Source: a bacterium
GTDB lineage: Bacteria; Sumerlaeota; Sumerlaeia; MVZB01
Direction of reading: 5' to 3'
NCBI GenBank assembly: GCA_021372575.1
Contig: JAJFUE010000033.1
Span: 1-37,710, forward strand
DNA length: 37,710 bases
The notes under the pieces are model-generated. The model saw nothing but the letters and a program-made list of their open reading frames with translations, made no database searches and had not been told where the DNA came from. Of this stretch, positions 1-37,710 are shown piece by piece. Each line of letters begins with the position of its first letter. Position 1 is the first letter of the stretch. The translations under genes were made by a program, and so were the position numbers.

Positions 1-775
1 ACGAATCAAAGGAGAATTCTTCTGTTATGAATTTTTCTATCAGCCGCGATTCAGCTATTTTTGCGGCATTGTTTTTGAGATAGACATCAACGTCTGACTT
101 CGTCGCGATCTTGCCCGTCTTACAAAGCTCGTCGAGGTCACGAGTAAATTTAGCTGGGATTTTGCCTGACAGAGCGCCATATATGTATTCATCACGTTCG
201 TGTTGGACTCTTGCCTCTTCCTCGTTCTTTCGCTTTTCAACTTTTTCTTGTTCGTCTTTCTTTTTCATAAATTCTTCCAGTTCAGCTTTTTTCTGCTTCT
301 CGTGTTTTTGAATTGATGTCTCGACACCCGATTCTTGCAGCGCATTGATCGCAAGCAGGATGACGGATGAGGCGCCCACCCCTTCCGATCTGCCTTCGCC
401 GGCGATGACGTAATCGAGTGTGCAAGCCTTGCCGATCTTTTTTTGATCGACACCCGTCCCGCCCAGGATGAACGTGAACTGCGCTACGCAATCCTGATCC
501 TTCATTGAGAAGCAAAGCTGGTAAACATTATCGTTCTTTTTCCATCCGTGGATTCCAGGTGTCTTGCCATTGTCCATCTTCAGCATGGCGAGACCTTTTT
601 GAAACTCATCGATTGTGCCGAGTTCCCCCATCCCACTGACTTCGGTGATGATGTAGGAATCCTTAAATTCTTTTGGCGGATCGGTGTAGCTGCCACAGCC
701 AGTCAGCCAGCACACTGCCAAGATTAACAGGGCATACAGCGAAATCACTTCTTGAATTCTCTGACGTTTCATCAT
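1..775 (-). CDS. Lipoprotein of unknown function (3' end outside window)
   Basis: The reading frame opens at ATG 775 (a second ATG follows directly) and stays open to the window edge, so about 258 codons are visible and the C-terminus is missing. A GGAG Shine-Dalgarno lies about 9 bases upstream. Residues 1-27 form a lipoprotein signal: basic start (MMKRQR), hydrophobic stretch, and lipobox LTGC with Cys27 as the predicted acylated residue. A globular part of about 130 residues follows, then a Lys/Glu-rich coiled-coil segment near residues 165-200 and a mixed C-terminal part. I do not recognise the family. It is probably anchored in the periplasm or outer membrane. It lies inside the integrated element and directly downstream of the structured RNA at 798-986, whose T-run ends about 20 bases before the start codon. 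It could therefore be read through from the same promoter. Confidence 0.8.
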   Translation of the reverse strand, partial: MMKRQRIQEVISLYALLILAVCWLTGCGSYTDPPKEFKDSYIITEVSGMGELGTIDEFQKGLAMLKMDNGKTPGIHGWKKNDNVYQLCFSMKDQDCVAQFTFILGGTGVDQKKIGKACTLDYVIAGEGRSEGVGASSVILLAINALQESGVETSIQKHEKQKKAELEEFMKKKDEQEKVEKRKNEEEARVQHERDEYIYGALSGKIPAKFTRDLDELCKTGKIATKSDVDVYLKNNAAKIAESRLIEKFITEEFSFDS

Positions 776-797
776 GCTACTGTCTCCTTTGAGATAT

Positions 798-986
798 AAA
801 AAGAGGGGTGCCGCCCGTTTCCATGCCTCCGCAGGGCAACCACGCCCCCAAGACAGCACAGCACCAGACGACACCCCCACTCGGGGTGCATCCAGTGCTT
901 GCGCGTCGTCTTGGTAAATGCCCTTTCGGGCAAATGTGGTTGTTTGCGAAGACGCCCAAGCAATGAACGCCGCTACTTAAACGGCT
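798..986 (-). ncRNA. Highly structured RNA, 6S-like rod (candidate)
   Basis: On the minus strand a perfect TATAAT (998-993) is followed six bases later by a roughly 189-base segment ending in a five-T run (802-798). The segment folds into one long nested rod. Arm 945-955 pairs with 825-833, 936-942 with 837-843, 908-913 with 849-854, and the apical stem is 872-877 with 883-888. A GAAA-type tetraloop hairpin (919-932) sits inside the large central bulge, and a short closing stem pairs 979-985 with 813-820. Length, own promoter, rod shape and central bulge resemble 6S RNA (ssrS), which binds sigma70 RNA polymerase. The bulge is asymmetric and I cannot test conserved 6S positions. Alternatives are a structured 5' leader of the lipoprotein gene or an element-encoded regulatory RNA. 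Confidence 0.5.
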
Positions 987-992
987 TTATGT

Positions 993-998
993 ATTATA
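993..998 (-). promoter_or_regulatory. -10 box of the structured RNA
   Basis: The minus strand carries an exact TATAAT, and transcription would start at about 986. No good -35 hexamer is visible at 16-18 bases (the best is CTGACG at 20), so an activator or a weak -35 must be assumed. Confidence 0.5.
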
Positions 999-1002
999 GC
1001 AG

Positions 1003-1461
1003 TGCTCGATATGACCTCCGTCAGCCAATCTTGAAACATCGAAGCGAACAGCAAAATAAAATATGCTTCCACCCTTGCACACTCAAGTTGTTTTTATTTT
1101 TCGAGCAGGTTGACCGCTCTAAAACGCCAAAAAATCCTGTTTTTGGGTATAGCTCTCCCCAACCTGCATATACCGCAAAGCGTGTCTCTTGAGCCCCTCT
1201 TTGCCCAACCGCCCACCCGTCGAGGGGGTCAGATAAGATTCCCGCTATCAGGGGGACAATTTTTTCCCGTTTCGACTTAATAGTCCGGTCGTCACACCCC
1301 TGACGCAAAGAGTGAGAGTGAATGGCGATGGAGCTATGTCCCTCAACATCCATTCCCGCTCTTCGAGCATTTTCGATGCTCGGTTGACAGAATCGCCTGC
1401 CGATTCTATGCGTAAATTGAACATGATCGACTCGCACAATGAAATTAGCTCCGTCAATGAT
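1003..1461. other. Gene-free stretch with two hairpins
   Basis: I see no convincing gene in these roughly 460 bases. The only long frame, on the minus strand, has no family signature and an unnatural composition. The stretch holds two neighbouring 7-bp stem-loops (1364-1382 and 1389-1407) downstream of the caspase-like gene, and AT-rich sequence near 1090-1150. Confidence 0.5.
1364..1407. repeat. Pair of adjacent perfect hairpins
   Basis: The first hairpin has arms CGAGCAT and ATGCTCG (1364-1370 and 1376-1382). The second has arms AGAATCG and CGATTCT (1389-1395 and 1401-1407). Both have five-base loops and neither has a T-run. They lie in the 3' flank of the minus-strand gene ending at 1462 and may protect or process its mRNA. 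Confidence 0.45.
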
Positions 1462-2061
1462 CTACTCATTCAGAATCAATCGAAATCCAAGGTCCGAATA
1501 AAACGCACTTCGCATCAAATCTATTCTCAAATTATCATAGAGGATTGTCAGGCTTTTAGCCGTCAATCTCGGGCGGTCCTGAAGCTCCCGTATGACCATT
1601 AAATCGAAAGCCGTTGACTTAAACCAATCCACTTCCTCGCTGAATCCGATAATTCCAATGATGTTGGTGTTCTCCATGAACTTGCGCAGTGTTTTCAGGT
1701 TCGCTTGCATCGTTGAGCAAGACCCAAAATAAATCACAACGTTTCGCTCGCAATCTTCAATGATCGGTTTAATCTCATCCAGAAACACCATCCTTTTACC
1801 ATCGAGGCAAATGCACGATTCCTCACCGTGAAAGGCAAGATACAAAATCGAGTATCTCGCATACATGCTTTGCGTCCACTTTTTCAATGCGAATATAAGT
1901 TCTTCTTTCGTCCCAATTCGCCTGTGGATGTATGGGAACTTACGAAAATGGGCATCTGCAACGATTTTGAGCAACGGTTCAACAGATGTTTTCTTACGAA
2001 GATCAGTGCTCCAATCGCCCTCCAGACAGAAAATCCCATGACCCGACTTTGACCCGTTCAT
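1462..2061 (-). CDS. Caspase/CHAT-like putative cysteine protease (DUF6642-like)
   Basis: This 199-residue protein resembles the DUF6642 family as I remember it: an N-terminal GIFCLEGDW segment, then YLAFHGE and YFGSCSTM. These fit a caspase-fold His/Cys dyad, His78 in AFHGE at the end of one strand and Cys115 in FGSCST at the end of the next. The later GFSEEVDW motif (139-146) is also typical. There is no signal peptide, so it should act in the cytoplasm. It is the last gene of a same-strand set: integrase, 38-base gap, HTH protein, 39-base gap, this gene. CHAT and other caspase-like proteases on mobile elements often act in abortive-infection or toxin-like responses; a defence role here is inferred only from fold and context. 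Proteolytic activity is likewise unproven. Confidence 0.7.
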   Translation of the reverse strand: MNGSKSGHGIFCLEGDWSTDLRKKTSVEPLLKIVADAHFRKFPYIHRRIGTKEELIFALKKWTQSMYARYSILYLAFHGEESCICLDGKRMVFLDEIKPIIEDCERNVVIYFGSCSTMQANLKTLRKFMENTNIIGIIGFSEEVDWFKSTAFDLMVIRELQDRPRLTAKSLTILYDNLRIDLMRSAFYSDLGFRLILNE

Positions 2062-2100
2062 TTTGATTGTAGACCTTAATCATCTTATATTCGATTCGAT

Positions 2101-2508
2101 TCAATAATCTGCTTTCATCACGACCTCTTTAAAGCCATTGGAAAGTGCAATTTGTTTCAGCAACAATAAGTAACCCTGATTTCCTTTTATTATCATTCGG
2201 TTGGTTTGCGCATATTGGCATCTATGGACCCATCTGAGTATTGCAAAGAATATTTCCTCCAAACGAGCATGTATGACCTCGGACCCCTCATCGAGTTCCT
2301 TAGCGCGTGGCCGGCATCCCGCGACCAATTTCCCGGCTTTGGATTTCGATATATTCAGCATTTTACCAACGTCATTGATAATCATCTTTTCGCCCCATGT
2401 CATATACGCATCGGCTATCCGTGCTTTCGTGACAATCGCGGCAATTGTGGTCTCGCTAATTTCCACTACAAGCCTCGCCTCTGAAAGGTTGGAAGACTTT
2501 TTTCTCAT
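2101..2508 (-). CDS. Putative helix-turn-helix DNA-binding protein
   Basis: This 135-residue protein starts at ATG 2508, with a GGAA Shine-Dalgarno about 10 bases upstream. Residues 39-66 (about IINDVGKMLNISKSKAGKLV) look like a helix-turn-helix: a switch-on helix, a turn at NIS, and a Lys/Ser-rich recognition helix. The rest is mostly helical, with aromatic and hydrophobic positions (ILRWVH, YLLLLKQI) that could form a dimer or sensing surface. I do not recognise a named family. It sits between the integrase and the caspase-like gene in the same direction and probably on the same mRNA. It is a natural candidate for regulator of this module, for example at the tandem repeats overlapping the integrase promoter (3851-3873). 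That link is an inference. Confidence 0.6.
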   Translation of the reverse strand: MRKKSSNLSEARLVVEISETTIAAIVTKARIADAYMTWGEKMIINDVGKMLNISKSKAGKLVAGCRPRAKELDEGSEVIHARLEEIFFAILRWVHRCQYAQTNRMIIKGNQGYLLLLKQIALSNGFKEVVMKADY

Positions 2509-2546
2509 AATGCCGACTTCCTTTCTGTTTCTCTGCCACTCCGTTT

Positions 2547-3767
2547 CTACCCATTGCCCGTTTGCGCCTGTTGCTCAGAATGCAAGTCGATGACCTCCGC
2601 CCCGCCGGAATTCAGAGCCTGTTCAATGGCTTGACCGATCTCTTCGTTTGCCTTGCGAATCGGATTATCGGCGAGGTGCGCATATCGTTGCGTGGTGGAC
2701 GCCTGGGTGTGGCCCAACAGTTTTCCGATTATCAGAAGCCCGTTACCCAATCCGGCCGCGACGCTGGCGAAACTGTGTCTCAGATCGTGAATGCGGACAT
2801 CGGGGATCTCGGCTTTTTCCCGGATACGCTCCCAGACTTTGTAAAGGCCATTGAATGGTTGATTCTCCCGGCGATCACTCGGAATGACCCACACCGGATC
2901 ATGTTTGATCTTCTTGAGAATGTCGATCGCGGCCATGTTGAGGTAAATAACCTTGGCTCCAGTTTTGCTGTCCTCAAGGCGGAGTAAGCCGTTCTCCAGA
3001 TCGACCTCGCTCCACTTGAGATTCAGGATTTCGCTTTTGCGTGCGCCGGTGAAGATCAACAGCCGCAAGGCGTCAATGGCGACTTGCGGTTCGGACTTCT
3101 CATCCTCCAACTCTTTCAGCGTCTTGCCGATCCGCTTCAATTCCTCGGCGGTCAGGTATCGCTCATGGGCTTTCTCGGGAAATCGTGCCACACGCCGACA
3201 TGGATTGGACCCGTCCGGCCTCTCGCCCCAGACTTCAGCGAGGTTGAACATGGTGGAGAGCAACGTCAGAACCCGGTTTGCCTGATACGGCGTCTCGCTC
3301 AGGCTCGTGTGGAACTTGGCGATGTCCGGCCTGGTGAACTCTTCGACCTTACGCGACCCCATCTGAGGGACGATATAACGATCGATGAAATGCTGATCGT
3401 TGTAAATCGATTGGGGCTTTTTCCTGACATTCGCGTGTTCCTTCATGTATTTGTCGGCCAGTTCCTTCATCGTCATGGAGCCTTTGATATGGTCCCGCTC
3501 GTCAGCCGGGTCAACGTTGCCCATCTGAGCCTGTGCGAGAAGCTGTGTGGCTTTTTTACGGGCTATGTCGGGGGTAATAGTGCCGTGTTGCCCGATCGTG
3601 ATCCAGCGGCTCCGGCGATGCTTGTTGCGATACGTGAGAATGTAAACCTTCCGGCCCGACGGCTTCACCCTCAGACCAAACCCCGGCAGTGTAGCATCCC
3701 AATGGTAAACATCCCGTTCGGGATCGGGAACAACCTCATCGATAAACCGCTTTGTAAGCTGGGCCAT
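2547..3767 (-). CDS. Tyrosine recombinase / phage-type integrase (P4 type)
   Basis: This integrase catalyses site-specific integration and excision of the element at the tRNA-Arg site 230 bases upstream of its start. The N-terminus (AQLTKRFIDEVVPD...GFGLRVKPSG) is the DUF4102 arm-binding domain, followed by a SAM-like core-binding domain and the catalytic domain. The catalytic domain shows the first Arg (TGARKSEILNLKW), the HDLRHSF box, GHTQ and the nucleophile Tyr in TTQRYAHL. Length (about 406 aa) is normal, and the gene looks intact. An in-frame ATG at 3785 would add six residues. I prefer 3767 because a GGGGAG Shine-Dalgarno lies at the right distance and the DUF4102 domain starts there. 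Expression is likely from the promoter at 3867-3895. Confidence 0.93.
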   Translation of the reverse strand: MAQLTKRFIDEVVPDPERDVYHWDATLPGFGLRVKPSGRKVYILTYRNKHRRSRWITIGQHGTITPDIARKKATQLLAQAQMGNVDPADERDHIKGSMTMKELADKYMKEHANVRKKPQSIYNDQHFIDRYIVPQMGSRKVEEFTRPDIAKFHTSLSETPYQANRVLTLLSTMFNLAEVWGERPDGSNPCRRVARFPEKAHERYLTAEELKRIGKTLKELEDEKSEPQVAIDALRLLIFTGARKSEILNLKWSEVDLENGLLRLEDSKTGAKVIYLNMAAIDILKKIKHDPVWVIPSDRRENQPFNGLYKVWERIREKAEIPDVRIHDLRHSFASVAAGLGNGLLIIGKLLGHTQASTTQRYAHLADNPIRKANEEIGQAIEQALNSGGAEVIDLHSEQQAQTGNG

Positions 3768-3850
3768 GACACAGACTCTCCCCATTCAGGAATTGACTCA
3801 TTTTTTCCTGTGATCCCGCACACAGCCCCGAAAATAGGGCCGATTCGCGG

Positions 3851-3873
3851 CAAGCATATAGCAAGCATAATAG
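3851..3873. repeat. Tandem 11-12 bp repeat over the integrase -10 (operator-like)
   Basis: Two adjacent copies, CAAGCATATAG and CAAGCATAATAG, cover the -10 and the predicted start of the integrase promoter. They could be an operator for the HTH protein, or arm-type binding sites for the integrase or an excisionase. Confidence 0.45.
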
Positions 3874-3895
3874 GGAGAAATGAGGCGAAAATCAA
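3867..3895 (-). promoter_or_regulatory. Sigma70-type promoter of the integrase
   Basis: On the minus strand TTGATT (3895-3890) is separated by exactly 17 bases from TATTAT (3872-3867). This predicts a start near 3860 and a leader of about 93 bases. It is the best-formed promoter in the element. Confidence 0.65.
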
Positions 3896-3936
3896 GGAAA
3901 TAAGATCGGCATATCTGAAGATAAATCCAATAGAAT

Positions 3937-3956
3937 GAGCAATATAGAGCAATAGA
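3937..3956. repeat. Tandem 10 bp repeat near attachment site
   Basis: Two copies of GAGCAATA(T/G)A lie head to tail between the integrase promoter and the tRNA fragment. Direct repeats at this place in integrative elements are often integrase arm-type sites. Confidence 0.35.
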
Positions 3957-3993
3957 GAGAAGGCGATAGAAATGCAAAGAAATGGCAAAAATG

Positions 3994-4040
3994 GGCTACG
4001 GATCAGAAGGTTGGGGGTTCAAATCCCTCCGGGCGTACCA
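3994..4040 (+). other. Attachment site: 3' fragment of tRNA-Arg(ACG)
   Basis: The sequence contains the anticodon loop CTACGGA (3996-4002), the 3' anticodon arm TCAGA, the variable loop, the T arm with TTCAAAT loop, the 3' acceptor strand CGGGCGT and an encoded ACCA end at 4040. It matches the 3' part of bacterial tRNA-Arg(ACG). The bases upstream do not supply the 5' anticodon arm (TCTGA expected), the D arm or the 5' acceptor strand, so this is not a working tRNA. Such a fragment next to an integrase gene is the duplicated end of an element inserted into a tRNA gene. The rebuilt intact tRNA should lie beyond the left edge of the window. Confidence 0.85.
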
Positions 4041-4051
4041 TGAATGTCTGA

Positions 4052-4075
4052 AGCCCCGGTTGGGGCTTTTTTTTT
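4052..4075 (+). terminator. Rho-independent terminator after the tRNA site
   Basis: Stem AGCCCC/GGGGCT with loop GGTT (4052-4067) is followed by a nine-T run (4067-4075). It is probably the original tRNA-Arg terminator. Confidence 0.85.
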
Positions 4076-4188
4076 GTTTGAGAGGGCGTGCGGGGCTTTG
4101 ATTGATGTTCCTTTTTCATTTTTCTTCCGGCGTCCGCATCCATTTGCTGGTCGCCTCCGCAAGCCCGGGCGAATGAACCGTCCCGATT

Positions 4189-4218
4189 TTGACCCGCTCC
4201 GACATTCCGGGGTAGAAT
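4189..4218 (+). promoter_or_regulatory. Sigma70-type promoter of the glucoamylase gene
   Basis: TTGACC (4189-4194), an 18-base spacer and TAGAAT (4213-4218) give a predicted start near 4225 and a leader of about 63 bases before ATG 4288. Confidence 0.6.
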
Positions 4219-4287
4219 GCTTGTGAACGATTGTCATCGTATCCAATCAGCCTCGGCCGCCTGCCGGCCGCGGGGTGGGTTCGAGTT

Positions 4288-6696
4288 ATGTTCGAGGAAG
4301 GCGAATTATCGTTTGCGTTCGGCGCGCCGGGGATCGAGCCCCGCTGGACGTCCAGCGCCAAGGAGGGGCTCGGCACGGCGTATCACACGAGCTGCCGGCT
4401 GTGGTTCACGCTCAGCCACGGCATCGTGAACGAAATCTATTACCCGCACGTCGATCAACCCAACACGCGCGACTTCGAATTTCTCGTGAGTGACGGCGAG
4501 CATTTCTGCCATGAGGAAAAGCGTGACCTGCGCCACGAGCTCGAATACCCCGACCGCAACTGCCCGTATTACCGGCTGACGAACACCGACCCGTTCGGGC
4601 GTTACCGGATCATCAAGGATGTGCTCACCGATCCGCACCGCTCGGTGCTGATCGTGAACACGAGGCTCGACGTCATCGACGAGGCGCTGCGCGGCAAGCT
4701 TCATTTGTATGCGCTGCTGGCGCCGCATCTTGCGCGTTTCGGCAAAAACAACACCGGCTGGCACACCGAAATCAGCGGGCTCAAGGTGTTATGCGCCAAG
4801 CGCGACGGCTATTACCTCGTCATGGGTTGCAGCAGCGGGTTCGTGAAGCGGTCGGCCGGCTACGTCGGCTCGAGCGACGGATGGCAGGACCTGATGCGCC
4901 ACCGCAAGATGGAATGGGGATTCACGGACGCGCCGGACGGCAACATCGCGCTGACCGGCGAGATCGACCTGCGCCGCGGCAACGAGGCGATGGTCGCGAT
5001 CGCGATCGGCGGCGGTTACCAGAGCACCGTCACCAAACTCATGCAGACGATGGCCGACCCGTTCGAGGCGCACCGCGACGGCTTCGTGCGCCAGTGGCAG
5101 CGCACGGTCGCCAACCATCCATCGACCTTCACCGAATGCACGGAACACACGGCCGATGGCGGGCACTTGTACCGCCTGAGCCGGTTCGTTCTGCTTTCGC
5201 ACGAGGACAAGGTGTTTCAGGGCGCGCTCGTGGCGTCGATGTCGATCCCGTGGGGCGAGACCAGGGGCGACAACGACGTCGGCGGCTACCACCTGGTGTG
5301 GACGCGCGACCTCGTGCAGAGCGCGACGGCGCTGCTCGCGGGCGGGCAGGCCGGCACGGCGCAGCGCGCGCTCATTTGGCTCGCGGCGATCCAGCACCCC
5401 GACGGCGCGTTCCCGCAAAACTGCTGGATCGACGGCACGGCATTCTGGAGCAACTTCCAGCTCGACGAAATCGCATATCCGATCCTGCTCGCGTGGCGGC
5501 TGCACGTCGAGAACGCGATGCCGCCGCTGTTCGAGCCGTGCGTGATGGTCATGACCGCCGTCGAGTATTTGATCCTGCATTGCCCCGTGACCGCTCAGGA
5601 GCGATGGGAGGAGAACGCGGGTTACTCGCCATCGACATTGGCCACGGTGATCGCGAGCCTCGTCTGCGCCGGAGAATTTTCGAGGCTGCGCGGCGACACC
5701 GAGACGGCCGATTTTATTTTGGCTTACGCCGACTGGCTCGCGGCGCACCTCGAGGAGTGGACCGTCACGATCCACGGCGAGCTCGTGCCCGGCAAGCCGC
5801 GCCACTACATCAGGATCAATCCGACCGACCCGTGGAATCCCGACCCGCACGCCGATCCCAACACGACGATGATCCAGGTCACCAACGGCGGCGGGCTGCA
5901 TCCGGCGCGCAACGTGGTGAGCGGCGATTTTCTGCATCTGGTCCGGCTGGGCATTCGCGACGCCCATGACCCGGTCGTGCTCGACTCGGTCGATGTGATC
6001 GATCGCGTGCTCAAGCGCGACCTGCCGGACGGGCCGTGTTGGCGGCGCTACAACCATGACGGCTACGGCCAGAAGGCCGACGGCTCCGCATGCGATGAAG
6101 ACGGAGGCGTCGGCCGCTCGTGGCCGCTGCTGACCGGCGAGCGCGGCCATTACGAGCTCGCCGCCGGCCGCGACCCGTTTCCGTTGATCACGGCGATGGA
6201 AAAGTTCGCCAACGAAGGAGGCATGCTCAGTGAGCAGCTTTGGGACGCCGACGACGTGCCGGCGCGCGAAATGTTCCGCGGCAAGCCGACGGGGGCGGCG
6301 ATGCCGCTGTGCTGGGCGCACGCCGAATACATCAAGCTCGTGCGCAGCCGCGGCGACGGCGTCTGTTACGACCGGGTCGATCCGGCGTTCGAGCGTTATG
6401 TGGCCAACCCCGTCCCGAGCCGCTACGAAATGTGGACGTTCCGTCACCCGATCCGCCGCATGCCGCGCGGCAAGATGCTGCGCATCATCGTCGGCGCCGA
6501 AGCCCGCGTCGTGTGGTCGGCCGACGGCTGGGCGAGCGTGAATCAAACGAAGACAACGGCCATGAGTTCGCTGCATCTGGAGTATGTGGATCTCCCGACC
6601 GATCGTCTTGCTGCCGGTTCAACGATCGAGTTCACGTTCTTCTGGGAACAAGCCCAACGTTGGGAAGGAAGGAATTTTGAGATATCCATCCAATGA
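4288..6696 (+). CDS. Glycoside hydrolase family 15 glucoamylase / glucodextranase-like
   Basis: The enzyme hydrolyses terminal alpha-1,4 (and often alpha-1,6) glucosyl bonds of starch, glycogen or dextrins, releasing glucose. The 802 residues comprise an N-terminal beta-sandwich domain (opening FAFGAPGIEPRWTSSAKEG, with WFTLSHGIVNEIYYP), the (alpha/alpha)6 catalytic barrel and a short C-terminal beta domain. The expected acid motif WEENAGYSPST lies near residue 440 and the base motif SEQLWD near residue 647, spacing that fits bacterial family members. GERGHYEL, also conserved, lies between them. The frame could begin at TTG 4231, but family alignment and a GGTGGG stretch favour ATG 4288. I see no signal peptide, so it is probably cytoplasmic. 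Together with downstream gnd and zwf it suggests glucan breakdown feeding the oxidative pentose phosphate pathway. Confidence 0.92.
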   Translation: MFEEGELSFAFGAPGIEPRWTSSAKEGLGTAYHTSCRLWFTLSHGIVNEIYYPHVDQPNTRDFEFLVSDGEHFCHEEKRDLRHELEYPDRNCPYYRLTNTDPFGRYRIIKDVLTDPHRSVLIVNTRLDVIDEALRGKLHLYALLAPHLARFGKNNTGWHTEISGLKVLCAKRDGYYLVMGCSSGFVKRSAGYVGSSDGWQDLMRHRKMEWGFTDAPDGNIALTGEIDLRRGNEAMVAIAIGGGYQSTVTKLMQTMADPFEAHRDGFVRQWQRTVANHPSTFTECTEHTADGGHLYRLSRFVLLSHEDKVFQGALVASMSIPWGETRGDNDVGGYHLVWTRDLVQSATALLAGGQAGTAQRALIWLAAIQHPDGAFPQNCWIDGTAFWSNFQLDEIAYPILLAWRLHVENAMPPLFEPCVMVMTAVEYLILHCPVTAQERWEENAGYSPSTLATVIASLVCAGEFSRLRGDTETADFILAYADWLAAHLEEWTVTIHGELVPGKPRHYIRINPTDPWNPDPHADPNTTMIQVTNGGGLHPARNVVSGDFLHLVRLGIRDAHDPVVLDSVDVIDRVLKRDLPDGPCWRRYNHDGYGQKADGSACDEDGGVGRSWPLLTGERGHYELAAGRDPFPLITAMEKFANEGGMLSEQLWDADDVPAREMFRGKPTGAAMPLCWAHAEYIKLVRSRGDGVCYDRVDPAFERYVANPVPSRYEMWTFRHPIRRMPRGKMLRIIVGAEARVVWSADGWASVNQTKTTAMSSLHLEYVDLPTDRLAAGSTIEFTFFWEQAQRWEGRNFEISIQ

Positions 6697-6723
6697 GAGC
6701 AGGCGGGAAGGGATGAGATCCAA

Positions 6724-6935
6724 AGCGCTGAAGGCGCGAGATAATTTAGCCTGGGGCAGAGCGAAGCGCCGCCCCAGGTTGGGGAATCGATTTCACCGCG
6801 AGCTCTGAAAGAGCGGAAGAAATGGAAACGAATTCAAATCTCTTTCGCGCCTTCAGCGCTCGATTTGGATTGGCCGACATCCTGGGGCGTCGCTTCGCTC
6901 TGCCCCAGGCTTTATTCTGTCGCGCTTTCAGCGCG
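6724..6935. repeat. Palindromic intergenic repeat, family A copy 1
   Basis: Two inverted arms carry a GCGCTGAAGGCGC-type box and a CCTGGGGC...GCCCCAGG hairpin with an AGCGAAGCG loop. Between them lies a core with GAGCTCTGAAAGAGCGG. The same order occurs at 14465-14672, and a diverged form at 11120-11232. It resembles non-coding MITE/REP-like elements spread by transposases in trans. The right edge (GTGAAGGA) supplies the likely Shine-Dalgarno of the following gnd gene. Confidence 0.8.
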
Positions 6936-6951
6936 TGAAGGACCATCTTAA

Positions 6952-8019
6952 ATGGATCCCGCATTGTCCAATTCGAATGCACAATCCTCCCTCGGCATGG
7001 TCGGCCTGGGGCGCATGGGGGCCAACCTCGTGCTGCGGTTGATGCGCGCCGGCCATCGCTGCGTCGTGCACGACGTCGATCGCGCGGCAATCGATGAGCT
7101 GGCGGCCGAAGGGGCCGTCGCCGCCAACAGCCTCGAGGATTTCGCGCGGCTGCTCGAAAAGCCACGCGCCGTGTGGCTGATGGTTCCGGCGGCCGGCGTC
7201 GATTCGACCATCCAGCGCCTCGTCATGGTGCTCGAGCAGGACGACATCATCATCGACGGCGGCAATTCCTGTTACCACGACGATATCCGCCGTGCGTCGG
7301 AACTGCTCTCGAAAGGCATTCATTATCTCGACGTCGGCACGAGCGGCGGCGTGTGGGGGCTCGAGCGCGGCTACTGCCTGATGATCGGCGGAGGCGAAAA
7401 AATCGTGCGGCGGCTCGATCCGATTTTCGCCGCGCTTGCGCCGGGCATCGAATCGATCCCGCGCACGCCCGGGCGCGAAAACATGGGCGGCACCGCCGAG
7501 CGCGGCTACTTGCACTGCGGCCCGACCGGCGCCGGCCATTTCGTCAAGATGGTCCACAACGGCATCGAGTACGGCATGATGGCCGCGATGGCTGAGGGGC
7601 TCAACATTCTTCACCACGCCAACGCCGGCAAGAAGTCGCAAGCTTCGGATGCCGAGACCACGCCCTTGCGCAACCCGGAGTTTTATCAATATGACCTCAA
7701 CCTGGCCGACATCACGGAGGTCTGGCGGCGCGGCAGCGTGATCGCGTCGTGGCTGCTCGACCTGGCCGCCGGGCAGCTCGCGAATAATCCCGATCTGTCG
7801 AATTTCAAGGGAACGGTCGCCGATTCGGGGGAGGGCCGCTGGACGCTTCAGGCCGCAATCGACGAATCGGTCCCCGCGCCCGTCATCAGCGCCGCGCTGT
7901 ATGATCGTTTTTCATCGCGCGGCGAAGGCGACTTCGCGTACAAGGTGCTGTCCGCCATGCGCTACGGTTTCGGCGGCCACGCCGAAAAACCGGTTTCACC
8001 GAAGGGAGACGCCTCATGA
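6952..8019 (+). CDS. gnd: 6-phosphogluconate dehydrogenase, decarboxylating (short form)
   Basis: The enzyme oxidises 6-phosphogluconate to ribulose 5-phosphate and CO2 with NAD(P)+. The protein has 355 residues, as in the short GndA/YqeC-like class (about 300-340 plus extension) rather than the 470-residue form. A Rossmann motif GLGRMG starts at residue 18 and GGNSCYHDD follows. The substrate motif [20 protein letters not shown] precedes [17 protein letters not shown] (188-204), which holds the catalytic Lys199 and Asn203. About 14 residues precede the usual start. ATG 6952 has AAGGA ten bases upstream, partly formed by the flanking repeat. Its stop overlaps the zwf start (ATGA), so the two are translationally coupled. 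Confidence 0.93.
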
Positions 8020-9413
8020 GAGAAATGCCGTCCGACGCGCTCGTGCTGTTCGGGGTCACGGGCGACCTTGCGTACAAGTCGATTTTCCCATCGCTTTACG
8101 CGATGGCGAAGAAGGGCGCGTTGCGGACGCCCGTTATTGGCGTGGCGCGCCCGACGTGGACCATTGAGCAGCTCGACGCGCGCGTGCGCGACAGCATCGA
8201 GAAATCCAGGGGCGGCCTGGATGATCCCGATGCGTTCAACAGGCTTGTTGCGTGCCTCAACTACGTCAGCGGCGATTACGTCGATCCGCGGACGTTTGAG
8301 AAAATCAAGCAGGCGCTCGGCGGCGCGCAGCGGCCGACGCATTACCTCGCGATCCCGCCGGCCCTGTTCGGAACCGTCATTACGAGCCTCGGCAAAACGA
8401 GCCTCGCCACGAACGGCCGCGTTATCGTCGAGAAGCCGTTCGGCCGCGACCTCGCCTCGGCGCGCGAGCTCAACGACGTCGCCCTGTCCGTCTTCCCCGA
8501 AGACTCGATCTATCGCATCGATCACTTCCTCGGCAAGGAAGCGATCATGAACATCCTGTATTTCCGGTTCGCCAATTCGTTCCTCGAGCCGATCTGGAAC
8601 CGCAACTTCGTCTCGAGCGTGCAGATCACGCTCTCGGAGAACTTCGGCGTCGAGACGCGCGGCGCGTTTTACGAAACGGTCGGCTGCATGCGCGACGTGA
8701 TCCAGAACCACTTGTTCCAGATCATGGCGCTGCTGGCGATGGAGCCGCCGGCCTACCAGGGCTACGGCGCCGTGCAGATCGAAAAGGCCAAGGTGTTCCG
8801 CGCGATGCGCCCGCTCAAGCCCGAGGACATGGTGCGCGGGCAGTACGAAGGCTATCGCAACGAGCCCGGCGTGGCGAAGGACTCCGACGTCGAGACCTAC
8901 TGCGCCATGCGCCTGTACATGGATTCGTGGCGCTGGGCGGGCGTGCCGTGGTATCTGCGGTCGGGCAAGTGCATGGCCGCCACCGCCTGCGAGGTGCTCG
9001 TTCAGCTGAAGGCCCCGCCGGCGCGCCTGTTCGAGGACGCCGCGCCGTGCGACGGCCGCCCCAACTACCTGCGCATGGCGCTTTCACCGCGGTCGGTGGT
9101 GGCGCTCGCGGCGCGCGTCAAGAAAGCCGGCGAGGAGTTCGTCGGCATCCAGCGCGAGCTGCGCCTGATGGATGAGCAACCCGAGGAGCAGACCCCTTAC
9201 GAGCGGCTGCTGGGCGACGCGATGGCCGGGCGCGGCGCGCTGTTCACGCGTCAGGACGCGGTCGAATCCGCGTGGGCCGTCGTCGAGCCGGTGATCGAGA
9301 GCCATCCCAGGGCGTTGCCGTACGCGCGCGGCAGTTGGGGGCCCGCCGAAGCCGACGAGCTGATCCGTCGGGATTGCGCATGGTTCAATCCCGCCGCCAC
9401 CGGGGGCGAATGA
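8016..9413 (+). CDS. zwf: Glucose-6-phosphate 1-dehydrogenase
   Basis: The enzyme oxidises glucose 6-phosphate to 6-phosphogluconolactone with NADP+, the entry step of the oxidative pentose phosphate pathway. The 465 residues show the nucleotide-binding motif GVTGDLA (13-19), EKPFG (139-143) and the active-site signature RIDHFLGKE (167-175; Phe replaces the common Tyr). YLRSGK lies in the C-terminal beta+alpha domain. Length is close to the family norm. It overlaps gnd by four bases and is followed by a terminator, so gnd-zwf is an operon. No lactonase (pgl) gene is seen next to it. Confidence 0.95.
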
Positions 9414-9428
9414 TCGACCGGCATTTCG

Positions 9429-9477
9429 GTCCCGTTTGTCTTTTTCCCGCGGCGTTGCCGCAACGGGACTCTTTTTT
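9429..9477 (+). terminator. Terminator after zwf
   Basis: GTCCCGTT (9429-9436) pairs with AACGGGAC (9462-9469), with a nested GCGGC/GCCGC hairpin. A six-T run follows at 9472-9477. Confidence 0.7.
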
Positions 9478-9487
9478 CGTTTCGTGT

Positions 9488-9493
9488 TAGAAT
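9488..9493 (+). promoter_or_regulatory. -10 box placing the transcript start on the esterase ATG
   Basis: TAGAAT ends seven bases before the A of ATG 9500. Transcription would therefore begin at the start codon (leaderless mRNA). No Shine-Dalgarno is present, and the -35 is not clear. Confidence 0.45.
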
Positions 9494-9499
9494 TTTCAT

Positions 9500-10150
9500 A
9501 TGAAAACGGGCGATCCGCATTCCGGGCAAACGGTCTTGCGTGCCGGTCCGCCGCCGCAGGAGGCTCGGGGGGCGATTGTTTTCCTGCACGGGCGCGGCGG
9601 GTCGGCGCAGGGGATCCTGTCGCTTTATGCCAAGCTCCATTTGCCGGAGTATGCCGCGCTGGCGCCGCAGGCCGCCGGCTCGACGTGGTATCCCCACCCG
9701 TTTCTCGCGCCGCTCGAGCACAACGAACCTTACCTGGGCTCCGCGCTGCGGCGGGTGGGATCGCTTGTCGATGAATTGGTCGCGCAGGGCATGGGCGCCG
9801 AACACGTCGCGCTGCTCGGGTTTTCGCAGGGCGCGTGCCTTGCCCTGGAGTTCATCGCGCGCCATCCGCGCCGCTACGGCGCGGCGATCGCCTTCACCGG
9901 GGGGCTCATCGGCCCGGCCGGCATGCCGTTCGAGTATCCCGGTTCGCTCGCGGGCACGCCGGTTTTTCTCGGCTCCGGCGACCCGGACCCGCACGTCCCG
10001 TTTCAGCGCGTTCTCGAAACCAAGGGCGTTCTCGAATCGATGGGCGCGGCAGTCGAGCTGCGCCAATACCCCGGCATGCCGCACGCCTTCAACGAGGACG
10101 AGATCGAGGCCGCGCGTGCACTGCTCGCGTCCATCGAAAACGGAGTATAA
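9500..10150 (+). CDS. Alpha/beta-hydrolase carboxylesterase (phospholipase/carboxylesterase family, MhqD-like)
   Basis: This 216-residue serine hydrolase belongs to the Abhydrolase_2 (carboxylesterase/thioesterase) type. It shows the oxyanion segment FLHGRGGS, nucleophile elbow GFSQGA (Ser109), acid in SGDPDPHVP (Asp161 or Asp163) and His195 in GMPHAF. No signal peptide is visible, so it is cytoplasmic. The stop is followed within two bases by the ATG of a ring-cleaving dioxygenase. The same pairing occurs in Bacillus mhqO/mhqD, which detoxifies quinones, and the pairing suggests a similar job. The true substrate cannot be read from sequence. It probably has a leaderless transcript (see the -10 at 9488). 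Confidence 0.88.
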   Translation: MKTGDPHSGQTVLRAGPPPQEARGAIVFLHGRGGSAQGILSLYAKLHLPEYAALAPQAAGSTWYPHPFLAPLEHNEPYLGSALRRVGSLVDELVAQGMGAEHVALLGFSQGACLALEFIARHPRRYGAAIAFTGGLIGPAGMPFEYPGSLAGTPVFLGSGDPDPHVPFQRVLETKGVLESMGAAVELRQYPGMPHAFNEDEIEAARALLASIENGV

Positions 10151-10152
10151 CG

Positions 10153-11100
10153 ATGTCCCCCACGATTTCCGGCATTCATCACATCACCGCGATCACGGCC
10201 GACGCCCAGAAAAATATCGATTTTTATTGCGGCGTTCTCGGATTGCGGCTTGTCAAGCTCACGGTTAATTTCGATGATCCCGAGAGCTACCACCTCTACT
10301 ACGGCGACCGGCTCGGCCGGCCCGGTTCGATCATGACGTTTTTCGCATGGCCGGGGGCCACTCGCGGCCGGATCGGCCCGCCGCAGGTGACGACCGTTGC
10401 CTTTGCCGTTTCCGCGCAAGCCCTCGAGTTCTGGGCGGCGCGCCTCAAGGAGTCCGGTTTTGCGTTCTGGCCCGGCGAAACGCGCTTCGGTGAAGGTGTC
10501 CTTGGTTTCGAGGACCCCGACGGCATCCGGCTCGAACTGATCGCCACCGCCGGCCTGAACGGCGAAAGCCCCGACGGTCCGATTCCGCCCGAATCCGCCA
10601 TTCAGCGTTTTCACGGAGTCACGATTTCTGAGGAAGGCCATGAGAATACCGCGAAATTATTGACCGAGATCATGGGTTTTAAGGATGAGGGAAGGGAAGG
10701 CCATCGCTACCGTTACCGCTCCGCCAACGGAGAATCGGTGGTTGATTTGTTGTGCATTCCGGCTGCGCGGCGCGGTGGCATGGGCGCCGGCGTCGTGCAC
10801 CACATCGCCTACCGCACGCTAGACGACGCGCAGCAACTGGAGTGGCGCGACGAACTGGTCGGGCTCGGCTACAACGTCTCGTCCGTGATGGACCGCGTGT
10901 ATTTTCACTCGATTTATTATCGCGATCCGGGCGGCGTGCTCTTTGAAATCGCGACCGATCCTCCGGGATTCACGATCGACGAGCCCGCCGAGAAACTCGG
11001 TTCAATCCTCAAACTTCCGCCATGGTTCGAACGCCGCCGCGCCGAATTGGAACAGATTCTTCCGCCGGTGCGCCTGCCCGAATGGCGCCTTGCGGCATAA
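10153..11100 (+). CDS. Ring-cleaving extradiol dioxygenase, glyoxalase fold (MhqO-like)
   Basis: The 315-residue protein has two vicinal-oxygen-chelate (glyoxalase/bleomycin) modules, about 1-150 and 155-300. It opens with GIHHITAI (His9/His10), and module 1 ends in RLELIAT (Glu128). Module 2 carries VVHHIAYR (His216 region) and VLFEIATDPPGF (Glu265), a likely Fe(II) ligand set. Length matches MhqO/MhqA-type hydroquinone dioxygenases (about 312). The frame extends upstream to 9835 but overlaps the esterase; ATG 10153, two bases after the esterase stop, is the natural start. Predicted role: ring opening of hydroquinone-type compounds, with the upstream esterase as partner. Confidence 0.88.
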   Translation: MSPTISGIHHITAITADAQKNIDFYCGVLGLRLVKLTVNFDDPESYHLYYGDRLGRPGSIMTFFAWPGATRGRIGPPQVTTVAFAVSAQALEFWAARLKESGFAFWPGETRFGEGVLGFEDPDGIRLELIATAGLNGESPDGPIPPESAIQRFHGVTISEEGHENTAKLLTEIMGFKDEGREGHRYRYRSANGESVVDLLCIPAARRGGMGAGVVHHIAYRTLDDAQQLEWRDELVGLGYNVSSVMDRVYFHSIYYRDPGGVLFEIATDPPGFTIDEPAEKLGSILKLPPWFERRRAELEQILPPVRLPEWRLAA

Positions 11101-11119
11101 ACAGACGGAATTTGAATTT

Positions 11120-11232
11120 GACCCTGAAAGGGTCGCATAGTTCAGCAGCCCAGGGTGGAGCGAGGCTGTTGCGAGCGAAACCCTGGGACCAGATGCAAAA
11201 AATATGTCAGAGCCCTGAAGGGGCGGCATAGT
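11120..11232. repeat. Palindromic intergenic repeat, family A-like diverged copy
   Basis: The stretch holds an ACCCTGAAAGGGTCGCATAG box, a CCCAGGGT...ACCCTGGG inverted pair with GGAGCGAGGC/GCGAGCGA between, and a terminal AGCCCTGAAGGGGCGGCATA box. The architecture is that of the repeats at 6724 and 14465 with different sequence. It stands directly before the RAYT-derived start at 11314. Confidence 0.65.
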
Positions 11233-11313
11233 GGGATGTGCGTGTTAGTTAACAGGGATGTTCGGTTATTTGTTTTTTCTTGAGAATATGGGAATCATGA
11301 TCAAAGCTGATTC

Positions 11314-12771
11314 ATGGTTCGAATGGCGCGCATTGTCTTGGCCGGGGTTCCGTATCACGTGACGCATCGCGGCAATCAGCGGTGCGATAATTACTGGCTT
11401 GGCCTGAACAAGATCGCCGAGGAGCGGATCGTGGATGATACGGACACTGTAATCCATCGCGCCGATAGTGAGGCAGCGTCCACGCCCACCGGCAACGGCT
11501 GGGGGATCTACTCACCCAATGGCGGCGAGACGCTTGAATACACGACCGATGCCGCGCGCGGGAAGGTCCTGCATGTCGCGGGGACCACTTCCGCCAACGG
11601 CATCATCGGCGACGCCTATGGCTCCAACTTTAATCCCAACGGCACGGAATGGGGCGTGCAGGGGCGGCGGCAACTCGGATTCTGGCTTAAGAACGACGGA
11701 CGGACGACGATCCAGATCAACGTTTATTGTCGCACGAGTGCAGGTCTGGGCCTCCTTGTGTTCCTGACCAACACCGGCACGGACTCGAACGCCGGATGGG
11801 GTTACATTTACCACCTTGCGAATTCGGACAGGTTCCCGACGATCAACGACGGCAACTGGCACTACATCGAACTGGATCTGGGAACGTATCAAACGCAGTT
11901 CTCCGGCGTCGCCGACGCCGTCACCCACGTCGACGGCATGATGTTCTGCATCGGCGCAACACAAATCCACGTCGACGACATCATCGTCAGCGCCGGGGCA
12001 GTGGAACGCAGCTATGCTCTCATTCCTAAATCAGTAATAAATGGGTATATGGGTGTGCAAACGGGAGTATGTTGTTCTAATAATTTATCAGCTTGGGATA
12101 GATATTACTATCATTTGAGTGATTTGGGTTCAGTAATGGCAACAACAAATTTATATGGAATAATAATGGGTGTATACGAACCGGATTATTGGGGCAAATA
12201 CCGCTTTGTGAATGCCAATAAACCAGACTCAATGACTATAACAGGCCGGTTTGAAGATAGTGAAGCTGGAATAATTAATTACCGCTACAGATGGTATGAT
12301 TCGAGCCGAGGAAGATGGCTTTTACAAGAGCCATTAGGCTGGAGCGAGAACCTGTATGGTTATTGCGGGAATGATGTAGCAAATGGATTCGATTATATGG
12401 GGCTTGCCCATGTTCACAATGTTGATTGTGATAATTTAGCCTTTGAACCCGAAAGTAGTCAGGGGTGCTATGAGAATTTCAAAATCTATAAACTTCCACA
12501 CCACAGCGGTGCCGACGTGGATGTAGTATATGGTTCTACATCAGGAATTAAAATAGTGGATGGATGTCGTGGAACATGTAGAAAAAACTCAAAAGGGCAA
12601 TCAATACTGACTATAAAATGTGGCCCCATTTCTGGTTTGAGACAGTGGTTCTCCGGCGGCTATATTAACCCTAGAGATTACGGCCCTGTGTTTCCTGGTC
12701 CCGATTGGCCGAGAAATGATTATCATGGCATGAACGGTGAGAAGGGATGTCCTCGAAAATGCAAAGAATAA
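11314..12771 (+). CDS. Chimeric ORF: RAYT leader + jelly-roll domain + RHS core tip + Cys-rich tail
   Basis: The 485-residue frame seems assembled from parts. Residues 4-23 (MARIVLAGVPYHVTHRGNQR) are the standard start of REP-associated tyrosine transposases, but the HUH domain is missing. About residues 45-235 look like a carbohydrate-binding-type jelly roll (GWGIYSPNGG, LGFWLKND, GNWHYIELDL, THVDGMMFCIG). About 245-365 is an RHS-repeat core tip: YYYHLSDLGSVMA, ITGRFEDSEAGIINYRYRWYDSSRGRWL, NLYGYCGNDV, DYMGLA. About 120 residues follow with seven Cys, as toxin-like C-terminal domains do after an RHS core. Base composition drops sharply in GC near 12020. There is no signal peptide and no long YD-repeat shell, so the protein is probably a remnant. 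The tail may still be a functional cassette. Confidence 0.65.
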   Translation: MVRMARIVLAGVPYHVTHRGNQRCDNYWLGLNKIAEERIVDDTDTVIHRADSEAASTPTGNGWGIYSPNGGETLEYTTDAARGKVLHVAGTTSANGIIGDAYGSNFNPNGTEWGVQGRRQLGFWLKNDGRTTIQINVYCRTSAGLGLLVFLTNTGTDSNAGWGYIYHLANSDRFPTINDGNWHYIELDLGTYQTQFSGVADAVTHVDGMMFCIGATQIHVDDIIVSAGAVERSYALIPKSVINGYMGVQTGVCCSNNLSAWDRYYYHLSDLGSVMATTNLYGIIMGVYEPDYWGKYRFVNANKPDSMTITGRFEDSEAGIINYRYRWYDSSRGRWLLQEPLGWSENLYGYCGNDVANGFDYMGLAHVHNVDCDNLAFEPESSQGCYENFKIYKLPHHSGADVDVVYGSTSGIKIVDGCRGTCRKNSKGQSILTIKCGPISGLRQWFSGGYINPRDYGPVFPGPDWPRNDYHGMNGEKGCPRKCKE

Positions 12772-13178
12772 ATATGCCGTTTATATCATGGACGCACATT
12801 AGAAAAATATATTGCGTTCTATTTGCTCTAGCCTTTGCGGGCATGCTTCTTGTGTTCTATGTTTTCTTGAGACTTGATGCTTTTAGCAATTCTGTTACGT
12901 TCTATGAGAAAATGATAAGTTACTGTTTAGGGGGTTACACGACGTATTCGGGATGTTTTACGCAATCTGATTTCAAGAAAATCAAAATAGGAATGAGTGC
13001 GCATAACGTCATATTAATGCTTGGATCGCCAATATCAATCGTGCAAGGACCTAACAGTAATTATTACCATTACACAAGCATGAAACATGATAGAACTCGA
13101 TGGCTAAAAGTCGTTGAGATCGACAACAAGACATCCTCAGTATTATCTATTTACGATGGTTTGTATATTGATCCTTAA
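12759..13178 (+). CDS. Small membrane-anchored protein, possibly immunity or BamE/SmpA-like
   Basis: The frame starts at ATG 12747, 12759 or 12774 and overlaps or abuts the end of the RHS-type ORF (stop 12769-12771). I list 12759 but cannot decide. It has one transmembrane segment (IYCVLFALAFAGMLLVFYVF) near the N-terminus and an outside domain of about 100 residues. FKKIKIGMSAHNVILMLGSP recalls the BamE/SmpA-like fold. Base composition is AT-rich, like the preceding RHS tail. Position directly after an RHS C-terminal region is where immunity genes are found, so it may neutralise the Cys-rich tail. No family match is certain. Confidence 0.6.
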   Translation: MQRINMPFISWTHIRKIYCVLFALAFAGMLLVFYVFLRLDAFSNSVTFYEKMISYCLGGYTTYSGCFTQSDFKKIKIGMSAHNVILMLGSPISIVQGPNSNYYHYTSMKHDRTRWLKVVEIDNKTSSVLSIYDGLYIDP

Positions 13179-13202
13179 TTCGGTGACAGCTACCAGCGCT
13201 GG

Positions 13203-13245
13203 AATATCGGGGGAATATCGGGAATATCGGGGGAATATCGGGGAC
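13203..13245. repeat. Short tandem repeat AATATCGGG
   Basis: Four imperfect copies of a 9-11 bp unit (AATATCGGG plus 0-2 G) follow each other. The sequence next to them (GACGTGCACGAATGGCACTG) reminds me of repeats that accompany Y1-type transposases. Confidence 0.6.
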
Positions 13246-13286
13246 GTGCACGAATGGCACTGACTTAAGCTCCAACGCATAAAGAA

Positions 13287-13634
13287 TCAACGATTTCTCT
13301 TGGGCACGCCCTCGGTTGTGAGTTCGAGGATTCGGCGCGACACATCGCGCAGGGCGGTTAGGGTCTGCTCCAAGCGGCGCTGGTTGGCGATGGCGCGCTC
13401 GAAGGCGCGGCGTTGGCCGGCCGACAGATTCACCGTGACCGTTTTGCCCGCCTGTTTCCATGTCCATTGATAGTATGGACCGTAAACCTTCGCCCGGCCC
13501 GAATCGGCCGACACCGCCCGGCGCGGACGAACGACGCTGATCGTGCCCTGCAGCACGAGGCCCGGCTCGGCCAGGCGCGCGGTGAGGCGTGCATGGCGGC
13601 GTCTCAAGGCTGACAACTCGCGCTCGCTCGTCAT
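13287..13634 (-). CDS. DUF6788-like small protein next to transposase
   Basis: The 115-residue basic protein starts at ATG 13634, with GGAAGGAA just upstream. The middle contains LVLQGTISVVRPRR...GPYYQWTWKQAGKTVTVNLS, the pattern I associate with DUF6788-like proteins. In that family it follows a short Cys-rich motif, which is absent here. The C-terminal half is helical (LSAGQRRAFERAIANQRRLEQTLTAL). Such genes commonly accompany transposases. Here it is transcribed away from the IS4-type fragment starting at 13714, with 79 bases between the two starts. Function is unknown. Confidence 0.65.
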   Translation of the reverse strand: MTSERELSALRRRHARLTARLAEPGLVLQGTISVVRPRRAVSADSGRAKVYGPYYQWTWKQAGKTVTVNLSAGQRRAFERAIANQRRLEQTLTALRDVSRRILELTTEGVPKRNR

Positions 13635-13713
13635 CGCTTCCTTCCTTTCCCGTCACGCATCATCCCCGATTTGTGTGGCATTTTCCAGCCCCCTAAACTA
13701 CAAGTATATATAC

Positions 13714-14352
13714 ATGAAGTATTGCCGTCAAATCCCCCCGCCGGAGCCCCCGCCCATGATGCCCTCGCCCCCGCCGCACCGCCTCCCCGGCCGTCTGCGC
13801 CAGATTCAGGCCCTGCCCCTCCATGATCTGCAGAAGCTGGCCAGCCCGTTGATCACCCTGCCCGGCGCCCTTCGCGGCGCGCGCGACCGCGTCTATCCAT
13901 TGCGCCAGGTGTTCTGGATCTTCCTGGCCCAGATTCTGGCGGCCGATAAATCCTGCGCCCACGCCGTGGCCGCCTGGCAGGCCATGCTCGCCCCGCTGGC
14001 CCGCTTCATGCCCTCGCCCGGCACGGCCGCCTACTGCCGCGCCCGCGCGCGCCTGACCTTGGGCGACCTGCGCGCCGTCTGGCGCACCCTGACCGGCCGC
14101 TTGGCGCAACTGGAGCCGCCCCACGGCATGTGGCATGGCCGCGTCGTCAAGGTCGTTGATGGCTCGTCCGTCTCGATGCCCGACACGCCCTCCAACCAGC
14201 GCCGCTGGCCTCAGCCGCAAGGCCAGAAGCGCGGCTGCGGTTTTCCCGTCATGCGCCTCGTTGTGCTGTTTTCCCTCTCAAGCGGGGTGGCCCTTGCCTG
14301 GGTCTGGGGATCGCTGCGGGTCGCCGAGTTTCGGGGACGCTCTACAAAATAG
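13714..14352 (+). pseudogene. IS4-type DDE transposase, C-terminally truncated
   Basis: The readable part is the N-terminal half of an IS4-family transposase. It has a helical DNA-binding region (LPGRLRQIQALPLHDLQKLA) and AYCRARARLTLGDL. The first catalytic Asp lies in VVKVVDGSSVSMPDTPSNQRRWPQ, followed by GCGFPVMRLVVLFSL. Normal members exceed 400 residues; here the frame ends after about 212, before the second Asp and the Glu. The homologous part stops near 14320, where the sequence joins a different coding tail in another frame. Start could be ATG 13714 or 13756. It cannot be active. Confidence 0.75.
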
Positions 14353-14441
14353 GGTCTAATTCGAAGGACGCCGCGAGCGGCATCACCCTCACCGGCCCGA
14401 ACATGCCCTCGCCGATCAGTTTCAGCATCGGCATCGGGTAA
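14337..14441 (+). pseudogene. Orphan C-terminal tail of an unknown CDS
   Basis: In a frame different from the transposase, 34 codons end in TAA 14441 and read TLYKIGSNSKDAASGITLTG, then NMPSPISFSIGIG. Codon use is typical of the GC-rich host. It looks like the end of a host gene joined to the broken transposon, so this is a deletion or insertion junction. Confidence 0.4.
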
Positions 14442-14464
14442 ACCGAACGTGTGTTGAGATGCGC

Positions 14465-14672
14465 GCGCTGAAAGCGCAACAAGAAAATAGCCTGGGGCAC
14501 AGCGAAGCGACGCCCCAGGTCAGGTCGCAACACATCCGGGAGCTCTGAAAGAGCGGGAGAATGCGGTTGCGTCCATTTCTTTCGCGCTTTCAGCGCTCTC
14601 GTTTTCTTGGGATCTTATCCTGGGGCGTCGCTTCGCTCTGCCCCAGGCTGTACTCTCTCGCGCCTTCGGCGC
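14465..14672. repeat. Palindromic intergenic repeat, family A copy 2
   Basis: Its arrangement is the same as at 6724-6935: GCGCTGAAAGCGC box, CCTGGGGC/GCCCCAGG hairpin with AGCGAAGCG, central GGAGCTCTGAAAGAGCGGG, then the inverted second arm. Length is about 208 bases against 212. Confidence 0.8.
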
Positions 14673-14854
14673 TCTGGTTGACACCTCCGTCCGATTACAA
14701 CCAGCTTGCCCACGCTAAACACATGCTTTCGGGATACCGGGGATCGGACTCATCGCCTCCCCGTCATAAACCCGCCCCACCACGCGGCCGGGCCGCACTC
14801 GTCCACCGCATTTGATCAGTCCGCCTGTCTTTTGCTCATGCCTGGGCTACTACA

Positions 14855-14883
14855 TTGACTCATCGCGAACCGATGACTTAAAC
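14855..14883 (+). promoter_or_regulatory. Likely promoter of the three-receiver gene
   Basis: TTGACT (14855-14860) and TTAAAC (14878-14883) are 17 bases apart. The -35 is good and the -10 is weak. The start would lie near 14890, about 30 bases before ATG 14922. The preceding 14673-14854 shows nothing else. Confidence 0.4.
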
Positions 14884-14921
14884 TGGTGTTCGTTCCATCC
14901 GGATGGGAAAGGTGGGCGGCG

Positions 14922-16409
14922 ATGGTTGACATCAAGGGCAAACCGCTGGCTTACATCGTCGATGACGATGCCGATATCCGCGAGGTCGTGCGGCTGGCGA
15001 TGGTGTTCGAGGGTTGGGATGCGCGCGTTGCCGGGGACGGCCAGGAGGCGCTCGGCATGCTGCGCGAGAAGCTCCCGAACCTGCTCATCATCGACCTGAT
15101 GATGCCGGGCATGAGCGGCATGGAATTGCTGCGCAATTTGCTCAGCCATGGCGGCGGCGCGGAAGAGCTGCCGGTGCTCATGATCAGCGCCGTGCGCGAG
15201 GGCGCCAAGCTCGTGGAGGATTTCCGCGAACTGCCGTTCGCGCGCAAGCAGTTCATCCACAAGCCCTTCAACAACGACGAAATGCTGAAGGCCGTGCGGG
15301 CGCTCGTGCCGGGCGATTTCCGCGCGAAAACCGAAACGCCCAAGCCCGCGCCGCCCAAACCCGCGCCACAGACCCTGCGGACCGCGCCTCAGGCGACCCA
15401 CATCCGCGGCTACAAGATGCTGGTCGTCGATGACGAGCCCGACATCTGCTTCGTCATGAAGGCGCACCTTGGCCAATACCACAGCATCCGCACGGCATCC
15501 AACGGGATCGAGGGGCTCGAGGCCCTTGACGAGTTCGAGCCCGACTTCGTGCTGACCGACGTCAACATGCCGCTCATGAACGGGCTTCAGTTCGCCGAGT
15601 CGATCCGGCGCCACCCGCGGCTCGGCGCGACGCCGATTTTCTTCTTCACCGGCGAGTCGGACGCCTCGCTGCCGAGAAAATCCTACGACGTCGGCGGCAA
15701 CCTGTTCCTGCGCAAGCCGATCGACGTCGAGCAGTTGCTCAAGTTCATCGACCACTTCATCCAGGAGACCGGCCTGCGCCCGGGCGAGCACCCGGCGGCC
15801 GTCAAGCCCAAGCCGAAACCCGCGGCGGCGGCGCCGGCGAAACCGGCGGCGCCCGCGCCGGCCAAGGCGCCCGGCGCCGTGCGCATCCTGACCGTCAGCC
15901 AGAGCCCCGAGGACCGGCTGTTGCTGGCGCCGGTGCTGGCGAAGATCCCCGCCGTCGAGACGCTGTGGACCGACGACCCGTTCAGCGCGATCGGCAACCT
16001 CACGCGCTGGGATCCGGACGTGGTGCTGTACAACGTGCGCCACCCGCGCATGGAGGGGGTCGAGTTCGGCCAGACGCTCACGCTCAAGCGCATCGACCAG
16101 CGGCCGCTGATCTGCTTCATCGGGTCGAGCTTCAGCCCGCTGGAAGTCGATTACAGCCGGCGCAATTTCGCGTATGATCCGATCACGGTCAACGCCTCGG
16201 AGCGGCTGCAGGGGAGGCTTACGGCCCTGATCGACGCGGCGCGGCCGCGCATCAAGGCCAAGCGCATGGAGGTCGTCGAGATCCAGAAGGAAGAGTCCGC
16301 CCGGATCAAGGCGATGCAGGAAGAGAGCGACCGCAAGCGGCGCCAGCAGGAGGCCCTGCGCGGCCGCTACGACCAGCTCCAGAAATTCATCGACAGCCAT
16401 TTCAAATGA
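14922..16409 (+). CDS. Three-receiver response regulator-like protein with one pseudo-receiver
   Basis: The 495-residue protein has three CheY-like receiver domains and no DNA-binding or enzymatic output domain. Receiver 1 (about 5-125) has the acidic pair DDD and phospho-acceptor Asp58 in LIIDLMMPGMSG. Receiver 2 (about 155-275) opens LVVDDEPD and has Asp213 in LTDVNMPLMNG. Pro/Ala/Lys-rich linkers separate the domains. Receiver 3 (about 310-425) lacks the acidic pair and has Asn371 where the acceptor Asp should be (VVLYNVRHPRMEG), so it is a pseudo-receiver. A charged coiled coil (about 430-495) ends the protein. ATG 14922 follows AAAGGTGGG; an upstream ATG 14886 is less likely. The stop overlaps the next gene (ATGA). 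Confidence 0.88.
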   Translation: MVDIKGKPLAYIVDDDADIREVVRLAMVFEGWDARVAGDGQEALGMLREKLPNLLIIDLMMPGMSGMELLRNLLSHGGGAEELPVLMISAVREGAKLVEDFRELPFARKQFIHKPFNNDEMLKAVRALVPGDFRAKTETPKPAPPKPAPQTLRTAPQATHIRGYKMLVVDDEPDICFVMKAHLGQYHSIRTASNGIEGLEALDEFEPDFVLTDVNMPLMNGLQFAESIRRHPRLGATPIFFFTGESDASLPRKSYDVGGNLFLRKPIDVEQLLKFIDHFIQETGLRPGEHPAAVKPKPKPAAAAPAKPAAPAPAKAPGAVRILTVSQSPEDRLLLAPVLAKIPAVETLWTDDPFSAIGNLTRWDPDVVLYNVRHPRMEGVEFGQTLTLKRIDQRPLICFIGSSFSPLEVDYSRRNFAYDPITVNASERLQGRLTALIDAARPRIKAKRMEVVEIQKEESARIKAMQEESDRKRRQQEALRGRYDQLQKFIDSHFK

Positions 16410-17923
16410 TGTTTCGCCCGTCCGCAAAAATTCCCGAACGCTTCGATCCCTGGATGATCTCGGCGATTCACGCGGCGATCGCCATTTCGGCGATGCTGCG
16501 CGGCATGACGATGTTCGGGCGCACGCTCGGCGGCCAGTGGCGCGACATGTGGCAGGTCATCGTCATCGACGACCTGCAAAACCGGCCGTGGTCGAGCATC
16601 TGGCTCACGCACGCGCAGCCGCCGGGGTTTTCGCTGTGGGGCGTGTTCTGGTACAAGCTGCTGCACGGCAAGTTCATCGTCGGCATGCAGTGGGGCTACA
16701 TCGCGCTGGGCACGATGACGTGCGTGCTGATCTATTCGCTGACGAAAACGCTGTCGAAAAGCCGGCGCGCGGCGCTCGTCGTCGGTTTCATGGTCGCGCT
16801 CAACCCGGCGATGTTTTACTTCGAAGCCTACATGCTCTACGAGACGCTGATCGTGGCGATGGTCACGCTTTCGGCGTGGATGCTCGAACGCGGAATCCGG
16901 AGCGGCAGGCTGCGCTGGCTGATCGCGCTGATCGTCCTGTTGAACTTGCTCGTGCTGACGCGGAGTTTCTATCACCTGATTTTCATCCCGGCGGCGCTGG
17001 TGTTTGCGTGGCCGCTGTGGCGCAAGCTCAGGCCGACGGTGATCCTCGCCCTGTTGCTCGCGGCGGTGATGCTTCCTGCCGGCTGGTATGCGAAAAACGA
17101 AGTGCAATACGGCTTTTTCGGCTCGTCGAGCTGGTTCGGCATGGGGCTGTTCCGGTGCGTGGTGAAGGGCTACACGCAGCAGGAGATCCAGCGCCTGGCT
17201 GACGAAGGGGTTGTGTCGCAAATGGTCGCGCAGCGCTGGCCATACGATCACTTCCCGAGAGATTACGTCAAGTTCGGCTACAACAAGACCTCGACGATCC
17301 CCGTGCTGTCGCGCGACGATTTCCACAACATCAACGTGCCGGACATCTCGCGCCAGTATCAGGTGGACTCGATGACGCTGATCCGGCTGCACCCCTGCCG
17401 GTATTTGGGCAGCATTCACCGCGCCTACACGGAATTCTGCGAGCCGGTGACGCGCTTCTCGCACCTGGACTACCACCGCGTGAAATACATCAAGTGGGAG
17501 GTCCCGTATTCCTGTCTTTTATACGGGATGTGGGTGACGGACGTCATTTACACGTTCACCAACGTTGAGCTGGGGTCGATGTTTTACTTCTATTTCCCGA
17601 TGATGCTTGTTGGCGGGGCGGCTTGGGCGGCGGCGCGCGCGAGGAAGAACCGCGCGGCGCTCGCGGCCGGCCGGCCCGTGGAGCCCGCCGACGCGGCGGC
17701 GCCGTGGGTCATGGCGTATGTCATTTTCCTGAGCGTCTATGTGGTGCTGGTGGGGACGATGTTCGAGTTCGGCGAGAACGTGCGGTTCCGGTTCGGGCTG
17801 GAGCCGCTGCATTTCGCGCTGGCCGTGATTCTGGTCAGGAGCGCGTGGCTTCGCTGGGGCCCGTCATGCGCGCAATCGCCTCGCGCAGATCGATCCGCTT
17901 GTCATAAATTGCCCGTCCAATAA
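16406..17923 (+). CDS. Polytopic membrane glycosyltransferase (GT39/ArnT-like), putative
   Basis: The 505-residue protein has about ten hydrophobic segments. The first loop after the first membrane segment contains acidic residues (WRDMWQVIVIDD) and the stretch THAQPPGFSLWGVFWYKLLHG. This is the typical first-loop pattern of lipid-linked sugar transferases (PMT/ArnT-like, GT-C fold). A soluble domain near residues 235-370 follows membrane segment seven or eight. It overlaps the receiver gene by four bases, so the two are coupled, but no functional link is known to me. The last roughly 29 codons run antisense into hisA, and the C-terminal 20-30 residues are probably not conserved. Donor and acceptor cannot be named. 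Confidence 0.75.
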   Translation: MMFRPSAKIPERFDPWMISAIHAAIAISAMLRGMTMFGRTLGGQWRDMWQVIVIDDLQNRPWSSIWLTHAQPPGFSLWGVFWYKLLHGKFIVGMQWGYIALGTMTCVLIYSLTKTLSKSRRAALVVGFMVALNPAMFYFEAYMLYETLIVAMVTLSAWMLERGIRSGRLRWLIALIVLLNLLVLTRSFYHLIFIPAALVFAWPLWRKLRPTVILALLLAAVMLPAGWYAKNEVQYGFFGSSSWFGMGLFRCVVKGYTQQEIQRLADEGVVSQMVAQRWPYDHFPRDYVKFGYNKTSTIPVLSRDDFHNINVPDISRQYQVDSMTLIRLHPCRYLGSIHRAYTEFCEPVTRFSHLDYHRVKYIKWEVPYSCLLYGMWVTDVIYTFTNVELGSMFYFYFPMMLVGGAAWAAARARKNRAALAAGRPVEPADAAAPWVMAYVIFLSVYVVLVGTMFEFGENVRFRFGLEPLHFALAVILVRSAWLRWGPSCAQSPRADRSACHKLPVQ

Positions 17924-18593
17924 TCGCGCCGATAAGGTTCGGCTTGCCGAGGCGGCGGAGAGCCTCGAGGTCCTCGATCGAGCTCACGCCGCCGGAGGCG
18001 ACGACTTTCATTTGGGTCGAGTCGGCCAGCTTCGCGAGCGCCGCGGCGTTGGGGCCGGTGAGCATGCCGTCGGTCGCGATGTCGGTGTGGATGACGGTGC
18101 CGATGCCGATGGTTTCAAGCTCGCGCGCGAATTCGAGGACGCTCATCGTGCTGGTTTCGACCCAGCCCTCAATGGCGACCATGCCGTCGCGGGCGTCGAT
18201 GCCGACGATGAGACGGTTGCCGAATTCGGCGGCGAGTTCTTCGGTGAGCTTGCGGTCGCGAATCGCGCTGGTGCCGAGGATCGCGTCATTGATGCCCATC
18301 TTCAGGACGAGCTGGACCGTTTCGCGCGTGCGCAGCCCGCCGCCGAGTTCGATTTCAAATGAAGTGGCGTTGCGGATGGCCTCGATGACGTTGAGGTTCG
18401 CCGGCCGGCCCTTGAACGCGCCGTCGAGATCGACGATGTGCAGCCGCCGCGCGCCGGCGGCCTCGAAATCTTTCGCGACGGCGACCGGGTCGTTCGAATA
18501 GACGGTTTTCTGCCCGGCCTCGCCGCGCTTGAGGCGCACGACCTGGCCGTCCATGAGGTCGATGGCGGGGATGGGGAGGAAGCTATGAACCAT
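17835..18593 (-). CDS. hisA: Phosphoribosylformimino-5-aminoimidazole carboxamide ribotide isomerase (HisA)
   Basis: The enzyme isomerises ProFAR to PRFAR in histidine biosynthesis. The 252-residue (beta/alpha)8 protein shows PAIDLMDGQVVRLKRG at the N-terminus (catalytic Asp12) and LGGGLRT. It also has VGIDARDG, HTDIATDGM (second catalytic Asp) and VASGGVSS. GTG 18608 in frame lies inside the AGGTGA Shine-Dalgarno, so ATG 18593 is the better start. It follows jag on the same strand after a 196-base spacer filled by a hairpin repeat. Its 3' end overlaps the convergent membrane transferase by 89 bases. No other his gene is in the window. Confidence 0.95.
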   Translation of the reverse strand: MVHSFLPIPAIDLMDGQVVRLKRGEAGQKTVYSNDPVAVAKDFEAAGARRLHIVDLDGAFKGRPANLNVIEAIRNATSFEIELGGGLRTRETVQLVLKMGINDAILGTSAIRDRKLTEELAAEFGNRLIVGIDARDGMVAIEGWVETSTMSVLEFARELETIGIGTVIHTDIATDGMLTGPNAAALAKLADSTQMKVVASGGVSSIEDLEALRRLGKPNLIGAIIGRAIYDKRIDLREAIARMTGPSEATRS

Positions 18594-18613
18594 GATATTG
18601 CTGTTCACCTATA

Positions 18614-18785
18614 TTCGTGCTCGTGCTCGTAATCGTAATCGGAATCGAGTTTGTTGTCCCGCTCGTTCGCGAGTTCCTCGCTTACGCTCGGGCACCTGCA
18701 TGACTCGCCACGCAATCGAGAAACGATCGACTGATGAATGGTTTCGATTACGATTACGAGCACGAGCACGAGCACGAGCACGAAG
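18614..18785. repeat. Inverted hexamer-repeat element between jag and hisA
   Basis: The left arm (18614-18649) is built of GTGCTC and GTAATC hexamers. The right arm (18742-18785) is the reverse complement pattern, two GATTAC units then four GAGCAC units. The arms could form a long hairpin around a spacer of about 90 bases. Single arms occur at 28143-28170 and 37676-37710. Confidence 0.8.
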
Positions 18786-18789
18786 GAAA

Positions 18790-19413
18790 TCAATCCACCA
18801 GCAGCACGAGGCAGCGTTCGGGTTCTTCGCCGCGGCTGAACGTGCGGACGCCCTGGTGGTCGCGCAGGAAGTAGTGCAGGTACTTGCGCTCGAGGGCCGG
18901 CATCGGGTCAAGCTCGATCTCGTTGCCGGTCTTGCGGGCGCGCGCCACGGCGCGCTCGGCGAGCCGCTCGAGCTTCTCGAACTCGCGCTGGCGGTAGTTT
19001 TCGATATCGACGATGACCATCGGCGCGTCGCGGTTGGACTTGAGCACCAAGCGGTTGATCAGGTATTGCAGCGCGTCGAGGTTTCCCCCGTCGCGGCCGA
19101 TGAGCAGCGCCGCGGCCGACTCGGAGAACACGCGGATGAAGATCATGTCGCCGTGGAAATCGGTCTTGATCTCGGCGTCGATGCCGATGATGTCGAGCAT
19201 GTGCCGCAGGTGATCGACGGCGCGCTCGGCCAGGTATTCGGGCCGGATGCGGACGTGCATCTGGATCTGCGGGCGCGCGCCCGGCAGCAGGTCCTCGTCG
19301 CTTTCGCGCTGGACTTCCCAGGCGACGGCCTCGCGCGGCAGTTTGAGCCGCCCGAGCACCTCGGCCAGCATTTGTTCCTCATCGGATCCGGCTATGACGA
19401 TTTCGCCCGACAT
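18790..19413 (-). CDS. jag: Jag/KhpB RNA-binding protein (KH and R3H domains)
   Basis: The 207-residue protein starts at ATG 19413 (MSGEIVIAG) with AAGGAG upstream. Upstream in-frame codons would run back into yidC. It has a short N-terminal region, a KH-type domain with GRDGGNLDALQYL (usual form GKxGxTLDAL), and a C-terminal R3H domain. The R3H signature is RKYLH (Arg-x3-His) in ERKYLHYFLRDHQGV, followed by GEEPERCLVL. Jag/KhpB binds RNA and in other bacteria influences cell elongation and division. It lies 20 bases after yidC, the conserved position in the rpmH-rnpA-yidD-yidC-jag cluster. Confidence 0.92.
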   Translation of the reverse strand: MSGEIVIAGSDEEQMLAEVLGRLKLPREAVAWEVQRESDEDLLPGARPQIQMHVRIRPEYLAERAVDHLRHMLDIIGIDAEIKTDFHGDMIFIRVFSESAAALLIGRDGGNLDALQYLINRLVLKSNRDAPMVIVDIENYRQREFEKLERLAERAVARARKTGNEIELDPMPALERKYLHYFLRDHQGVRTFSRGEEPERCLVLLVD

Positions 19414-19433
19414 GATCGCGTGTTTCTCCTTCG

Positions 19434-21296
19434 TCAACCCTTGGCGCCGGCATGGGCCGGCGTCACGGGCTTCTTTGCGCCGTGGATGTGCTTGTTCACC
19501 CACAACTGTTGCAAAACCTGCCAAATGTTGGACACGAGCCAATACAGCATCAGGCCCGAGGGGAAGCTATAGGTGATGATCAGGATGAAGATCGGCATGA
19601 ACCAGACCATCATCTTCTGCATCTCGGCCTGCTGCGGATCGGACGGGGCCGTGGTCTGCGTGAACTTGCTGGCGAGCATCTGCGTCACGGCCGTGATGAC
19701 CGGCAGCAGGTTGAACCACATGCCGAGGATCGGCACGTTGACGCCGAAGCTGAAGAGGCGGTCCGGCTGCGAGAGGTCGCTGAACCACAGGAACGGCGCG
19801 CCGCGCAGGTCGATGTCCTGATAGAGAAGCTTATATAGCGCGAAGAAGATCGGGATCTGGATGAACATCCACAGGCAGCCCTTGAACATCCCGAGCGGGT
19901 TCATGTTGTGCTCTTTGTAGAGCTTCATGATTTCCTGCTGCTTCTTCTGCGGGTCGTTCTTGTATTTCTCGTTGATCTTGTCCATGTAGGGCTTGAGCTT
20001 TTTCTGCTGCTCCATCATGACGGCCTGGGCCTTCATGCCCTTGTGGACGAGCGGGAAGGCGACGAGGCGCACGAACACGGTCAGCAGAATGATGGCCCAG
20101 CCCCAGCTGAGCGTCAGCTTGTGGAACAGCTCGAGCATGTACATGAGCGCGAGCACGATCGGCCGGAACCAGCCGTAGGAATCGTGGAACAGCACCCGCT
20201 GCAGGTCGTGACCGACGGACCGCAGGATCTTGTGGTCCTTCGGCCCGAAGTAGAATTCGTAGCTGAACGAGCGGGTTTGGCCCGGGGTGACCTCGAACGG
20301 CTCGCTGTAAAGCTCGACCGATGGGAACAGGTGGAGGCGTTTTTCGTCCACGACCGTCGGCACGAGGCTCGAGTCGAGGTTCGTCCTGGCGCCGTAGAAG
20401 GGGGTTTTGTCGGGCGGGATCAGGATCCCCAGGAAATACATGCTCTGCAGGCCGCCCCACGTCAGCTTGTTTTCGAAGCTCTGGCCGTCGGTCGGCTTGC
20501 TCAGGCGTTCGTACAGGAAGTTCTCGCTGCCCTTGAGGACCACATCGACGACCGCCCAGCGCGCCATCGTGCCCTGGATCGAATCGGGGGTGCCGAGGCC
20601 CGGGCCGAGCACGATGCCGAGGCCGCCGACGCCGTTGTCGTATGCAAGCGTCGTCGAGGTGACGTTGGTCAGATCGACACTGAACCGGCCGGTGAAGCCG
20701 TCGGGCCGGAAGAGCCACGTCTTCTTGATGCCCAGACCGGCCTGCGGCGAGACGGCGGTGAACTGGCAGCCCGTCATCCCGTCGCCGCTTGCGGGGGCGC
20801 TGGCGTAAACCAGCTGGTTGATTTCGTTGTGGAAGTTGCGCGTGTTGCGCTCGCGCAGGACCAGTTGGAACGGCATCGTGCCGCCGGGGATCCTGGCCAG
20901 ATGCGTGTCGATCAGCGCTTCGTGGAGGGGCTCGCCGGTTTGGGTGGTCGTGCCGTCGTCGGCCGTCGGGGTCACGACGAACCGCGGGTCGATGATGTCC
21001 CAGCGCACCGGTACGGCGCCGCGCGGCGAAATCTCGATGTCATAGGCTTTGTTTTTGAACGGGACTGTCTTGACCGGCGGCAGCGCCTCGGGGGCCTTTG
21101 TCGGCGCGGGGGCGGGCTGTTCGGGCGCAGCCGTGATCTGGGCCGCACCGGGGGTCGCCCTCACGAGCGTGCTGGTCGTGGTTTCGGCCACGCCGGCCGC
21201 GGCCGGCTTCTTGGGCGAGGTCTTCTCAATATAGAGCGTGGTCAGCTGGAAGATGACGAAGCTGAGCAGCAAGAAGACGATGATGCGTTTTTCCAT
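19434..21296 (-). CDS. yidC: Membrane protein insertase YidC
   Basis: YidC inserts and folds inner-membrane proteins, alone or with SecYEG. The 620-residue protein has an N-terminal membrane anchor (IIVFLLLSFVIFQLTTLYI) and a Pro/Ala-rich linker. A large periplasmic beta-sandwich domain (about 75-340) follows, then the conserved C-terminal insertase core: a cytoplasmic helical hairpin KPYMDKINEKYKNDPQKKQQE and five membrane segments in total. The big periplasmic domain is the diderm form. ATG 21296 lies three bases after the yidD stop; a TTG two codons upstream is less likely. The C-terminus is short (HIHGAKKPVTPAHAGAKG). Confidence 0.96.
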   Translation of the reverse strand: MEKRIIVFLLLSFVIFQLTTLYIEKTSPKKPAAAGVAETTTSTLVRATPGAAQITAAPEQPAPAPTKAPEALPPVKTVPFKNKAYDIEISPRGAVPVRWDIIDPRFVVTPTADDGTTTQTGEPLHEALIDTHLARIPGGTMPFQLVLRERNTRNFHNEINQLVYASAPASGDGMTGCQFTAVSPQAGLGIKKTWLFRPDGFTGRFSVDLTNVTSTTLAYDNGVGGLGIVLGPGLGTPDSIQGTMARWAVVDVVLKGSENFLYERLSKPTDGQSFENKLTWGGLQSMYFLGILIPPDKTPFYGARTNLDSSLVPTVVDEKRLHLFPSVELYSEPFEVTPGQTRSFSYEFYFGPKDHKILRSVGHDLQRVLFHDSYGWFRPIVLALMYMLELFHKLTLSWGWAIILLTVFVRLVAFPLVHKGMKAQAVMMEQQKKLKPYMDKINEKYKNDPQKKQQEIMKLYKEHNMNPLGMFKGCLWMFIQIPIFFALYKLLYQDIDLRGAPFLWFSDLSQPDRLFSFGVNVPILGMWFNLLPVITAVTQMLASKFTQTTAPSDPQQAEMQKMMVWFMPIFILIITYSFPSGLMLYWLVSNIWQVLQQLWVNKHIHGAKKPVTPAHAGAKG

Positions 21297-21298
21297 AC

Positions 21299-21559
21299 TC
21301 AATGGAGGTCGGCCTCGCGGTTGGTTTTGTTCTCATCGTTCGGTTCGAGCGGCAACGGGTCGTAACCGCCGGGGTGAAACGGGTGGCAATGCGAAACCCT
21401 GCGCAGGATGAGCGGCAGCGCCCGGCGAAGGGGGTAATGATCCAAAGCCTGCATGGCATAGACCGAACACGGCGGATAAAAGCGGCACGATGGCGGCAGC
21501 ATCGGCGAGATGAACCGGTGCCAGACGATCAGCGGGATCTTGAGCATCCGATTGATCAT
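21299..21559 (-). CDS. yidD: Membrane protein insertion efficiency factor YidD
   Basis: The 86-residue protein carries the family pattern WHRFISPMLPPSCRFYPPCSVYA...ALDHYP and CHPFHPGGYDPLP. It has the conserved Cys residues and an amphipathic N-terminal helix. YidD is a small peripheral inner-membrane protein that helps YidC-dependent insertion. ATG 21559 overlaps the rnpA stop by four bases (ATGA), and its own stop lies three bases before yidC. The order rnpA-yidD-yidC is the standard one. Confidence 0.95.
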   Translation of the reverse strand: MINRMLKIPLIVWHRFISPMLPPSCRFYPPCSVYAMQALDHYPLRRALPLILRRVSHCHPFHPGGYDPLPLEPNDENKTNREADLH

Positions 21560-21963
21560 GGGCCTGGCTCCGTGCCGAGGTCGAATCCGATCCGGCCCAT
21601 CGTGCGGCCGAGGTCGCGCTCGAACTTCTCGAACTCTGCCTTGGCCGCCGCGGATTTCAGGTTCACGACGAAATCCCAGCCGTTCGGGATCAGGCCGCGG
21701 CGGTGGCGAAAGAACTCGCGGGCCCGCCGCCGCATCCGGTTGCGCGCCACCGAGTTGCCGCACCGCTTGGTCGCGGTCAGGCCGACCCTCCAGGGCCCTC
21801 CGTCGTCGCGTTTGAGACAAAAGATGACCGCGTAGCGGCCATCGGCGCGGCGTCCGGAGTCATAGACCCGCAGGAACAGCGGGCGGCGGAGCAGTCGGTT
21901 TTCCTGGGGAAAGCTCTGGTCCGTCGCCGCGGCGTTCGGGTCCACGGGCTCCGGATCGATCAA
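21556..21963 (-). CDS. rnpA: Ribonuclease P protein component
   Basis: RnpA is the protein subunit of RNase P, which trims the 5' ends of precursor tRNAs. The 135-residue protein has the family core [18 protein letters not shown] and the RNA-binding signature [21 protein letters not shown] (RNR motif). The listed start is TTG 21963, which overlaps the rpmH stop (sequence GTTTGATC). It gives about 20 residues before the usual N-terminus, and an in-frame GTG at 21945 is an alternative. No ATG is available. The 3' end overlaps yidD. Confidence 0.93.
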
Positions 21964-22100
21964 ACCGACACCGTCAGGCGTTTGCGGCCCTTGGCGCGGC
22001 GGCGTGCCAGCACGATGCGGCCGTTCTTGGTGCTCATGCGGCGGCGGAACCCGTGCGTGTTGATCCGCTTGCGATTACGGGGCTGGTACGTTCTCTTCAT
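21960..22100 (-). CDS. rpmH: 50S ribosomal protein L34
   Basis: The 46-residue, very basic protein begins [18 protein letters not shown] and continues [20 protein letters not shown], the standard L34 pattern with a short RKRLTVSV end. It is the first gene of the rpmH-rnpA-yidD-yidC-jag operon. Its stop codon overlaps the TTG start of rnpA. Upstream on the minus strand a strong hairpin (22119-22142) stands 20 bases before the start. dnaA, the usual upstream neighbour, is missing. Confidence 0.97.
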
Positions 22101-22118
22101 CGTGATCTATCCCTGTCG

Positions 22119-22142
22119 TATTGATTCTGGCCGGCTTCTCCG
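22119..22142 (-). promoter_or_regulatory. Hairpin in the rpmH leader
   Basis: CTGGCCGG and CCGGCCAG form an eight-base stem with a small AGAAG loop and no T-run, about 20-40 bases before the rpmH start. It could be a leader regulatory structure. A TTGACT at about 22231-22226 may be the -35 of the operon promoter, but the -10 is weak. Confidence 0.4.
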
Positions 22143-22317
22143 GCCAGCTCTAAGCCGCAGCCATAGGTCCGTCCGGCACCGGGCCGGCGCAAACCAAACA
22201 TCTCTTTTACCCATACCCCCGCCCGGAAGTCAATGAGGAATGATGAGTCGGCAGGTTGCTTCGGTGTTTTCCAATCATTCAATAGATGGTTCATCCGTCC
22301 TCATCCTGCGCGACGTA

Positions 22318-22352
22318 CAAAAACAGGCCGGCTTCATCAGTGAAGTCGGCCG
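22318..22352 (-). terminator. Terminator of the exported-protein operon
   Basis: On the minus strand GGCCG-A-CTTCA pairs with TGAAG-C-CGGCC (one mismatch) around loop CTGA, followed by TGTTTTTG. It lies about 30 bases after the stop at 22383. Confidence 0.8.
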
Positions 22353-22382
22353 GCGAGATGTAAAGAGAGCAAACACTAATGA

Positions 22383-23201
22383 TCACTTCATGGGATCGAC
22401 CCCTGCCTTTTTCACCTTGATATTCGCGGGAATATCCTTTTCGAGTCCACTGACGACGATACGTGTCGCCGTGGTATCACGGATCTTGTTCTTAACGTGG
22501 AACGAGATTTCGCCCTTGCCGTTCCAGGAAATCTTCGAATACACACGACCCTGTGGATTGGGAATCTTGATCTTGGAGTCCATGAAATCACTCAGAGAGA
22601 CACCATCTGTTTTCTTGATCCGGTCTTCAACCTGTGGACTGAATTTATCCCAAAGCTTGAACTCGGGTTCAACATAGGGGAACACCATCATGTCATTCAC
22701 GAAGACCACGTATTCCTTTTTATATCCTGTGCTTTTCCTCACGAATTCCGCAATGGTCGCAACCTTGCGGGCATCAGGAGATAATTGAACATGAACTCCG
22801 AAATATTGTTTCACGATTTTTTCTTTAGCCAAGTTGTAGAGGGTCGCCCAGTTAAGTGCATGTGATTCGTTGACGAACCAGATATTATCTTTATCCATAT
22901 ATTTGATTAACGTTACGTGGGGAGCGACTAGTTGGTATGCAGGATCTTCTGGTGGATATTTCTTGTCGATCATATCAATGTCTATCTGCTTCCCATCGCG
23001 ACAAACATGCAAACGAAGAAACTTGCCAAATCCAGTGTATTCCTGGCCGGCCTCTTTCATCTCAACTCGGCCCACATCTTCAAAGATCAAATAGTTATGG
23101 GCATCGAAAGATATTTTTTCTTTCTGTTTAATAATACTCGCACCGAAAAGGTTACTCGTGTTTAGCATAACAAAAATGGCGAGAATCAGAATTTTTTCCA
23201 T
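22383..23201 (-). CDS. Secreted protein of unknown function (272 aa)
   Basis: It starts at ATG 23201 with GGAGA upstream. Residues 1-20 (MEKILILAIFVMLNTSNLFG) form a signal peptide, with likely cleavage near FGAS. The mature part is rich in Lys, Val and aromatic residues and contains one Cys (VCRDGKQIDIDMIDKKYPPED). The C-terminus looks beta-rich (GEISFHVKNKIRDTTATRIVVSG). I do not recognise a family. It is the last gene of a three-gene unit, 15 bases after the upstream gene and 30 bases before a terminator. GC content is clearly lower than in the housekeeping genes. Confidence 0.75.
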   Translation of the reverse strand: MEKILILAIFVMLNTSNLFGASIIKQKEKISFDAHNYLIFEDVGRVEMKEAGQEYTGFGKFLRLHVCRDGKQIDIDMIDKKYPPEDPAYQLVAPHVTLIKYMDKDNIWFVNESHALNWATLYNLAKEKIVKQYFGVHVQLSPDARKVATIAEFVRKSTGYKKEYVVFVNDMMVFPYVEPEFKLWDKFSPQVEDRIKKTDGVSLSDFMDSKIKIPNPQGRVYSKISWNGKGEISFHVKNKIRDTTATRIVVSGLEKDIPANIKVKKAGVDPMK

Positions 23202-23216
23202 GAGATATTCTCCTTT

Positions 23217-24230
23217 TTATCTGACTGGAACGTAGTCCCAAGTCCCAGGGACATATATGTTCTGTCCCATTATGCCCTGATACCAATCAATCTTTCCATT
23301 ATGAATGGCACCTCCTACATCTGCAGCGGTTCCATTAACAGGCATGCTGTGTCCATTCCATGCGGCTGTTTGGCCAATAAGTTCGTATGTGATGGAGGTA
23401 TTATAAGGCAATTCCGGACCCGTGGCATGAGATACTCCGGCTTCAAGGGGATTGTTATTGCAGCCGACGGGTTCTTCCCAAAGCGTGTTATTATTATCTA
23501 TGTAAGGGTATGTTGTTCCATCGATACTGGGGGCAGTTTGTAATTCTCCCATTCCCTCCATCTCTGTTACCACCCTATAAAATGCGGATTTCACGGTAAT
23601 CGAACAGCTTGGGCCGCCATCGTGAACATGGGCTGTTATGGTTTGGGTGCTTCCGCTAAACGAGGCTTCAGTCGGGGTGTAATAAGTGCTCACTTTTTCA
23701 AACAGGACAACATAAACCATCGTATTTGTTGATACATTATCGTCGTCCCAATATGATATAGGCCTATTGTGAATACATTTATATGACAATGGCTTATCAG
23801 AAACATTAATTGAAGCGGAGTATTCACCCAACTGGGTCACATTAACAGATCCCGTAATCTCCCAGATCAACTCATCTGTGTTATGAATCTGATTATACCA
23901 CGGATCCGCTACCCAAATGTAATCCAAATCTTCGGCAAAATATGCGGATTCCACAGTCAGTTTCCAACCATCTGTTTGGCTGGTTTGTTTTGCTATACAA
24001 ATCTCGTTTGTGTTCGCGCGCTGAATGCGGAGCTTTGTACAATCTACCGATTCACAGCCGCAAGGCGTAGGAGTCGGTGGCGGTTGTGTTGGGGTGCAAG
24101 CGACCGCGGTTGATACCGGACTTAGATTCGGTGCGGAAAGTTCGATCGCGACGAGCATCATAAGAGATAGTAAAAATATAGTCGTTACGGAAAGCCCCAT
24201 GATTACTCGACCAAGTTTTGAGTCAAGCAT
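23217..24230 (-). CDS. Exported/anchored protein with Pro-Thr linker (337 aa)
   Basis: ATG 24230 has GGAGG nine bases upstream. An N-terminal membrane segment (about 9-31, VIMGLSVTTIFLLSLMMLVAIE) acts as signal or anchor. A Thr/Pro-rich linker with Cys (CTPTQPPPTPTPCGCESVDC) follows, then a beta-rich domain with many Asn, Thr and Tyr and several Cys. The pattern suggests an extracellular Ig- or beta-sandwich-like domain held on a spacer. I do not recognise a family. It lies 47 bases after the TPR-like gene and 15 bases before the next one, so the three are probably co-transcribed. Composition is AT-rich. Confidence 0.72.
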   Translation of the reverse strand: MLDSKLGRVIMGLSVTTIFLLSLMMLVAIELSAPNLSPVSTAVACTPTQPPPTPTPCGCESVDCTKLRIQRANTNEICIAKQTSQTDGWKLTVESAYFAEDLDYIWVADPWYNQIHNTDELIWEITGSVNVTQLGEYSASINVSDKPLSYKCIHNRPISYWDDDNVSTNTMVYVVLFEKVSTYYTPTEASFSGSTQTITAHVHDGGPSCSITVKSAFYRVVTEMEGMGELQTAPSIDGTTYPYIDNNNTLWEEPVGCNNNPLEAGVSHATGPELPYNTSITYELIGQTAAWNGHSMPVNGTAADVGGAIHNGKIDWYQGIMGQNIYVPGTWDYVPVR

Positions 24231-24277
24231 TTCTCAATGCCTCCATTTTTTCGCTTCGTGCCATCATGGATTAAAAA

Positions 24278-26596
24278 TCACTCGCACAATAAGTAATGAT
24301 ACTTACTCAATAATCCAGTTTTCATTTCGCAGTCCGGCATCGAGTTCATCTTGACCAGGTACGAGAGAGCGCCGGTTTCGTCCTTTTGTTCGAGTTTGAT
24401 CCAGATGCCCCAGTAGGCGGCCGTGACGCCGCGATGGCCAACCTTGGCTGGATTCAGTTCGCATTCACGAATGGACTGGTCGAAATATTCGAGTGCGCCC
24501 GGGATATCGTTCTGGTAACGCAGCGCTGCGCCGATCAGGTTCATCAATTCGGCGCGATTGGCACTATCGTTAGCCGGCGTGGCGTCCAATTGCTTCTGTG
24601 CCTCGGTCTGCATGGATTTCCAGTCGCCGAGGAAATAGAAAGCACTCAACCGGTTCTTTGGCTTGATCGATTCGTCTTTGACTGCGTCGAGCAGGAACTT
24701 GCGGCCGGTCGCGCGAAGTTGGTCAACTCGATCTTTCGGCGATCCATGCTGCTCGAAGTATTCGGCCGATTTGATCATCGTGATACCCGAATAGATCTTG
24801 GCATTGTTGTCGGCGAAATTCGTCTCGTGCAGCCGGATGGCTTCGAATGCGGCGAGCGCGCCCTGTTCGTCGGGGGTCTTTTTGGTCGAGCGGTTCGTGC
24901 TTAACATGCTCATGATCTGCATGTAAACTGTCTTGTTGAAATCGCCGCGCTCGGAAAGATATCGCGCCGCCTCAAGCTCCATCAGGTCATTTTGGCCGAG
25001 CCTGTTATAGGCCACCATGCGGCGTTTGACGTTGGATGGGTAAAGCCGGTCTTTGCTCGGCAGTTCGAGATATTCCTGCATGTATTTCCGACCGAGCGTT
25101 TTCAGTTGGGCATTGACTTGCGGATTGATTTCCACCTGCGAAGTGGCTTGGCGGTAAAGCGCTTCACCGGCCCGGAAGCAACACCACTCGTAAACGTCGC
25201 TGTCCTTGGCCGAATGCGCCATGGCTTCCACATATTTTGGTTGGGCGGCGACTGGTTGTTTGAGGTTATCCAAGAGGACGTCGGCCTGGACCTTGCGGAA
25301 ATCGGCATAACTTGGGCATTCGGGTGCGGCAATCAGTGCCTGATCGACGTAATCAATAAGTTCCTGATTCGCCTTGCTTTTGAAAAGTGAGCCGACGAGG
25401 AGTCGCTGCGCCTGATTGTATTCTGCGCCGCTAACCGAGCGGGATGCCAAAAAGTCTTTGGCTTGTTTGATCGCTCCGGCGTAATCCTCGCCATAGTAGG
25501 CAGCCTTGATTTCGTGAATGGCGGTCTCTTCGGGAGTGGCCGTCGTCGGATGATAAGGCGTTCTGAAATCGACAAACTCGCCAAGAAGCATTCTGATTGA
25601 GACGACCTCATTGGTTTGAACGAGGTTGTCGTCGCTTAAGTATCGAGCGGCTTCGGCCTCCATCTCGTCGTATTTCTTTAGGTTCTTGAGCGCGACGATC
25701 CGCCGCTTTGCGTTCGCAGGATAGATTTTGTCCGCGCCGGGATGGTTCAGGAATTCAGTTAGGTAATTGTTGCTGGCAGCAATCAATTCCGCCGCTTTCG
25801 CAGCATCCGTCTTGGCTAGCTCCCTGGCTTGGCCGCGCGCGATCTCGCTCAGGCGATAGGCGGCGTTCTCGTAGGTGTCGCTTTCCTTGTCGGCGCGGGC
25901 TATCGCCTCGACGTACTTGAGGCGGCCGGCCTCAATCTGCTTGAGCGAGTTGGACAGCGTATCGCCCTGCCGGTAGCGCAGTTCGGCGAATAATGGGTGA
26001 TTCGGATTCTCCGCCAGGATCTGATCGATGGTTGCAATTTGTTCCTGAAACTGGCCGGTTTTTGCTTGTGCATCAACAATAATGGACAGAGCCTTCAAAG
26101 CCGATTCGCTCTGACCGTCACTCTTTGCCAAGCATTCCTTCGCAGCCTGAATTGCGGCCGTATAATCGGCTGACTCGTAAGCGGTGATTGCGGTCTGAGT
26201 GTCGGCGTCATAATTCGGCTTGGCCGGCGTCAGAGTTATAGCACCGCTCCGCAGTTGCGTGATTTGCGATTGGCGTTCGCTTAATTTTCCGACGAGAGGA
26301 TCGCCCGGCAGCAAGCGAAGAAACTCATTGATCTTTGTTTCGGCCAAATCAAGCTGACCCGTATTGATGAGGCACTCGGTGTACACATCATAAATCTCGC
26401 CGACCTTCGACTTGGGCCAATTTAATGTCAGCAAAACTGCGAATTGCGACGCGGCGGCCCCGTAATCTTTACTGCTGTAAAGTTTATAGGCCGAATCCAG
26501 ATTCGCTGCCTTCACGGGTATGCTTGTAAACAACATGCATACCAGCAGAAGTGGCGCAAAATAATTCCTCTTTTTCGATGAAAAAAGATTGATCAT
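24278..26596 (-). CDS. Exported TPR-like protein with internal duplication (772 aa)
   Basis: ATG 26596 has GAGAG seven bases upstream; the GTG at 26602 is less likely. A signal peptide (RNYFAPLLLVCMLFTSIPVKAAN) is cleaved near VKA-AN. The rest is helical and resembles tetratricopeptide arrays, e.g. SAYKLYSSKDYGAAASQFAVLL. Two long segments are homologous, about 205-395 and 435-625. Both read LRYRQGDTL/FRKVQADVL, KYVEA, YPANAKRRIVA/YPSNVKRRMVA and EAARYLS in the same order, so the middle of the protein is a tandem duplication. It likely works in the periplasm as a protein-binding scaffold. It leads the three-gene operon with the two exported proteins downstream. Confidence 0.8.
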   Translation of the reverse strand: MINLFSSKKRNYFAPLLLVCMLFTSIPVKAANLDSAYKLYSSKDYGAAASQFAVLLTLNWPKSKVGEIYDVYTECLINTGQLDLAETKINEFLRLLPGDPLVGKLSERQSQITQLRSGAITLTPAKPNYDADTQTAITAYESADYTAAIQAAKECLAKSDGQSESALKALSIIVDAQAKTGQFQEQIATIDQILAENPNHPLFAELRYRQGDTLSNSLKQIEAGRLKYVEAIARADKESDTYENAAYRLSEIARGQARELAKTDAAKAAELIAASNNYLTEFLNHPGADKIYPANAKRRIVALKNLKKYDEMEAEAARYLSDDNLVQTNEVVSIRMLLGEFVDFRTPYHPTTATPEETAIHEIKAAYYGEDYAGAIKQAKDFLASRSVSGAEYNQAQRLLVGSLFKSKANQELIDYVDQALIAAPECPSYADFRKVQADVLLDNLKQPVAAQPKYVEAMAHSAKDSDVYEWCCFRAGEALYRQATSQVEINPQVNAQLKTLGRKYMQEYLELPSKDRLYPSNVKRRMVAYNRLGQNDLMELEAARYLSERGDFNKTVYMQIMSMLSTNRSTKKTPDEQGALAAFEAIRLHETNFADNNAKIYSGITMIKSAEYFEQHGSPKDRVDQLRATGRKFLLDAVKDESIKPKNRLSAFYFLGDWKSMQTEAQKQLDATPANDSANRAELMNLIGAALRYQNDIPGALEYFDQSIRECELNPAKVGHRGVTAAYWGIWIKLEQKDETGALSYLVKMNSMPDCEMKTGLLSKYHYLLCE

Positions 26597-26602
26597 TTTC
26601 AC

Positions 26603-26814
26603 GCTCTCTTTTCTGAGTTTTTGAATCGAGCGGTGAAGATACGTGCTACTTGGAGCATGACCGTAACCGAATCCAGTATCAAAGTCAAGTAACTAATTAG
26701 ATAAAAAATATAGCTTCTAGTGCTATGGCTTGACTCGCACATCCATCTTTTCTTTCGCCGAAAGACGATGCTATAGTGATTCCCAGCGTTGAATTTTGGC
26801 CGAGGATGTGACCT
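26603..26814. promoter_or_regulatory. Divergent promoter region, TPR gene and glgC
   Basis: On the minus strand TTGACT followed after 17 bases by TACGGT (near 26690-26662) may serve the TPR operon; its -10 is weak. On the plus strand TATAGT at 26772-26777 may be the -10 for glgC, but no matching -35 is seen. Confidence 0.35.
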
Positions 26815-28122
26815 GTGAACAAGGTGTTGACCATCATCATGGCCGGGGGAGAGGGAACCCGCCTCTCCGTCCTGGCCAACCGCCGCGCCAAGCCCGCCGT
26901 TCCGTTCGGCGGCATCTATCGAATCATTGATTTTACATTGAGCAACGTCATGCACTCGGGCGCGCGCTGGGTCGGCGTCGTCACGCAGTATCGCCCGTAT
27001 TCGCTGGCCGACCACCTGGGGCTCGGCGAGTCGTGGGGTTTTTCGCGCATGGGGCGCAAGCTGCGCGTCCTTGCGCCGCACACCGGCGAGAAGGACTCGG
27101 CCTTCTACAGCAACACGGCGGACGCCGTCTATCGCAACGTCGAGTTCATCAAGCGCTTCCCCGAATGCACCGAGGTGCTGGTCCTCTCGGGCGACCATAT
27201 TTACAAAATGGATTACCGGCCGATGCTCGAGGTGCATCGGGCGAACCGCTCGCGCCTGACCATCGCCACGCAGGAAGTGCCGTGGGAGGAAACCTCGCGG
27301 TTCGGCCTCATGGTCTGCGACTCGAAGGACCGCGTCATCCGGTTCCAGGAAAAGCCGAAGAAAAACCCGCTCTCCAACAAGGCCTCGCTTGGAATTTATA
27401 TTTTTGACCTGCCGAGCCTCATCGAGGCGCTGCAGGAGGACCAGGCCGACCCGGACTCGCAGCACGATTTCGGCGGCGACATCATCCCGCGGCTCATCGA
27501 CCGCGGCGAACCGGTCTATAACTACTCGTTCAACGGATACTGGCGTGACGTCGGCACGATCCCGGCCTACATGGAAACGTCGATGGAGGCGCTCGACCCG
27601 ACGTCGCCGCTGGACCTCGAAAGCTGGGGCCTGCGCACGAACGTGGAGCAAATCCCATTGAACAAGCAGCACCCGAGCCACATCGCCGCGGGCGGGTCGG
27701 TCAAGCGCTCGCTCGTCAGCAGGGGCGTGACGATCGAGGGCGACGTGCGCGAGTCGATCCTGTCGCCGGGCGTGCGGATCGGCCGCGGCGCGCGCGTCCG
27801 TCGCGCGATCCTGCTGCACGATGTCGTCATCGAGGACGGCGCGGTTGTCGAGGACGCCATCATCGACAAGCACTGCCGGATCGGCCGTGGGTCGCACGTG
27901 GGCTGCCCCGAGCTCGGCGATCGGCCGAACGACATCCGTCCCGACCTGCTCAGCAACGGCACGGTCGTGATCGGCAAAGGCGCCGAGATCGAGCCCGAGA
28001 CGCGCATCGGCCGCAACAGCCTGATCTTTCCGTACGTGGAGACGATCAGCGTCGGTCGCATTGTCCCGGCCGGAACAACCTGCTTCGGCGACATGGCCGC
28101 GCACGTTGCCAAACCCCAGTAA
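26815..28122 (+). CDS. glgC: Glucose-1-phosphate adenylyltransferase
   Basis: The enzyme makes ADP-glucose from glucose 1-phosphate and ATP, the committed step of bacterial glycogen synthesis. The 435-residue protein has the nucleotidyltransferase motif MAGGEGTRLSVLANRRAKPA, PFGGIYRIIDFTLSN, SGDHIYKMDY, the substrate-site motif FQEKP and GYWRDVGT. A C-terminal left-handed beta-helix of hexapeptide repeats follows (VTIEGDVRESILSPGVRIG...). Start is GTG 26815 with GAGG nine bases upstream. No glycogen synthase or branching enzyme lies nearby. With the GH15 enzyme at 4288 it suggests that the cell both makes and degrades alpha-glucan. Confidence 0.95.
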   Translation: MNKVLTIIMAGGEGTRLSVLANRRAKPAVPFGGIYRIIDFTLSNVMHSGARWVGVVTQYRPYSLADHLGLGESWGFSRMGRKLRVLAPHTGEKDSAFYSNTADAVYRNVEFIKRFPECTEVLVLSGDHIYKMDYRPMLEVHRANRSRLTIATQEVPWEETSRFGLMVCDSKDRVIRFQEKPKKNPLSNKASLGIYIFDLPSLIEALQEDQADPDSQHDFGGDIIPRLIDRGEPVYNYSFNGYWRDVGTIPAYMETSMEALDPTSPLDLESWGLRTNVEQIPLNKQHPSHIAAGGSVKRSLVSRGVTIEGDVRESILSPGVRIGRGARVRRAILLHDVVIEDGAVVEDAIIDKHCRIGRGSHVGCPELGDRPNDIRPDLLSNGTVVIGKGAEIEPETRIGRNSLIFPYVETISVGRIVPAGTTCFGDMAAHVAKPQ

Positions 28123-28142
28123 ACCACTTCGCACGGCCCTGA

Positions 28143-28170
28143 ATCGTGCTCGTGATCGTAATCGTAATCG
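28143..28170. repeat. Hexamer-repeat element, single arm
   Basis: Units of CGTGCT, CGTGAT and CGTAAT repeat between glgC and the FtsX-like gene, matching the left arm of the element at 18614. It ends about ten bases before the next start codon and leaves no room for a Shine-Dalgarno. Confidence 0.7.
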
Positions 28171-28179
28171 AAAAACCAA

Positions 28180-29004
28180 ATGGCTGAATCAACACCCCAA
28201 TCCAAACTTGCTTCCCAACTCTCGACCGCGCGTTTCTGGCTCGTTTTTATCTGGGCTTTGAGCGTCGGCGCCGGTGTTGGGGTCGCATACTGGGCCTACG
28301 GTTATTTCAACGACCAGGCAAACCAGCAAACGATCCTGCTCGTCCCGGACCAATCACTCGACGATCAGCAACGTTCGACGCTCTCCATCAAATTCGGCAA
28401 CGAGCCCGGAATTACCTCGGCCTCCTGGCTGACTCCGGCCGAGCAGGCGCGGCGGCTTCAATCACAGTTCCCCGACGACAAATGGCGCCAGGCGTATCCG
28501 GCCGACGAGGACTGGCTGCCGTGGGTGATGGAAGTCAAGCCCGAGAATCCGCTGTCGAATCGCGCCCTGCTGACGGCTTTCATTGCGCGCCGCCAGCAGG
28601 AAGGCGGCTGGCAGTCCTATTGGGACGGCTCGACGCTCGATCAGCTCGTCGGCCAGTTCAATCTCCTCGCGACGATGCTTGCCGCCTGGACCGTCGTGAT
28701 CCTGATTGCCGGGATTTTCGCCCTGAAAAGCATGCCGAAACCGGCCCGGCCGTGGGTCGTCACGCTTGGCTCGGCGTTTTCCGCCGCAATCGCGCCGCTT
28801 TTCCTGTGGGCGATTTTGCGGATGCAGAGTATATCCGTCGATGACGCCGCCTTTGCCGTCGCCGCCGGCGCGGGATTCATTCTCGCCTGCGCCATCGCGC
28901 CCGTGTTAAGATCGCGCCGGATTTCGGATCCGGTGCCTGAACGTCAGGTTGAATCCACGTTTTCGACTACCGTTGCGGAGGCCCCCGATGAACGAGTTCG
29001 CTAA
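28180..29004 (+). CDS. FtsX-like membrane protein
   Basis: The 274-residue protein has the FtsX layout. There is a cytoplasmic start, TM1 (about 19-43), a periplasmic domain (about 44-158, with the typical order ITSASWLTPAEQARRLQSQF...WVMEVKPENP...VGQFN), and then three more membrane segments (about 161-181, 190-212, 225-243). FtsX works with the ATPase FtsE in division and in activating cell-wall hydrolases. No ftsE is adjacent, and similarity is by pattern only, so it may be a diverged FtsX or a degenerate relative. The start codon follows the hexamer repeat without a Shine-Dalgarno. The 3' end overlaps ridA by 17 bases. Confidence 0.6.
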   Translation: MAESTPQSKLASQLSTARFWLVFIWALSVGAGVGVAYWAYGYFNDQANQQTILLVPDQSLDDQQRSTLSIKFGNEPGITSASWLTPAEQARRLQSQFPDDKWRQAYPADEDWLPWVMEVKPENPLSNRALLTAFIARRQQEGGWQSYWDGSTLDQLVGQFNLLATMLAAWTVVILIAGIFALKSMPKPARPWVVTLGSAFSAAIAPLFLWAILRMQSISVDDAAFAVAAGAGFILACAIAPVLRSRRISDPVPERQVESTFSTTVAEAPDERVR

Positions 29005-29416
29005 AGTCGCCATCGATGTCAGCACCGCTCCCAAGGCGATCGGCCCGTACAGCCAGGCGATCAAGAGCGGCAACCTGGTGTTCCTCTCGATGCAGATCGC
29101 GCTCGATCCGAAAAGCGGCGAGATGGTCGGCGGGGCGGACGTCGCCGCGCAGGCCAAGCGCGTCCTGCAGAATATCGAGGCCATCCTCGACGCCTCGAGC
29201 TCGGCGATGGCGCGCATCCTGCGTTGCACGATTTACTTCGCCGACCTGGCAGACTATGAAGCGGTGAACAAGATCTATGCGGAGTACTTCCCTTACGAGC
29301 CGCCGGCGCGCTCGGCGATTCAGGTCGCGGGCCTTCCGCGCGGCGCTCGCGTCGGTATTGATGTCATCGCCACGTGCAAAATCGAAGAATCGCAATTTGG
29401 CGGCAGCAAGTTCTGA
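28988..29416 (+). CDS. ridA: RidA family enamine/imine deaminase
   Basis: RidA hydrolyses reactive enamine/imine intermediates such as 2-aminoacrylate. The 142-residue protein carries the family pattern APKAIGPYSQAI, GEMVGG, VLQNIEAIL and the C-terminal PARSAIQVAGLPRGARVGIDVIAT. The Arg of PARSA is the conserved active-site Arg. About 10-15 extra residues occur at the C-terminus. ATG 28988 lies inside the end of the FtsX-like gene; the longer frame from 28949 is out of family. The following glycosyltransferase begins four bases after the stop. Confidence 0.92.
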   Translation: MNEFAKVAIDVSTAPKAIGPYSQAIKSGNLVFLSMQIALDPKSGEMVGGADVAAQAKRVLQNIEAILDASSSAMARILRCTIYFADLADYEAVNKIYAEYFPYEPPARSAIQVAGLPRGARVGIDVIATCKIEESQFGGSKF

Positions 29417-29420
29417 CACC

Positions 29421-30119
29421 GTGACCGACGCCAACCCCACCGTCAAGCTTTCGGTGATCGTGCCGGTTTTGAACGAGCAGGCCACGATCCGGCAGATATT
29501 GGAGAAGGTGCGCGCCGTCCCGATCGACAAGGAAATCATCGTCGTCGATAGCGGCAGCACGGATGGCACGCGGGAATTGCTCGAGCAGGAGAAGCGGGTT
29601 CCGGGCACGCGCGTCGTTTATGAACCGGCGCCGCGCGGCCGCGGCAGCGGCATCAAAGAGGGGCTCAAGGTCGCCACCGGCGAGATAGTCATCTTCCAGG
29701 ACGCCGACCTCGAGGTCGATCCCGTCGAATACCCCAAGCTCATCGCGCCGCTCGAGAGCGATGAATGCGACGTCGTTTTCGGGTCGCGCTTCCTTGCCGG
29801 CCCGCCCCGCATGACGTTCCTGCAATACTGGGGCAACCGCGTCGTCAACATCGCGATGAATTTACTGTACGGAACGCGCCTGACCGACATCGAGACGTGC
29901 TACCAGGTGTTCCGGCTCGAGGCGATCCAAGGCATGACGCTCGAGAACAACAAGTTCGCGTTCACGGTCGAGCTGTGCGTGAAGCTGGTCAAGGCCGGCT
30001 ACCGGATCAAGGAGATTCCGATCGGCTACGAACCGCGCACGAAAGCCGAAGGCAAAAAAGTCTATTGGGGCGACGGCGTCGCCTCGCTATGGACCCTGCT
30101 CAAATTCAGGTTCAAGTAA
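29421..30119 (+). CDS. Glycosyltransferase family 2, dolichyl-phosphate-mannose-synthase-like
   Basis: The 232-residue protein is a single GT-A domain with SVIVPVLNEQATI at the N-terminus, VDSGSTDGT, and the metal-binding DAD in FQDADLEVDP. GSRF and the acceptor-side motif ETCYQVFR follow. No C-terminal membrane segments are present. It resembles DPM1/polyprenyl-phosphate sugar synthases, which transfer a sugar from a nucleotide to a polyprenyl phosphate. That product could feed membrane transferases such as the one at 16406. Start is GTG 29421, directly after ridA; the earlier in-frame start at 29277 would overlap most of ridA's end and has no family residues. Confidence 0.85.
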   Translation: MTDANPTVKLSVIVPVLNEQATIRQILEKVRAVPIDKEIIVVDSGSTDGTRELLEQEKRVPGTRVVYEPAPRGRGSGIKEGLKVATGEIVIFQDADLEVDPVEYPKLIAPLESDECDVVFGSRFLAGPPRMTFLQYWGNRVVNIAMNLLYGTRLTDIETCYQVFRLEAIQGMTLENNKFAFTVELCVKLVKAGYRIKEIPIGYEPRTKAEGKKVYWGDGVASLWTLLKFRFK

Positions 30120-30120
30120 A

Positions 30121-30193
30121 GTTCGCAGTCCCGCCTTCAGGCGGAATAGAACTAAATGCACGATCCAGACCGCCTAAAGGCGGGACTACGAAC
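30121..30193. repeat. REP palindrome pair between convergent genes
   Basis: Arms 30121-30144 (GTTCGCAGTCCCGCCTTCAGGCGG) and 30170-30193 are near-perfect inverted copies. Each contains a CCGCC(T/TT)...AGGCGG hairpin, preceded by GCAG on the plus strand and GTAG on the minus strand. The pair lies between two convergent stop codons (30117-30119 and 30195) and may double as a terminator on both strands. Confidence 0.8.
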
Positions 30194-30194
30194 G

Positions 30195-31103
30195 TTACTC
30201 TTTAGACTGCGGCTTCGGCCCAACCAGATAAATATCCCCCGCGCTGGTTCCGCCATTCGTCGGATCGTATTGGTAATCGATCAATTTCGTCGGCAACCCC
30301 CAATTCGCTCCCGGTTTCATTGCGCTCAACTCTTCCGGCTTGATATCAAACACGCAATTCCGCCCGGCGCTGATCAAAATATACGCATCATCGCCCCAGC
30401 AGTGATATGCATAACTCCGTTCCTCGTCAACATGGCGATATACGTCCTTGGGCAGCGATTGTATATAGCCGACAGGAGTTGTCAGGCCATACGGGCCGCC
30501 CTCCCGATACGCACCGAAACAAGGCAGCCCCGATTCGGATTTCCACTTCAGCCGCATGGACGAGTCCGTTGTCGATAGCGGAAATGCATGATGCTCGTTT
30601 CGGTAATTTTCCACCGCAAAAGCCAGGCTGCGCAAATTGCCCTGCGTGTAGCCCCTCCAATACATTGGCATGTAATCATACTGATGCACGGATACCATAC
30701 CGATGATCGTGCTGAACAACGCGATATACACCCGCCAATTAAGTGCTTTGGGAATGTTCAACAATCCCAGGATCAGCGCCGCCGTCGAGCAAATTGCCCC
30801 AACGTATAACTCCGTCAACAGCGCCGAGACCAGAAGCGATAAAACAAACGAGCTCATTCCGGCCCAGAATAATTTGGATCGCTTCGCGACCATGTAAACG
30901 GCAATTATCGACAATGCCATTCCGATCTGAGCGAAAGGGCAATCCCGAGTGACATATTTCCAAAAAAAAGCATCGATAGTGGTCTTGGCTTTCAGCGAAA
31001 GAATATAAGAGACCAGGACTAACGCCGAACAAGCCACGCCCGCAACCATCATCACGATCGGCCAGACTCGCCGGACGGGCTTTTCCGATTCATCCTGTTT
31101 CAT
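30195..31103 (-). CDS. Membrane protein with pseudopilin-like C-terminal domain, copy 2
   Basis: The 302-residue protein has about five membrane segments in its first half (WPIVMMVAGVACSALVLVSYIL, IGMALSIIAVYMV and others). An outside domain starts near residue 150, with NLRSLAFAVENYRNEHHAFPL, PYGLTTPVGYIQSLP, YHCWGDDAYILISAGRNCVFD and QYDPTNGGTSAGDIYLVGP. This C-terminal half looks like the globular head of type II secretion pseudopilins, where a Tyr-rich, dating-like head ends in a YDPTNGTxSxGDI motif. The N-terminal prepilin peptidase site is absent. ATG 31103 overlaps the upstream gene's TGA by one base and has GGAG upstream. It is paralogous to the preceding gene. Confidence 0.7.
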   Translation of the reverse strand: MKQDESEKPVRRVWPIVMMVAGVACSALVLVSYILSLKAKTTIDAFFWKYVTRDCPFAQIGMALSIIAVYMVAKRSKLFWAGMSSFVLSLLVSALLTELYVGAICSTAALILGLLNIPKALNWRVYIALFSTIIGMVSVHQYDYMPMYWRGYTQGNLRSLAFAVENYRNEHHAFPLSTTDSSMRLKWKSESGLPCFGAYREGGPYGLTTPVGYIQSLPKDVYRHVDEERSYAYHCWGDDAYILISAGRNCVFDIKPEELSAMKPGANWGLPTKLIDYQYDPTNGGTSAGDIYLVGPKPQSKE

Positions 31104-32023
31104 CACGGCTCCACGCGGAAGATATCACCCGCGCTCGTTCCGCCATTTGTCGGATCATACTGATAATTGATCAACTTTTCCGGCAAGGCGCCATTCGGTC
31201 CCGGTTTCAATTCGTTCAGTTCGTCGGGCTTGATGTCGAAGACGCAATTCGGGCCGGCGCTGATGATGATGTATGCTTGATCATCCCAGCAGTAATAGGC
31301 ATAACCGCGTTTTTCTCCCATTAAATAAAACATTTCGACCGGCATGGAACTCATATAACTGATCGGCGTCGTGATGCTATATGGACCGCCGGGCTTGTAT
31401 GCAATAAATGAAGGCATTCCCGATTGTGTTTTCCATTCAATGGCTTTCGACGGATCGGTCGTAAACAGCGGGTATGCATGATAATCGCCGCGGTAAGATT
31501 CAATCGAAAGAGCCATACTCCGCAAATCGGATTGTGTGCGTAATACATGCGAACGCAATCCAGCAACGTCATAGTGAGGTATGCCAGCGAAAGCAAAGAG
31601 CGTGCTGCAAAGCGCGAGGATGAGCCTGCGCGGATATGTTTTGGGAAAATTCATCAAACCCAGAATAAATACCAGACCAAAAAAAACTGCTCCAATCCGG
31701 AACTCTGTGAGCAGAATTGTGATTGTCAGTGAAAAAAGAAAAATCCCGATCCCCGCCCAATATAATTTCGAACGTTTAGGGACCAAATAGGTGGCGAGCA
31801 ACGGGAAGAGCAGGCCAAACGGAATGAGAGGCCATTCATAAAAGTTATGCACCAAATCCCAATACGCAATGCTTGTTTTGGCTTTAAGCGACAGAAGATA
31901 AAAGATAGGTGCGGGAACGGTGCACAAGAACCCTGCGACCGTGAGCACGATCGGCCATTTCAGGTTGCCGGAGGGCGGGGGCGTGGTTTCAGGCTCTTCC
32001 AATTTGGAGGCTTTCCTATCCAT
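31103..32023 (-). CDS. Membrane protein with pseudopilin-like C-terminal domain, copy 1
   Basis: The 306-residue protein is a paralogue of the next gene along its whole length. Membrane segments include WPIVLTVAGFLCTVPAPIFYLL, LIPFGLLFPLLATYL, IFLFSLTITILL and FGLVFILGLMNF. The outside domain starts near residue 160 with DLRSMALSIESYRGDYHAYPL. YYCWDDQAYIIISAGPNCVFD and YDPTNGGTSAGDIFRVEP follow. The two genes arose by tandem duplication and are co-transcribed. ATG 32023 directly follows a REP hairpin (32024-32048) with no Shine-Dalgarno; a TTG at 32000 behind GGAAAG is an alternative start. Function unknown. Confidence 0.7.
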   Translation of the reverse strand: MDRKASKLEEPETTPPPSGNLKWPIVLTVAGFLCTVPAPIFYLLSLKAKTSIAYWDLVHNFYEWPLIPFGLLFPLLATYLVPKRSKLYWAGIGIFLFSLTITILLTEFRIGAVFFGLVFILGLMNFPKTYPRRLILALCSTLFAFAGIPHYDVAGLRSHVLRTQSDLRSMALSIESYRGDYHAYPLFTTDPSKAIEWKTQSGMPSFIAYKPGGPYSITTPISYMSSMPVEMFYLMGEKRGYAYYCWDDQAYIIISAGPNCVFDIKPDELNELKPGPNGALPEKLINYQYDPTNGGTSAGDIFRVEP

Positions 32024-32048
32024 GCCGCTTCGGGCCGAAGCGGCCTAC
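32024..32048 (-). repeat. GTAG-headed REP hairpin between nuclease and membrane gene
   Basis: On the minus strand GTAG is followed by GCCGCTTC, a GGCCC loop and GAAGCGGC. The TAG of GTAG is the stop codon of the nuclease gene, and the palindrome ends one base before the ATG of the next gene. Confidence 0.75.
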
Positions 32049-32725
32049 TGACTCAGCACCGCCAAAACCTTCTCCGCCAACTCCCGGCTGAATCCCGGCA
32101 ATTCGGCAATTTCTTTTGCGCTCGCGCCTTTGATCGCGCTGATCGACCCAAATCTCTCCATCAACACCGCGGCTTTGTTTTTCCCCAATCCGGGCACGCG
32201 CTGGAGTGCGGTGAGTTGAACCGCGTCGACGCCGCTCGCGCGCGGTTTCTTTCCTGCCGCGGAAACCGGGCGGGCAGCCTTTTCTTCGGGCTGATACGGC
32301 ATCTTCGCCGCCGTGGCGCGATCGGCGCGGCGGACGAGTTCGACGATCCACTGGGCGGTGTGATCGAAATCGTGGCTGCGGATCATCGGGATTCGCCAGT
32401 CGAGCTGGATTTCGAGCATCGCCTGCCGGACGTCGCCGGGGTTCATCCCGCCAAGCACCATCTGGTTGAACGGCCCCTCGACGATCACGATCGGGCGGAT
32501 GTTTTTTAATTTCGCCAGCCGGTCGAGTTGGCTCGGCAGTCGTTTGTCCAGAAGCGAGGCGACGAAATCGGGCGCGGTCTTGCGCTCGATCAGATACACG
32601 TCTCCGATTGCGATGTCGCCCAGTTCGAGCCTTGCCACGACCGGCGCGCGCCCGAGCTGCCGCGCGATCGAAGCCGCCAGCTCCGCCCCGCGTTCGCGAT
32701 CGTCAATGGTGACCTGCACCGGCAT
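32045..32725 (-). CDS. XPF/ERCC4-type nuclease with helix-hairpin-helix domain
   Basis: The 226-residue protein has an ERCC4 nuclease domain: VTIDDRERG, then LGDIAIGDVYLIERKTAPDF, the GDxxxxD...ERK...D metal and catalytic pattern with ERK at 47-49. A basic linker follows. Tandem helix-hairpin-helix motifs fill about 172-226 (LQRVPGLGKNKAAVLMERFGS, IAELPGFSRELAEKVL). This is the XPF/Mus81/Hef arrangement that cuts branched or flap DNA. It is common in archaea and eukaryotes but sporadic in bacteria. Its role in repair is inferred. ATG 32725 follows AGGA; an in-frame start at 32752 has no such signal. Its stop codon is formed by a REP element. Confidence 0.85.
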   Translation of the reverse strand: MPVQVTIDDRERGAELAASIARQLGRAPVVARLELGDIAIGDVYLIERKTAPDFVASLLDKRLPSQLDRLAKLKNIRPIVIVEGPFNQMVLGGMNPGDVRQAMLEIQLDWRIPMIRSHDFDHTAQWIVELVRRADRATAAKMPYQPEEKAARPVSAAGKKPRASGVDAVQLTALQRVPGLGKNKAAVLMERFGSISAIKGASAKEIAELPGFSRELAEKVLAVLSQ

Positions 32726-32759
32726 AAAAAATTTCCTGAATTCAACAATCAAATCTCAT

Positions 32760-33024
32760 CACGAAATACACGAAACGAGACACGAAATACACGAAAATGT
32801 TCACGGCTCGCGTTTTGATGTGTGTGGAATTCCGAATTTCCGCACGCGGATTGAACGATTTGAACCGATTCCCGCTGATTTGCATGAATCCGTGTTCATC
32901 AGTCCAATCCGTTTTGTCTGTGTGTGGAATTTTTCATGACACAAAAAAAACGGGACCGGATTCCCCGGCCCCGTTCTCATGCAACATTTTCGTGTCTTTC
33001 GTGAGTTCTTTCGTGTCTTTCGTG
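32760..33024. repeat. Spacer with short CACGAAA/TTTCGTG repeats
   Basis: Two copies of CACGAAATACACGAAA (32760-32775, 32781-32796) face two inverted copies of TTTCGTGTCTTTCGTG (32988-33003, 33009-33024). Between them are word-like repeats such as ATCCGTGTTCATCAGTCC and the pyrB terminator. No gene is seen here. Confidence 0.65.
32943..32976 (-). terminator. Terminator after pyrB
   Basis: On the minus strand AACGGG and CCGG pair with CCGG and CCCGTT around a short loop, followed by an eight-T run (32950-32943). Confidence 0.8.
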
Positions 33025-33043
33025 ACCCGCTGTGTTTGTTGCC

Positions 33044-34039
33044 TTATATCTCTTCGTTCTGTCCGGCGAGCAGATACAACACCGCCATGCGCACCGCGAC
33101 GCCGTTCGTGACCTGACGGTTGATCACGGAGTGCGGGCCGTCGGCGACGTCCTGGTCGATCTCGACGCCGCGGTTGACCGGCCCCGGGTGCATGATCATG
33201 ACGTCGGGCTTGCTCGCCTGCAGGCGTTCGCGCGTGATGCCGTAGAGGAGCCGGTATTCGCGGATCGACGGGAAGTAATTGGCCGTCATGCGCTCGCGCT
33301 GGATGCGCAGGATGTTGATGACGTCGGCTTTTTCGATGCCGTCCATCAGGTCGTGGCAGATGCGCACGCCGAACTGCTCGAACGTGCGCGGCACGAGCGT
33401 CGTCGGGCCGACGAGCGTCACTTCGGCGCCGAGCTTCGTCAGCGCGTAGATGTTGCTGCGCGCGACGCGGCTGTGCAGGATGTCGCCGACGATCGCGACC
33501 TTGAGCCCTTCGAAGTGCCCCTTCTGCTCCAGGATCGTGAACGCGTCGAGCAGGCCTTGCGTGGGGTGCTCGTGCGTGCCGTCGCCGGCGTTCACGACGC
33601 CGGCTTCGACGCGCTTCGCCAGCAGATGCGGCGCCCCTGATTGGTGATGGCGCATGACGATGATATCGACGCCCATGGCCTCGATCGTGCGTGCGGTGTC
33701 AATGAGCGTTTCGCCCTTGGCCACCGACGACGTGCCGATCGAGAAGCCGATCACGTCGGCGCTGAGGCGCTTGGCGGCCACCTCGAAGCTCGTGCGCGTG
33801 CGCGTGGAATTTTCGTAGAAAAGCGTGCAGACGGTTTTGCCGCGCAAGGCCGGGACTTTCTTGATCGACCGGCCGAAGATTTCCTTGAACCCGCGGGCGT
33901 TTTCAAGGATGACGCGCAGCTCGTCGGCGCTGACCGATTCCAGATCAAGAAGGTGTTTGCGGCGAAATACCTTTTCCGGCGCGCGACCCGGGCGGTTGGC
34001 GTTCTGATCGTGGCCGGCGGACGTGGTGTGTCGTTCCAT
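33044..34039 (-). CDS. pyrB: Aspartate carbamoyltransferase catalytic subunit
   Basis: The enzyme condenses carbamoyl phosphate with L-aspartate, the committed step of pyrimidine synthesis. The 331-residue protein shows the carbamoyl-phosphate motif [18 protein letters not shown] and [12 protein letters not shown]. It has about 25 extra N-terminal residues ([20 protein letters not shown]) before [16 protein letters not shown]. No other in-frame ATG is available, and no good Shine-Dalgarno is seen. The usual companion pyrC (dihydroorotase) is not downstream; a terminator follows instead. No regulatory pyrI is seen. Confidence 0.95.
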
Positions 34040-34138
34040 ACTGAAAAGGCATCATGACAAGTCCACCGCGGAAAATCAATGGCGGAATTCGCGCAATTGT
34101 TTCATCCTGAACGAACCGGCCGGCTTGGTCCAACGTAC

Positions 34139-34168
34139 GGACTCAGCACTCAGCACTCAGGACTCAGC
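34139..34168. repeat. Heptamer tandem repeat ACTCAGC
   Basis: Four adjacent copies of ACTCAG(C/G), three ending in C and one in G, lie immediately before the TTG start of the GT4 gene. Confidence 0.7.
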
Positions 34169-34170
34169 AT

Positions 34171-35292
34171 TTGGCAGTTCGTCCCCTCCGCGTCCTTCAC
34201 ATCGCATCGACCTCCGAAATGGGCGGGGCCGAGCAGATGACCATGCAGTTCATCCGCTACGCCGACCCCGGCCGCGTGACGCCCGAAGTCCTGTCGATCA
34301 TGGGCCCCGGCCACCTGACGTTGCTTGCGATGCAGGCCGGCGTGGCCGCCTCGAACTGGGCGCTGAAGAGCCTTGCCAACCCGTGCCTGCTGCGCCGCAT
34401 GGGCAAGTTCCTGCGCGCCGGCCGCTACGACATCGTGCATTGTTACGGCCTGCGCGCCGAACTGCTGACGCGCTGGCCGGCGAGCCGCCTCGGCATTCCG
34501 GTCATCTCGGGGGTGCACTCGATCGACCCGTGGCGCAAGCGGCCGCACGTGTGGCTCGATCGCATGACCGCCGGCGCCGTGACCGCCTGGGTGGCCGTCG
34601 CCGAGGCCGTCAAGCAAAGCCGCGTCAAGCGCGAGCATTTCCCCGCCGACCGCATTCACGTCGTCTATAACGGCATCCCCGACGCTCCGCCGCCGACCGG
34701 CGACGACAAGCGCGGCGCGCGCGAGCGGCTCGGCATCGACCAAGCCGCGCCGGTCCTGGCGATGATCGCCAACGTCCGCGAGGCCAAAGGCTACCCCGAC
34801 CTGATCGAGGCCATGGTTCAGCTGCGCGAAAAACATCCGAATATCGTTTGCCTGTGCGCCGGCCGCGACGATTCCGGCGGCGAGATCCCGAAGCTGGCCG
34901 AGGCGAGGGGAGTCGGCGGCGCGATGCGCTGGCTGGGGTTCGTGAACGACCCGGGAGAAATCCTCGCCGCCGCCGATGTCGCGGTGCTGAGCTCGCACTG
35001 GGAAGGCTGCCCGATCAACATCCTCGAATCGATGCGCGCCGCGCGCGCGACGGTTTCGACCAACGTCGGCGGCATCCCCGAGCTGATCGAGAACGACCGC
35101 GAAGGCCTGCTCGTCGATCCGAAGAAACCCGCCGACCTCGCCGCCGCGATCGACCGCGTCCTTTGCGATCCATTGCTGCGCGAAAACCTTGCCCAATCCG
35201 CCCGCGAAAAATTCGCCGCGAAGTTTACGATCTCGACCATGGTGGAAGAACTCACAAAGCTGTATGAGCGGTATGGTAGGTCGGGTCTATGA
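34171..35292 (+). CDS. Glycosyltransferase family 4
   Basis: The 373-residue protein has a GT-B fold. The N-terminal domain starts LRVLHIASTSEMGGAEQMT with IVHCYGLRAELL. The C-terminal domain has MIANVREAKGYPDLIEAM, LGFVNDP, and the donor-site motif SSHWEGCPINILESMRA...NVGGIPELI (EX7E-type). It transfers a sugar from a nucleotide donor, probably in surface polysaccharide or lipid-linked glycan assembly. Start is TTG 34171, as no ATG precedes the first conserved strand. The last residues (GRSGL) and the stop codon are encoded by the REP palindrome at 35276-35299. Confidence 0.88.
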   Translation: MAVRPLRVLHIASTSEMGGAEQMTMQFIRYADPGRVTPEVLSIMGPGHLTLLAMQAGVAASNWALKSLANPCLLRRMGKFLRAGRYDIVHCYGLRAELLTRWPASRLGIPVISGVHSIDPWRKRPHVWLDRMTAGAVTAWVAVAEAVKQSRVKREHFPADRIHVVYNGIPDAPPPTGDDKRGARERLGIDQAAPVLAMIANVREAKGYPDLIEAMVQLREKHPNIVCLCAGRDDSGGEIPKLAEARGVGGAMRWLGFVNDPGEILAAADVAVLSSHWEGCPINILESMRAARATVSTNVGGIPELIENDREGLLVDPKKPADLAAAIDRVLCDPLLRENLAQSAREKFAAKFTISTMVEELTKLYERYGRSGL

Positions 35293-35330
35293 CCCGACTC
35301 CGAGCGGTAGGTCGGGTCTTCGACCCGACT
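35276..35330 (+). repeat. Two GTAG-headed REP hairpins upstream of the RAYT gene
   Basis: Each unit is GTAG followed by GTCGGGTC, a three-base loop and GACCCGAC (35276-35299 and 35307-35330). The first contains the TGA stop of the GT4 gene at 35290-35292. Confidence 0.88.
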
Positions 35331-35358
35331 CTAAATCTACTCTCGAGAGCTTCAACCT

Positions 35359-35982
35359 ATGCCCAGGTACTACCGACGGCATCTTCCTCATGGTGCGCCG
35401 GAAAATTCGGCCATTTTTATTACCTTTAATCTGAAGGGCTCCTTGCCCCAGCGAGCTTTGGGCCAAATAAAGCAACTCCGGAAGCAGTTCGAAAAGTACG
35501 GGGATGATTCCAATCCTGCCCGACTGGAACTTTCAAAACAGATTTTTCGGATCACGGAACATTTTCTGGATAAGGCACAAGACGGTCCTCTTTACTTGCA
35601 AGATCCTCGATGTGCAGAAATCGTTTCGAATAAAATTATCGAGGGCGCGCGCGAGTATTACGACCTTTTCGCCTTTGTTGTGATGGCCAATCACGTTCAC
35701 CTTCTTTTGAATCCGATCGTAAGCCTTGAGAGAATAACCGCGGGAATCAAGAAGTCTACTGCGCGCCCAATCAATTCGCTCCTGCACCGAACCGGGCAAC
35801 CGTTTTGGCAGGACAAATCGTTTGATCACCGGCCTCGGGATCCGGATCGATTTTTAAGATTTCTGAGTTATATTGAAAGCAATCCGGTAAAAGCGGGCTT
35901 GTGCGCAAGCCCGGGAAAGTGGCCTTGGTCTTCGGCTCCGATGCGCTCAAAATGGCCCAAAGGGACACCCTTCCGGGCATGA
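35359..35982 (+). CDS. REP-associated tyrosine transposase (RAYT, Y1_Tnp)
   Basis: RAYTs are single-copy HUH nucleases related to IS200/IS605 TnpA that act on REP sequences. The 207-residue protein shows AIFITFNLKG at the N-terminus and the HUH pair in VMANHVHLLLNP (His112, His114). TARPINSLLHRTGQPFWQDKSFDH and the C-terminal YIESNPVKAGL follow. Length and motifs look complete. It is bracketed by hairpins with the same stem in opposite orientation (35276-35330 and 35988-36011), the classical REP-RAYT arrangement. I could not assign the nucleophile Tyr with confidence. Confidence 0.9.
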   Translation: MPRYYRRHLPHGAPENSAIFITFNLKGSLPQRALGQIKQLRKQFEKYGDDSNPARLELSKQIFRITEHFLDKAQDGPLYLQDPRCAEIVSNKIIEGAREYYDLFAFVVMANHVHLLLNPIVSLERITAGIKKSTARPINSLLHRTGQPFWQDKSFDHRPRDPDRFLRFLSYIESNPVKAGLCASPGKWPWSSAPMRSKWPKGTPFRA

Positions 35983-35987
35983 TCAAG

Positions 35988-36011
35988 AGTCGGGTCAAAG
36001 ACCCGACTTAC
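35988..36011 (-). repeat. REP hairpin downstream of the RAYT gene (inverted)
   Basis: Read on the minus strand it is GTAA, GTCGGGTC, loop TTT and GACCCGAC. It is the inverted counterpart of the upstream REPs, with GTAA instead of GTAG. Confidence 0.85.
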
Positions 36012-36028
36012 CTCTTGGAGCATCTCTT

Positions 36029-36778
36029 ATGGAAACCCCCGCGGCATGGCACGAGAACGACAATTTCTGGCGCGAGACGATGAGGGTAATCTTCCCGGAG
36101 GGTGCCTGGCGGAAGACGGCCGAGGAACTCGACCAACTGATCGCGCTTGTTTCTCCTTCCCCCGGTTGCGCCGTTCTCGACATGTGCTGCGGACCCGGCC
36201 GGCATTCGCTCGAACTTGCGCGTCGTGGATTCCACGTGACCGGCGTCGATCGCACGCAGGGCTACCTTGACGAGGCACGCCGCCGCGCCGCCGAAGAAAA
36301 TATCAACATTGAATTTGTTCACTGCGATGCGCGCCGGTTCAGCCGCCCGGAATCGTTCGACCTGGCGCTGAACCTCTACACCTCGTTCGGGTATTTCGAA
36401 GATCCCGCCGACCAGATGCGGATGCTTGCGAACATTTACGAGGCGCTCAGGCCCGGCGGCACGTTCGTGATCGATTTGATGTCGAAGGAGATTCTCGCGC
36501 GCAAATTCCGCGAACGGGACTGGGAGGAGCGCGACGGCCTGATCGTGCTCGAGGAGCGCAAGATCGTAAACGACTGGTCGCAGTGCGAGAATCGCTGGAT
36601 CGTGTTCGACGGCGACAAAAAATATGAGCAACGCTTCAGGCTTTGGAATTATTCCGCGGCCGAAATGAAATCCATGCTTGCCCAAAGCCGATTTCGTGAG
36701 ATCGCCGTCTATGGCAGCCTGGCCGGCAGCCCATACGACCACACCGCCACGCGGCTGGTCGCCGTTTCGCGCAAATGA
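36029..36778 (+). CDS. SAM-dependent class I methyltransferase
   Basis: The 249-residue protein has motif I VLDMCCGPGRHSLELARRG, acidic motif II VTGVDRTQGYLDEARRRA, and motif III FVHCDARRF. LYTSFGYFEDPADQMRML and LRPGGTFVIDL complete the Methyltransf_25/11 fold. A C-terminal beta-rich part (about 150-249) may bind substrate. ATG 36029 has GGAG eight bases upstream. It directly follows the RAYT and REP insertion. The substrate cannot be inferred. Confidence 0.88.
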   Translation: METPAAWHENDNFWRETMRVIFPEGAWRKTAEELDQLIALVSPSPGCAVLDMCCGPGRHSLELARRGFHVTGVDRTQGYLDEARRRAAEENINIEFVHCDARRFSRPESFDLALNLYTSFGYFEDPADQMRMLANIYEALRPGGTFVIDLMSKEILARKFRERDWEERDGLIVLEERKIVNDWSQCENRWIVFDGDKKYEQRFRLWNYSAAEMKSMLAQSRFREIAVYGSLAGSPYDHTATRLVAVSRK

Positions 36779-36792
36779 ATGGAATCGCGGCG

Positions 36793-36978
36793 CTACGCGG
36801 CCTTGCGCAACAACTGCAACCTGTCGCGGAGCGCTGCCAGGTCTTTCTCGTGCCGCGACAGTTCGTCTTTCCACTCGGGATTGTCCGTGCGGCGGACCTC
36901 AACGCGCGTATCGGCCAGCGCGGCCTCAACAAGCCGCAGCAGGTTTTCAGCTTCTTCGGGGTTGAGTTCCAATATCAT
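36793..36978 (-). CDS. Small helical protein (61 aa)
   Basis: The short protein is acidic and helical, with the pattern LNPEEAENLLRLVEAALADTRVEVRRTD...EWKDELSRHEKDLAALRDRL. Short proteins of this kind, which pair as a helical hairpin, are common but of unknown function. ATG 36978 (or GTG 36981) has AAGGA upstream. It follows the maturation protease by about 15 bases and is probably co-transcribed with it. Confidence 0.7.
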   Translation of the reverse strand: MILELNPEEAENLLRLVEAALADTRVEVRRTDNPEWKDELSRHEKDLAALRDRLQLLRKAA

Positions 36979-36993
36979 CACGCACCGTCCTTG

Positions 36994-37494
36994 TCATGAA
37001 GTGACTTTCAAAGAAGGTGTCTGCCGCCACATTTCGAGGATTCGCGCCGCGCGGCTGATGAATGTCGGCATCGCCATTTCGATCTCAGGGCTCAGCTGGT
37101 CGCCGCCGGACTCCTCGGGATCGATTTCGATCGCCAGCACCAGCACCTCCGCCGGGAACGGGATCTCGAACCGCCGCGCCATCGATAGCACGTCGCACAG
37201 CCCCTCGTAGTGCGGCGACGGATCGACCTCGTGGCAGACGTCGTCGGCCGAATACTCGTGGATCGTGCCGAACGGCTCGTGTCCGGTCGTGATCACGTCG
37301 AGCAGCAAGGCGCGGCTGTAGCCTTCCATGATGTCGAGCAGGTGAATCCCGGCGGGTTCGGCGCTTTCGACGATATCCACGCTTTGCAGGAAATCGCGGG
37401 CGAGTTCACGGGCGGCGATCAGCCCCGCCGACTCATCCCCTTCGTAAGCGCGCCCCATGGCGAGCAGCAGGCATTCTTTTTCGCGACCGCTCAT
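36994..37494 (-). CDS. Hydrogenase maturation protease family (HybD/HycI-like)
   Basis: The 166-residue protein matches the peptidase M52 pattern: LLLAMGRAYEGDESAGLIAARELA at the N-terminus, then LLDIMEGYSRALLLDVITTG and SPHYEGLCDVLSMA. Glu21, Asp66 and His95 stand where HybD has its nickel ligands Glu16, Asp62 and His93. Such proteases clip the C-terminus of NiFe-hydrogenase large subunits after nickel insertion. No hydrogenase gene is in the window, so the partner is elsewhere or the protein has another target. ATG 37494 has GGGAGG six bases upstream; the frame from 37524 is less likely. Confidence 0.78.
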   Translation of the reverse strand: MSGREKECLLLAMGRAYEGDESAGLIAARELARDFLQSVDIVESAEPAGIHLLDIMEGYSRALLLDVITTGHEPFGTIHEYSADDVCHEVDPSPHYEGLCDVLSMARRFEIPFPAEVLVLAIEIDPEESGGDQLSPEIEMAMPTFISRAARILEMWRQTPSLKVTS

Positions 37495-37573
37495 GATGAC
37501 CTCCCGCAAAACAACCCATTCCAATTGGTTTCAAACGAATTGCGGCTTGTCGTCTTCTGTCGCTGATAGAAAA

Positions 37574-37582
37574 TTTATAGCA
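37574..37582 (-). promoter_or_regulatory. Extended -10 promoter for the maturation protease
   Basis: The minus strand reads TGCTATAAA (TGn-TATAAA), an extended -10 about 80 bases before ATG 37494. No clear -35 is seen. Confidence 0.45.
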
Positions 37583-37675
37583 CAAATCCAGATTCGCCAG
37601 TAGGGGAAAACAGAGGGGTCGTTGAATTTTCGACAGATGCGCGTTCGCGCGAGAGCGCTTAACGATAGTTATCCG

Positions 37676-37710
37676 TTCGTGCTCGTGCTCGTGCTCGTAA
37701 TCGTAATCGT
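37676..37710. repeat. Hexamer-repeat element at the window edge
   Basis: Three GTGCTC-type units followed by GTAATC units match the left arm at 18614. The copy is cut by the window end. The preceding 37585-37675 shows nothing else. Confidence 0.75.

Follow-up and report, generated by a model that had tools for sequence, protein, structure and literature searches.

A probable dissociated Rhs tip with a cysteine-rich tail and a BamE-like partner behind a transposase start in the class Sumerlaeia

How does a reading frame come to begin like a transposase and to end like the tip of an RHS protein? This question is raised by a locus on a 37,710-nucleotide stretch of DNA from a bacterium of the class Sumerlaeia (hereafter the window), which is contig C168 of an assembly of 4.63 Mb in 214 contigs, 95.6% complete. 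An earlier note, made from the letters alone, had described a single frame joining the start of a RAYT transposase, a jelly-roll domain (here called beta-sandwich), an RHS core tip and a Cys-rich tail, followed by a small membrane protein. Our analysis bears out this order, and both frames are open (Table 1); they overlap by 25 bases. The first runs for 1455 bases without a stop or visible frameshift. In 20,000 base shuffles, its low-GC part (756 bases, 12013-12768) never stayed open, nor did the frame of the partner, P0002 (likewise 0/20,000), for which alternative starts exist at 12759 and 12774. An AlphaFold model of the 485-aa protein was unusable (pLDDT 30), and a PADLOC run on the locus gave no lead. 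We consider it likely that the locus is a dissociated (orphan) Rhs C-terminal cassette, made of a truncated core, a toxin-like tail and an adjacent putative immunity gene.

Table 1. Features of the locus (positions in the window)
Feature	Position	Strand	Evidence
Dispersed repeat copy, ~125 bp, REP-like	11107..11232	.	many of 47 own-genome matches; best ~90% identity over length
RAYT (Y1_Tnp) 5' fragment, source of start codon 11314	11255..11382	+	88-92% identity to RAYT starts at C1, C76
485-aa open frame (P0001)	11314..12771	+	23-aa RAYT start and RHS C-terminal fragment; frame checked open
RHS linker and beta-sandwich ('jelly-roll') module, 60% GC	11383..12012	+	aligns with RHS proteins of G092, G022, G015
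Linker and RHS core tip ending in DYMGL, 39% GC	12013..12405	+	TIGR03696; alignment; GC change point 12011/12012
121-aa tail, 7 Cys, putative toxin domain	12406..12768	+	no detectable homologue
P0002, 143-aa TM-anchored BamE-like protein, putative immunity protein	12747..13178	+	Pfam BamE, TM helix, G016 relative
RAYT-end-like motif ending in CGGGGACGTGCAC	13221..13251	+	exact 13-mer at three genome places
Truncated IS4-like element, inverted repeat CGAATGGCACTGACTTAAG	13251..14328	+	85% identity over 1083 columns to intact C171 copy

The start codon is indeed borrowed from a transposase, as had been supposed. The DNA of the RAYT 5' fragment is 88% identical to the start of the RAYT gene at C1 and 92% identical, over 113 bases, to that at C76, where an intact copy sits; the codon at 11314 is thus the transposase's own. 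Residues 1-29 show 54-84% identity to RAYT starts of the same genome over 24-29 aa, and the first 23 residues of the 485-aa protein are RAYT-derived; the Y1_Tnp catalytic domain had no match in this protein in a Pfam scan. An exact 34-bp match to RAYT ends at 11382 and is the longest exact repeat there among the own-genome loci compared, while positions 11383-13220 have no second copy in the genome, which argues for a real junction at about 11382. The dispersed repeat directly upstream of the RAYT fragment has dozens of partial copies in the genome and is possibly its REP-like partner. A second RAYT-like gene is present in the window, where a 207-aa ORF (35359-35982) partially matches Y1_Tnp (23.1 bits, cut-off 23).

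The earlier note had called the frame chimeric, which is true of the RAYT join at 11382 but not of what follows. RHS sequence begins at 11383 with a linker, followed by the beta-sandwich and a tip of about 110 aa; a full RHS shell with its N-terminal delivery domain is missing. The RHS core profile TIGR03696 matches residues 293-364 with 41.2 bits (cut-off 32.5) and is aligned to its last position (76 of 76). The region before the tip aligns with RHS-type proteins of G092 (E = 2.9e-8, within a 1937-aa frame), G022 (E = 4.7e-5) and G015 (E = 3e-4). The Pfam family Glce_b_sandwich matches the beta-sandwich of G092 at 7.7e-7 and the G015 copy at 0.021; the copies in the window and in G022 had no match in the Pfam scan. 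In three genomes of the window's class (G022, G015 and G025), a 'GLTEEIVK'-like segment is followed by the beta-sandwich, an 'SNS.TVEHNVLGPG'-like linker, a YD-type segment and the tip. Their module order is that of the window, but they carry different tails. We therefore rejected a beta-sandwich/RHS-tip chimera, this order being native in relatives. That G036:C166 has the same linkers with the beta-sandwich missing marks the latter as an optional module. Within the genome itself, the only other RHS gene, C115, lies on another contig and gave no beta-sandwich match, so that the assembly, 95.6% complete, shows no same-subtype acceptor. The tip of C115 is 32% identical to that of the window; no intact rhs gene with a nearly identical core stands at the locus, though a donor may have been lost or left unassembled.

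A sharp fall in GC had been reported at about 12020, and we computed the best change point at 12011/12012, where GC drops from 60% to about 39% (0.598 in 11383-12019, 0.39 in the linker and tip, 0.433 in the tail and 0.368 in P0002; three neighbouring stretches have 0.61-0.69). The step falls where two RHS modules meet, which is what exchangeable low-GC Rhs tips would lead one to expect. What had been taken for a chimera is therefore a native RHS layout whose base composition changes where the beta-sandwich module ends. From 12012 to the last base of P0002, the low-GC DNA has the appearance of a single exchangeable cassette, in agreement with the proposal that tip, tail and partner were acquired together. 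An assembly error at 12012 was rejected as first choice, since no repeat is present at that position.

For the tail, neither a Pfam scan up to E = 10 nor a PDB search below E = 1 gave a match, and these searches recognised no Lipocone/ColM-like catalytic domain in it. Pattern scans of one genome each from 84,980 species recovered no close relative of either the tail or P0002; a scan of phages with the tail pattern gave no match, and 99 relatives yielded only weak matches for both proteins. Among these, a tail match in G012 was discounted because it lies on the strand opposite a long frame that belongs to a different gene. As the tail has no homologue, it is its position behind the core that argues for a toxin, and we regard it as probably a new disulfide-rich one. 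The toxin end of the window tip thus appears to be new; stray tips of such kind are already known. Word searches of an open-access literature library found nothing on Cys-rich Rhs tails among the matches listed.

P0002 passes the cut-off of the BamE profile PF04355 marginally (23.5 bits versus 23.2) and has one hydrophobic N-terminal helix, modeled with block pLDDT of 84-96 for residues 11-40. The model is weak outside this TM helix, and a fold search with it returned no significant match; pattern scans of viral contigs and plasmids gave no close relative either. Membrane-anchored BamE-like immunity proteins have recently been described for envelope-acting polymorphic toxins (PMC12419801). P0002 fits this type, and may accordingly protect against the tail. 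A related arrangement is found in the same class at G016:C112 (L079), where the gene after a 111-aa RHS tail with 9 Cys encodes a TM+BamE-like protein (Pfam E = 0.057, which does not reach the cut-off). This partner resembles P0002 over 56 aa (E = 7e-7, in a single pairwise comparison). However, the G016 RHS frame is 864 aa long, its tail is not significantly similar to that of the window (E = 0.061), and a short intergenic gap stands in place of the overlap. Among the 127 partner ORFs of tips with a tail of at least 40 aa, only these two proteins are clearly alike. In the class, BamE-like proteins have no general link to RHS tips: of 18 other BamE matches, just one shares its contig with a listed RHS place (G008:C110), at a distance of about 7 kb. 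Eleven BamE-match loci of the class, read by eye on the forward strand only (the matches of L099 and L107 are on the minus strand), gave no lead. BamE is not among the best 25 of 36 Pfam families listed for 68 of the 70 partners from outside the class, two very long ORFs being excluded.

Is the cysteine content of the window tail exceptional? TIGR03696 occurs in 25 of 39 class genomes, at 70 places; many of these frames are short, and several places lie in tandem on a single contig. Successions of at least two short RHS tips with different tails and partners were observed at G015:C2, G015:C9, G016:C229, G025:C267, G031:C199, G037:C497, G003:C23 and G010:C607. Many other class tips lie near contig ends, and such tandem arrays are therefore probably under-assembled. 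At four of the 70 places the frame runs off the end of the stretch without a stop; of the other 66, three have tails shorter than 40 aa and six have no partner ORF. For comparison outside the class, we took 80 regions among the matches listed, dropped G181 and G123:C5, where the profile match stopped early, as well as three with an open end, and used the remaining 75 (one tail shorter than 40 aa, four regions with no partner ORF). The profile that found the outside set was built for the most part on class tips whose tails are Cys-rich; any resulting bias would be towards Cys-rich tails in that set. Calling a tail Cys-rich when it has at least 3% and at least 4 Cys, we counted 30 such tails out of 63 in the class versus 8 out of 74 outside, among the matches listed. 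Pooled tail residues, again among the matches listed for the outside set, contain 2.54% Cys in the class (298/11,729) versus 0.99% outside (142/14,416; Mann-Whitney p = 6e-6, relatedness ignored). Genome means point the same way, at 3.6% (23 genomes) versus 1.6% (37 genomes among the matches listed; p = 0.0016, relatedness likewise ignored). In an earlier subset of the class, Cys makes up 0.70% of the RHS sequence that precedes the tail (118/16,917).

Partners of these tips were classified as membrane proteins by a hydropathy/lipobox heuristic whose thresholds were chosen after a first look, and the loci compared are not independent. A first partial set linked Cys-rich tails to membrane partners (p = 0.020 overall, 0.043 in the class), and this link weakened once all 70 class places were considered: membrane partners follow 22 of 27 Cys-rich and 17 of 30 Cys-poor tails in the class (p = 0.052), 6 of 7 and 41 of 63 outside, among the matches listed (p = 0.41), and 28 of 34 and 58 of 93 when both sets, the outside one limited in the same way, are combined (p = 0.035). 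That a Cys-rich tail predicts a membrane partner was thus not upheld as a rule. A Pfam scan of 40 partner proteins (39 of the 41 class partners plus P0002, two doubtful short ORFs being excluded) identified Imm11, SUKH (SMI1_KNR4) and ankyrin repeats, in one protein each, directly downstream of class tips. All three are counted among immunity families (PMC3482391).

On its right side, the cassette is bounded by a truncated IS4-like element. The window retains about 1.08 kb of this element, including a DUF6788 ORF and an Nterm_IS4 match below cut-off; the intact copy on C171 is 1903 bp long (4442-6344). The sequence CGAATGGCACTGACT at its start (13251) occurs exactly at four genome places, two of which are the inverted ends of the intact C171 element. 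The 13-mer that closes the preceding RAYT-end-like motif has its only other exact copies at the two ends of the intact C76 RAYT. In the window and at C1, as well as on one of the two sides at C171, the end of the IS4-like element directly adjoins a GGGGACG-like RAYT-end motif, which suggests a target preference. Low-GC small genes were also seen beside RAYT at C76 (8500-16500, L246; GC 0.36-0.49), including those of a 117-aa membrane protein and a 156-aa lipoprotein-like one, and at C1 (43433-46578, L245; GC about 0.35). RAYT copies or an internally deleted RAYT adjoin the C1 and C76 genes, as in the window.

To explain the locus, we propose that an RHS gene may have lost all sequence upstream of its beta-sandwich module. 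Left over would be the last part of the RHS shell, the exchangeable low-GC tip, whose Cys-rich tail is probably a toxin, and the adjoining immunity gene. This cassette may have landed behind the RAYT fragment, and the frame would stay open thanks to the start codon and the 23 residues that this fragment supplies. RHS tails are released by self-cleavage at the core end. After recombination into a full-length RHS protein in the same lineage, the window tail could be released in this manner and delivered to a rival, whose oxidising envelope would let it fold with its disulfides formed and would also be where it acts. Neutralisation would fall to P0002, anchored in the inner membrane and exposing its BamE-like domain to the periplasm. 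We infer toxicity and immunity here, as well as the site of action, for which the disulfides and the membrane-anchored BamE-like partner point to the envelope. The orphan cassette itself would be a silent tip donor rather than a working weapon.

The same features may be read as those of a dead RHS gene, its frame open by accident and unexpressed, with tail and P0002 drifting as relics among dead transposons. Neither shell nor delivery domain is present, the start is borrowed, a truncated RAYT and a truncated IS flank the locus, and Jackson et al. hold dissociated tips to be likely functionally silent (PMC2935791). However, drift sits poorly with 1455 open bases free of frameshifts, with a low-GC part and a P0002 frame that each stayed open in none of 20,000 shuffles, and with a P0002 that retains a recognisable BamE domain and TM helix; we hold a dead remnant to be rather unlikely. 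It is improbable that the disulfide-rich tail serves instead in structure or adhesion and that P0002 has nothing to do with immunity, being an assembly or lipoprotein-like factor. Cys-rich tails are numerous across the class, no catalytic family was found in this one, and classical BamE serves in outer-membrane assembly (PMC12419801), yet tails vary between tips after a conserved core, as in polymorphic toxins, and recognised immunity families stand behind other class tips.

A further reading concerns the surroundings: RAYT elements or their end motifs may capture and carry low-GC toxin/immunity genes within the genome. Three loci (the window, C1 and C76) do have low-GC small genes adjoining RAYT copies or remnants, and the window and C1 share the order RAYT 5' piece, low-GC gene, GGRGACG-type motif and IS end. 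Three is the number of loci compared, however, against 13 Y1_Tnp matches in the genome; the end motif at 13239 is oriented opposite to the RAYT right end, and an IS4-like element inserted at such a motif explains the right boundary. A shared landing site accounts for the data equally well, and we give little credence to RAYT-mediated carriage.

Beyond the preferred reading of the locus as an orphan Rhs cassette, we may tentatively hypothesize, though the odds are against it, that the class holds a large, lineage-enriched arsenal of envelope-acting, disulfide-rich Rhs tips with membrane-anchored immunity proteins, that the window tail is a new fold with a BamE-like antidote, and that stray cassettes gather beside RAYTs and may pass on from there. 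If the toxin/immunity reading is true, an unrecognised Cys-rich toxin tail joins a BamE-like immunity type and points to Rhs warfare that acts in the envelope, in a class that has received little study. The class-wide Cys excess in Rhs tails is a testable lead on disulfide-dependent effectors, and for genome annotation the locus illustrates how an ordinary orphan tip that has borrowed its start can pass for a 'chimeric' gene.

As regards known systems, P0002 shares with the BamE-like immunity proteins of PMC12419801 a TM anchor and a BamE-like domain directly downstream of a polymorphic-toxin tip. In the sections of that paper drawn on here, the partners are Min-Wnt, CapCone and ColM-like toxins, whereas ours is a Cys-rich RHS tail with no such domain detected. 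With Rhs toxin/immunity systems as portrayed in parts of PMC3150448 and PMC10539506, the window has in common that a small gene, here of putative immunity function, comes after an exchangeable C-terminal region; it differs in having no delivery shell and no recognised toxin fold. Our reading likens the locus to the dissociated tips of enterobacterial rhs loci, described as low-GC partial cores that are likely silent (Jackson et al. 2009, PMC2935791) and that form a pool for replacing the tip of an intact rhs gene. By comparison with what the pertinent sections of that paper describe, the window has no full rhs gene upstream, a beta-sandwich before the tip, a GC step upstream of the core tip and a RAYT start codon. 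However, it has the same partial core, RHS tip, unique low-GC tail and downstream low-GC region, and a partial core with a unique low-GC tail and a downstream gene is what defines a dissociated tip there.
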